NCBI GenBank assembly: GCA_015494585.1
Contig: WGAY01000024.1
Location: forward strand, 1 to 47,226
DNA length: 47,226 bases
DNA from: Candidatus Omnitrophota bacterium
GTDB lineage: Bacteria; Omnitrophota; Gorgyraeia; S143-82
Direction: 5' to 3'
Position 1 is the first letter of the stretch. Each line of letters begins with the position of its first letter. Below are positions 1 through 47,226 of the stretch, one piece after another. The position numbers and the translations under genes are program-made. Below the pieces are notes generated by a model. The model had not been told where the DNA came from. It worked only from the letters and a program-made list of their open reading frames with translations, and did not search any database.

Positions 1-461
1 CCAATCTCTATGTACATCCCCAGAGTTATATAGTGACCGAACGGTCCGGTGATATAGCTAATGACTCCCTTTAAAAGCATTCCTTTAAACAATAGGAAAA
101 ACAAATAAATCAACGAGGCCAGTATTCCATAGATAAACCATCTCAACACTTTGGCCTTCTTCGTCAACCACATTCCCAAGACAAAAAGAAAGAAATAGGC
201 AGGAAACACCTGGAAAAATTCCCTCTGATTCTCATAAAAATTGCCTGCAAGCACCACACCAAACACAAACAACAACCCAAAAAAGGACAAAACCGAGAGC
301 CCTTCCCAAGACTTCAATACATGCCAGAGCGCCTTTCGAACCCCTGTGTTCCTCATCACCTGCCATAGAAGGAAAAATAGGGCAACTACCAACCAGGCCC
401 TGATATAGGTCTTCCCCAACAAGACCTGCAAAGGAAACAAAAAGACCAATAGGTTCCACAT
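1..461 (-). CDS. Polytopic membrane protein, probable O-antigen ligase/polymerase family, N-terminal part (runs off left edge)
   Basis: This reading frame is missing from the ORF track because it has no stop inside the window; the listed 75-aa ORF here is its shadow. Translating the minus strand from the ATG at 461 gives 153 residues with about four hydrophobic helices (for example VVALFFLLW and LIYLFFLLF). It ends in GPFGHYITLGMY, which resembles the segment of Wzy/WaaL-type O-antigen ligases that follows an early loop. Such proteins polymerise or ligate surface polysaccharide in the inner membrane. A purine-rich site (AGGGG) lies 9 nt before the ATG, and the gene starts 21 nt after the ABC ATPase stop, so the two are probably co-transcribed. 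The coding call is firm; the family call is tentative because only the N-terminus is visible. Confidence 0.6.
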   Translation of the reverse strand, partial: MWNLLVFLFPLQVLLGKTYIRAWLVVALFFLLWQVMRNTGVRKALWHVLKSWEGLSVLSFFGLLFVFGVVLAGNFYENQREFFQVFPAYFFLFVLGMWLTKKAKVLRWFIYGILASLIYLFFLLFKGMLLKGVISYITGPFGHYITLGMYIEI

Positions 462-482
462 ATTTTCAATCCCCTATAGCAG

Positions 483-1154
483 CTATCCCTCTACCAAACG
501 GCCCCCCTCTAAGACAAAGGCCCTTTTAAACATCCCTGCTATGTGTCTGGAATGGGTAACGGTTATGAGGGTTATTGTCATTTCTTTACACAAATCTATC
601 AAAAACTCCATTACTCTGTCTTGCATAGAAAGATCCAAATTCCCCGTAGGCTCATCTGCAAGGATAATCCTGGGCCTGTGTACCACTGCCCTCAAAATTG
701 CCACCCTCTGCATCTCTCCTCCCGAAAGCCCGTAAACAGGATCATAGGCCCTATTCTTCAGGCCAAACCTCCCAAGCAACTCAAGCGCCATATCCTTCGC
801 CTGCTCATTAGGATAATTCAATAACATCAACGGAAGCATAACATTTTCAAGGAGATTCAACTCTGGCAATAAGTGATAGAACTGAAATACTATTCCAAGA
901 TTCTTCCTGCGCCACCTTGCCTGATCTGAAGGAGACATAGAAAAAATCGATATTTGGTCAACAAATATCTCTCCAGCATCTGCCTTATCAAGACCGGCTA
1001 TCAAATGGAGTAATGTGCTTTTTCCAGATCCGGATTCTCCAACTATAGCGACCTGATCCCCCTCTTGCAAGGACAAAGAAAGATCGTCTAATACCACCAA
1101 CCTCTGACCTTGTGTCTGTTGGAAACTTTTTGTAAGGCCCTTTATTTCTACCAC
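483..1154 (-). CDS. ABC transporter ATP-binding protein, LolD/MacB type
   Basis: A 223-aa single-domain ABC ATPase that would power a membrane permease. Walker A is GESGSGKST (residues 39-47), the Q-loop glutamine is at about 91, the signature is LSGGEMQR (143-150) and Walker B is IILADEPTGNLD (163-174). The TGNLD extension and the length fit the LolD/FtsE/MacB group, which drives lipoprotein release or mechanotransmission rather than solute import. The start is GTG at 1154 behind AGAGGCGG. No permease partner lies on this side; the next gene is an O-antigen-ligase-like membrane protein. The gene follows a strong promoter and a structured leader (see 1178-1260). The superfamily call is very safe; the LolD assignment is by resemblance only. 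Confidence 0.85.
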   Translation of the reverse strand: MVEIKGLTKSFQQTQGQRLVVLDDLSLSLQEGDQVAIVGESGSGKSTLLHLIAGLDKADAGEIFVDQISIFSMSPSDQARWRRKNLGIVFQFYHLLPELNLLENVMLPLMLLNYPNEQAKDMALELLGRFGLKNRAYDPVYGLSGGEMQRVAILRAVVHRPRIILADEPTGNLDLSMQDRVMEFLIDLCKEMTITLITVTHSRHIAGMFKRAFVLEGGRLVEG

Positions 1155-1177
1155 CGCCGCCTCTTTCTAAAATAAAA

Positions 1178-1260
1178 GAGCCTCTTTGGCAGGGGGGTAT
1201 TGTCACGTGCGTGACAGGAGAGGGCACTTTTTTGGGACTTCTCTCGCACCAAAGAGGCTC
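1178..1260 (-). ncRNA. Structured 5' leader or small RNA of unknown class, closed by a 12-bp perfect stem
   Basis: On the minus strand the predicted transcript begins with GAGCCTCTTTGG, and the exact complement CCAAAGAGGCTC closes it 59 nt later, followed by TTTTATTTT. Inside are a GAGAG/CTCTC helix (1218-1222 with 1241-1245) and a TGTCAC-GCAC-GTGACA hairpin (1201-1216), giving a multi-branched fold. The predicted transcription start falls at the first base of the closing stem. The U-rich tail makes the stem a possible terminator, so this could be a riboswitch-like attenuator for the ABC ATPase gene or a free-standing RNA of about 90 nt. I do not recognise the family. The base pairing is seen directly; the function is inferred. 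Confidence 0.5.
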
Positions 1261-1266
1261 ATACAT

Positions 1267-1294
1267 ATTATATAACAAATCAGGTGTTTTGCAA
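1267..1294 (-). promoter_or_regulatory. Sigma70-type promoter for the structured RNA and ABC ATPase unit
   Basis: On the minus strand, TTGCAA (1289-1294), a 16-bp spacer and a perfect TATAAT (1267-1272). The start point about 7 nt downstream (near 1260) coincides with the first base of the structured RNA stem. It lies 26 nt beyond the stop of the preceding gene. Confidence 0.6.
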
Positions 1295-1320
1295 CAAATA
1301 TTTTTAAGGTCAAAACTCTC

Positions 1321-3255
1321 TTAATTCCAGATAGATATATCGCTCTCATCCAGGGAAACCGTCCCTGTTTCTCGGGAGGCCTGCCTGTCAGAAGAAATCT
1401 TTTTCTCCAAGACCTGTGCCACTGCATCGGCGCAGGAAAAGACCCTACGGCCGTTATTCCAACCAACCGATGAACAGTTTATCTCCTTCAGGGCATCTAC
1501 TATCTCAGAAAGGGCTACATCCTTGGTAAGGCATATAGAAAGCAATTTTCCCATAGTCTCTAGATGGGAGGAAACACAGCCTCCTGCCTTCTCCAGTCGC
1601 AATAATATCTCCCTTAAATTACCACCACCATCCTGATTTATAGTCACCAGAAGATTTCCACAGGCAGTTGCAACCTTTATAGTAGAACCAAACAAGACCT
1701 CTGGCCTCTCTTTCAAGGGTAAGGTTAGGAGCCCATCAAACTCAACAGCCTGTTTTTTCTCCTGTCTCTCTTCATTTTCAAAAGAGACCTGCATAGGAAA
1801 GAATCGCACTGCGACGGCGTCGAACAACACTGCCTTTTTTAACCCATCGACATCCAGTGCACTTCCCCTTAGAGAAATATCAACTAGGCCATCCCAGTGC
1901 TCTTGAAAAACAGACTGCATCTTGTACCACCAATCAAGACCTACATCTCCAGCCACAACGAAAATACGTTTCACATCCTCAGGAACATACTCCAGCCCCT
2001 GTACAGAAGTGTTCTTCCGTAAAAAAGCCACGAGTTCCTCAGAATAAAAACCCCTCTGCCTGCTAACCTCATCGAACAAGGCAAAAACCCCCTGGGCCTT
2101 TCCATCCAGAATAGAGTTCTGAGGACATACCCCACCAGCTTCTTCCTCTTCTATCTGCCCAAGCCCAGATAGAATAGAGATATTCCTCCTCTTCAGATGG
2201 CGCTCTTCTAGAAGACTAGATCTATAGGCAGGGAAAACCCCCCTTTCCTTTGCCAACTGCCAAGAGGCCTTATGTGCGGTATCCGAAATAAACTTCGCTA
2301 GCTTCTTACCCAAGACTATTGCTGCATCTGAATCATAAGGAATCCCCAAATAACACAGACATTGCGCCCAGCCCGCAAAACCCAGATGGATCCTGCGCAG
2401 ACGTTTCACATTACTAGAAATCTCCGCAGGATAAAATTCATTCAAATCTATCAGGTCATCCAGCAACCTGACGCTGTGCTCTATCCTATCCGATAATCTC
2501 TCCCAATCGAAGTCCCATCCAACGCTACCCCTTTTTAAAAAACGCAATAGATTTACTCTCCCTGAAGGAACCGCCTCACCAGGATATAGCAAAACCCCTC
2601 CCTCTAGGCCTATCCTCCTGCTCCCCAGGGCAGGGGCATCCTGCAACTGCTTAATCCCTGGGAAAATAAATCTCATTCCTACCCCTGATCTTCTGACTGA
2701 ATCAAAAAGAAGATGAAAATCCCTTATCCTTAGTTTTTTAATCTCTGTTATTTCCTTGCCAGGCACAGAAACCTCATCGTCAGGGCCCAAAGAAAAGAGC
2801 TCTTCTGACACAAGCAAGTTGAGATTCAGATAATTCGCCTTTCTGCCCCTTAAGACCTCCAACAAGGCAAGGCCGTTTTCGGTCAAGGCATTGACAGTTA
2901 TCCATATCCTGCGCCAATCTACTATCGTTGCCTCCAATAGCATCAGGAAAGAAATCCACTCGGACTTCGAAAAACCCACATTGGTAAGGTCTATCCCTAC
3001 ACTCACATTGTATTTCCGATAAGTGGAGAGGAGCTTCATAAGGTCAAATACAGAAGAAAATTCCCTTGGCTGGGGCAAAGAGATATAGCGACAGGAAAAA
3101 TGACCCGCTGTGTCCACGACAAACGGAGGGAGAAAAAGCTCCTCACCCGAAAGCATTTCTTCCCAGATAACCATCTGCCGCCGTATATCTACTATACTGC
3201 GGCCATAACGCTTCTCTACAGAAGATAAAGACTGTAATAAAGGTGATAAATCCAT
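1321..3255 (-). CDS. Degenerate class II (B12-type) ribonucleotide reductase homologue, probably catalytically dead
   Basis: This 644-aa protein is collinear with NrdJ. Residues 231-345 match the RNR barrel (VNLLRFLKRG, RRIHLGFAGW, LGIPYDSD, AHKASWQLAKERGVFP). Residues 394-450 match a second conserved stretch (FDEVSRQRGFYSEEL, EDVKRIFVVAGDV). Residues 518-620 match the C-terminal TSCPD domain (RPEVLFGSTIKVATACGNL, KAGGCVSSHLE). The conserved N-x-C-G-E motif carrying the thiyl-radical cysteine reads L-Y-P-G-E at 223-227, so that cysteine is proline. The following C-N-L-G-S-I-N-L motif reads SGRVNLLRF, which removes a redox cysteine. Cys54 (HFSCRY) may be the remaining one. The frame is long and intact, so this looks like a maintained pseudoenzyme rather than a decaying gene. 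It starts 68 nt after mnmG, behind AGGGGG. Its role is unknown; a regulatory or nucleotide-binding function is possible. Confidence 0.75.
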   Translation of the reverse strand: MDLSPLLQSLSSVEKRYGRSIVDIRRQMVIWEEMLSGEELFLPPFVVDTAGHFSCRYISLPQPREFSSVFDLMKLLSTYRKYNVSVGIDLTNVGFSKSEWISFLMLLEATIVDWRRIWITVNALTENGLALLEVLRGRKANYLNLNLLVSEELFSLGPDDEVSVPGKEITEIKKLRIRDFHLLFDSVRRSGVGMRFIFPGIKQLQDAPALGSRRIGLEGGVLLYPGEAVPSGRVNLLRFLKRGSVGWDFDWERLSDRIEHSVRLLDDLIDLNEFYPAEISSNVKRLRRIHLGFAGWAQCLCYLGIPYDSDAAIVLGKKLAKFISDTAHKASWQLAKERGVFPAYRSSLLEERHLKRRNISILSGLGQIEEEEAGGVCPQNSILDGKAQGVFALFDEVSRQRGFYSEELVAFLRKNTSVQGLEYVPEDVKRIFVVAGDVGLDWWYKMQSVFQEHWDGLVDISLRGSALDVDGLKKAVLFDAVAVRFFPMQVSFENEERQEKKQAVEFDGLLTLPLKERPEVLFGSTIKVATACGNLLVTINQDGGGNLREILLRLEKAGGCVSSHLETMGKLLSICLTKDVALSEIVDALKEINCSSVGWNNGRRVFSCADAVAQVLEKKISSDRQASRETGTVSLDESDISIWN

Positions 3256-3323
3256 AAAATCCCCCTGCCGATTTATTCTATCACAAGGAGGATAAATTAG
3301 AATAGTAAAAATAAGGGCGCAAA

Positions 3324-5207
3324 TCAGTCAGTATCTCTCTTCTTCTTAATAAACACATATAGCAGATTTATCGTATCAAGACCTATGCCGGGCAGGCGGT
3401 AGGCATCGCCCAGGGTCTCGGGCCTGTTTGCCTTTAGTTTCTCCCTCGCCTCTCGGGAAAGGGATATAACCTTGTCGTAGTCAAAATCCTGCGGTATCTT
3501 TACCCTGTCAAGGCGTTTTACCTTTTCTGCATTGCGCCTTGCCCTTGCGATAAATCCTTCGTATTTTATGTCTTCCTCAACAACTGCGATTGCCTCCTTC
3601 TCAAAATGGCTTAAATCCAGAAGGCCTTCCTTTTCTAAAACACCCCTCACATCATCAAGCCATATCCCCGGCCTCTTTAATAGTTCCTTAATAGTTATGC
3701 CCCCGTTTATCTCCTGTCCCTTTTCTGAGATGATGTCCTTTATCGCCTCTCCAGGAGCCTTTGTTTTATCAAAGGTAATAACCAATTGGTTTATCTGTCT
3801 TTTCTTTTTCTCAAGAAGGGAATACCTTTCATCATCTATCAATCCCAATCTTTTTCCAATGGGCATAAGCCTTATATCTGCATTGTCTTCTCTCAAATAC
3901 AGCCTGTGCTCTACGCGCGAAGAAAGCATTCTATAGGGCTCGTTTGTGCCTTTTCCAACCAAATCATCTATCAATACCCCTATGTATGCCTCATCCCTAT
4001 CCAGAATCAGGGGCGATTTTCCCAAAACCTTGCAAGCGGCGTTTATCCCTGCAACTATTCCCTGGGCCGCTGCCTCTTCGTAGCCGGTCGTGCCGTTTAT
4101 CTGGCCCGCTAAAAAGAGATTTTCTATCAATCGCGTCTCAAGGGTATGTTTCAACTGGCGTGGGTCAACGAAGTCGTGCTCTATGCCATAGCCTGGCTTT
4201 AACACAATTGCCTCCTCAAACCCGGGAATGGAATGTATCATCTTCTCCTGCACGTCCCAGGGCAGACTATTTGAGATACCATTGGGATAGACCTCAACCG
4301 TACTCCAGCCCTCTGGCTCAACGAATATCTGGTGTCTGTTGTGATGGGGAAATTTTACTATCTTATCCTCAACCGAAGGACAATAACGTACACCCGTTCC
4401 TTTGATAATACCCGTATACAGGGGAGACCTTGACAGGCCTTCGCGAATAATTCTGTGCGTCTCTTCTGTGGTATAGGTAATATAACAGGATGCCTGCTGG
4501 AAATCCTTCTTCCGCGAATAAAAAGAAAAATACGGGATAGGCGTATCTCCCTTTTGCTCTATCATCCTTGAAAAATCAAGGCTCCTTGCGTCAAGGCGCG
4601 GGCAGGTGCCTGTCTTAAACCTGCCCATAGAAAACCCAAGCCCTTTTAGATTTTCTGCCAGTTCAATAGATGCTGGATCCGTAAGCCTGCCGCCTGAAAA
4701 ATTATCCATACCGATGTGGATTAATCCGTGCAGGAATGTCCCCGGGCAAAGGATTACTATCTGAGAAAAAAATCTCCTGCCAAAGCCGTCTTCAACACCT
4801 ATGGCCTTGCCATCGTTTACGATAACCCTCCTTACCTCTGCCTGCCACACAAACAGGCGCTCCTGATTAAGGACTACCTTTCGTATATAGTCGCGATATA
4901 GATACCTGTCTGCCTGCGCCCTGCGGCTGCGCACTGCCGGGCCCTTGCTCTTATTCAAGATGCGAAACTGCATACCAGTCTCATCTATTGCCTTAGCCAT
5001 CTCCCCGCCTAATGCGTCTATCTCGCGCACAAGCTGCCCCTTGCCGATCCCTCCAATTGCAGGGTTGCAGGACATCTCGCCGATCTTGTCAATAGAATGG
5101 GTAATAAGGAGCGTATCAACCCCCATGCGCGCGCTGGCAAGCGCTGCCTCTATGCCTGCATGCCCTGCACCGACGACAATGACATCCACATCTTTACCTA
5201 TCTTCAT
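3324..5207 (-). CDS. mnmG: tRNA uridine-5-carboxymethylaminomethyl modification enzyme, FAD subunit
   Basis: MnmG (GidA) acts with MnmE to install cmnm5 or related groups on U34 of several tRNAs, using FAD and methylene-THF. The 627-aa length is usual. The N-terminal dinucleotide fold is GAGHAGIEAALASARMG. The family signature CNPAIGGIGKGQLVREIDALGG-like segment is present, as are FLAGQINGTTGYEEAAAQG and the tRNA-binding C-terminal region ending in LPGIGLDTINLLYVFIKKK. The start overlaps the stop of the tRNA nucleotidyltransferase gene by 4 nt (ATGA), so translation is coupled. In many bacteria mnmG sits next to mnmE and parAB at the origin; here it is 38 kb from parA and is grouped with another tRNA-processing gene. 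Confidence 0.96.
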   Translation of the reverse strand: MKIGKDVDVIVVGAGHAGIEAALASARMGVDTLLITHSIDKIGEMSCNPAIGGIGKGQLVREIDALGGEMAKAIDETGMQFRILNKSKGPAVRSRRAQADRYLYRDYIRKVVLNQERLFVWQAEVRRVIVNDGKAIGVEDGFGRRFFSQIVILCPGTFLHGLIHIGMDNFSGGRLTDPASIELAENLKGLGFSMGRFKTGTCPRLDARSLDFSRMIEQKGDTPIPYFSFYSRKKDFQQASCYITYTTEETHRIIREGLSRSPLYTGIIKGTGVRYCPSVEDKIVKFPHHNRHQIFVEPEGWSTVEVYPNGISNSLPWDVQEKMIHSIPGFEEAIVLKPGYGIEHDFVDPRQLKHTLETRLIENLFLAGQINGTTGYEEAAAQGIVAGINAACKVLGKSPLILDRDEAYIGVLIDDLVGKGTNEPYRMLSSRVEHRLYLREDNADIRLMPIGKRLGLIDDERYSLLEKKKRQINQLVITFDKTKAPGEAIKDIISEKGQEINGGITIKELLKRPGIWLDDVRGVLEKEGLLDLSHFEKEAIAVVEEDIKYEGFIARARRNAEKVKRLDRVKIPQDFDYDKVISLSREAREKLKANRPETLGDAYRLPGIGLDTINLLYVFIKKKRDTD

Positions 5208-6631
5208 CCCTTCTCCACTTCTATACTAGAAATCCATTCAAGCGCCTCATCTCTCGTCCTTATCCTTCCCAAAGCCTGCGCCTCCCGCACCTCTTCAAGC
5301 ACACGCCCAACCATAGGGCTAGGGCCTATCCCCAGTATCTCCATTACATCCTCGCCCGAGATGAGCTTTGGCAGAGATGGTTTTGTCCTTATCTCAATTG
5401 CCTTATTTATCAAATCAATCACCGACTTGCGATGGGAATAGAAATTGCGCCATGGATTTAACCTCCCCCGCGTTGCCCATGCATCTGCCCATGACAGTAG
5501 CAAAACAGAAAGCTCCTCTCCCTCTGCCTGACGGAAAAACCTGTAAACTGCTCTCTCAGTCACAGCCTCCTTCGTCAGGTCCCCCGGCCGCAGGTGCATA
5601 GACACGAGCAGATAACAAAAACGAATTTGCCTGACAGAAAACTTATATTCGCGCATTATCGCCTTCAGCCTTTTTGCGCCAGCCCTGTCGTGCCCATAAA
5701 ACACGCGCTTGCCGTCCCTGTCCTGCATAACCATTGGCTTGCCAAGGTCATGCCACAGGGCAACCCATTTAAGCAAAGCATCCCTCCTCCACGATCCAAT
5801 CGGCTCGTGGACATATTCCATAAGCACCCGCCTCTTTTTTATGCGCGAGTTATGGGCAATAGAGGAGAGCAGCTCATCCATCCTGCGCAGCGTCTCAAAA
5901 CTGTGCTTGAGCACGTCCAGGTGATGATACGGCCCCTGCTCCACAGCCTCCATCATATCTATATCAGGGAACATCAGCGAAAACAGGTCTGCTTCATACA
6001 TTTTCTTTACCCACGGGAAGACCTCCTTAGCAGAAAACAGGCGCCGTAGCTCTTGATTAATTCTCTCTTTGGCAACAAGAAAGATATAATCCTTATCCCG
6101 TCTAACAGCCCCAAGCACACCTTTGTCCAGCTTGAACCCTATTACCGCAGGGATAGAAAATGCCCGCACCAACCTGAGCCCGTCGTTGCGAAATGCCCTT
6201 TCAGACACCAATCTCAATACCCTTTTCTTTATGTCAAGAATGCCGTTCAATGGGTCTATAACCGAAAAATCAGAAAGCCTAACAGCGATCGCATCAACAG
6301 TAAAGTCCCTACCCAGCAGGTCTGCTTCTATCCCCTGACTGTGCAGACGGGCAATATCTATCTGGACGCCTTCCTCCATTACTATGCGGTATATACCACG
6401 CTTTTTATCCAGTTCGATCAATGGCGAGGAAAACTCCTCTGCCAGCCTACGGGCAGCAGAAGCCGCATCCTTGCAAACAATATCCAGATCCAGCTTCTCA
6501 ATATCCCTGCCTATAAAGACATCCCTGACAACTCCACCAACGATAAAGCCATCCTCAACCAGATCCCTGACGCGCCTGATAATCGCCTGCCATTTGTCTC
6601 CAAGACGGTTCAAAGGAAAGGATGTCCGCAT
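5204..6631 (-). CDS. tRNA nucleotidyltransferase / poly(A) polymerase family with HD domain
   Basis: A class II nucleotidyltransferase of 475 aa that adds all or part of the 3' CCA to tRNA. The head has FIVGGVVRDVFIGR, then LDLDIV carrying the two catalytic aspartates, and RDFTVDAIAVRL. The arginine-rich neck motif reads NDGLRLVRAFSI. An HD phosphohydrolase domain lies in the middle (HHLDVLKHSFETLRR, LWHDLGKP, YGHDRAGA), as in E. coli-type CCA enzymes that also have phosphatase or phosphodiesterase activity. Sequence alone does not show whether it adds CC, A or CCA. It begins 3 nt after the phosphodiesterase gene stops and runs into mnmG with a 4-nt overlap, so the set is an RNA-maturation operon. 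Confidence 0.88.
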   Translation of the reverse strand: MRTSFPLNRLGDKWQAIIRRVRDLVEDGFIVGGVVRDVFIGRDIEKLDLDIVCKDAASAARRLAEEFSSPLIELDKKRGIYRIVMEEGVQIDIARLHSQGIEADLLGRDFTVDAIAVRLSDFSVIDPLNGILDIKKRVLRLVSERAFRNDGLRLVRAFSIPAVIGFKLDKGVLGAVRRDKDYIFLVAKERINQELRRLFSAKEVFPWVKKMYEADLFSLMFPDIDMMEAVEQGPYHHLDVLKHSFETLRRMDELLSSIAHNSRIKKRRVLMEYVHEPIGSWRRDALLKWVALWHDLGKPMVMQDRDGKRVFYGHDRAGAKRLKAIMREYKFSVRQIRFCYLLVSMHLRPGDLTKEAVTERAVYRFFRQAEGEELSVLLLSWADAWATRGRLNPWRNFYSHRKSVIDLINKAIEIRTKPSLPKLISGEDVMEILGIGPSPMVGRVLEEVREAQALGRIRTRDEALEWISSIEVEKG

Positions 6632-6634
6632 AGC

Positions 6635-7117
6635 CTAAGAAAGGTAAACGACATCAACCTCAAGCGAGGTCAAATCTATTATTGCAATGCTCGGCCTGCC
6701 TGTAAGATAGCCACAGAGCTCTCCGGGGTTTACAACCAAAGCCCCCTTCTCTTTTCTTATATCTACCTGATGCGTATGGCCGTAGATTATAATATCGTAA
6801 GAACTAAAAAATGCATCCTTTATATTCTGCGGCTCGTGGACAACTATAATATTCTTTCCAGAAAGATTAATCGACAACGGCTGCTCAACAATGCGATGGT
6901 CTGACTTTGTAGCCAACCCTTTTCTCTCGCCGTCGTTGTTTCCAAAGACACCCCTCCATTCTATGCCAGAGTCCATCAATGCCTTAAGGGAAAACGGGGC
7001 AACAAAATCGCCTGCGTGGATAATAAATTCCGCTCCCACCCTCTTTGCCTGCTCAACAGCAAGGGCTATATTGGAAAGATTATCGTGGGAATCAGAAAAG
7101 ACAGCTATCTTAGACAT
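6635..7117 (-). CDS. YfcE/MJ0936-type metallophosphoesterase
   Basis: A 160-aa calcineurin-like phosphodiesterase, the usual length for the YfcE family of small cytosolic enzymes that hydrolyse phosphodiesters in vitro; physiological substrates are unknown. The metal ligands are visible in order: FSDSHDN (D-x-H, residues 7-13), IIHAGDF (GD), GVFGNNDGE (GNND), VVHEPQ (H) and IYGHTHQ (GHTH). No signal peptide is present. It overlaps the upstream DUF151 gene by 8 nt and precedes the tRNA nucleotidyltransferase by 3 nt, so it sits inside a tightly packed operon that may concern RNA metabolism. Confidence 0.88.
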   Translation of the reverse strand: MSKIAVFSDSHDNLSNIALAVEQAKRVGAEFIIHAGDFVAPFSLKALMDSGIEWRGVFGNNDGERKGLATKSDHRIVEQPLSINLSGKNIIVVHEPQNIKDAFFSSYDIIIYGHTHQVDIRKEKGALVVNPGELCGYLTGRPSIAIIDLTSLEVDVVYLS

Positions 7118-7514
7118 CGAACATCTCTGCTGAGTCCAGGACCTCTTCCTCTACATAGATAGGCGCACCAACCCTTAAGGCAAGGGCAATGCTATCAGAT
7201 GGGCGGGCGTCTATCCACGCCTCATCTCCATCTGGCTTCTCCAGCACCACTTTGGCGTGAAAAGTATTAAACTGCAATCTGTCCACCACAACAAACTTCA
7301 CCCGCGCGCCCAATGCCTCTATCACTGATTTGAGCATATCGTGCGTCAATGGACGCGGAGGCTCAAACCCGCTTATCTTCATCTTTATAGAGGTAGCCTC
7401 TGGCAGGCCGATAACAATAGGCAAAAACCGCTCGCCATCCACCTCTTTCAACACGATAACCTGATCGTGCCGCTTCTCATCTATTATGATCTTTGATAAC
7501 TCAACCTGCACCAT
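7110..7514 (-). CDS. DUF151 / bifunctional nuclease (BFN) family protein
   Basis: The 134-aa product matches the bifunctional nuclease family (DUF151), whose plant member degrades RNA and DNA and whose bacterial members are mostly uncharacterised. Family features are VVIL.E-type early strands (VIVLKEVDGERFLPIVIG), PRPLTHDML, and the conserved end DARPSDSIALALRVGAPIYV followed by an acidic tail. I start the gene at the ATG at 7514 rather than the track's 7568, because family members begin just before this segment and the 18 extra residues look non-coding. There is no Shine-Dalgarno sequence before this ATG, and a promoter seems to end 7 nt before it, so the mRNA may be leaderless. First gene of the cca-mnmG operon. 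Confidence 0.85.
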   Translation of the reverse strand: MVQVELSKIIIDEKRHDQVIVLKEVDGERFLPIVIGLPEATSIKMKISGFEPPRPLTHDMLKSVIEALGARVKFVVVDRLQFNTFHAKVVLEKPDGDEAWIDARPSDSIALALRVGAPIYVEEEVLDSAEMFDV

Positions 7515-7521
7515 AACAATA

Positions 7522-7549
7522 ATTTTACCAGATATGCGCGGTTCTTTAA
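7522..7549 (-). promoter_or_regulatory. Possible extended -10 promoter giving a leaderless DUF151 mRNA
   Basis: On the minus strand, TTAAAG (7544-7549), a 16-bp spacer and TGG-TAAAAT, with -10 at 7522-7527 and a TGn extension. The predicted start point falls at or within 1-2 nt of the ATG at 7514, which has no ribosome-binding site. Confidence 0.35.
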
Positions 7550-7582
7550 ACTCAAAACATAGGGCCATAGTGCAAAATTCGT

Positions 7583-8710
7583 TTAATCCATAAAAATATC
7601 TAAGTATCTTTTATATACAAACACCCGTCCGTATTTTTTTGTTTCATCCATATGGTCAAGGATGCCAAGCCCAACAAGCCGGTCAATAACCTTTTGCGCT
7701 CCCTGCCGGGTAAATCCTGTCCATTCCCGAATTTTTGCAACATTAACTATGGGTAATTGAAATAATCTTGGCAATATCTTCATTGTATTTTCAGCGGCAA
7801 CCCTCCCAAGAGACTGAATCTTTCGCATATCCTCTTCTCTTAATATCGTAATCTTTTTTACCGTCTCTATAGCCTCATCGGCGGTTTCTATCACTCCATC
7901 CAGGAAAAAATCCAGCCATTTTTCTATTTCTCCTCTATGATATTTGTCCAATCGCTCATAATAAACATCGCGATGTTTTTTAAAATACCAAGATAAAAAT
8001 AACACCGGCTGCTCCAATAATTTTGTTAAATGCAGATAAATAGTAATCAACATCCGGCCTGTTCTGCCATTGCCGTCTAAAAAAGGATGGATAGTCTCAA
8101 ATTGGGCATGGATAATCCCAGCCTTTACAACCGGCAAAAGGCTATCTTCTTGATGCAAAAATTTCTCAAAATCACTAAGCGCCCTTTCCATCTCATAAGG
8201 GGGAGGTGGGACAAAATATGCATTGGAAGGAGAAGTCCCCCCAATCCAGTTTTGGGACCTGCGAAAATTGCCAGGATCAGAAAAGTGCGTTTTCCGTCCG
8301 TCCTTCATTAATTCCCGGTGTATTTCCTTAATCAACCTGAGGCTAAGAGGCATCTCCTGCAAACGCTTAAGCCCATAATTCAATGCCCTGATATAATGCA
8401 AAATATCATTTACGTCATCCGGCATTTTACTCGAAACCTTTGATTCTGCTTCAATGGCGTTAATCATTGTGGCCTGCGTCCCCTCTATCTGGCTGGATGA
8501 GGCCGCATCTTTGCGGATATACATAAAAAGAAAAAAATCCACATCCGGTAATAATTGTGTGATACCATCCAGCTTACCCAACTTAAGTGTTGCAAGATCA
8601 GCCTTTCTAATTAGCTCAGCAGACAAAGGGAATCCTTCTTCTGGCGGGAAAGGGCCAGGGATAAATGCTTGATAGCCTTGAGGTTGGGTTATATATTCTC
8701 CTAATATCAC
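7583..8710 (-). CDS. Fic family protein (probable protein AMPylase) with C-terminal winged helix
   Basis: Fic proteins transfer AMP or related groups to hydroxyl side chains of target proteins. From the GTG at 8710 the protein has 375 aa. Near residue 72 it has SSSQIEGT, the inhibitory-helix motif of self-restrained (class II) Fic proteins. At about 208-219 it has the full active site HPFLDGNGRTGR. A winged-helix-like C-terminus follows at about 316-371 (IREWTGFTRQGAQKVIDRL, then LGILDHM and GRVFVYKRYLDIF). The track's TTG start at 8752 lies inside a palindromic operator-like site; the GTG at 8710 has a good SD (AGAGG, 6 nt spacing). The gene is isolated between two housekeeping units, with a dedicated promoter and three dyads, which suggests acquisition. 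The winged helix may bind the gene's own operators. Confidence 0.9.
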   Translation of the reverse strand: MILGEYITQPQGYQAFIPGPFPPEEGFPLSAELIRKADLATLKLGKLDGITQLLPDVDFFLFMYIRKDAASSSQIEGTQATMINAIEAESKVSSKMPDDVNDILHYIRALNYGLKRLQEMPLSLRLIKEIHRELMKDGRKTHFSDPGNFRRSQNWIGGTSPSNAYFVPPPPYEMERALSDFEKFLHQEDSLLPVVKAGIIHAQFETIHPFLDGNGRTGRMLITIYLHLTKLLEQPVLFLSWYFKKHRDVYYERLDKYHRGEIEKWLDFFLDGVIETADEAIETVKKITILREEDMRKIQSLGRVAAENTMKILPRLFQLPIVNVAKIREWTGFTRQGAQKVIDRLVGLGILDHMDETKKYGRVFVYKRYLDIFMD

Positions 8711-8723
8711 AAAACACCTCTTT

Positions 8724-8751
8724 TGTTTACATCTCTCCAAAGATGCAAACA
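8724..8751. promoter_or_regulatory. Operator-like dyad 1 at fic
   Basis: Half-site TGTTTACATCT, 6-bp centre, then AGATGCAAACA; 28 bp in all with one mismatch per arm. It overlaps the predicted fic transcription start. Its centre is 41 bp from that of dyad 2. Confidence 0.6.
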
Positions 8752-8779
8752 ATATAGCACATTCTGTTTACATTCTCAA
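8751..8779 (-). promoter_or_regulatory. fic promoter
   Basis: On the minus strand, TTGAGA (8774-8779), a 17-bp spacer and TATATT (8751-8756). The -35 hexamer lies inside the middle dyad, and the start point (about 8744) lies inside the proximal dyad, so a protein bound at these sites would block RNA polymerase. Confidence 0.55.
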
Positions 8780-8792
8780 GGGAATGTCAACG
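8765..8792. promoter_or_regulatory. Operator-like dyad 2 at fic
   Basis: Half-site TGTTTACATTC, 6-bp centre, then GAATGTCAACG; 28 bp, slightly degenerate in the right arm. It overlaps the -35 hexamer. Confidence 0.6.
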
Positions 8793-8805
8793 CTTTGCTG
8801 TGTTT

Positions 8806-8833
8806 TGTTTACATTGTATGGCAGATGTAAACA
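8806..8833. promoter_or_regulatory. Operator-like dyad 3 at fic
   Basis: Perfect 9-bp arms TGTTTACAT and ATGTAAACA around a 10-bp centre, 28 bp in all. It lies upstream of the core promoter, and its centre is 41 bp from dyad 2, the same step as between dyads 1 and 2. Confidence 0.6.
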
Positions 8834-8870
8834 GCATTGCTTATCCCTTACACTAACCTCACATTGCGGG

Positions 8871-8898
8871 TCAAAAACAATTGCGCCGCGCATTGTTT
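8871..8898 (-). terminator. Rho-independent terminator, possibly bidirectional, after the nusA-rph operon
   Basis: On the minus strand AACAATGCGC pairs with GCGCAATTGTT (one bulged base), followed by TTTTTG. The other strand ends in TTTTATCTTTTT, so it may stop transcripts in both directions. It separates the long nusA-rph operon and the decayed ORF from fic. Confidence 0.6.
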
Positions 8899-9114
8899 TA
8901 TCTTTTTCTATTTACCTTATTTTTCTCTAATGTATCAATCTTTCCATCTATATCAAAGAGTGCCTCTGCAATTGCAACCTTTGCCCCTTTGATGCCCGTT
9001 TATTGCCCCTTTTGGAAAGGGTTAGCCTGTGTCTCAGATACGGCAATAGCTTGATTTTTAATGACCTTTTCAGTAATCCGTTCCCCGTCCCTGAGAGTTA
9101 ATAAAAAGTGAGAT
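8898..9114 (-). pseudogene. Remnant ORF with an internal stop, family not recognised
   Basis: One minus-strand frame reads as protein-like text on both sides of a single TAA at 9000-9002. Before it is LLTLRDGERITEKVI...ANPFQKGQ; after it is GAKVAIAEALFDIDGKIDTLE, ending at a TAA at 8898. No start codon or SD fits the left part. The composition looks like the tail of a real protein, such as a restriction-modification or phage gene, but I cannot name it. It shares the gap with the fic insertion, so it may be left over from the same acquired segment. The remaining bases 9115-9201 and 8834-8870 hold nothing I can support. Confidence 0.35.
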
Positions 9115-9201
9115 TAGATTTTCACATCTCATAGAGGTTGCAGTTTGATAACATAAACGTATCCTAACTTATGATTTCTCTCTTATACCCAATAAAACCT
9201 T

Positions 9202-9918
9202 CTACCCCATCCCCTCTATCGTATCTTTTTGCAATGCGTAGATTTCGTTTATTCCTTTCTCAGCAAGGGAGAGCATCTCGTCTAACTGCTGGCGGGTAAA
9301 GATGCTGTTCTCGCCTGTGCCCTGCACTTCAACGAATCCAGTCTTTTCAAATGCAACCACATTCATATCCACCTCTGCAGACGAGTCCTCGCTGTATTCA
9401 AGATCAAGGAGCATCTCACCGTCAACGATGCCAACGCTAACTGCAGAAACAATTCCCTTGAAAGAAAATTCAACCGGAACGCCTGTTTCCTCCTCCAACC
9501 TCTTCAAACACATATACAGGGCAATAACCGAGCCGTTTATCCCGGCAGTCCTTGTGCCGCCGTCTGCCTGAAGGACATCTACGTCAACGTAAATCGTCCT
9601 CTCGCCTATAACCGAGAGGTCAACACATGCCCGCAGGCTCCGGCCAATGAGCCGCTGTATCTCGTATGTCCTGCCTGACTGTGCGGCTCGTTCTCTGGAA
9701 ATTCTGCCAACAGCAGAGGCAGGCAGCATCCTGTATTCACTGGTAAGCCAGCCCTTGCCAGTATCCTTTAAAAACACTGGCACATCGTCGCGCCATACTG
9801 CCGTGCATAGAACCCTCGTATTGCCCATCTCAAACAGGCAACTGCCAGATGGATTAGAGAGCCATCCGGGATAGGCCTTTATCTTGCGGAGTTCATCTTT
9901 TGTCCTCTCTGTCCTCAT
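9202..9918 (-). CDS. rph: Ribonuclease PH
   Basis: RNase PH is a phosphate-dependent 3'-5' exoribonuclease that trims tRNA 3' ends and forms a ring hexamer. The 238-aa length is normal. Recognisable segments are GNTRVLCTAVW, GWLTSEYRMLP, SGRTYEIQRLIGRSLRA, DVDVLQADGGTRTAGINGS and TGENSIFTRQQLDEMLSLA. The text between the last two includes DGEMLLDLEYSEDSSAEVDMN, with the conserved metal-site aspartates. It starts 10 nt after znuB and is the last gene of the long nusA operon, followed by the terminator at 8871-8898. Some family positions vary (LPASAVGRISRERAA instead of the usual LPRST..R), but no catalytic residue appears lost. Confidence 0.95.
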   Translation of the reverse strand: MRTERTKDELRKIKAYPGWLSNPSGSCLFEMGNTRVLCTAVWRDDVPVFLKDTGKGWLTSEYRMLPASAVGRISRERAAQSGRTYEIQRLIGRSLRACVDLSVIGERTIYVDVDVLQADGGTRTAGINGSVIALYMCLKRLEEETGVPVEFSFKGIVSAVSVGIVDGEMLLDLEYSEDSSAEVDMNVVAFEKTGFVEVQGTGENSIFTRQQLDEMLSLAEKGINEIYALQKDTIEGMG

Positions 9919-9928
9919 CTTCCACTCC

Positions 9929-10738
9929 TTATCTCTTAATCAATAATGCAATTACATACATAACAGCCAACACTATTGCAACCACCGGCGCAACCGATAG
10001 GTCAAATGCATAGGCAAGGCAAAACCCAACCATGCCAGAAAAGACTGCAGAAATAATCGTAAACAACCATAATTGCCCAAGGCTACGCGAGATATGGCTT
10101 GCAATGGACGAAGGTATTATCAACATAGATATCATCAATATAATCCCAAACGATTTTAAGAGTACAATCACAGCTAAACCAATCATCACAAGCAATAAGT
10201 AATAGTATAGGCCTACCCTTATGCCCTGGGCAATGGCAAAGTCCTCATCAATACAAACCATTACCAATTTCTTAAAAAAAACCAATACCAGAAAAATCAA
10301 AAACAACGCCACAATGACAGACCAGAACAGGTCTTGTTTTGTCAACAAAAGCACGTTGCCAAACAGGTAGCTCATAACATCCGGGGCATAACCCTTTGCC
10401 TTATTCATCGCCAAGACACCAATGGACATCCCTACTGTCCACACGAGTGCAACTGACAGGTCACCGTATCCCTTCCCAGATGATTTCTCTATATAGCCAA
10501 TAAAGAGAGCCAGGGCTATCGCTCCCGGAATAGCAACCCAATAAGGGCTCGCCCCCAACAAAAACGCAACCCCTAAAACCCCTAATAGGGCATGAGATAT
10601 CCCGCCTACAATAAACCCTATCCTGCGCATAAGGATAAACGGGCCTAACATCCCTGCCACAATGCCGCCTATAACCAAAGACCCTATTGCATAACGAATA
10701 AACGGCAAGGCCAATATATCCTGAATATGAGAAATCAT
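9929..10738 (-). CDS. Metal ABC transporter permease, ZnuB/MntB family
   Basis: An inner-membrane permease of 269 aa with about eight hydrophobic helices, typical of the ABC-3 family that imports zinc or manganese. Landmarks are the N-terminal VIGGIVAGMLGPFILMRR, the conserved GGISHALLGVLG early helix, and LKSFGIILMISMLIIPSSIA near the C-terminal third, the family's G-x-x-L-x-x-x-L-L-I-x-P block. The start overlaps the ATPase stop by 4 nt. Together with the two upstream genes it makes a complete importer of solute-binding protein, ATPase and permease. The substrate (Zn, Mn or Fe) cannot be told from the permease. Confidence 0.9.
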   Translation of the reverse strand: MISHIQDILALPFIRYAIGSLVIGGIVAGMLGPFILMRRIGFIVGGISHALLGVLGVAFLLGASPYWVAIPGAIALALFIGYIEKSSGKGYGDLSVALVWTVGMSIGVLAMNKAKGYAPDVMSYLFGNVLLLTKQDLFWSVIVALFLIFLVLVFFKKLVMVCIDEDFAIAQGIRVGLYYYLLLVMIGLAVIVLLKSFGIILMISMLIIPSSIASHISRSLGQLWLFTIISAVFSGMVGFCLAYAFDLSVAPVVAIVLAVMYVIALLIKR

Positions 10739-11487
10739 TTTTCGTGCTCCTTTAACACCCTATGCGGTATCCCATGCGCAAGCAGGTCAATAGGACATTC
10801 ATATGCCTTCTCTATTCCCTCTGTCAGCTCTTCTCCCGGCCTGCCGTGATATACCAGCGAACGGTTAAGGCAGGCGACCTCATCCACCGATTGAGAGATA
10901 GCCCCTATATCGTGTGAAATCATTACAATAGTAGTTCCCTGTTTCTTTAGCTCGCCTAAAAGAGAAAACAAATCCCTTTCCGTTGGTTCATCCAGACTCG
11001 CGGTTGGTTCGTCTAACAATATAAGCCTTGGCCTCTTTACAAGGGCGCGGGCAATAAGCACCCGCTGCCTTTGCCCCATAGACAGGCCATTATATTTCTC
11101 GTCCTTGATCCCCTTAAGAGAAAACCTATCCATCACCTCATCCCATGCCCTTTTTTGGTCAATATGGATCCCAGAACCAACCAATCCCATAGACACCATC
11201 TCAGCCACACTTATCGGGGCAATCGTTTCCATCTCCAAATACTGCGGGACATAGCCAATCAAATGATAGGCATCCTGCAATGGTTTGCCAAATATTCGCA
11301 CCTCGCCACTTAATCTGGGGATTATTCCTAAAATCGCCTTAAAAAGCGTGGTCTTGCCTGCGCCGTTAGGGCCAATAACCCCCAAAAAAACACCCTCTTT
11401 CACGCAAAAAGAGACACCCTCTATTACTATTCTATCCCTGTATCCCGCGGATAGATTATCTACCAGTAACGCGCAATCCCTATTCAT
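10735..11487 (-). CDS. Metal ABC transporter ATP-binding protein, ZnuC family
   Basis: A 250-aa ABC ATPase of the zinc/manganese import type. Walker A is GPNGAGKTT, the Q-loop falls in IGYVPQYLEME, the signature is GLSMGQRQRVLIARAL (L-S-x-G-Q form), Walker B is LILLDEPTASLDEP and the switch histidine is in MISHDIG. The start overlaps the stop of the binding-protein gene by 8 nt, and its stop overlaps the permease start by 4 nt, so the three are translated together. The LDEPTASLD form is typical of importers, unlike the TGNLD ATPase at 483-1154. Confidence 0.92.
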   Translation of the reverse strand: MNRDCALLVDNLSAGYRDRIVIEGVSFCVKEGVFLGVIGPNGAGKTTLFKAILGIIPRLSGEVRIFGKPLQDAYHLIGYVPQYLEMETIAPISVAEMVSMGLVGSGIHIDQKRAWDEVMDRFSLKGIKDEKYNGLSMGQRQRVLIARALVKRPRLILLDEPTASLDEPTERDLFSLLGELKKQGTTIVMISHDIGAISQSVDEVACLNRSLVYHGRPGEELTEGIEKAYECPIDLLAHGIPHRVLKEHEK

Positions 11488-12277
11488 CCTCTCTCTCCAT
11501 ATCCTCCAGAATATCAGCTATCCTTTCAAACTCCCCTATTATATCCCTTGACAGGGGATTAACGCGCACCACCTTGAGCTTGCAGGCACCCGCTATAGGC
11601 ATAACCAATTTCTGATTGAACTGCTGTTCAACAAATATAAATTTAATACCCTTTTCCCTGCACTCTGAGATAATCCTTGCCATCTGGCCTGGGCTAACAT
11701 CATGGCCATTTCCCATCACACTTATCATCTCAAGGCCATAATCACGGGCAAAATACCGCCAGGCAGGATGCAGGCACAAGAATGCCTTTGTGTGTGTTTC
11801 AGAAAACAGTCTCTTAAACCTTTCATCTAATTGCTCTATACGTTCAACCTGCCTGCTTACATCCCTAGATAGATGTCTGGCTATAGTAAGCGTTATAATC
11901 TTAAGGTTTCGCAGGGAAAGCCAGATATGCGGATCCCCATCTAATAAAGAGATATCCTCTCCCACGAAAAATATATCAGGATGTTCTTTCCACTCTTCGA
12001 TCGGGGATATAATCTTTGCCTCTATTTCCAAACTGCCATTCAAGGCAAATATTTCTCTCGCATGCAACAACTCCTCCAATCTGGACACAGAGATAGAAAA
12101 GTGGTGCGGATCTATACCTTCAGGAACTATAGATCTGGCTATATCTGCCCCCAATATAGAATTCACCAGACCCGCCAAAGGAGGGATCGTCGTATATATC
12201 ACTTGATCCAGCCCGAAAGAAGCAATAACCAGACCAAACAAGAGCACAAAAAGAAAAAAAATCTTCTTCACCGCCAC
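11480..12277 (-). CDS. Metal-binding periplasmic protein of the ABC importer, ZnuA/TroA family
   Basis: A 265-aa cluster A-I solute-binding protein. A signal peptide covers about residues 1-22 (KKIFFLFVLLFGLVIASFG), with no lipobox cysteine, so it should be free in the periplasm. Likely metal ligands are histidines in GIDPHHFS and GDPHIWLS, another in CLHPAWRYF, and an acidic residue near the C-terminus. The His-rich flexible loop of many ZnuA proteins is absent; a shorter linker is seen, which leaves manganese or iron open. It is the first gene of the importer set and begins 7 nt after nadC ends. No Zur-like box could be supported upstream, so expression probably follows the nusA operon. Confidence 0.88.
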   Translation of the reverse strand: MAVKKIFFLFVLLFGLVIASFGLDQVIYTTIPPLAGLVNSILGADIARSIVPEGIDPHHFSISVSRLEELLHAREIFALNGSLEIEAKIISPIEEWKEHPDIFFVGEDISLLDGDPHIWLSLRNLKIITLTIARHLSRDVSRQVERIEQLDERFKRLFSETHTKAFLCLHPAWRYFARDYGLEMISVMGNGHDVSPGQMARIISECREKGIKFIFVEQQFNQKLVMPIAGACKLKVVRVNPLSRDIIGEFERIADILEDMEREDE

Positions 12278-12283
12278 CCCCTT

Positions 12284-13180
12284 TCAGCGTAGAGGGGAGA
12301 TATCCAGCCCAACATCGATTGCCCTGGCCGAATGGGTCAGTCTGCCAATGGAGATGTAATCTATACCCAGCCTTGCAAATTTCGCAACATTCTTTTCCGT
12401 TACGCCTCCGGAAAACTCTATTTTCACTCTGGATTTCCTAGATCGTATATATCTAACGGCCTTTTTTGCCTTCTCAGGTCCCATATTATCGAGGAGAATT
12501 ACATCCGGCTGAAAGGGCAAAATGGCTTCCAGTGTCTCCATATCTTCCACTTCTACAATCAATGGTATCTTCTTACCAGACCTATCAAGGAATTCTCTTG
12601 CCCTTCTCGTTGCCTCAATAGCCGCTTCTTTTCTCGAGATTTTCATCTGTTCCATAAGAATCTCTATATGATTGTCTTTTATCATAATCGCATCATAAAG
12701 CCCCATCCTGTGGTTCTTGCCCCCTCCACAAGAAACCGCATACTTATCAAGAACTCTCCAAGCAGGTATGGTCTTCCGCGTATCCAGTATATGAACCTTC
12801 CCTTTGACTAATGAAACTATATCGCGAGTAATAGTTGCTATCCCTGATAGTCTTGCAATAAAATTTAATACTATCCTTTCTCCTGCAAGAATTGCCCTTG
12901 CCGGCCCGGCTATACTGGCAATAACCCCATTCTCTGCAATTACATCGCCATCTTTTGCAAAAAATTTCATCCTAACCGCTGGACTTAATAGCTGATACGT
13001 CAACTTAACAGCGTCCCTGCCGCAAAATACGGCCTTCTCTCTGAATACAATATTTGCCTTTATCTTTGCTGTCGGCGGAATTACGGAAAGAGAGGTAACA
13101 TCTCCTGAGCCAATATCTTCCTCTATTGCAAGGGAAATCAACCTCAGATAGCTCTGTCTTACTTCATGCCTTGAGGCCAT
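12284..13180 (-). CDS. nadC: Nicotinate-nucleotide pyrophosphorylase (quinolinate phosphoribosyltransferase)
   Basis: NadC converts quinolinate and PRPP to nicotinate mononucleotide, the third step of de novo NAD synthesis. The 298-aa length is usual. Key stretches are EEDIGSGDVTS, NFIARLSGIATIT, ILDTRKTIPAWRVLDKYAV (family R-K-T-x-P), GGGKNHRMGLYDAIMIKDNH, PLIVEVE, DVILLDNM and IEFSGGV, then the YISIGRLTHSA end. The gene overlaps valS by 17 nt. nadA is about 13 kb away in another operon and nadB is not in this window, so the pathway genes are scattered. Confidence 0.95.
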   Translation of the reverse strand: MASRHEVRQSYLRLISLAIEEDIGSGDVTSLSVIPPTAKIKANIVFREKAVFCGRDAVKLTYQLLSPAVRMKFFAKDGDVIAENGVIASIAGPARAILAGERIVLNFIARLSGIATITRDIVSLVKGKVHILDTRKTIPAWRVLDKYAVSCGGGKNHRMGLYDAIMIKDNHIEILMEQMKISRKEAAIEATRRAREFLDRSGKKIPLIVEVEDMETLEAILPFQPDVILLDNMGPEKAKKAVRYIRSRKSRVKIEFSGGVTEKNVAKFARLGIDYISIGRLTHSARAIDVGLDISPLR

Positions 13181-15842
13181 CTATTACTGCCCCCAACCTA
13201 TCATATGCATCCTTCAGCTCTTCCAGTTTACTCGTCTCTGCCTCAACAACGGCCTTAGGCGCCTTAGAGGCGAAGTTCTCATTAGACAAAAGCGCCTCTT
13301 TCTTGTTTATCAGCTTTTCTATTTCTTGCCTCTTCTTCTTTAGTTTTTTTATCTCCTCATCAATATTAACCAACCCTTCTAGTAGCAGATAGGCCTCTAT
13401 ACCCGGAAGCACACCTGCCAAAGACTTCTCTGGCCTCTTATCTATTTTTTGCTCGATTCTTACATCAGAGAGCCTTGCCAAAAACTTGATAACCTCAACC
13501 GATTCTTTCAACACCTGCACATTACCGCTTACGAGCAAGACCTCAGGCCGCTCGCTTGGTTTAAGGCCAATGTCTGCCCGCATGTTGCGGATGAGAGAGA
13601 CAACCGATTTTATCGTTTCCATTGCCTCCTCTGCAGATATATCCTCAATACCTACCTCCTGCGGATAGAGATTAAGCATTATCGTCTCACCCTCAAATCC
13701 AAAACGGTCCTTTAATATCTGGTAGATCTCTTCGCTGATAAACGGCATATACGGATGTATCAAGTGAACAAAATTGTAGAGCACATAGGCCAAAACCTTT
13801 TGTTGGTTTAGAACCACTTCCTTATTTTTACCATCTTTTATCTTGGTTGCCTCTATGTACCAGTCACAGAAGTTGTGCCAGAAAAAGTCATAGAGCCTGT
13901 TCGCCGCTTCGTTAAATCTAAATTGAGATATCGCCCTGTCAACGTCCTTTACAAGCCTATGCAACAAGGAGAGTATCCACCTATCTTCCAACAGAAGAAG
14001 CGGCCCTTCCCAAACTATATCCTCCACTTCTTCGTTAAGACCTGTCAGTATATACCTGCTTGCGTTCCATATCTTATTCGTAAAGTTTCTCCCCAGCTCA
14101 AACTTGCTGCGTGAGAGATACACGTCCTGGCCAACAGCAGTAATAGAGATAAGGCTAAACCTCAAGGCATCTGCACCCATCTCCTCTATTATCTCCAACG
14201 GGTCTATAATGTTGCCCAGTGATTTGGACATCTTTCTTCCAGTGTCGTCGCGCACAGTGCCGTGGAGATAGACATCGGAAAACGGGATCTCGCCCATAAA
14301 CTCAAGGCCTGCCATTATCATCCTTGCAACCCAGAAAAACAATATCTCTGGCGCAGTAACCAATGTATTTGTGGGATAAAAATACTCAAGGTCCTTCTTT
14401 ACCCAATCCTCTTGAGACGGCCAGTAAAAGGTAGCAAACGGCCATAGCCAGGAAGAAAACCATGTATCAAGGACGTCTTCGTCCTGCACCAGATTTTTAT
14501 TGCCGCAATGAGGGCAGGCCTCTGGCGTCTCCATCTCAACGATCGGTGGACAATCCGTGCGCTCACCTTGTTCATTTACGCAATACCATACCGGAATCCT
14601 GTGCCCCCACCATATCTGCCGCGATATACACCAATCCTGTATGTTCTCCATCCAGTTGAGGTATACCTTAGTCCAACGCCTTGGCGTAAAGCGGATCCTC
14701 CCATCTTTTACTGCCTTTATCGCCGGCTCAGCCAGTGGCTTCATCTTCACAAACCACTGCCGCGAAAGGTAGGGCTCAATTACTGTATCGCAACGATAAC
14801 AATGGCCAACGTTATGGAGGTGCTCTTCTATCTTGACTAACAATCCCTGCTTTTTCAGGTCATCCACAATCGCCTTGCGGCACTCAAACCTATCCATCCC
14901 CTTATACGGGCCTGCATCCTCTGTCATTACACCAGTTGAATCCATCACCACTATCTCTTCCAACTCGTGGCGCTTGCCAACTAGAAAGTCATTCGGGTCG
15001 TGGGCAGGGGTAATCTTAACGGCGCCTGTCCCAAATTCAGGGTCAACGTAATCATCGGCGATTATAGGTATGCGCCTGCCAATAATGGGAAGGATTACGG
15101 TCTTGCCTACAAACCCTTTATACCTCTCATCTTTTGGATTCACTGCAACCGCAGTATCGCCAAGTATTGTCTCAGGGCGGGTGGTCGCAACGGTGATGTA
15201 GCTGTCATCCTCGCCTTCTATCGGATATTTTACGTAATACAACCTGCCCTGGGTCTCTTTTTTGGGCGCCTCTTCGTCTGCCAATGCCGTGTGGCAGCGC
15301 GGACACCAGTTTATTATATAGTTGCCCTGATAGATAAGGCCCTTTTTATAGAGGTGGACAAAGACATACCTGACAGCCTTTGAGTATTCTTCATCCATTG
15401 TAAACCTTGTCCTGCGCCAATCACAGGACGCGCCCAATCTTTTCAATTGCCGTATAATAGTTGAGCCGTATTCTTCCTTCCACTTCCAGACCTCTTCCAA
15501 AAACTTTTCCCTGCCAAGGTCCTGCCTGCGCAGGCCCTGTTTTGCTATCTTTCTTTCAACTACATTCTGCGTGGCAATTCCAGCATGGTCTGTGCCAGGC
15601 ATCCAGAGGGCGTTCTTGCCCTTCATACGGTTATAGCGGATAAGTATGTCCTGATAGGTATCATTTAGGGCATGGCCCATATGAAGGATACCAGTAACAT
15701 TTGGCGGGGGAATAACTATGGTATAAGGCTCTTTTTTCTCGTCTCTATCGGCATTGAAAAATCCCTCTTTCTCCCACCACTGATAGAGCCTATCCTCTAC
15801 ATCCCTAGCCCTATATTGAGACGGTATATCTGTGTTGCTCAT
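13164..15842 (-). CDS. valS: Valyl-tRNA synthetase
   Basis: A class I synthetase that charges tRNA-Val. The 892-aa length is normal. The HIGH-type motif is PPNVTGILHMGHALNDT near residue 50, and KMSKS is TGRKMSKSLGN near residue 530. The CP1 editing domain includes TTRPETILGDTAVAVNP. A zinc-ribbon-like CPHCG lies before the catalytic half's VLDTWFSSWLWP. A C-terminal coiled-coil arm (EIKKLKKKRQEIEKLINKKEALL) is typical of ValS. It starts 17 nt after infB stops. valS directly after infB, where rbfA and truB are commonly found, is unusual. Confidence 0.97.
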   Translation of the reverse strand: MSNTDIPSQYRARDVEDRLYQWWEKEGFFNADRDEKKEPYTIVIPPPNVTGILHMGHALNDTYQDILIRYNRMKGKNALWMPGTDHAGIATQNVVERKIAKQGLRRQDLGREKFLEEVWKWKEEYGSTIIRQLKRLGASCDWRRTRFTMDEEYSKAVRYVFVHLYKKGLIYQGNYIINWCPRCHTALADEEAPKKETQGRLYYVKYPIEGEDDSYITVATTRPETILGDTAVAVNPKDERYKGFVGKTVILPIIGRRIPIIADDYVDPEFGTGAVKITPAHDPNDFLVGKRHELEEIVVMDSTGVMTEDAGPYKGMDRFECRKAIVDDLKKQGLLVKIEEHLHNVGHCYRCDTVIEPYLSRQWFVKMKPLAEPAIKAVKDGRIRFTPRRWTKVYLNWMENIQDWCISRQIWWGHRIPVWYCVNEQGERTDCPPIVEMETPEACPHCGNKNLVQDEDVLDTWFSSWLWPFATFYWPSQEDWVKKDLEYFYPTNTLVTAPEILFFWVARMIMAGLEFMGEIPFSDVYLHGTVRDDTGRKMSKSLGNIIDPLEIIEEMGADALRFSLISITAVGQDVYLSRSKFELGRNFTNKIWNASRYILTGLNEEVEDIVWEGPLLLLEDRWILSLLHRLVKDVDRAISQFRFNEAANRLYDFFWHNFCDWYIEATKIKDGKNKEVVLNQQKVLAYVLYNFVHLIHPYMPFISEEIYQILKDRFGFEGETIMLNLYPQEVGIEDISAEEAMETIKSVVSLIRNMRADIGLKPSERPEVLLVSGNVQVLKESVEVIKFLARLSDVRIEQKIDKRPEKSLAGVLPGIEAYLLLEGLVNIDEEIKKLKKKRQEIEKLINKKEALLSNENFASKAPKAVVEAETSKLEELKDAYDRLGAVIDGLKA

Positions 15843-15859
15843 TCCAGATCTCCACCCCT

Positions 15860-17992
15860 CTATTTCAATTTCCGTAATATCTTCTCTTCCTGAAACGCCT
15901 CTATGTTATCGCCAACCATTATTTGGTTAAAATTAGACAAGCTGATGCCACATTCATACCCCTCGGCAACCTCTCTCACATCGTCCTTAAACCGCTTAAG
16001 AGAGACTATCGTTCCTGACCAGACTTCCTGGCCATTGCGAACAAGCTTTGCCTTTGCCCCCCTTACAATCTTTCCCTTCTTCACATAGCTTCCGGCAACT
16101 ACCCCTGCCTTTGAGAGTTTAAATACCTGCCTGACCTCTGCTGTGCCAATCCAGACCTCTTTTATTATCGGCTCAAGCATCCCCTCTATAGCCGCCTTTA
16201 TCTGGTCTATGAGCTCGTATATTATCTTATAAATGCGCACCTCTAATTTTTTCTCTTCTATATACTTCTTGGCCCGCGAATTTATCCCAACATTAAATCC
16301 AATAATCACTGCCTTGGATGCCTCTGCCAACAGGGCGTCTGAATGCCCTATCTCGCCAACACCGGCATGCATTATTCTGACCTTCACCTCGTTTGTAGAA
16401 AGCCTCTCCAGAGCAGACTTTATTGCCTCCAGGGTTCCCTGCACGTCTGCCTTTAGGATAAGCCTTAATTCCTTTTCTTCTCCTTTTTGTATCTGGTCAA
16501 AGATGGATTCTAAATTAATCGAAGGCGTAGATATCCTCTGTTTTTTCTTTGCCTCTGACATCTCTTCTGAAAACCGCCGTGCCTCTTTTTCTGACCCAAC
16601 CACAAAGAACATATCGCCTGCCAGAGGCACCTCTTCTATTCCCAACACCTCGCCTGCCTCTGAAGGCAACAGCTCCTTTATCCTCTGCCCCCTGTCATTG
16701 GTGATAGACTTTATCTTTCCATAGGTATCTCCAACGATAATTGCATCTCCCACCCTTAACCTGCCCGACTGCACAAGGAGGGTCGCGACAACCCCTTTAA
16801 AAGGATGCAGTTGCGCCTCCAAAACAACCCCATGCGCAGGCTTATCATAGTTCGTCTTGAGCTCCAACATCTCCGCCTCCAAGATAACCATCTCAAGGAG
16901 CTCATCTATGCCCTGCCCGGTCTTTGCTGAGACAGGGACCATTATCGTCTTGCCGCCCCATTCTTCTGGCATGAGGCCGTGTTCCATAAGCTGCCTCTTT
17001 ACCTTATCCACGTCAACCCCGGATTTATCTACCTTGTTTATCGCAACAACAATCGGCACACTAGCTGCCTTAGCGTGGTTCAACGCCTCTATTGTCTGGG
17101 GCATAACACCATCGTCTGCAGCAACTACCAGTATAACGATATCGGTTGCATTCGCTCCCCTTGCACGCATCTCTGTAAATGCCTCGTGACCGGGTGTATC
17201 CAGAAACGTCAACTTTCCGTGCGGCGTCTGGACGACATATGCGCCTATATGCTGGGTAATCCCTCCATATTCCTTATCCGTAACATTGCTCTTGCGGATA
17301 AAATCCAACAGCGAAGTCTTTCCATGGTCAACATGTCCCATCAACGTAACCACTGCATGGCGAGGCTTTGCATTCTCCCTCGCCAGGGCCTCGTGCTCCT
17401 GGCGGATCTTTTCTATCTTAGAAACAGGCCTGGTTATGATCACCCCAAACCACCCGCCTACTTCCTCTGCCAGGGTATCGTCTAACACAGTATTTATATT
17501 CAACATCTTTTTGTTAGCCATTGCCTTGAGTAGGATCTCGTTTGGCTTGACCCCTATCGCCTCAGCAAACTCCCGCAAAGAGCAGGGCAACTCTAATTCT
17601 ATTTCCTTTATCTCTTCTTGTGCCGGCTCTTCTTCTAATACCGCCTTTGACTCTTTCTCCTGCCCCCTCTCAGGCAAAGGTTTTTCCTCTGTCTCCTTAC
17701 CTTTTATTTCCGTTTCCTCTCTTTGTTTTTGTCCTTGCGCCGTTGATCTTTCTTCCCCTTTCTCGGGCAAGGCCTGTTTCTTTTCCGCTTCTACCCTCTT
17801 TTTTTTCTTCTTTTCCTCTTTCTTTTCTTCCTTCTTCTCCTTAGAAGGCAGCTTTTCTTTTATCTGCTCCACCTGCTCATCGGTAAGATTGCTCATATGG
17901 CTCTTTACCTCTATCCCTGCCTTTTCCCTGATAAACGAAAGCAAGGACTTGCTACTTACGCCCAATTGTTTTGCCAGTTCATATACCCTCAT
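15860..17992 (-). CDS. infB: Translation initiation factor IF-2
   Basis: IF-2 is the GTPase that brings initiator tRNA to the small subunit and promotes subunit joining. At 710 aa it is a shorter version. An IF2_N helical module at 1-50 ([17 protein letters not shown]) is followed by a Lys/Glu-rich low-complexity linker (about 50-125) and a second IF2_N-like region ([17 protein letters not shown]). The G domain follows: G1 [13 protein letters not shown] near 220, G3 DTPGHEAF, G4 NKVDK. The C-terminal domains end in [13 protein letters not shown]. The nusA stop and infB start share one base (TAATG), so the two are translationally coupled, as in many bacteria. The order infB-valS replaces the usual infB-rbfA. 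Confidence 0.97.
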
Positions 17993-19170
17993 TATTCTTC
18001 TTCATCTCCCTTCTCAAGGTACTCTTTTGCCTTGGCGATGATATCCTCCGCTATCTTTTTATCTATTCCCTCTACTTCTATTAGGTCGTCTATCCCTGCC
18101 ATTGCAAGGGAATTGAGGTCGTGAAAACCGGACTCCTTCAGATTCTCCACAACTTCCTCATTCACGTCCTCAACCTCCAGTAATATTTTTTCCAAAGACT
18201 TGCCTGCCTCTAAACTGGTAATGTGAGACCCCTCCGCGGTCCTTATGTCCAGCTCCCAGCCTGTAAGCTTTGAGGCAAGGCGCACATTCTGCCCGCGCCT
18301 GCCGATTGCCAGCGAAAGCTGGGACTCGTCTACCAATACCTCTGCGTGCCTCTTTTCTTCATCAAGAATCTTTATTTCCTCCACCTTTGCCGGCTTTAAG
18401 GCCTCCTTTATAAACTCTATCGGGTCTTCTGACCAGCGAACAACATCTATCCTCTCTCCTTGAAGTTCGTTGACGATATTCTTTATCCTTGAACCTCTCA
18501 TGCCAACACAGGCACCCATTGGGTCTATTTTATCGTTTACAGAGGCAACTGCTATCTTGGTATGCTCGCCTGCTTCCCTAATGATGGACTTTATAACGAC
18601 TATTCCGTCCTTTATCTCCGGCACCTCTAATTCAAACAAGCGTCTGACGAGATCCGGGTGTTTCCTTGAGAGAAGCAACACAGGGCCTTTCGCCTCTCTC
18701 TTCACCTCCAACAAAATCGCCTTTATTCTATCGCCCTGACGGTAGTTATCGCGAAACGATTGTTCCCTACGGGGCAGTATCCCTTCTGTCCTGCCAATAT
18801 CCACTATAATCTGTCTTCTATCTACTTTATAAACGTTTCCGCTGACAATCTTGCCTACCTGTTCTTGAAACTCACGAAAAATAACGTCCTTCTCTGCCTC
18901 GCGTATCTTCTGGATTATCACCTGGCGGGCAGTCTGGGCAGCAATCCTTCCCAGCTCTGGCGCAGGGATCCTCTCTCCGTTTATTGTAACGATTATATCC
19001 TTATTTTCCTCGTCTATCTTTGCCTCTATTCCGTCTGCTGTTTTGAGCTGATATGCCTTTTTAGTGGCGCTAATAAGAGCTGCCTCCAGGGCAGAAAATA
19101 TCGTCTGCTTATCTATCCCTTTGTCCATACATATCTGATTAATAATCATAAACATCTCTGCCTTATTCAT
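17992..19170 (-). CDS. nusA: Transcription termination/antitermination factor NusA
   Basis: NusA binds RNA polymerase and nascent RNA, and modulates pausing, termination and antitermination. The 392-aa product has the N-terminal polymerase-binding domain (1-125), an S1 domain (GKIVSGNVYKVDRRQIIVD to GILPRREQ), and two KH domains (GMRGSRIKNIVNELQGERID; LAIGRRGQNVRLASKLTGW). A short C-terminal helix-hairpin-helix follows (LAMAGIDDLIEVEGIDKKIAEDI). Its start overlaps the end of the upstream secreted-protein gene by 8 nt. rimP, the common gene ahead of nusA, is not here; an unrelated exported protein takes its place. Confidence 0.97.
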   Translation of the reverse strand: MNKAEMFMIINQICMDKGIDKQTIFSALEAALISATKKAYQLKTADGIEAKIDEENKDIIVTINGERIPAPELGRIAAQTARQVIIQKIREAEKDVIFREFQEQVGKIVSGNVYKVDRRQIIVDIGRTEGILPRREQSFRDNYRQGDRIKAILLEVKREAKGPVLLLSRKHPDLVRRLFELEVPEIKDGIVVIKSIIREAGEHTKIAVASVNDKIDPMGACVGMRGSRIKNIVNELQGERIDVVRWSEDPIEFIKEALKPAKVEEIKILDEEKRHAEVLVDESQLSLAIGRRGQNVRLASKLTGWELDIRTAEGSHITSLEAGKSLEKILLEVEDVNEEVVENLKESGFHDLNSLAMAGIDDLIEVEGIDKKIAEDIIAKAKEYLEKGDEEE

Positions 19171-20884
19171 TGCCAGTCTCCTTTCCTTGCGACCATTTTA
19201 TAATATTTTCCGCAGTAAATACACCCGGCGATGGTTTGAATATCTGCCGATTCTCAAAAAGGACCAGACCACTAACATTAGCCCCTGTCTTTGCAACCAA
19301 ACTCGCACTCTCAGGCAGGGCATACAGGACCTCTGTCTGATTTGCCCTACAAGAAGTTAGAACCTGTTTATCTAGACCCAATCGTATAACACAGGTATCT
19401 GTGTCCCTATATCCCTCTTCATATCTACACACCAGGTAGTCTAGATACATCTTAGGGGCGTATTTCTTGACACAAAGCTGATCTATGACCTCTTTCATAT
19501 CCCTCGACCCCAATAGGGAACTCCACACACCACCTTTATTCGTCAAGAGGTAATGGAAATATATCTTCCAGCCCTTTAGGCGTGTATCTGCCTTCAACTT
19601 CTTTATTACCCTCACTAACCTGTAGGCATCTTTATCCAGAATTCCCGAGATAAAGACATCGATCCTTTTGTCTTTACGTGGACGCTTGTAGAAAACAGAC
19701 ATACCAGTTACCTGAGGCTTGAGAACATAGCCTATATCTGATGGCAAGACCATATCCTCTATATTCTCAAAAAAGGAAAGAGTGTCGATCTCCTTTGGAA
19801 GGATGTATACTGGCAACATATCTGTCTTTATATGCTCCATATAGGTCCTGGCCTCTGTTTCATCCGCAAAGACCTTCTTCATCTTAAGGCCAGGAAAGAT
19901 CCCACTTAGCCACTTAAAGACCGAATCTTCGTTACAAGAAATACACTCCCTGGGACGTATAACAACCAATTCTCCTGTTTTTATATCCCCCTTATCTCTC
20001 TTTGTCTTCTGGCAAATACCTTTCTCGCAACTACCTGCAGGGCAGTCTTTATCAGAGAAACAGGACGGCAGGCCCTTTAGCCTTTTCTCTTTAAAATTCA
20101 TAAAGGAAACCTTTTCTGCCTTTTTTATCTCCCATCTCTCTCCTGATCGACCTATATCTAGTTCTATCCCTACCAGGCCATCGGCAGGCGGACACAGAAG
20201 ATAGCCCTGCCCTACTTTGGCAATATATTCCCCTGGTTTTGGCATAAAGTCCATAGAAGGAACAACGACAATATCTATCTCCTTATGGAGCTTCAAGAGT
20301 CCCTGTCCCTCAGAAGGGATGGCCTTGTCAGGCAGAATTCCTACAAGCAGATCCACCCCTCCCATATCGGCAAGCAGCTTATCATACCTGGCAACATCAC
20401 CAATAACATCCTTACCAAAAAGCAATATCCCAACTCTGACCCCGTCTTTTTCCAGGACAAAGGCCTTCTTACTCGAAAAACCGAAGGTATAAATAGGAGA
20501 AAACCTTTTTCTGAGTTCCTTTAGCCAAGTCCTATCTATGGAATAACTAAGGATAACTGCATCGTATCCTAAACTTCGCAAAACAGATAGGTAGGAGTAG
20601 GTACGGGCCCTATCCTTTCCTGGTTCGCTCTTCTTCACATCTCCTAGTCCCCCCCCAAGAACATCTCCTATTTCCAAAAGGAATCTTGGTTTCTGTGCCT
20701 GCCAGTCACTTATAAAAGAGGCCCTGCGGCATAAGATACAGTCTTCCCCTCGATTCAAATAGATTCGGGAATGCGTATTACCCGTGATCAAGAGAGAAAA
20801 TCCCTTGGGAGAGCCAAATAACGGAGAGGAAAAGAAAACAGCAAAAGCACACCAGATTACAAACACCCAAAAGGCCTTCTTCAC
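19163..20884 (-). CDS. Exported multidomain protein: degenerate 5'-nucleotidase-like, Cys-rich and thioredoxin-like domains
   Basis: I start this 573-aa protein at the GTG at 20884 (AGGAGG 5 nt upstream); the track's 28 extra residues cover a hairpin and promoter. Residues 1-24 are a signal peptide. Residues 28-245 resemble the UshA-type metallophosphoesterase fold (LLITGNTHSR, RFLLEIGDVLGG, LGYDAVILSYS), but D-x-H reads N-T-H and the N-H-E motif is lost, so catalysis is doubtful. Residues 275-291 hold CFSDKDCPAGSCEKGIC, a compact disulfide motif. Residues 302-370 look like a thioredoxin fold with CISC, and the C-terminal 180 residues hold three further cysteines. It may be a periplasmic redox or binding protein. 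It heads the nusA operon, which is odd. I know no named family with this architecture. Confidence 0.6.
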   Translation of the reverse strand: MKKAFWVFVIWCAFAVFFSSPLFGSPKGFSLLITGNTHSRIYLNRGEDCILCRRASFISDWQAQKPRFLLEIGDVLGGGLGDVKKSEPGKDRARTYSYLSVLRSLGYDAVILSYSIDRTWLKELRKRFSPIYTFGFSSKKAFVLEKDGVRVGILLFGKDVIGDVARYDKLLADMGGVDLLVGILPDKAIPSEGQGLLKLHKEIDIVVVPSMDFMPKPGEYIAKVGQGYLLCPPADGLVGIELDIGRSGERWEIKKAEKVSFMNFKEKRLKGLPSCFSDKDCPAGSCEKGICQKTKRDKGDIKTGELVVIRPRECISCNEDSVFKWLSGIFPGLKMKKVFADETEARTYMEHIKTDMLPVYILPKEIDTLSFFENIEDMVLPSDIGYVLKPQVTGMSVFYKRPRKDKRIDVFISGILDKDAYRLVRVIKKLKADTRLKGWKIYFHYLLTNKGGVWSSLLGSRDMKEVIDQLCVKKYAPKMYLDYLVCRYEEGYRDTDTCVIRLGLDKQVLTSCRANQTEVLYALPESASLVAKTGANVSGLVLFENRQIFKPSPGVFTAENIIKWSQGKETGNE

Positions 20885-20905
20885 GCTGTCCTCCTTTCTC
20901 CTCTC

Positions 20906-20943
20906 AAAAATAAAAATAGAGCGTGCCAAACAGCTGACGCTCT
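20906..20943 (-). terminator. Hairpin plus T-tracts in the leader ahead of the nusA operon
   Basis: On the minus strand AGAGCGT (20937-20943) pairs with ACGCTCT (20918-20924) over a 12-nt loop, followed by ATTTTTATTTTTG. It starts about 8 nt after the predicted transcription start and ends about 20 nt before the GTG. It therefore sits inside the new transcript as well as any read-through RNA. It may be an attenuator, or may simply end transcripts from the methyltransferase side. Confidence 0.45.
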
Positions 20944-20957
20944 TAACGTGAATGTGT

Positions 20958-20986
20958 ATTATACACAAAAGTTATTGCCAGTTCAA
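20958..20986 (-). promoter_or_regulatory. Sigma70-type promoter of the nusA-rph operon
   Basis: On the minus strand, TTGAAC (20981-20986), a 17-bp spacer and a perfect TATAAT (20958-20963), 14 nt past the methyltransferase stop. Predicted start near 20951. Confidence 0.6.
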
Positions 20987-21000
20987 GGCTTTTCTATCTC

Positions 21001-21642
21001 CTAAAATTCCCTCAGAGTGGCCTTTACAACAACAAACCCCCCTTTCCCATAACCCTCCTGTGGCCTCTCCACCTCTCTTATTTCGTCCAGGGGACAAAAC
21101 AAAGTTTGGAGAACCCTTTCCACATTAAATCCTCTGGCCTCCAGAAAGGCAATTAATTCCCTGCTAGAAAAAAAGTGCGCAAATCTATAAAAAGGACTTT
21201 TCTCTTTCTTTTTCAGATACATTTGTCCTAAAAAACTGTCCTTATCTACAATTCCAACGATAAATTCTCCTCTTGGCCTCAATATGCGCGCAACCTCATC
21301 CAGAGCCTTTTCTGGATCAGATAAAAAACAAATAGTTACCACCATCAACACCGCATCAAAGGAATTATCCTCAAAAGGAAGGGAATCCGCAGAGGCAATA
21401 ACGACCTGTATGCCCCTGTTCCGTGCAACCTTTGCCATCTCCTCCGAGAGGTCAACGCCCATCTTTATCCCCAGAGGAGCGGCAAACCTGCCGCTGCCAA
21501 CACCTATCTCTATAGCAGAATCAACCCCTGGCCACAACGCCTTCACCGCCTCCACTTCTGATAAATAGGCAAACCTGTTCTTCTCAAACCACGATTCGTA
21601 ATCATCCACATGCGAATCAAAGACATCTACAACCCCGCCCAT
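21001..21642 (-). CDS. Class I SAM-dependent methyltransferase
   Basis: A 213-aa UbiE/COG2226-like methyltransferase. Motif I is AIEIGVGSGRFAAPLG, motif II VGVDLSEEMAKVA, then VVIASADSLPFEDNSFDAVLM and a post-motif segment LRPRGEFIVGIVD. The fold binds S-adenosylmethionine, but the substrate cannot be deduced; small molecules, lipids and quinones are all handled by this group. It starts 6 nt after rtcB ends and is the last gene of the nifU-to-rtcB operon. The next operon's promoter begins 14 nt after its stop. Confidence 0.8.
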   Translation of the reverse strand: MGGVVDVFDSHVDDYESWFEKNRFAYLSEVEAVKALWPGVDSAIEIGVGSGRFAAPLGIKMGVDLSEEMAKVARNRGIQVVIASADSLPFEDNSFDAVLMVVTICFLSDPEKALDEVARILRPRGEFIVGIVDKDSFLGQMYLKKKEKSPFYRFAHFFSSRELIAFLEARGFNVERVLQTLFCPLDEIREVERPQEGYGKGGFVVVKATLREF

Positions 21643-21648
21643 AATAAA

Positions 21649-23100
21649 CTACCCCTTTATTACGCCAACCGGACGCATAGAGGCAACCAACTTGCCTATG
21701 CCGGTCCTCACCACAGTATCTACAACCTGGCTGATATCCTTATACGCTGAGGGCGCCTCTTCTACCACAGTCCTGCGGCTATGCGACATAACGTTAACAC
21801 CATGCCCCTGCAAATGAGAGACAACAGAGGCATAATCCAGCTGCCTGAGGGCCTCTCTTCTGGACAATGTCCTGCCTGCCCCATGGCAGCAAGATCCCAG
21901 ACTCACCTCCATTGCCATGCGTGTGCCAGATAGAACGTAAGACCTGCTGCCCATATTCCCTGGCACAAGAACCGGCTGGCCAATTTCAGCATACACCTCT
22001 GGTAAATCCGCTGTGTGCGGGGCAAATGCCCGCGTTGCTCCCTTGCGATGGACACAAAGCGTGCGGTAGCTGCCGCCTACTTTATGCCTCTCTATCTTTG
22101 CGATATTATGGGCGACATCATACACCAACCCAATACCAAGTGAACGCCAGCATTCGTTAAACACCCTTTCAAAGGCCTCCCTGACAAGGTGTGTAAGCAT
22201 CTGGCGGTTTGCCCAGGCGAAGTTTGCTGCACAGCACATAGCCTTCCAGTAGCGCTGCCCCTCTTTTGAATAAAAAGGCGCACATGCAAGCTGTTTATCC
22301 GCCACGGATATGCGATACCTATCCATTGCTGAAAGCATCTCCTTAACAAAATCAGAGCATACCTGATGCCCAAAACCGCGCGAACCCGTATGGATCATCA
22401 CAACCAGCTGACCCTTAAACAGCCCCATTGTGCGCGCGGCCTTTTCGTCAAATACATCCTCTACCTCCTGCAGCTCCAGAAAATGGTTCCCTGCCCCAAG
22501 GGAGCCCACCTGAGACCGCCCCCGTTCTATGGCCCTTTTGGAGATTACATCTGCGTCTGCATCAAACATGCAGCCGCCTTCTTCACAGCAAAGGAGATCT
22601 GCCTTCTCTCCCTTGCCCTGGCCAACCACCCATTGCGCGCCTTGAGCAAGCAAAGAAAAAAAGTCTTTTCTGGATACAGCGACATTTGCCTCTCGCCCCA
22701 AGCCTGTAGGAACAGAAGAAAATATAGAGGCAAGCAAATCTCCTACGTGGCCCTTTACCTCTTCAAAAAGGAGATTTGTCCGTAATAACCTAACACCGCA
22801 GTTAACATCAAAACCAACTCCACCGGGAGAAATTACTCCTCCTTTATCCACATCAAACCCAGCCACCCCGCCAATAGGAAAACCATAACCCCAATGGATA
22901 TCCGGCATCCCAATGACAGGAGAGACAACTCCCGGCAAAGACGAAACATTCACCAGTTGAGAGACAGCCTCTATATCAAAGGATGTCTCCTGCAATTCCC
23001 GGGAAATAAAAATAATGATATCCGCTTCAGAGCTGGCTTTTACCTTTACTATTCCGTCTGAAAGCCGCTCCAAGATAGGCTGATTATGTGTTTCCTTCAT
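21649..23100 (-). CDS. rtcB: RNA-splicing ligase RtcB
   Basis: RtcB joins RNA 2',3'-cyclic phosphate or 3'-phosphate ends to 5'-OH ends with GTP and Mn2+. Metal and guanylate motifs are present: GMPDIHWGYGFPIGGVAGFD, GGVGFDVNCGVRLLRT, GSLGAGNHFLELQ, MIHTGSRGFGHQV, and SCCHGAGRTLSRREA, which carries the histidine guanylylated in this family. The ATG at 23100 gives 483 aa, the usual size. The track start at 23145 adds 15 residues inside the upstream gene, and an ATG at 23124 is also possible. The gene overlaps the upstream phosphatase gene. No archease or RtcA homologue is seen nearby. Confidence 0.93.
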   Translation of the reverse strand: MKETHNQPILERLSDGIVKVKASSEADIIIFISRELQETSFDIEAVSQLVNVSSLPGVVSPVIGMPDIHWGYGFPIGGVAGFDVDKGGVISPGGVGFDVNCGVRLLRTNLLFEEVKGHVGDLLASIFSSVPTGLGREANVAVSRKDFFSLLAQGAQWVVGQGKGEKADLLCCEEGGCMFDADADVISKRAIERGRSQVGSLGAGNHFLELQEVEDVFDEKAARTMGLFKGQLVVMIHTGSRGFGHQVCSDFVKEMLSAMDRYRISVADKQLACAPFYSKEGQRYWKAMCCAANFAWANRQMLTHLVREAFERVFNECWRSLGIGLVYDVAHNIAKIERHKVGGSYRTLCVHRKGATRAFAPHTADLPEVYAEIGQPVLVPGNMGSRSYVLSGTRMAMEVSLGSCCHGAGRTLSRREALRQLDYASVVSHLQGHGVNVMSHSRRTVVEEAPSAYKDISQVVDTVVRTGIGKLVASMRPVGVIKG

Positions 23101-25054
23101 GGCCTTTGCTGTCCGTTCTGTCATCCTGTTGTTCATCAAAAACATTGCGTACGACTATCAAGGTAATATCATCGCTCTGTTCTTGCTCTCCATAAAAGTT
23201 ACTCATAAATTCGTCTATAGCACACATTGGCCTATCTATATTTGCTCTTATCCACTGTTTTAATTCTTCCTCAGAGACGAATCCCTTGTCGTTTCTCGCC
23301 TCTAACATACCATCGCTAAATACCATAAACACATCCCCTTCTTCCCACACGATCTCCTTTGCCTTGTACTCAGACCACCTATCAACCCCCAAAGGAGCGC
23401 CTGTGTTCATCTTTATCTCTTCTATATCCCCCTGACTCTTGCGATACACCCACACAGCAAGGTGGCCTGCGTCTGAGATTACCAGCAGATCCTTTTTGAT
23501 CTCAACAATACAACCTGTAGCATAAACCCCCGAGATCTTATACCTCGCAAGGAAGCGATTTATATCCTCTAACAGCTCCTCTACCCCTTTATTCTCATAT
23601 CTTGGCCGCAATACCCTCTCAGCAGTTATTATCTGGGCGACATAAAGGGCAGCACTAACACCCTTTCCAGAGACATCCCCCATCAACAACCTCAGTGACT
23701 CCTTGCCCTTCCATGCATCGTAAAAGTCGCCCGCCACAAAGATCGCTGGGGAAAAATAGGCCTCTATACTAATCCCTTTGCCTTTTGGCAGTTTCTCTGG
23801 CAGCATCTGCCTCTGGATAGAAGAGGCCAACTGCATCTCCTGTTCGACTCTCTGCCTTTCCCTCAGATTGGTTAGGTATTTCTCCCAACTCGTCCAGAAG
23901 GCTAAGATCACACTACCTACGACAGGGGCAACAAAAGGAACCCAGATCCCTGCAGAGACAAACAGACCGATTGCAAAAATTATCCAGACACTCACTGCCA
24001 GGACATACACTAGCCAGAACCTCTCCAGTTGGAACTTCTTATTCAATGCCAATAAACCCAACAAAAGAAAGACAAATATGGTAGGAAAGGGATTCATCCT
24101 GTAGATAAAACGTTGAGATAAAATGGATCCAAAGACTACTCCATACGTCTCAACCATCGGGGCCATATTCTCCAAAGGAGTTGGAGCCAGGTCGTGTGTA
24201 CCAGTAGCTGTCAAACCAATAACACAGATCGCACCTTTTATCTGAGAAACTGCTTTTTTCTGCTCCTCTGTTAAGGGCTTGCCTTTAGAAACCCGCGAGT
24301 AGATTTCCAAAAGGGAGATAAAAGAAATCTTCTTGAAACACTGTTCCCATGTGCCAGGATAATCCAAATAGAGCCTATCCCCTCTGTAAAGCGGCATAAC
24401 TATTTTTAGGATGCCCCTTTTTGTAAGCTTCGAAACAATTATCTTGTCCGCCAAATTCTTCACCGAGGCATAGGGATTCAGATCTAAATAAGCCAAACTA
24501 CTTATAAGGGAAAGGTGGTAAAAATACCTACCCCCTATCCGTCGCCTTACAGGCAAAAAGCGCCTCTTCCCATCTATATCTGGGGCAGAAGTAATATAGC
24601 CAGTATATTTCGCTACCGAGACAAAGGGCTGGGTAATCGAGACCTTTCGCACATTTCCCCTGGCATCCTGGGATATACTATAAGGTAAAAAGACATTTCC
24701 TGCCCGTTGCATGGCCTCAAACAGGGCCATATCATCACTTTGATCGCTGTGCTCCGCAAATATAATATCAAAAACTATCTCCTTGGCGCCAAGTTGCTTC
24801 AATGCATAAACTGCTTGGGCATAATACCTCCTCGGAATAGGGAACTGTTTTATCCCTTTATGGGCAAGGGTTTGGTCGTCGATTGCAATAAAAACCAGCG
24901 GCAATTTCTTTGTATCGTAAGGATTGATTTTGGATCGCAATTTCAAGGCCAGATCATAACCAGATAATTCCCATAATTCAAAGGCCGAAAAGAAGATCCC
25001 GAGAGAAAAGCACAAAGAGAATAGAAGAAATGCCAGGATTCTCTTAAACTTCAT
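23084..25054 (-). CDS. CHASE2-domain membrane sensor with C-terminal PP2C/SpoIIE serine phosphatase
   Basis: A 656-aa signalling protein. A transmembrane helix at 7-25 leads to an extracytoplasmic CHASE2 domain (about 30-310: FIAIDDQTLAHKG, RRYYAQAVYALKQLGAKEIVFDI, GAICVIGLTATGTHDL). Three more hydrophobic helices follow (about 320-395). After a helical linker (QEMQLASSIQRQMLPE) comes a SpoIIE/RsbU-type PP2C domain: FVAGDFYDAW, LLMGDVSGKGVSAALY, FSDGMLEARN and EEQSDDITLIVV, with the metal-binding aspartates present. Such phosphatases dephosphorylate STAS anti-anti-sigma proteins. The start overlaps the STAS-kinase gene stop by 4 nt, so the obvious substrate is encoded just upstream. The ligand sensed by CHASE2 is unknown. 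Confidence 0.93.
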   Translation of the reverse strand: MKFKRILAFLLFSLCFSLGIFFSAFELWELSGYDLALKLRSKINPYDTKKLPLVFIAIDDQTLAHKGIKQFPIPRRYYAQAVYALKQLGAKEIVFDIIFAEHSDQSDDMALFEAMQRAGNVFLPYSISQDARGNVRKVSITQPFVSVAKYTGYITSAPDIDGKRRFLPVRRRIGGRYFYHLSLISSLAYLDLNPYASVKNLADKIIVSKLTKRGILKIVMPLYRGDRLYLDYPGTWEQCFKKISFISLLEIYSRVSKGKPLTEEQKKAVSQIKGAICVIGLTATGTHDLAPTPLENMAPMVETYGVVFGSILSQRFIYRMNPFPTIFVFLLLGLLALNKKFQLERFWLVYVLAVSVWIIFAIGLFVSAGIWVPFVAPVVGSVILAFWTSWEKYLTNLRERQRVEQEMQLASSIQRQMLPEKLPKGKGISIEAYFSPAIFVAGDFYDAWKGKESLRLLMGDVSGKGVSAALYVAQIITAERVLRPRYENKGVEELLEDINRFLARYKISGVYATGCIVEIKKDLLVISDAGHLAVWVYRKSQGDIEEIKMNTGAPLGVDRWSEYKAKEIVWEEGDVFMVFSDGMLEARNDKGFVSEEELKQWIRANIDRPMCAIDEFMSNFYGEQEQSDDITLIVVRNVFDEQQDDRTDSKGHEGNT

Positions 25055-25770
25055 CTGAATTGTTTCACTATCCTTATCTGGCTGCCCCCACGCGAGAATT
25101 CGACTTCGTCAGCAATGGACTTTATCAACTTCAGACCCTTGCCTTCGACATTATTGTAATCAAACCCCTCGCCTTCATCCCTTACAGTAAGTTCTATAGA
25201 CGCCGGTGTTGCCCTATACTCTATAAGGACAAAATTTTCTGAGGCAAATTTATTTCCGTGACGAATACCGTTTATCACCATCTCTTCTACCAGCAACCGC
25301 ATATCCATCAAAATAGTCTCTGGCAACTTATATTTCTGGAGGATAGAAATAATTCTCCTGCTTACCTCCTGGACATATTCTAAATCACTTGGTATCTCCA
25401 TCTTTCCTTCCTGAATTTCATCCGATACAGGACCGGAACTCATCAACAGATCATCCATTGCCTCAAATTGCTTAAAGGCCTTATCTAAATGAGTCAGAGA
25501 AAGGAGCTTCTTCGCATACTCACTCAATCCCACCAGGATCAGCTCTCCCCCTCGCTTCTCCATCCTTTCCTTCAAGTTCAACAACATACCTAAACCTGAA
25601 CTATCCAGATATGACACACGTGACATCTCAAGGACCAAAGAAGAGATATCTTTTTCCCTTTCCACAGCTTCTATAATCGCTGATAGCACTGAGACCTTTT
25701 CTTTCGCCACAAGTTCACCATCCAAATAAAAAACCAGCTTATCCTCCATCTTTTCCTCTCTTAACTTCAT
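25051..25770 (-). CDS. Fusion of STAS anti-anti-sigma domain and RsbW-like HATPase anti-sigma kinase
   Basis: The protein (239 aa from the ATG at 25770, behind AGGGGTGGGG) joins two proteins that are normally separate partners. Residues 8-108 form a STAS domain with VSYLDSSGLGMLLNL, which carries the phosphorylatable serine. Residues 125-239 form a GHKL kinase of RsbW/SpoIIAB type: N-box LLVEEMVINGIRHGN, G1 VRDEGEGFD and G2 EGKGLKLIKSIAD. In partner switching, the kinase phosphorylates the STAS serine and a PP2C enzyme removes the phosphate; the next gene encodes such a phosphatase with a 4-nt overlap. No sigma factor is nearby, so the output may be another protein. An alternative ATG lies at 25749. 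Confidence 0.88.
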   Translation of the reverse strand: MKLREEKMEDKLVFYLDGELVAKEKVSVLSAIIEAVEREKDISSLVLEMSRVSYLDSSGLGMLLNLKERMEKRGGELILVGLSEYAKKLLSLTHLDKAFKQFEAMDDLLMSSGPVSDEIQEGKMEIPSDLEYVQEVSRRIISILQKYKLPETILMDMRLLVEEMVINGIRHGNKFASENFVLIEYRATPASIELTVRDEGEGFDYNNVEGKGLKLIKSIADEVEFSRGGSQIRIVKQFR

Positions 25771-25778
25771 CCCCACCC

Positions 25779-26687
25779 CTAGACCACCTCCAGCATACGC
25801 TCTATCGACCTGCGAGCCCTATCAATTATATCCGCATCTAGATCTATTTCGTATTGTTCCTGTTTCAAGCTATCGTAGAGTCCCTCTATAGTTATTTTTT
25901 TCATCATTCTACAAAGGGCCTTTTCCGAAACAGGGAAAAATTCCTTTGATGGAATATCCTTCCTTAATCTATATACCATCTCCTTTTCCGTACATATTAT
26001 AAACCTCTTTGCAGAAGATTGTTCTGCAAACCTAATCATACCTGAAGTTGAGGCCACTGCATCGGCCATTGCCAAAACTTCGGGTCGACATTCTGGGTGA
26101 GCAATGACCAAGGCACCTGGATATTTTTCCTTTGCCTCTCTTACCATCTCGGGAGATATCAACTCATGGACATAGCAATAACCCTTTTCCCATAGAATTA
26201 TATTGTCCCGGCCGGTCTTTTCTATTACGTACTTTCCAAGATTCCTATCCGGCAAGAAAACAATGGGTCTCTCTCTAGGGATGCTCTCCACTACTTTCAC
26301 TGCATTTGCAGACGTGCAGCAGATATCCACTTCTGCCTTGACATCCGCGCTGGTGTTCACATAGGCAACAAAGACCGCCTCAGGATACTTCTCTCGCAAT
26401 TTCCTTACATCCTCTCCACTAATTGTATCTGCCAGGAAACAGCCGGCCTCTATAGATGGAATCAAGACCTTACAGGCAGGCGACAAGATCTTGGCTGTCT
26501 CAGCCATAAAAACGACGCCGCAAAAGACAATTATATCGACATCTTGTCCCGCTGATTTGCGACTCAACTCCAGGGAATCTCCGACAAAATCAGCTAAATC
26601 CTGTATCTCGGGAATCTGATAGTTATGCGCCAGGATAAGGGCATTTTTTTCTTTCTTTAGCCTCTGTATCTCCTCTTTTATATCCAC
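25779..26687 (-). CDS. nadA: Quinolinate synthase
   Basis: NadA condenses iminoaspartate and dihydroxyacetone phosphate to quinolinate, using a 4Fe-4S cluster. The 302-aa length fits. Family stretches are ALILAHNYQIPEIQDLADFVGDSL, VFCGVVFMAETAKIL, SIEAGCFLADTI, VAYVNTSADVKAEVDICCTSANA, PDRNLGKYV, IAHPECRPEV and ASTSGMIRFAE. Three conserved cluster cysteines are plausible in the DICCTS, HPECRP and EKALCRMMKK segments. It lies between mnmA (12 nt away) and the STAS-kinase gene (2 nt away). Its need for an Fe-S cluster fits the NifU-like gene at the head of this operon. Confidence 0.95.
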   Translation of the reverse strand: MDIKEEIQRLKKEKNALILAHNYQIPEIQDLADFVGDSLELSRKSAGQDVDIIVFCGVVFMAETAKILSPACKVLIPSIEAGCFLADTISGEDVRKLREKYPEAVFVAYVNTSADVKAEVDICCTSANAVKVVESIPRERPIVFLPDRNLGKYVIEKTGRDNIILWEKGYCYVHELISPEMVREAKEKYPGALVIAHPECRPEVLAMADAVASTSGMIRFAEQSSAKRFIICTEKEMVYRLRKDIPSKEFFPVSEKALCRMMKKITIEGLYDSLKQEQYEIDLDADIIDRARRSIERMLEVV

Positions 26688-26699
26688 TGGCCTCTCCTC

Positions 26700-27722
26700 T
26701 CAAAAACTGCCCTCTATTTCTCCACCACCGATTATTATATCCCCATCATAAAACACGATATGTTGTCCCCTCGCTACACCTATTACTGGCTGGGAAAAAT
26801 AGACCCGTAGTCTATCTGGTCCTTCCAGCTTTCCCAGCACAGGGATATTAGGTTGATTATACCTGATTTTAGCGGTTAACTCAAATCCATCCTGTCTCTC
26901 TCCCAACCAGAGAATATTTCCGGCAACCAGACCCGTTCTCTTCGCCTCATCTTTCCTGGCAACGACCACATCGCCGTTTTCTGCATAGACCTCTACCACA
27001 TACCATGGGCCCGGTTCTTTTATGCCCAGGCCCTCCCTTTGTCCTGGGGTAAATAAATGTATGCCCTTATGATGTGCAAGGACCCTCCCATCCAGAGAAA
27101 TAATCCTGCCTGGTCTGGGCGTCAGGCGCCCTTTTAACCAATCTTTATACCGCCGGTCAAAGATAAAGCAGAGGTCCTGGCTCTCTTTTGCAAAAAAGCC
27201 CTCTGGAAAAACCTTGCTCATTTGCGCATAAACCTCGGATTTCCTCTTTTTTCCTAAAGGGAAAACCACACGGTTTAGATCATAAGACAACAGCCTATAG
27301 AGGAAATAACTCTGATCCTTTTTCTCATAAAGGGCCCTTGCTATGGTCTTGCCTCTCTTTGTAGAAACAATCCTCGCGTAATGGCCGGTAGAGACCATAT
27401 CAAACCCAAGTTCATCGGCTATAGAAAACAGTAATCGAAACTTTATCTCAGGATTACAGATAATACAGGGATTAGGGGTAATCCCCCTGCTATAACTGGA
27501 AACAAAATAGTCAACGACCTTCTGAGAAAAGATATCTCGAATAACTCTGATTATTAGTGGGACATCCAGACGCTGGCATATATATCGGACCCTGTCCTGA
27601 AGGGAAGAATTAAAGCCAGTGTCCAAAAACAGCGCAGTAACGTCAAACCCTCTCTGTTGCAAAAAGAAAAGGGAGGCCGTTGAATCAACCCCACCACTAA
27701 TCCCTACCAGCACCCTGGACAT
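26700..27722 (-). CDS. mnmA: tRNA-specific 2-thiouridylase MnmA
   Basis: MnmA activates U34 of Glu, Lys and Gln tRNAs with ATP and inserts sulfur passed on from IscS-type donors. The 340-aa protein has the PP-loop [15 protein letters not shown], a catalytic-cysteine segment [14 protein letters not shown], and the second cysteine segment ESQDLCFI. The C-terminal beta-barrel ([40 protein letters not shown]-like end) is complete. Its start lies 26 nt inside cysE. Together with mnmG at 3324 it would complete the mnm5s2U-type wobble modification, although the two are in different operons. Confidence 0.93.
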
Positions 27723-28383
27723 AAGAATGCAACTGCTTCTCGAGATCCTCTATTTTCCGCTCCAGCCTTGCCTGTTCCCTCATCACTGCCTTGAGGACAT
27801 CGGTTATAGGATCTGGCAATCGTCCATGTTCCAAGTCTATCTCGATCTTTTCCCTTATCCTCTTTATGTCCTGAACCACCCTTCCCGGGACGCCCACCAC
27901 TGTCGCCCCTGGAGGAACATCTTTTATAACCACAGAACCCGAACCAATCTTGGCTCCTCTACCTATAGTAATGTTTCCCAGGACAATAGCTCCCGCACCA
28001 ATTACGACCTTGTCTTCTACGGTGGGATGTCGCTTTATCTTCTCCTTGCTCGTACCTCCGAGGACCACCCCCTGATATATCAGGACATCATCCCCTACCT
28101 CTGCGGTCTCACCTATGACTACGCCCATCCCATGGTCAATGAATACCCGTCTGCCGAGCTTTGCCCCAGGATGGATCTCTATCCCTGTTAAGAATCTGGA
28201 TATATGAGATAACAGCCTAGCACAAAACCTCAAACGATGCGTCCAAAGCCAATGGGCAAGCCTGTGCATCCATATAGCATGCAGGCCAGGATAACAAAAC
28301 AGGACTTCCAATATACTTCGAGCCGCTGGATCGTCTCGAAATACAGTGGTGATATCCTCTCGTATCTTCTGAAACATCGACAT
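27697..28383 (-). CDS. cysE: Serine O-acetyltransferase
   Basis: CysE makes O-acetylserine, the precursor of cysteine. The 228-aa product has the short N-terminal helical region ([20 protein letters not shown], then HRLAHWLW) and a left-handed beta-helix of hexapeptide repeats: [52 protein letters not shown], and [22 protein letters not shown]. The catalytic histidine is in the IDHGMG segment. A coiled-coil tail ([13 protein letters not shown]) ends the protein. It begins 7 nt after the NifU-like gene. A supply of cysteine next to Fe-S assembly and thiolation genes makes metabolic sense. Confidence 0.94.
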
Positions 28384-28390
28384 CCCAACC

Positions 28391-28621
28391 TTATATAGCC
28401 ACCACCTGTTTTACCTCTGGCACCATTCTTTTAAGGGATTCCTCGACCCCCATCTTCAGGGTCATTGTAGAAAACGGACAGGCACCACATGCCCCTAGTA
28501 AGCGGACCTTCACCGTACCATCCTCATCCACCCCCAACAGCTCGATATCTCCACCATCCATCTTTAGGGCCGGCCTAACCTCTTCATCTATTATCTGTCT
28601 CACTTTCTCTTCTAAACCCAT
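28391..28621 (-). CDS. NifU C-terminal-domain Fe-S scaffold protein
   Basis: A 76-aa protein made only of the NifU C-terminal (Nfu) domain, which binds or delivers a labile Fe-S cluster. It has [22 protein letters not shown] and [22 protein letters not shown], with the C-x-x-C pair that ligates the cluster. I use the ATG at 28621 (AAAGGAGGG, 7 nt spacing). The track's TTG at 28651 would add residues encoded by the promoter-proximal hairpin. It is the first gene of an operon with cysE, mnmA, nadA and the partner-switching genes. Confidence 0.93.
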
Positions 28622-28635
28622 AACAATCCCTCCTT

Positions 28636-28657
28636 TCCAAAAACGAGCCAACGGCCC
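28636..28657 (-). terminator. Hairpin with T-tract overlapping the nifU-like gene's start point
   Basis: On the minus strand GGGCC (28653-28657), loop GTT, GGCTC, then GTTTTTGG. The 5' arm begins right after the -10 box, upstream of or at the predicted transcription start (about 28650). Read-through RNA from the upstream operon would contain the full hairpin; RNA started here would lack its 5' arm. Confidence 0.45.
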
Positions 28658-28685
28658 ATTATATACCCACTAGCCCCTTTGTCAA
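28658..28685 (-). promoter_or_regulatory. Sigma70-type promoter of the nifU-like/cysE/mnmA/nadA operon
   Basis: On the minus strand, a consensus TTGACA (28680-28685), a 16-bp spacer and a consensus TATAAT (28658-28663). The -35 box overlaps the stop region of the thioester-reductase gene. Confidence 0.7.
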
Positions 28686-29833
28686 TGGCTTAAACGAGAG
28701 CCGAGACCATACTTTGTATTCAAATAGTGCCGCAATACCTTATCTAAATAGTCTTTTGGTGGAACAAAAGCAAGACCTCTTTCCTTTAAAAAGGCCAAGG
28801 TCTGACGATTTTCAAAGATCTGCTTATTTCCCAGATACTTCATAAAATAAGGCAAGGTCTTCAAGGCCCTTTTTCTCTTTTCATCTGCAGTAAAGACTAA
28901 AAAATAGTATAGTAATTTGAACGCCGGCATAGGTATAACTATTCTGGGAGGAAGTTTTATAGAAAATTCCTCCGCTAATCTCCTGAACTCCTCCGCCAGA
29001 AACATCAATCTAACCGCATCCCGGCCAGAACAGAGATGGAACACCTTGCCAATAGCCTCCTCAGAAAACAAAGACACAATCATGGCCTTTGCTACAAAAT
29101 CAACCGGCACAATATCCAAAGAGGCATCTCCTAACCAGGGGACAAGCCCGCTCGTCTTCTGTCCTGCCAAGAATTCACACAAGTAGTAAAAGATCTTAAA
29201 TCCAATAATCCGGCCATCTCTGGAGTCCCCAACTACCATACTCGGTCTATGAATGGTTATTGGAACCCCCTCTTTAATCTTGCTAAACAGCAAAACCTCT
29301 GCCTCGGCCTTTGCCTGTTCATAGGTATTATGATAACTCCTTTCTTCTACTAGTTCCCTTTCGGGAATAATCCCTGACATTCTACCGGCAACGCCTATAG
29401 TAGTAATAACATCTATCTTCTCAAGATGACCTTGATCTCCTATAGTCTCTGCAATCCTCAATAAATTTTCCAATGCCCCCACAGAAATAAGCCTTGCCTC
29501 CTCTAGAGGCAGATTCATCCTTACATTCCCTGCGCAGTGAAGTATGTGCGTAGTACGAGAAACTACCTCTGTAAAAACATCCTCTTTCATCCCCAATCTG
29601 GGAAGAGAAACGTCTCCTATCACCGGTTCAATAGAAACGCTCCCTCCTGTAAACGTTTCTGCTATTCCCCAGAAATCACATAGAGAGGAAAATCTCTCCA
29701 AGAGATGCTTCTCATCTTTTGCCCGCATTAATAGGAAAAGGTGCAGAGGATCTTTTGTATTCATAGAAATAAGTTCCTTTACAACGGCTGCACCTATTGA
29801 TCCGGTTGCCCCTGTAATCAATATTCCTTTCAT
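28682..29833 (-). CDS. NAD(P)-dependent thioester/acyl-CoA reductase (NAD_binding_4, extended SDR)
   Basis: A 383-aa extended short-chain dehydrogenase like the terminal reductase domain of carboxylic acid reductases and Lys2, or fatty acyl-CoA reductases; these release an acyl thioester as aldehyde. The N-terminus has GATGSIGAAVVKEL for the cofactor; HILHCAGNVRMNLPLEEA, then YHNTYEQAKAEAE, give the SDR Tyr-x-x-x-Lys pair as Y-E-Q-A-K. HRPSMVVGDSRDGRIIGF follows. The C-terminal 130 residues are hydrophobic and basic. The start overlaps the acyl-adenylating gene by 4 nt (ATGA), so the two act as a pair: one activates an acid, the other reduces it. Product identity is not visible. Confidence 0.8.
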   Translation of the reverse strand: MKGILITGATGSIGAAVVKELISMNTKDPLHLFLLMRAKDEKHLLERFSSLCDFWGIAETFTGGSVSIEPVIGDVSLPRLGMKEDVFTEVVSRTTHILHCAGNVRMNLPLEEARLISVGALENLLRIAETIGDQGHLEKIDVITTIGVAGRMSGIIPERELVEERSYHNTYEQAKAEAEVLLFSKIKEGVPITIHRPSMVVGDSRDGRIIGFKIFYYLCEFLAGQKTSGLVPWLGDASLDIVPVDFVAKAMIVSLFSEEAIGKVFHLCSGRDAVRLMFLAEEFRRLAEEFSIKLPPRIVIPMPAFKLLYYFLVFTADEKRKRALKTLPYFMKYLGNKQIFENRQTLAFLKERGLAFVPPKDYLDKVLRHYLNTKYGLGSRLSH

Positions 29834-31629
29834 CTATATAGCCTCCCTAAGGTACAGACCACTCCATTTTCTTCGACTTCTTCAACAGAAAATTCCAGAT
29901 CATCCAATCGACTATATAATCTATCTATCGCTCCCTTGTATTTGGTCTCGACAACATATCGTTTCACCTTAAAGGTCTCAGTTAGTTCACCAGTACGTGG
30001 GGAAAACCTACCCGTTAATAAGACGACACCTACAGGCCTTGATTGAGGCGGGAAAGGAGCCAATTGATTCGATATATCCTGGCAAGCCTTCTCCATAAAA
30101 AAGGAGATTATGTCTTGCGCAATGAAATCCTTTTTTAGGTCTATAACCGCCACTGGTATTTTCCTTCCCCTGCCAACGACAACGCAAAAGGCAACATAAG
30201 GCAGCCGCGAGAGCGTGGATTCTATTTCCCCAGCATAAACCCTATGCCCTGTGGATGTCTTAAAGACAGCATCCTTCCTGTCCAACAGAAATAGAAATCC
30301 ATCTTCATCTATCCTGCCAAGATCTCCTGTGCGCAGAAATCCTTCTTCTAGCCTGACCCTGTAGGCGTCTTTTTCCAACAAATCCCTAGAAATACATTGT
30401 CCCTTTACCAGGATTTCCCCTTCCCGGGAAATCTTGACTTCATTGCCCGGCACAGGCCGCCCCACAGAACCCATCCTGTAACTAGTTGGTGTGTTCATCG
30501 CTATAGGCAATATGTTTTCCGAGATACCATAAGCCTCAAAGATTGGCAAGTCTAACCGTCTATACCACTCTAGGACATCTTGCGAGATAGGAGCCGAGCC
30601 ACTGAGCAGAAACTTTACATTCTTCCCTAGTTTCATCCTTACCCGCCTCAGCACAAGTCTGTCCAGCAAGGACAAGGCTAGGGTCTTCCATATACCTAGA
30701 CCTTGTCGACCATCTTCTTCTCTTTCTTGCAATGATTTCAGGGCCAGAGCCTTATCAAGGAGTATCTTCAACAATGGCTGTTTCAAAATCTTTTTCATTG
30801 CTTCTTCTTGAAATTTCTCGAAAAATCTTGGAACACCCACAAGAACATCTGGACTTATCCCTGGTAAAAGAGATAACAGAGCCCTCGGGTCAGAGACATA
30901 ATAAATACTAAAGCCTTTCATCCAGGCCACGAAGTTGACCATCCGTTGAAAAAGATTAGAAAGTGGCAACCAACATACAGTCCTTCCACCTGTTACAGAA
31001 GGCAGTATCTGTGCTGCTACCCTTTCACAGGCCATCATCACCTGAGAATGGGAGAAAGAAAAAATTTTCTCAGGACCAGTTGTACCAGAAGAGCTAACAA
31101 CAATGGCTGGTAAATCCTCCTCTTTATCGGTCTGAAAATATGCCAGCGTCTCGATCTCTTCTTGAGAGGCCTCAACTAAGGGCAGTAGAGATTCAATTCC
31201 ATCTCTTCCCGCCTTCTCTTCTATACAAACCACAAAAACCTCTGCCAAGATGTCGGTAGAGAATCTATCCAACCAGTCTTCTTCTTGCAAAACAACACAC
31301 CTTGGCCTCAGTACCTTCATCAAACGATGAATTCTGTCCTTCGTATCGTATGGGCTTATTCCTCCAACAATGGCCCCACAAAAAAATCCCGCCATCTGTA
31401 CTACATCCCACCACTTGGAGGAATTGGCCATTATGAGCAAGATATCGCCTCTCCTCAACCCCAATTTAGAAAAAAATACAGCCGCCGAAAGGCTGTCTTT
31501 CAAAAAATCTTCCCAGGAATAAGCTGACCAATGGCCACCCTCTGATAGGGAAAAAGAAACCACTGCCTCTGGCATTTCTTTGGCCCTCGAAAGTAGGAGA
31601 CCTGGGATGTCCTTGGCCTTTCTCTGCAT
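29830..31629 (-). CDS. AMP-dependent long-chain acyl-CoA synthetase-like enzyme
   Basis: A 599-aa member of the ANL adenylating superfamily that would activate a fatty or other carboxylic acid through acyl-AMP. The phosphate-binding loop is VSSSGTTGPEKIFSFSH. Other core motifs are GSAPISQDVLEWY, FEAYGISEN, FLRTGDLGRIDEDGFLFLLDRKDAVF, and the C-terminal TETFKVKRYVVETKYKGAIDRLY, with the lysine typical of long-chain acyl-CoA synthetases. The loop ends G-P-E-K rather than G-x-P-K, a small departure. No carrier-protein domain is attached. It is 6 nt downstream of the PP-loop gene and overlaps the reductase gene by 4 nt. Confidence 0.85.
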   Translation of the reverse strand: MQRKAKDIPGLLLSRAKEMPEAVVSFSLSEGGHWSAYSWEDFLKDSLSAAVFFSKLGLRRGDILLIMANSSKWWDVVQMAGFFCGAIVGGISPYDTKDRIHRLMKVLRPRCVVLQEEDWLDRFSTDILAEVFVVCIEEKAGRDGIESLLPLVEASQEEIETLAYFQTDKEEDLPAIVVSSSGTTGPEKIFSFSHSQVMMACERVAAQILPSVTGGRTVCWLPLSNLFQRMVNFVAWMKGFSIYYVSDPRALLSLLPGISPDVLVGVPRFFEKFQEEAMKKILKQPLLKILLDKALALKSLQEREEDGRQGLGIWKTLALSLLDRLVLRRVRMKLGKNVKFLLSGSAPISQDVLEWYRRLDLPIFEAYGISENILPIAMNTPTSYRMGSVGRPVPGNEVKISREGEILVKGQCISRDLLEKDAYRVRLEEGFLRTGDLGRIDEDGFLFLLDRKDAVFKTSTGHRVYAGEIESTLSRLPYVAFCVVVGRGRKIPVAVIDLKKDFIAQDIISFFMEKACQDISNQLAPFPPQSRPVGVVLLTGRFSPRTGELTETFKVKRYVVETKYKGAIDRLYSRLDDLEFSVEEVEENGVVCTLGRLYR

Positions 31630-31635
31630 AGACCA

Positions 31636-32727
31636 TTAACCTCCTGTGGAGTCTTTCCTCAATGGGGGATCATAGGCGCCTCTTGGTTTCGTTATCTTAA
31701 GGTCTTCTTCCCTTAGCCCTAACCAGCGCAGGGATCTAACCACCTCTCTGGCTAGAAACAACTTTTTACGAATCATAAAGTTCACCAGCGGAGCCATCCA
31801 TTTCCAGTATGTCCTAGAGGCCTTGCCCTCCCTTATGAGGGCAGAAAACTCTGGATGATAGGGATTATAACCAAAGTGCTTCAAATCAGAATACATCAGG
31901 AGCCAATTAATAGGATAGTTGGTAACTATTGGATTGGCTGCCCCTACGCCCTTTACAAGCCCCAACTGGACTACCTTTGCTATGATCTCTTGTTGATTGT
32001 ATTCCCAGGCATGAAATGGAGCCAGGTACCTGGGAAATTCGGTCCCTGATGGATAGCGATGCGGATTAAAGAAGATCTCCAGCTCCTCCTGAGAGAATTC
32101 CCCTGACTCCTTCAGGGCCGGAGGGGTCCAATCTGTATCACAGATAAGGCTTCTGGAAAACTCGTACACCATCCGATCGGGCTCAGGCTGACCTGGAGAA
32201 TATCCTGCCAAAATCAAAGGTATATCCTTTTCCATGGCCAACCTTATGGCATCACCTTCAAATAAAGGAGCGTATACATAAGAGACAGTATAAACAGCGC
32301 CTCTCTCCTCTTGATTCTGCAAGCAGTAGCGAAAGATCTTCCTATAAAGCCGAACAGAGGGGGTATAAAAAACATGATCTATATCCAATTTGTTTACAGC
32401 ACGAAGTATATTATCTCGTGCTATATCCGGTATGTTCACATAAGTAGTGAAGGCCAGTACCCTTAACTTATACTCAACTTTTAATTTATATAAAAGATAG
32501 AGGCTATCCTTGCCCCCACTTACAGGCACGAGACAATCATAACTCCCTTTTCCCCTGCACAAACGAAGGGTCTCCTCTAGATCCTCCTCCCTGCGTTTTC
32601 TTGCCTCCTCTTCTACTGCCTGCCTTCTATGGTCGTATTCCCTGCAAAAACGGCAGATCCCTGTCCTATCTATATCTGCATCGGGAACTGCCTCTGGTAA
32701 AAGACACCGTCTACAATAACGGATGAT
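31636..32727 (-). CDS. PP-loop ATPase resembling N-acetyl sugar amidotransferase (WbpG/PseA type), non-standard start codon
   Basis: The family adenylates a substrate with a PP-loop and transfers ammonia or sulfur; WbpG- and PseA-type members make amidino sugars for surface glycans. The motif is VPVSGGKDSLYLLYKL, followed by DIDHVFYTPSVRLYRK and later PLILAGYSPGQPEPDR. The track starts at a TTG (32562), but the frame stays open upstream for 55 codons and encodes the family's zinc-binding start: YCRRCLLPEAVPDAD, then GICRFCREY. No ATG, GTG or TTG lies in that extension. Two ATC codons (32727, 32724) follow AGGGGGGAG, so initiation at ATC, or a homopolymer sequencing error, is likely. The extended product has about 363 aa. 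It follows mgtE closely. Confidence 0.75.
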   Translation of the reverse strand: MIRYCRRCLLPEAVPDADIDRTGICRFCREYDHRRQAVEEEARKRREEDLEETLRLCRGKGSYDCLVPVSGGKDSLYLLYKLKVEYKLRVLAFTTYVNIPDIARDNILRAVNKLDIDHVFYTPSVRLYRKIFRYCLQNQEERGAVYTVSYVYAPLFEGDAIRLAMEKDIPLILAGYSPGQPEPDRMVYEFSRSLICDTDWTPPALKESGEFSQEELEIFFNPHRYPSGTEFPRYLAPFHAWEYNQQEIIAKVVQLGLVKGVGAANPIVTNYPINWLLMYSDLKHFGYNPYHPEFSALIREGKASRTYWKWMAPLVNFMIRKKLFLAREVVRSLRWLGLREEDLKITKPRGAYDPPLRKDSTGG

Positions 32728-32740
32728 CTCCCCCCTGTTT

Positions 32741-34108
32741 TTACAAACCTATTACCAATCTGGCTATCTGGAAATAAATCAAGATAGAGACAATATCCAC
32801 TATACTGGCGATAAAGGGTCCTGACATAAGCGCAGGATCCAAGCCGATTCTTTTAAATATCACCGGAAGTACTGCCCCTGCTGTTGTGGCTGCCGTAACA
32901 GTAGCTATCATCGAAAGAAAGACGGTTACACCAAGCCGAAAATCGTGTTGAATGAACCAGGCTCGGACGAAACCAATCGTCCCCAGCACCCCTCCAACCA
33001 AAAGTCCTATCTTGAGTTCCTTAAAGAAAATCTTCCAGAAGTCCTCTATCAATACCTCCCCTGTAGCCAGGCCCCTGACGATCGTCGTTGCTGACTGGGA
33101 ACCGGCATTTCCTCCCATACCAGATAACACGGGCAGGAAAAAGGCCAAGGCAATCATTGCCTGGAGTTGTGCCGAATTCATTTGCAACACCGCTCCGGAT
33201 ATAAACTGCACAAAGACGAGCACTAATAACCAGGTTATCCTTTTCTTTGCTATACCCCAGGTCGTCTCCTGAGTATAGTCGTGGACAACACCAGAGGCAC
33301 CCAAGGCAAACATATCCTCTGTATCTTCTTCCTCTATGACGTCTATAACGTCGTCTACTGTAACGATGCCGACGAGTCTATCTTCGTTATCTACTACAGG
33401 GATGGCAATAAAATCGTAGTTCGAAACCTTTTTTGCCACTTCTTCAGCAGGCTCATTGACATTTACCTTTATCAAGTCCCTATGCATTATGTCTTCTATC
33501 CGAGCCGTTTTTCTTGCTACTATCAATTCCCTTAACGTAACTAGTCCTAAAAGCTTTCTATTTTTATCCGTAACATAAACATAATAAATAGTCTCTCTAT
33601 CCGGAGCAATTTTTCTTAAATAATTTAGGGCCTCTTCAACGGTCATATCCGGCAGTATGTTCGCATACTCAGTTGTCATTAAGGCCCCGGCCGTCCTCTC
33701 TTTATACTGTAAGAGTCGCCTTATATCATTGCGTTCTGCTTGGGCAACCAGTGGAAGGATATCGTCTAAAAGCGACTCTGGTAGCTTCTTTAAGAAGTCA
33801 GCTCTGTCGTCAGGCGCCATATCCTCCAATAGATCCACCATCTTCCTCTTCGAAAAGCAATAAAATATCTCTTTTTTCTCCTCGTCAGGGAAATATTCAA
33901 ATACCTCAATGCCTCTCTTCCCAAGGGCTGAAATTATCTTGGCAATATCTTCATAGGGAAGCCCATCGATCAGTGTAAAGATATCGTATGGATGCAAGTC
34001 ATCAAAGAGCTCTAAAAGGCGGTCCCTATAGTCCGGCAGGGAAAGGACCTGTCTTATCTCTGGTCCAGCTATAGCAACCCTTTCCTGTACTTCCTTTTTA
34101 TTAGCCAT
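32741..34108 (-). CDS. mgtE: Magnesium transporter MgtE
   Basis: MgtE is a magnesium-gated channel in the inner membrane. From the ATG at 34108 (455 aa; the track start lies deep inside gyrA) it has the N-terminal helical domain ([32 protein letters not shown]), a CBS pair ([40 protein letters not shown], then [16 protein letters not shown]), and a five-helix membrane domain. That domain includes [27 protein letters not shown], of which GGNAGSQS is the family hallmark. The start overlaps the gyrA stop by 8 nt, so it is expressed with gyrase. An mgtE behind gyrA is unusual. Confidence 0.95.
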
Positions 34109-36527
34109 CCTTTTCCACCTTTGCTGCCGCAACAACCCTATCGCTTTCATCCGTGCGAATCAACCTTACACCTTTGGTGTTTCTGGACGTGCGGCGGATA
34201 CCCTTTACCGGACAACGCACTGTCATCCCCTTCTGCGTTATCACCATAACATCTGTATTCTCATCCACTGCCATAGCAAATACAACACTGGCGTCTCCCC
34301 GGAGTTTTATATTTATTATCCCACTTCCTCCCCTTTTTTGACGTCTATATTCTTCGAAATCAGATCGCTTGGCTATACCATCCGAGGTGATCGTCAAGAG
34401 GTCCTTACCCTTTTCTACTACTGCTGCGCCGACAACGAAATCTCCTGCCTTCAAGGAAATTCCCTTGACTCCTCGAGCCTGTCTTCCCATCTCCCGAACA
34501 TCAGTCTCACCAAAACGGATTGCCAAACCCTTTGTCGTAGCAATAACCAGATCATCGTCACCTTTTGTCAAGAGCACCCGCACCAATTCGTCGCCTTTAT
34601 CCAAACTAACAGCGATTATGCCTCCTTTTCGCACATTACTAAAAGCACTAGCCTCTACCCGTTTGACAACACCGTTCCTTGTTACCATAACCATTCGCTC
34701 TTCCTCTTTGAATTGACGCAGAGCTAGAACTGTGCTTACCTTCTCGCCTTGAGAAAGGGAAAGCAGATTCACGATAGCTCGTCCTCTGCTTTGACGAGAT
34801 GCCTCTGGTATCTCATAGACCTTAAGCCAGTAGGCACGACCCTTATTTGTAAAGAACAGTAAATAATCCAGGGTCTTGGCAACAAATAGGTGCTCTATAA
34901 AGTCATCTTCCTTGGCCGCAGAGGTAGCAACGCCTTTGCCTCCCCTGCCCTGTTTCCTGTAACTACTAATCGACATCCTCTTTATATAGCCTCGATGACT
35001 TATGGTTATCACCATATCCTCTTCCTGGATCAGGTCTTCTATGTCTAACTCCTTTGCTGCTGCGGTTATTTCTGTTCGCCTTTCGTCTGCGTATTTTTCT
35101 TTTATTTCCAGAAGTTCCTCCCGTATTATCGACATAAGTTTATCTTCCGAGGCAAGGACTGACTCCAAAAACTCTATTTTCTTTATCAACTGCAGATATT
35201 CTTCCTCTAATCTCTTTATCTCAAGACCAACCAGTCGCTGCAACTGCATCTCTAATATTGCCTGTGACTGGATTTCGGTTAGCTCAAAGCGTTTCATCAG
35301 TTTCTGCTTGGCATCTTGTGTCGTCTTTGATTTCTTTATAATCTCGATTACCTCATCTATATTATCGACGGCTATCTTCAGGCCTTCCAGTATATGGGCA
35401 CGGCGTTTTGCCTTTTCCAGATCAAATTTTGTCCTCCTGGTCACAACATCACGCCTGTGCTGTATAAAATGCTGCAATATCTCCTTTAACGTTAGGACTC
35501 TTGGCCTACCGTTCACCAATGCTAGCAAGATTATGCCAAACGTCGTCTCAAGCTGTGTGTGCTTGTAGAGTTGATTTAATACAACCTCTGGATGGGCATC
35601 CCTCTTGAGTTCCAGAACAATTCGAAGCCCTTCTTTATCAGACTCATCCCTTATATCCGAGACCCCTTCTATCTTTTTTGCCTGCACATTAGCAGCAATT
35701 GCCGACAGAAGATTCGATTTGTTCACCTGATAGGGAATCTCGGTAATAACCAGGGAGGTTTTCGAATTCTTTGGATGCTTCTCTGTAACTGCCTTGGCCC
35801 TCAGGGTTATCTTTCCACGGCCTGTCTCGTAGGCCTGCTTTATACCATCTCTACCGCATATCAGGGCTCCCGTAGGAAAATCCGGCCCCTTTATAAAACG
35901 CATCAGTTCTTTTGTTTTTAGATCCGGATTGTCTATCAAGGCAACCAGGGCATCTATCACCTCTCCCAGATTGTGTGGTGGGATGTTGGTTGCCATCCCA
36001 ACGGCTATGCCACTTACTCCATTTATCAAAAGGTTCGGGACTGCTGCTGGAAGCACTGTTGGTTCCCTTAAACTCTCATCAAAATTAGGGACAAAATCAA
36101 CGGTATTTTTGTCAAGATCTCGTAACATCTCGGCAGATATCTTCTCAAGGCGGGCCTCTGTATAGCGCATAGCTGCCGCGGCATCACCATCTATAGAGCC
36201 AAAATTTCCCTGACCATCTATAAGTGGATATCTCAGAGAAAATGGCTGTACCATCCTCACTAGGGCATCGTAAACGGCACTATCTCCATGAGGATGGTAC
36301 TTACCAAGGACATCTCCAACTATTCTCGCACTCTTACGGAATGGTTTCCCATATTGAAGGCCTAACTCGTCCATTGCGAATAATATCCTACGCTGAACGG
36401 GTTTTAGCCCATCTCTTACGTCTGGCAGGGCCCTTCCTGCAATGACGCTCATTGCGTAATTCAAATACGAGACCTTCATCTCTTCCTCTATAGGCCTCGG
36501 AATTATCTTCTCGTTTCTCGTATACAT
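34101..36527 (-). CDS. gyrA: DNA gyrase subunit A
   Basis: GyrA cuts and rejoins DNA in gyrase, which introduces negative supercoils. The 808-aa product carries the catalytic tyrosine in [10 protein letters not shown] (Tyr122). The quinolone-resistance region [20 protein letters not shown] has Ser83 and Asp87 at the same numbers as in E. coli, so it has the drug-sensitive form. The C-terminal wrapping domain includes a GyrA-box-like KQGRGGKGV, which supports gyrase over topoisomerase IV. The C-terminal acidic tail is absent. The gene starts 16 nt after gyrB. Confidence 0.97.
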
Positions 36528-36543
36528 CTAAGTCCTCCTACGA

Positions 36544-38958
<2,415 letters not shown>

Positions 38959-39192
38959 TTAGTTGCTTAAAAAGACCTTAACTTCGTTTATGTCCCCCAT
39001 AGAATCTACTATCTCCGAGTTCATTCTCCTCAATACATACTGCACGGATGGAGAATCAACGTGAATTATTAGTTTATCACCTTTTTTCTCCAGATATCTT
39101 ATATTTTCTTTATAATCTTTTATAACATCCGGTAAGACCAGACTATTTTTATCTCCCAGGATATTTGCAACAATTTCCTTAGCCTTCTTCAT
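38959..39192 (-). CDS. Short DUF721/DciA-like protein
   Basis: A 77-aa protein between dnaN and gyrB. Its second half (YLEKKGDKLIIHVDSPSVQYVLRRMNSEIV, cut here into motifs KGDKLIIHV and SPSVQYVLRRMNSE) matches the core of DUF721, the family of DciA, which loads the replicative helicase in bacteria without DnaC or DnaI. Most DUF721 proteins are longer and have an N-terminal helix region and a conserved tryptophan, which I do not see. The position next to dnaN, where recF commonly sits, supports a replication role. The stop of dnaN is 1 nt upstream. The coding call is firm; the family call is moderate. Confidence 0.65.
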   Translation of the reverse strand: MKKAKEIVANILGDKNSLVLPDVIKDYKENIRYLEKKGDKLIIHVDSPSVQYVLRRMNSEIVDSMGDINEVKVFLSN

Positions 39193-39193
39193 A

Positions 39194-40303
39194 TCAAATC
39201 CTCATAGGTGAAACTAGGTACATATAAGAAAAGTCTCTCCCATCCACATTAATGCTATCTCTTACAACAATTGGTCTATCAGGAGATATCAGCTCCATCT
39301 TTACTGGGTCCAGAGGAACTGCCTTGAGCATATCTATTAAATATTCTGGATTGACTCCAATGGTTATGTCCTCCCCAGGATACTCTATCTTTATCTCCTC
39401 TCTGGAAGAACCTACATCCTGAGAATCCTTGGTAAGAATTAACTTATTTCTATAAAAATCCAACCTAACCGCATAGGAATCACTACTCACAAATATACTA
39501 GCTCTTTTTAATGCTGATAGAAAAATAGCCCTGTCGACAATAGCCTTTTCTTCCTTTTCCTGTGGAATAACCTGTTGATACGGTGGATAATCTGCTTCTA
39601 TTATTCTAGAAACGACCTCTACATTGCCCCAAGAGAAGCAAACAACATTATCTCCTATTGAAACATTAATAACATCTCCATCTGGCATAAACCTATGTAA
39701 TTCAGAACAGGCCTTTAATGGCAATATAAATGTCTTCGAAATATTGCTATCTATGGACGTTTCTGCCAAAGAAAGCCTCTTACCATCGCTGGCAACACAT
39801 CTCAAACTATCTTTTCTAAACTCAAAAAGAATACCATTAAGTTCATATCGAGTTGTATCTTTTGTTGCAGCAAAAATAGAAAGAGATATCAGATTCGACA
39901 AAACATCTGACGGTATGTCTATAGATGTCTTACTATCAACTGATGGCATGGAAGGGAATTCCTCTTCAGGTAGCCCGTAGAATCTGGCAGATACGTTACC
40001 GGCAGAGAGATGGGCATGATAATTCTTCTTCACCACAAATTCTAGATTATCGCTGTCTATTTCCCGCACAAAATCAAAGAGTTTTTTACTGTTAATAGAA
40101 ATACCACCCGGACTCTCTACGTTTGCTTGAATAGAGACCTTGATTCCTATATCCAGGTCCGTTGCAGATATCTCAAGTCTGCTATCAGTAGATACTTGGA
40201 TCAAAACATTGTTTAGAACAGGCAGATTTGTCCTTGGTGAAATAATACTAGAGGCCATTGTAAGTGCATCTATTAAATCCGACTTTTCCACAGAAAACTT
40301 CAT
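39194..40303 (-). CDS. dnaN: DNA polymerase III sliding clamp (beta subunit)
   Basis: The beta clamp is a ring-shaped dimer that tethers polymerase III to DNA. The 369-aa length is typical. It shows three repeated domains: MKFSVEKSDLIDALTMAS with SPRTNLPVLNNVLI at the start, TRYELNGILFEF with ASDGKRLSLAE in the second domain, and the C-terminal YLVSPMRI (the family's M-P-M-R-L/I end). It has a good SD (AAAGGAGG). The 166-bp gap to dnaA contains DnaA-box-like sequences. It heads a unit that continues through DUF721, gyrB and gyrA. Confidence 0.97.
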   Translation of the reverse strand: MKFSVEKSDLIDALTMASSIISPRTNLPVLNNVLIQVSTDSRLEISATDLDIGIKVSIQANVESPGGISINSKKLFDFVREIDSDNLEFVVKKNYHAHLSAGNVSARFYGLPEEEFPSMPSVDSKTSIDIPSDVLSNLISLSIFAATKDTTRYELNGILFEFRKDSLRCVASDGKRLSLAETSIDSNISKTFILPLKACSELHRFMPDGDVINVSIGDNVVCFSWGNVEVVSRIIEADYPPYQQVIPQEKEEKAIVDRAIFLSALKRASIFVSSDSYAVRLDFYRNKLILTKDSQDVGSSREEIKIEYPGEDITIGVNPEYLIDMLKAVPLDPVKMELISPDRPIVVRDSINVDGRDFSYMYLVSPMRI

Positions 40304-40469
40304 ATCAGTCCTCCTTTACTATAATTATTCTTATTCTCTATTGACATAGTCTTTTTAGTAATAAAACCAGTGAATATTGTGGAAAACTCTCTAACTATAT
40401 GTGTTTCCCTTAAGATGCCAATCGGTTTTGTTTCTGAATAAGTTGTGCAAAAAGATACATTTTTCCACA
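40304..40469. promoter_or_regulatory. dnaA-dnaN intergenic region with DnaA-box-like sites
   Basis: 166 bp, AT-rich. It holds TTTTCCACA on the minus strand (40378-40386) and on the plus strand (40461-40469), plus TTTGCACAA (40443-40451). These differ by one or two bases from the DnaA consensus TTATCCACA. The region may regulate dnaN or form part of a two-part origin. Confidence 0.45.
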
Positions 40470-41771
40470 CTAACCCTCTAATTTTCTTGTTATAATCTCT
40501 ACAGCCTTTTTTATTTCCCCATCTTCATTCAACATTTTTTTTATTTTATTGTAGGAGTGAAGTATAGTCGTATGGTCCTTTCCCCCAAAGGCCATCCCGA
40601 GCTCGGGAAGGGACATCTCTGTTAATTCCCTGGCAAGGTATATTGATACCTGCCTTGGGATTAAAAATGTTTTGCTTCTCTTTTTTGCCTTTATATCTGA
40701 TATAGGAACGGAGTAGTACTCAGCAACGCATTCCAGTATGTCGCCTAAGGAAATCTTTTTGTTGACTGCCTTTACGAGATCCTTCAATACCTCTTTTGCG
40801 AACCCAAGGGTTATGGGGGTCTTTTCTATTATAGAAAATGCTACGACCCTTACAAGAGCGCCTTCTAATTCCCTTATATTACTCTTTATATTTTCTGCGA
40901 TAAAGTGAATGACTTCTTCTCCTATCTTTACTTGTTCATGTTCTAGTTTCTTTTTTAGTATTGCTATTCTTGTCTCGATATCAGGTGGTTGTATATCTGT
41001 TATAAGGCCCCAACCAAATCTTGATACTAGTCGTTCTTCTAATGTAGATATCTCTTTGGGATGCTTATCTGAGGATATAATTATCTGTTTGTGTGAATCA
41101 TAGAGTGCATTGAACGTATGAAAAAATTCTTCCTGGGTAGATTCCTTGCCAGCTATAAAGTGGATGTCATCAATGAGCAATATGTCTACATTTCTATATT
41201 TTTCCCTAAATTGTCGAGTAGACCTGTGTTGGATTGCCTCTATTAGTTCGTTTGTAAACTGCTCGCTGGATATATAGTGGACCTTTATGCCAGGGCTATT
41301 TTCTATTGCATAATGTGCGATTGCCTGCATTAAGTGAGTCTTACCGAGACCTACACCGCCGTATATGAAGAATGGATTATAGGCGCGGGCAGGATTCTGA
41401 GCGACGGCGGTTGCAGCAGCAAATGCAAATCGGTTTGATGGTCCTATGACAAAGTTTTCGAATCTGTATTTTGGATTTAACTTTATCGTTTGTTTTGGTG
41501 TTTGTGTTTTCTTTGATGATATGGCCTCTTTTTCAGGAAAGAGATCCGGTCTTACTGTGAAGTGGATAGAGATCGATTGGCCACTTTTGGAGATAGCACG
41601 CCTGATTGTATCATTGAAGTTTTCTTCTAGCCAGGATTTAAAGAAGCTATCAGGTACGGCTAGCTCTATTAAGTCCTGGGATTCTTTTATGGGGATGAGC
41701 GGGTGAAACCACGTCTTGTACTGGGGTTCTTCTATCTCTTTACGTATGTTCTCCAATAATGTATCCCACAT
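40470..41771 (-). CDS. dnaA: Chromosomal replication initiator protein DnaA
   Basis: DnaA-ATP binds DnaA boxes, melts the origin and recruits the helicase. From the ATG at 41771 the product has 433 aa. Domain I starts at WDTLLENIRKEIEEPQYKTWF; a short linker (SSKKTQTPKQTIKLNPK) leads to the AAA+ domain, with Walker A GGVGLGKTHLMQAIAHY, Walker B VDILLIDDIHFIAGKE and sensor motif ERLVSRFGWGLI. Domain IV ends with the DnaA signature FGGKDHTTILHSYNKI. The track start at 41810 (GTG) lies within a DnaA-box-like TTTTCCACA, and no SD precedes the ATG. It is divergent from rpmH. Confidence 0.97.
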   Translation of the reverse strand: MWDTLLENIRKEIEEPQYKTWFHPLIPIKESQDLIELAVPDSFFKSWLEENFNDTIRRAISKSGQSISIHFTVRPDLFPEKEAISSKKTQTPKQTIKLNPKYRFENFVIGPSNRFAFAAATAVAQNPARAYNPFFIYGGVGLGKTHLMQAIAHYAIENSPGIKVHYISSEQFTNELIEAIQHRSTRQFREKYRNVDILLIDDIHFIAGKESTQEEFFHTFNALYDSHKQIIISSDKHPKEISTLEERLVSRFGWGLITDIQPPDIETRIAILKKKLEHEQVKIGEEVIHFIAENIKSNIRELEGALVRVVAFSIIEKTPITLGFAKEVLKDLVKAVNKKISLGDILECVAEYYSVPISDIKAKKRSKTFLIPRQVSIYLARELTEMSLPELGMAFGGKDHTTILHSYNKIKKMLNEDGEIKKAVEIITRKLEG

Positions 41772-41834
41772 AAATCTAATGGTTTTACACAAAATCAACA
41801 AGTTTTCCACAGGTAAATATGAATGACTCGAGTT

Positions 41835-41863
41835 ATTATAACACCTGTTTTACCTTTTATCAA
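41835..41863 (-). promoter_or_regulatory. dnaA promoter
   Basis: On the minus strand, TTGATA (41858-41863), a 17-bp spacer and a perfect TATAAT (41835-41840). The start near 41828 gives a leader of about 57 nt that contains two DnaA-box-like sites, which would allow autoregulation. Confidence 0.6.
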
Positions 41864-41896
41864 TTCAATCGCAATTTGCATTTGCGTAAAAACAAT

Positions 41897-41926
41897 TTGA
41901 CCTATAAGGGGTTTTAAGGATATAAT
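41897..41926 (+). promoter_or_regulatory. rpmH promoter
   Basis: TTGACC (41897-41902), an 18-bp spacer and a perfect TATAAT (41921-41926). Only 9 nt separate the -10 box from the rpmH ATG, so the transcript would have a 5' leader of about 0-4 nt. Confidence 0.6.
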
Positions 41927-41935
41927 GCTATCACT

Positions 41936-42073
41936 ATGAAGAAGAATTTGAAACCAAAAAGCAATCTACGAAGGAAAAGAACCCATGGTTTCCTTGAAAG
42001 GATGTCTACCAAAGGTGGTCAGAAGGTCCTTAAGAGGAGACGGGCAAAGGGGCGTAAGAGGCTGACGGTCTAA
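41936..42073 (+). CDS. rpmH: 50S ribosomal protein L34
   Basis: A 45-aa basic protein too short for the ORF track: [19 protein letters not shown], then [26 protein letters not shown]. This is the standard L34 signature (R-K-R-x-H-G-F and R-R-R-A-K-G-R). L34 is a late-assembling protein of the large ribosomal subunit. There is no Shine-Dalgarno sequence, and the promoter's -10 box lies 9 nt before the ATG, so translation is probably from a near-leaderless mRNA. It is the first gene of the rightward rpmH-rnpA-yidD-yidC-parA-parB block; rnpA begins 1 nt after its stop. Confidence 0.97.
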
Positions 42074-42074
42074 A

Positions 42075-42473
42075 TTGGCCCGTGTGGGTTTTATAAAAAA
42101 GGACAGGATTTTTGCCAGGCTAAAAGAGTCTAGTCTGGCCCAAAGGGGTGGTTTATATCTCTATTATGAGATAGTAGACCCAAATAGTTTTGTCGACTTG
42201 AGAGTTCTATGGGATGAGGATGTTCTCATAGGAATACGAGTCGGTCGATGTCACAAAAAGGCAGTAGAGAGAAATAGACTGCGACGTTGGGTCAAGGAGA
42301 TCTTCCGTGAATATTTCAGGGATTTCGATACCAGGGGGAATCGGTATTTATTTTTGGTAAGCGTAGGGATAAAGGACAGGCCGCTGCGTTTTGGGGACGT
42401 AAAGCAGATCCTAGAGGGGTTAATATCAGATGTTATTAAAGACGTTGTTCCTGAGGGTGATAAAAGGATATAA
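42075..42473 (+). CDS. rnpA: Ribonuclease P protein component
   Basis: RnpA is the basic protein subunit of RNase P, which matures tRNA 5' ends. The family signature [19 protein letters not shown] (the RNR motif) lies at about residues 57-75, followed by a basic-hydrophobic C-terminus. The 132-aa length is slightly long. The start is given as the TTG directly after the rpmH stop; a GTG at 42084 is equally possible, and no strong SD decides between them. It overlaps yidD by 44 nt, in the usual gene order. Confidence 0.93.
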
Positions 42474-42645
42474 AGTATTTATATCTCCTTTATTCCCAAA
42501 TAGTTGTAGGTTTTACCCTACGTGTTCAACTTATGCCTATAAGGCTATCGAGCGATATGGTGTCTTGAGAGGGGGGTATATGGCCTTGAAGCGAATACTA
42601 CGATGTAATCCCTTTTCCAAGGGAGGGTTTGACCCTGTGAGGTAA
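42430..42645 (+). CDS. yidD: Membrane protein insertion efficiency factor YidD
   Basis: YidD is a small membrane-associated protein that improves YidC-dependent insertion. The 71-aa product has the whole family signature: [59 protein letters not shown] and DPV near the end. Three conserved cysteines are present. It overlaps rnpA by 44 nt and precedes yidC by 4 nt, the classical rnpA-yidD-yidC arrangement. Confidence 0.96.
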
Positions 42646-42649
42646 GTTT

Positions 42650-44095
42650 ATGGAAAAGAGGATTATACTGGCATTTTTTCTATCGATGGTCCTAATTTCT
42701 TTATATAATGCCCTTTTTTTGGCCCCGTTGAAGGGGAAGAAAGGGCTTTCACCTAATGTTGCCAATGTCGAACTACCTCTTGGAGAGAAACAGAAAAAGT
42801 CTTCACCGATAGAGGATATCTCTACCCTATTTCCCGAGGCGCCCTCTGATGAAAGAGCAATTCTTCAGGAATTGGCTGTAAAGGACGGTAGATGGAGCTT
42901 CTCTAGGCGGGGTATATATAAGGTAGAGGGCCAGATTCCACTATCCTCCCTACCAATAGATATAAGTTTTGACCCGCCAGTATTCTATGGTGCAGAGATA
43001 AGGGATATTAAAGAGCGAGGTAATTGGGCTGTTGAAGTCTATTTAGGGATTTCAGGGAAAGGCCAATGGATAGCAGGGCCTTCTCTGGAGCATCCCAAGG
43101 ACCTGCCCAAACGATACCTTAAATATAATGAAGGAGTTATCCTGGTTTACGCCCATGAGAGGAACAACCTGTCTGTCAAGCGACTACCATTGTATAAAGC
43201 AAAGGAAGGGCTAAGATTAAAGACCGGATTGATAGGCGTTGGTTTGTATAGTAAATATTTTCTTTCCTATCTGCATCTGGATGGGGTGCGAGTAAAGGAT
43301 CTGCGTCTATTTTCTCGCCCAGATAGGTTTGGGTTAGTACTATTTGTGGATACGGATGTTCAAAAGGTTCCTAGGGCGGTATTCTATACTGGTCTGGCCA
43401 GAAAAGAGTTTTTGAAAGGGCTTTCAGAGGGGAAATTTTTGGTTAAATCTTCTTGGACAGCAGGGATTACCCAGGTCTTATGGCAGATATTAAAGGTCTG
43501 TTATCTACTCGTTAGGCAATGGGGCTTGGCCATAATTCTCCTGGCACTCGGTTTTTCTGGGATATTTCTACCTTTGACTGTAAGGAGTTACAGGGCCATG
43601 CATAAAATGCAGGCAATGCAACCAGAGATGAAGGCCTTGCAGGAAAAGTATAAAGATGATCCCACAAAATTGAACCAGGAGATAATGCTTCTTTACAGCA
43701 AATACGGTGTAAATCCCCTTTCCGGGTGTCTTCCCTTGTTGTTGCAATTGCCGGTATTTTTTGCCTTATATCCACTGTTATTAAATACCTATGAATTCAA
43801 AGGTTCCTCCTTTCTTTGGATAAAGGATCTTTCAAGGCCAGACGTCTTATTTGCAATAGGGGGTTTTGAGGTGCATCTGTTGCCAATACTGGTGGGGGCT
43901 TTGATGCTCTTGCAACAGAGGGTTTCCCTTGCCAAGACTGGGAATAGCTCCAATACTGCAGCAATGCAGTTTTTACCACTTCTTTTTGTATTTATTTTCT
44001 ATAATATGCCTTCTGGATTGGTCTTGTTTTGGTTTGTGTTGAGCTGTGCAAATTTGATCCAGCAGATATATATATCTAGGGCAATAAAAGGATAA
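42650..44095 (+). CDS. yidC: Membrane protein insertase YidC
   Basis: YidC inserts and folds inner-membrane proteins with or without the Sec translocon. The 481-aa protein is of the Gram-negative type: one N-terminal helix (IILAFFLSMVLISLYNALF), a reduced periplasmic beta-domain of about 220 residues, and the conserved core near residues 285-478. The core has YRAMHKMQAMQPEMKALQEKY, NPLSGCLPLLLQLPVFFALY and a late helix FLPLLFVFIFYNMPSGLVLF. Its periplasmic domain is shorter than that of E. coli YidC. It ends 1 nt before parA. The jag and mnmE genes that often follow are missing. Confidence 0.96.
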   Translation: MEKRIILAFFLSMVLISLYNALFLAPLKGKKGLSPNVANVELPLGEKQKKSSPIEDISTLFPEAPSDERAILQELAVKDGRWSFSRRGIYKVEGQIPLSSLPIDISFDPPVFYGAEIRDIKERGNWAVEVYLGISGKGQWIAGPSLEHPKDLPKRYLKYNEGVILVYAHERNNLSVKRLPLYKAKEGLRLKTGLIGVGLYSKYFLSYLHLDGVRVKDLRLFSRPDRFGLVLFVDTDVQKVPRAVFYTGLARKEFLKGLSEGKFLVKSSWTAGITQVLWQILKVCYLLVRQWGLAIILLALGFSGIFLPLTVRSYRAMHKMQAMQPEMKALQEKYKDDPTKLNQEIMLLYSKYGVNPLSGCLPLLLQLPVFFALYPLLLNTYEFKGSSFLWIKDLSRPDVLFAIGGFEVHLLPILVGALMLLQQRVSLAKTGNSSNTAAMQFLPLLFVFIFYNMPSGLVLFWFVLSCANLIQQIYISRAIKG

Positions 44096-44096
44096 A

Positions 44097-44870
44097 ATGG
44101 GAGAGATAGTAGCGGTAACTAACCAAAAGGGTGGAACGGGAAAGACCACCTCGGCCCTAAATATCTCGGCCTATCTTGCCAGTTTTGGGAATCGGATATT
44201 GCTGGTAGATGTGGATCCCCAAGGAAATGCTACGAGTGGATTGGGCCTGGAAAAAGGACCTCCCACACTTTACGAAGGACTGCTCGGCAATCTGCAGTTA
44301 GACGACATTATTGTTTCCTACCCCTCTCTGGAAACGCTTTCAGTAATAAAGGCCAACAATGATCTGATAGGTATTGAGGTAGAACTGATAGGTGTCCCAA
44401 GACGAGAGTACAGATTAGCTCAGCTGCTTTCCCCATTAAAAGATAAGTTCGATGCCATTTTTTTAGATTGTCCTCCTTCCCTCAGCCTGTTGACTGTGAT
44501 GTCTCTAACCTCTGCGGACAAGGTGTTGGTCCCGATACAGGCCGAGTTTTATGCCCTTGAGGGTGTTGCCCAGCTAATGAATACTATACAGCTGGTGAAA
44601 GAGAGATTAAATCCTTCCCTGGACATACTTGGCATCCTCTTGACGATGGTAGATCTACGGACAAATCTGGCAGCCTCGGTTATGGAGGAGGTTAAAAACT
44701 TTTTTAAAGATAAGATGTTTCATACCTATATTCCTAGAAATGTACGGTTAGGAGAAGCCCCCAGCTTTGGTCAACCCATCTTTCTTTACGATCCATCTTC
44801 TGTAGGTGCCAGGACATATTATGAGCTTTCCCTTGAAGTGGCGCATCGCCTGGGCCTTAAGTCTATATAA
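44097..44870 (+). CDS. parA: Chromosome partitioning ATPase ParA/Soj
   Basis: ParA is a DNA-binding ATPase whose nucleotide cycle, stimulated by ParB-parS, segregates origins. The 257-aa product has the deviant Walker A QKGGTGKTTSALNI (residues 10-23), VDVDPQGNATSGLG, FLDCPPSLSLLT and the YIPRNVRLGEAPSFGQP segment typical of Soj. There is no N-terminal helix-turn-helix, so it is the small chromosomal (type Ib-like) form. Downstream are eight parS-like palindromes and parB, 486 nt away, a longer parA-parB gap than is usual. Confidence 0.96.
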   Translation: MGEIVAVTNQKGGTGKTTSALNISAYLASFGNRILLVDVDPQGNATSGLGLEKGPPTLYEGLLGNLQLDDIIVSYPSLETLSVIKANNDLIGIEVELIGVPRREYRLAQLLSPLKDKFDAIFLDCPPSLSLLTVMSLTSADKVLVPIQAEFYALEGVAQLMNTIQLVKERLNPSLDILGILLTMVDLRTNLAASVMEEVKNFFKDKMFHTYIPRNVRLGEAPSFGQPIFLYDPSSVGARTYYELSLEVAHRLGLKSI

Positions 44871-44893
44871 TGTTTTAAAAACAACTTAAGAAG

Positions 44894-45336
44894 TGTTCCA
44901 CGTGGAACATCTATGCACACCAAAATTATTTGAAATACAGCCAATCTTCCAAATCGAACAGACCTGCCTGATTGTTCCACGTGGAACAATTTCTGTGGAG
45001 AGGAAGTGTTTTTAAAAATGTTCCACGTGGAACAATATTATGCGAAGTTTGGTTTTGTGGAGAGGTTTCAATGTTCCACGTGGAACATTGGGGATTGGGT
45101 GAGAATTAATAAAAAGGTTTAAGAATTGTTCCACGTGGAACAATTTTGTCTTTGTCTAAAAGTTCTTGCCGGAGAAAGGCCGAGGGTGTAAAATCTCTGT
45201 ATAAGGGGGTTGTTCCTCGTGGAATAACTGGTGGGATCGAAGAAAGATTTCTAAATGTTCCACGTGGAACATCTTGATAAGCCTGTGCTTGGGGATTTGG
45301 GCTTGTTTTTGATGGGTAAATGTTCCACATGGAACA
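44894..45336. repeat. Eight parS-like sites between parA and parB
   Basis: This 485-bp gap has no gene. It holds TGTTCCACGTGGAACA exactly at 44894, 44973, 45019, 45072, 45127 and 45256 (first bases, 16 bp each). A two-mismatch copy is at 45211 and a one-mismatch copy (CACATG core) at 45321, which ends 19 nt before the parB ATG. The sequence matches the Pseudomonas-type parS core, so these are ParB loading sites. The last one is placed to let ParB repress its own gene. Confidence 0.92.
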
Positions 45337-45355
45337 TTCTAGAAAGGGGGGTATA

Positions 45356-46225
45356 ATGGCGAAACAGGCACTAGGAAGGGGCTTGGCATCACTCCTTGGG
45401 GATTCCGGGACCTTTCAAGGAGAAGGTGTGCCGAATTCATTGGTAAGAAATATCTCGGTAGAAGAGGTCTTCCCGAATCCCTATCAGCCAAGGGAGGCCT
45501 TTTCAGATCAAGAAATTCAAGAGCTAGCGAATTCTATTTCAAGATCCGGGTTGCTACAACCAATCGTGGTTCGCCGCAGAAAGGACGCTTCGGGTTTTGA
45601 GTTAGTGGCTGGTGAGCGCAGGTTGCGAGCGGTTAAGAGTCTTGGCTGGGAGTCTATTCCAGCGGTGGTCAGGGATGTGGATACGCGGGAGATGGCTGTC
45701 TTGGCATTGGTTGAGAATATCCAGAGACAGGATGTCTCTCCTATAGAGGAGGCGCGGGCCTACAGGAGACTGATGGAGGAATTTTCTCTTTCTCAGGAAG
45801 ATGTTGCAAAACTAGTTGGGAAGTCCAGGGCGAAGGTGGCAAATACGCTTAGGTTGTTGTCTCTCCCAGAGGATATACAGAGGGAGATAAGCAGTGGAGA
45901 GGTCTCTTTTAGTCAGGCGCGGGAATTGTTGACGGGCAGGCCCGCCAAAGAGGAGATTGTCAGGAGATATCAGGTTTTGAAAAGTAAAAAGGCAACGGTA
46001 AGGGAGATAAAGGAAGAGGTTAAACAGAAAGACCCCTTTGTCCTCAGGCTAGAAGAGACCCTGCAGCAATTACTGGGGACTAAGGTATCTCTTCAGCATA
46101 ATGAAAGAAAAAAGCAAGGAAAGATAGTGATAGAGTATTATTCTTTAGTGGATCTCGATAGGGTTGTGGATGTTATAAGAAGGGGAAGGAGGGAAATAAA
46201 TGGAGGCAGCACTAGTTCTAATTAA
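45356..46225 (+). CDS. parB: Chromosome partitioning protein ParB/Spo0J (CTPase)
   Basis: ParB binds parS, uses CTP to clamp and slide on DNA, and activates ParA. I start at the ATG at 45356 (SD AAAGGGGGG), giving 289 aa beginning AKQALGRGLASLLGD, the conserved ParA-interacting N-terminus. The track's 12 extra residues are a translated parS site. CTP-binding motifs are present: NPYQPREAF, GLLQPIVVRR, ELVAGERRLRAVKSLG (GERR box) and VENIQRQDVSPIEEA. A parS-reading helix-turn-helix follows (LSQEDVAKLVGKSRAKVANTLRLL), then a dimerisation C-terminus. Its end overlaps the ndk start by 26 nt. Confidence 0.96.
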   Translation: MAKQALGRGLASLLGDSGTFQGEGVPNSLVRNISVEEVFPNPYQPREAFSDQEIQELANSISRSGLLQPIVVRRRKDASGFELVAGERRLRAVKSLGWESIPAVVRDVDTREMAVLALVENIQRQDVSPIEEARAYRRLMEEFSLSQEDVAKLVGKSRAKVANTLRLLSLPEDIQREISSGEVSFSQARELLTGRPAKEEIVRRYQVLKSKKATVREIKEEVKQKDPFVLRLEETLQQLLGTKVSLQHNERKKQGKIVIEYYSLVDLDRVVDVIRRGRREINGGSTSSN

Positions 46226-46700
46226 GCCAGATGCCTTGAAGAAATCTCTTACCGGAGATATCTTGAGCAGGATTTCCTCGGCGGGGCTGGAGATAATCGG
46301 TGCCAAGGTAGTAAGGGTTTCAGAAGACCTGGCAAAGATGCACTATGCCCATTTAAAGGATAAACCGTTTTTTCAAGATGTGATAGACTATATATGTGGT
46401 AAACAACATGGTAGAAATAAGGTAATAGCCCTTGTGTATTGGGGAGAGAAGGCGATTTCAAAATTAAGGGCCTTGGCAGGTGCAACAAATCCAGAAGAGG
46501 CAGACCCTACGACGGTAAGGGGTGCCTATGGAAGGATTACAACGAGTGGCGTCTATGAAAACGTGATCCATGTATCCGATTCACCCGAGACAGCCGAAAG
46601 AGAGATAAAGCTCTGGTTTTCTCCCGAAGAGATAATAGAGGATCTTTACCCTACCAAGACAATGGTTGAGGGTGGTCGTGCCGTGGCTATATGGGCGTAA
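46200..46700 (+). CDS. ndk: Nucleoside diphosphate kinase
   Basis: Ndk transfers the terminal phosphate between nucleoside triphosphates and diphosphates through a phosphohistidine. The 166-aa product begins ALVLIKPDALKKSL. It has the family segments GATNPEEADPTTVRGAYG and the active-site stretch ENVIHVSDSPETAEREI, in which the histidine before V-S-D-S is catalytic. It is about 20 residues longer than the common 140-150-aa form, with a C-terminal extension rich in E and P. It starts inside parB behind GGAGG, an unusual neighbour, and lies between two groups of parS sites. Confidence 0.93.
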   Translation: MEAALVLIKPDALKKSLTGDILSRISSAGLEIIGAKVVRVSEDLAKMHYAHLKDKPFFQDVIDYICGKQHGRNKVIALVYWGEKAISKLRALAGATNPEEADPTTVRGAYGRITTSGVYENVIHVSDSPETAEREIKLWFSPEEIIEDLYPTKTMVEGGRAVAIWA

Positions 46701-46841
46701 TGTTCCACGTGGAACATTTTTATGCGAAGTTGAGACTAGATTCAAGGGCCATCAAGACGGAATGTTCCACGTGGAACAATTGGTTTGGCATGGATTAGTA
46801 TGAGTTAATAAAAAAGTTTAAGAAGTGTTCCATGTGGAACA
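46701..46841. repeat. Three parS-like sites after ndk (second copy of a three-site module)
   Basis: Sites at 46701 and 46763 are exact; 46826 has a CATG core. The flanks repeat those of 45019-45142: ATGCGAAGTT after the first site, and TTAATAAAAA, then GTTTAAGAA, before the third. The first site starts directly after the ndk stop codon. Confidence 0.9.
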
Positions 46842-46870
46842 ATTTTGATGAGGTAGGATAAATGGATTTT

Positions 46871-46898
46871 AACTAAGAACTAAGAACTCAAAACGTAA
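46871..46898 (+). repeat. Short heptamer repeat
   Basis: Four consecutive 7-mers, AACTAAG, AACTAAG, AACTCAA and AACGTAA, followed by similar degenerate A-rich text. Apart from this, 46842-47118 shows no gene. Confidence 0.5.
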
Positions 46899-47118
46899 GA
46901 CCACAACGCAAAATTCAAAACTAGTTTTTGAAGAGTAGGATAAGAAAAGGCTAATTTGGGGAAAAGACAGAGACTGAGGAAGATACGCGAGTTTTTGACG
47001 ATAAGAAATGAGGCAAATAAAAAGGTTTAACCTTGAGTTATGTTTGGGGTAGAGGAAGATCAGTTGATAAGTAAATCTATGAAACATGTTGATATTCTTT
47101 TATATCTTTTGCGAAAAA

Positions 47119-47134
47119 TGTTCCACGTGGAACA
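47119..47134. repeat. parS-like site upstream of yicC
   Basis: An exact TGTTCCACGTGGAACA, 12 nt before the yicC start codon; it would overlap or adjoin the ribosome-binding site region. Confidence 0.9.
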
Positions 47135-47146
47135 TTGGGAGGTAGC

Positions 47147-47226
47147 ATGGGTTTATTGGGAATGACGGGGTTTGGTTTTGGGGAGATTTCTTGTCCTGAT
47201 TTTTCGGTAAGGACGGAGATAAGGTC
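47147..47226 (+). CDS. YicC/YloC family endoribonuclease, N-terminus (runs off right edge)
   Basis: Only 26 codons are visible. They read MGLLGMTGFGFGE, then SVRTEIR. The family starts with (I)xSMTGFGRxE and then has V-x-V-E-I-R-S-V-N, so the match is clear though short. YicC-type proteins are endoribonucleases found next to gmk in many genomes. The SD is GGGAGG, 4 nt before the ATG. A parS-like site lies immediately upstream. Confidence 0.7.
   Translation, partial: MGLLGMTGFGFGEISCPDFSVRTEIR

What the first reader, a model, noticed from the sequence alone, without database searches (positions are those of the whole stretch)
8724..8833. Three 28-bp dyads spaced exactly 41 bp apart over the fic promoter
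Each dyad is built from TGTTTACAT-type arms and is exactly 28 bp long, and the centres (8737.5, 8778.5, 8819.5) are 41 bp apart twice over, close to four helical turns. They cover the fic -35 box, start point and upstream region. The Fic protein has a C-terminal winged helix, so it may be both AMPylase and repressor of its own gene, with cooperative binding on one DNA face. The arms and spacing are seen; autoregulation is inferred.
Basis: partly seen in the sequence, partly recalled or inferred. Interest (0 to 1): 0.72.

Follow-up and report, generated by a model that had tools for sequence, protein, structure and literature searches.

The report
Self-repressing Fic gene's repeated operators
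A gene for a probably toxic enzyme of the SoFic phage-defence family carries three evenly spaced binding sites over its promoter, and relatives across bacteria keep the spacing while changing the letters in step with the enzyme's own DNA-reading helix, so the enzyme very probably switches off its own gene.

Summary
Three 28-bp dyads (TGTTTACAT-N10-ATGTAAACA, 0-2 mismatches) lie at 8724-8751, 8765-8792 and 8806-8833, centres 41 bp apart twice; chance gives 0.02 sites per window, and the 1.53-Mb genome has no other copy. They sit over the promoter of a class II SoFic-family fic gene with a C-terminal winged helix. Among 78 homologous promoters (26 clusters), 41 bp is the most enriched direct-repeat offset of 98 tested. 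Inverted and everted axes alternate 20.5 bp apart (half-sites every two helical turns), usually with an axis on the -35 box. In held-out promoters 20.5 bp was again the top axis spacing, though 31 bp beat 41 as direct offset. Half-site letters follow the Fic protein's own recognition helix (partial r about 0.4, p about 0.0005) better than its catalytic core; one His/Pro change goes with a G/A change in the site. Autorepression by a Fic-HTH protein is already known (CccR of Yersinia), so this is a new variant of a known kind. Binding and repression are inferred, not tested.

The parts
8724..8751 (.). dyad 1, TGTTTACATC-tctccaaa-GATGCAAACA, over the predicted start point of fic
8765..8792 (.). 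dyad 2, TGTTTACATT-ctcaaggg-AATGTCAACG, centred on the -35 box
8806..8833 (.). dyad 3, TGTTTACATT-gtatggca-GATGTAAACA, upstream site, perfect match
8742..8774 (.). everted pair: right arm of dyad 1 and left arm of dyad 2, axis 8758, lying on the -10 region
   Evidence: arithmetic; alternating axes 20.5 bp apart are shown family-wide
8774..8779 (-). -35 hexamer TTGAGA
   Evidence: consensus match
8751..8756 (-). -10 hexamer TATATT (extended TG)
   Evidence: consensus match
8715..8721 (-). ribosome-binding site AGAGGTG
   Evidence: sequence
7583..8710 (-). fic, GTG start, 375 aa, class II SoFic family
8480..8497 (-). inhibitory-helix motif SSQIEG (residues 72-77)
8054..8089 (-). Fic motif HPFLDGNGRTGR (residues 208-219)
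7586..7804 (-). C-terminal winged helix (about residues 303-375)
   Evidence: AlphaFold model, mean pLDDT 93; full-length match to 7cb8 and 3eqx
7670..7708 (-). recognition helix (residues 335-347, RQGAQKVIDRLVG)
   Evidence: that it reads the dyads rests on covariation, which is indirect

Best explanation
The three dyads are operators for the fic gene's own product. Fic dimers, through their C-terminal winged helices, bind half-sites laid out on average every 20.5 bp (two helical turns) in alternating orientation on one face of the DNA. Bound Fic covers the -35 box, flanks the -10 box and covers the start point, keeps RNA polymerase out, and so keeps a potentially toxic enzyme scarce. Shown by sequence and statistics: the sites, their uniqueness in the genome, the protein family and predicted winged helix, the recurring 41/20.5-bp geometry in homologues, the phase with the promoter, and covariation of site letters with the protein's own recognition helix. 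Inferred: physical binding, repression, cooperativity, the defence role and the enzymatic activity.
For: Only three sites in the genome, all at this promoter. No regulator gene next door. Winged helix predicted with high confidence. 41 bp is the top direct offset of 98 in 26 clusters: 9 vs 0.38 in shuffles, at most 1 in random segments of the same loci. Axes 20.5 bp apart in 11 of 26 clusters vs 0.30; again first in held-out promoters, 8 vs 0.13. A dyad axis within 4 bp of the -35 centre in 21 of 33 scorable promoters, 8 of 10 clusters. Recognition helix predicts half-site letters (partial r 0.39, p 0.0005; one per cluster r 0.41 against 0.05 for the core). H/P in the helix matches G/A in the site. 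CccR precedent (PMC9755527).
Against: No binding or expression data. The first, unregistered automatic covariation test was null. The registered axes were chosen by hand after the helices had been seen. Among distant pairs (core identity <45%) the helix effect is weak (partial 0.14, p 0.01; 0.10, p 0.14 after removing duplicates) and the rest of the winged helix does better. The H/P-G/A match is one evolutionary event. Several homologues show no clear array, and 31 bp is commoner than 41 in the held-out set. CccR's footprint is laid out differently (10-bp arms, 26-bp spacer).
Confidence: 0.85

Rival explanations
1. The dyads are operators for a different regulator encoded elsewhere, and the Fic winged helix serves another purpose such as control of the enzyme.
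For: A predicted winged helix need not bind this site; the Sofic CTD has a shown role in toxicity (PMC12249575).
Against: No fourth site in the genome, no neighbouring regulator, and site letters that follow Fic's own recognition helix more than its catalytic core.
Confidence: 0.1
2. Addition to the best explanation: operator binding also tunes the enzyme (DNA acts as a switch or a store for the toxin), beyond lowering transcription.
For: In CbFic2, DNA binding drives dimerisation and changes AMPylation and deAMPylation (PMC10628234). The array offers six half-sites. No room downstream for an AS1-like antitoxin (gap 7569-7582).
Against: Six half-sites hold only a few molecules; [quoted passage not shown] Sofic dimerisation is needed for toxicity (PMC12249575).
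Confidence: 0.15
3. The dyads are not regulatory: leftover repeats of a mobile element or chance.
For: The fic gene is absent from three congeners held and its nearest relative is in another group, so the locus may have moved.
Against: Chance expectation 0.02; no other copies in the genome; geometry recurs in unrelated genomes in phase with the promoter.
Confidence: 0.02

Closest known systems
CccR of Yersinia pseudotuberculosis (PMC9755527)
   Same: Class II Fic with a C-terminal HTH; represses its own gene through inverted repeats near the -35 and -10 boxes; dimer needed.
   Different: Distant in sequence; it is a secreted effector; footprint AGATAATCAT-N26-ATGATAATCT, a single pair of arms with a long spacer, not three 28-bp dyads at 41-bp period.
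SoFic / Sofic anti-phage family (3eqx, 3zcn; EcSofic in PMC12249575)
   Same: Same family by PADLOC model, domains and fold.
   Different: DNA binding by SoFic had not been shown as of PMC10628234; EcSofic has a downstream antitoxin AS1, for which there is no room directly downstream here.
CbFic2 of Coxiella burnetii (8cil, PMC10628234)
   Same: Fic with a C-terminal winged helix that binds DNA; DNA promotes dimerisation.
   Different: Tested on random DNA sequences, no specific site known; distant in sequence.
Mycobacterium marinum Fic protein 7cb8
   Same: Best full-length fold match (TM 0.83).
   Different: Solved with CDP; operator unknown to me; 26% identity over the fold alignment.

Membership tests
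SoFic / class II Fic proteins | Fic motif HPFx[D/E]GNGRxxR | tested here: met
   HPFLDGNGRTGR, residues 208-219
SoFic / class II Fic proteins | Inhibitory motif [S/T]xxxE[G/N] N-terminal to the Fic motif | tested here: met
   SSQIEG, residues 72-77, invariant in alignment A1
SoFic / class II Fic proteins | Match to the SoFic family model and fold over the full length | tested here: met
   PADLOC SoFic E 5.3e-114; 3eqx TM 0.74-0.75
SoFic / class II Fic proteins | AMP transfer; protection from phage | not testable with these tools
   needs bench work
CccR-type autorepressing Fic | C-terminal HTH domain on a Fic protein | tested here: met
   model; fold matches
CccR-type autorepressing Fic | Inverted repeats over -35/-10 of its own promoter | tested here: met
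CccR-type autorepressing Fic | The particular CccR site layout (10-bp arms, 26-bp spacer) | tested here: not met
   here dyads of 28 bp with arms 10 bp and 8-10 bp between, period 41
CccR-type autorepressing Fic | Direct binding and repression | not testable with these tools
   covariation is indirect support only

The most novel reading that the evidence does not exclude
SoFic-family Fic proteins share a fixed operator scaffold (half-sites every 20.5 bp in alternating orientation, phased on the -35 box) with a rapidly diverging recognition code; a row of dimers assembles along one face of the promoter, and this assembly, rather than an antitoxin, keeps the toxin silent until something such as phage takeover of the DNA breaks it.
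Probability: 0.2. Interest if true: 0.78.

Novelty: new variant of a known kind. Interest (0 to 1): 0.58.

Why it matters
How class II Fic toxins without a separate antitoxin are kept quiet is open. A recurring operator ladder would make autorepression a general property of the SoFic defence family rather than a trait of one Yersinia effector.

Tried and rejected
A global regulator was rejected because the genome holds no further site. The longer TTG-start ORF was rejected on homology and RBS. A first covariation test with automatically picked, unregistered 10-mers gave nothing (partial r 0.01); it mixed registers and orientations and was replaced by the registered version, with the caveats stated. 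Viral contigs hold no detectable relative. Three other genomes of the genus lack a close fic; in two of them none of the window's neighbouring genes lies near rph within the 14-18 kb fetched, so the arrival of the locus could not be traced by synteny. The stretch 8900-9130 gave no Pfam domain. The control 'any dyad of 24-34 bp' is not decisive by itself: random segments of the same loci gave a mean of 5.9 and a maximum of 14 of 26, against 16 observed; the spacing statistics carry the weight.

Full report
OBSERVATION. The pattern TGTTTACATN10ATGTAAACA occurs three times in the window, at 8724-8751, 8765-8792 and 8806-8833, with 1, 2 and 0 mismatches; shuffled windows give 0.02 on average. Spacing is 41 and 41. 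The whole genome, 1.53 Mb, has no fourth copy at up to three mismatches. On the minus strand a sigma-70-like promoter TTGAGA-N17-TATATT (8779-8751, extended TG) leads to an AGAGGTG ribosome site and a GTG start at 8710. Dyad 2 is centred on the -35 box, dyad 1 covers the predicted start point, dyad 3 is upstream.

THE GENE. The 375-aa product has Pfam Fic_N and Fic, the motif HPFLDGNGRTGR and the class II inhibitory motif SSQIEG. It matches the PADLOC SoFic model at 5e-114. An AlphaFold model from an alignment of 35 relatives (mean pLDDT 93) shows a C-terminal winged helix whose recognition helix spans residues 335-347 (RQGAQKVIDRLVG). Foldseek places it full-length on the M. marinum Fic protein 7cb8 and on SoFic 3eqx. 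The neighbours look like housekeeping genes (by my reading of the ORFs); none looks like a regulator, and only 14 bp separate the fic stop from the next gene, so there is no room directly downstream for an AS1-like antitoxin.

HOMOLOGOUS PROMOTERS. I gathered 78 promoters of relatives, falling into 26 clusters at 65% protein identity. They do not share the TGTTTACAT letters, but many groups have dyads of their own: GTTGACATC, TTATTAAAGAA, TAATTGAAGAA, TCGAAAATA, CTTGAGATA, CCAGAACT, CGTAGATAA and others. Among all direct-repeat offsets from 12 to 109, 41 bp is the most enriched: 9 of 26 representatives, 0.38 expected in shuffles, and at most 1 of 26 in random segments of the same loci. Inverted repeats are enriched about tenfold at several spans between 24 and 34 (11 of 26 at span 26, 0.73 expected). 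Distances between dyad axes peak at 20.5 bp (11 of 26 clusters, 36 promoters, 0.30 expected): inverted and everted axes alternate, so half-sites lie on average every 20.5 bp in alternating orientation. In the window the everted axes are 8758 and 8799, midway between the dyads. In 21 of 33 scorable promoters (8 of 10 clusters) a dyad axis falls within 4 bp of the centre of the -35 hexamer.

HELD-OUT TEST. 33 promoters not used above (plasmids of rhizobia and other Alphaproteobacteria, Thermus, Lachnospira and haloarchaea; further genomes; fetched) were then scored. Axis distance 20.5 was again first (8 vs 0.13 expected). Among direct offsets 31 was first (10 vs 0.50) and 41 second (6 vs 0.52). 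So 41 bp is not universal: a second layout with three helical turns exists. Some of these promoters are close relatives of each other, so the counts are not all independent.

COVARIATION WITH THE PROTEIN. I put half-sites in register with their inverted axis and compared them with seven residues of the recognition helix, the rest of the winged helix and the catalytic core, with permutation tests. The helix predicts site similarity best (r 0.63; partial 0.39, p 0.0005; with one locus per cluster r 0.41 and partial 0.43, while the core gives 0.05 and -0.17). Within one clade, proteins with S-F/Y-H-T have TTGAAG arms and two with S-Y-P-T have TTAAAG; other clades with [ST][FY]PT also have TTAAA, and further members fetched later agreed (L104, L111, L117). 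On the tree of catalytic parts the His/Pro difference is one change: one event, chemically sensible (histidine can read guanine; my own knowledge) but not replicated. Limits: axes were chosen by hand after I had seen the helices; an unregistered automatic test was null; among distant pairs the helix effect is weak and the rest of the winged helix does better.

MECHANISM. Best reading: Fic dimers occupy the half-sites along one face and block the promoter. 20.5 bp of straight B-DNA is about 69.7 A (20.5 x 3.4); the CccR paper reports 70.2 A between the DNA-reading helices of its dimer (PMC9755527). The fit is suggestive only: CccR's own footprint (10-bp arms, 26-bp spacer) is laid out differently and the subfamilies are distant. 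Whether DNA also tunes enzyme activity, as in CbFic2 (PMC10628234), is open.

KNOWN OR NEW. Autorepression by a Fic-HTH protein is established for CccR. In the library searched I found no description of operators of SoFic-family genes, of the 41/20.5-bp layout, or of the helix-site covariation; most subscription papers are not in that library. I therefore call it a new variant of a known kind.

Noticed in passing
L123, L124, L131, L132, L134, L136, L139, L141, L142, L148 upstream of fic: In these held-out fic promoters the commonest direct-repeat offset is 31 bp (three turns) rather than 41, a second operator layout that may go with a subgroup of the proteins.
   Followed up: partly
L127 (Lachnospira eligens plasmid), upstream of fic: Dyad axes at about 21.5-bp steps (-129, -107.5, -86), i.e. 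a 43-bp unit, slightly longer than in the other groups.
   Followed up: no
window 7569-7582: Only 14 bp lie between fic and the next gene downstream, so a downstream antitoxin like EcAS1 (47 aa, PMC12249575) has no room there; how the enzyme is kept inactive besides its inhibitory helix is unknown.
   Followed up: partly
window 8900-9130: Intergenic stretch that reads on the minus strand like broken coding sequence (KVAIAEALFDIDGKIDTLEKNK); no Pfam domain found. Possibly a gene remnant next to fic.
   Followed up: partly
G001-G003 (same genus) versus L069 in G414 (reached through the phylum search around L002): The held congeners lack a close fic, while the nearest relative found (64% identity) lies in a genome reached from another phylum, which suggests horizontal spread.
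   Followed up: partly
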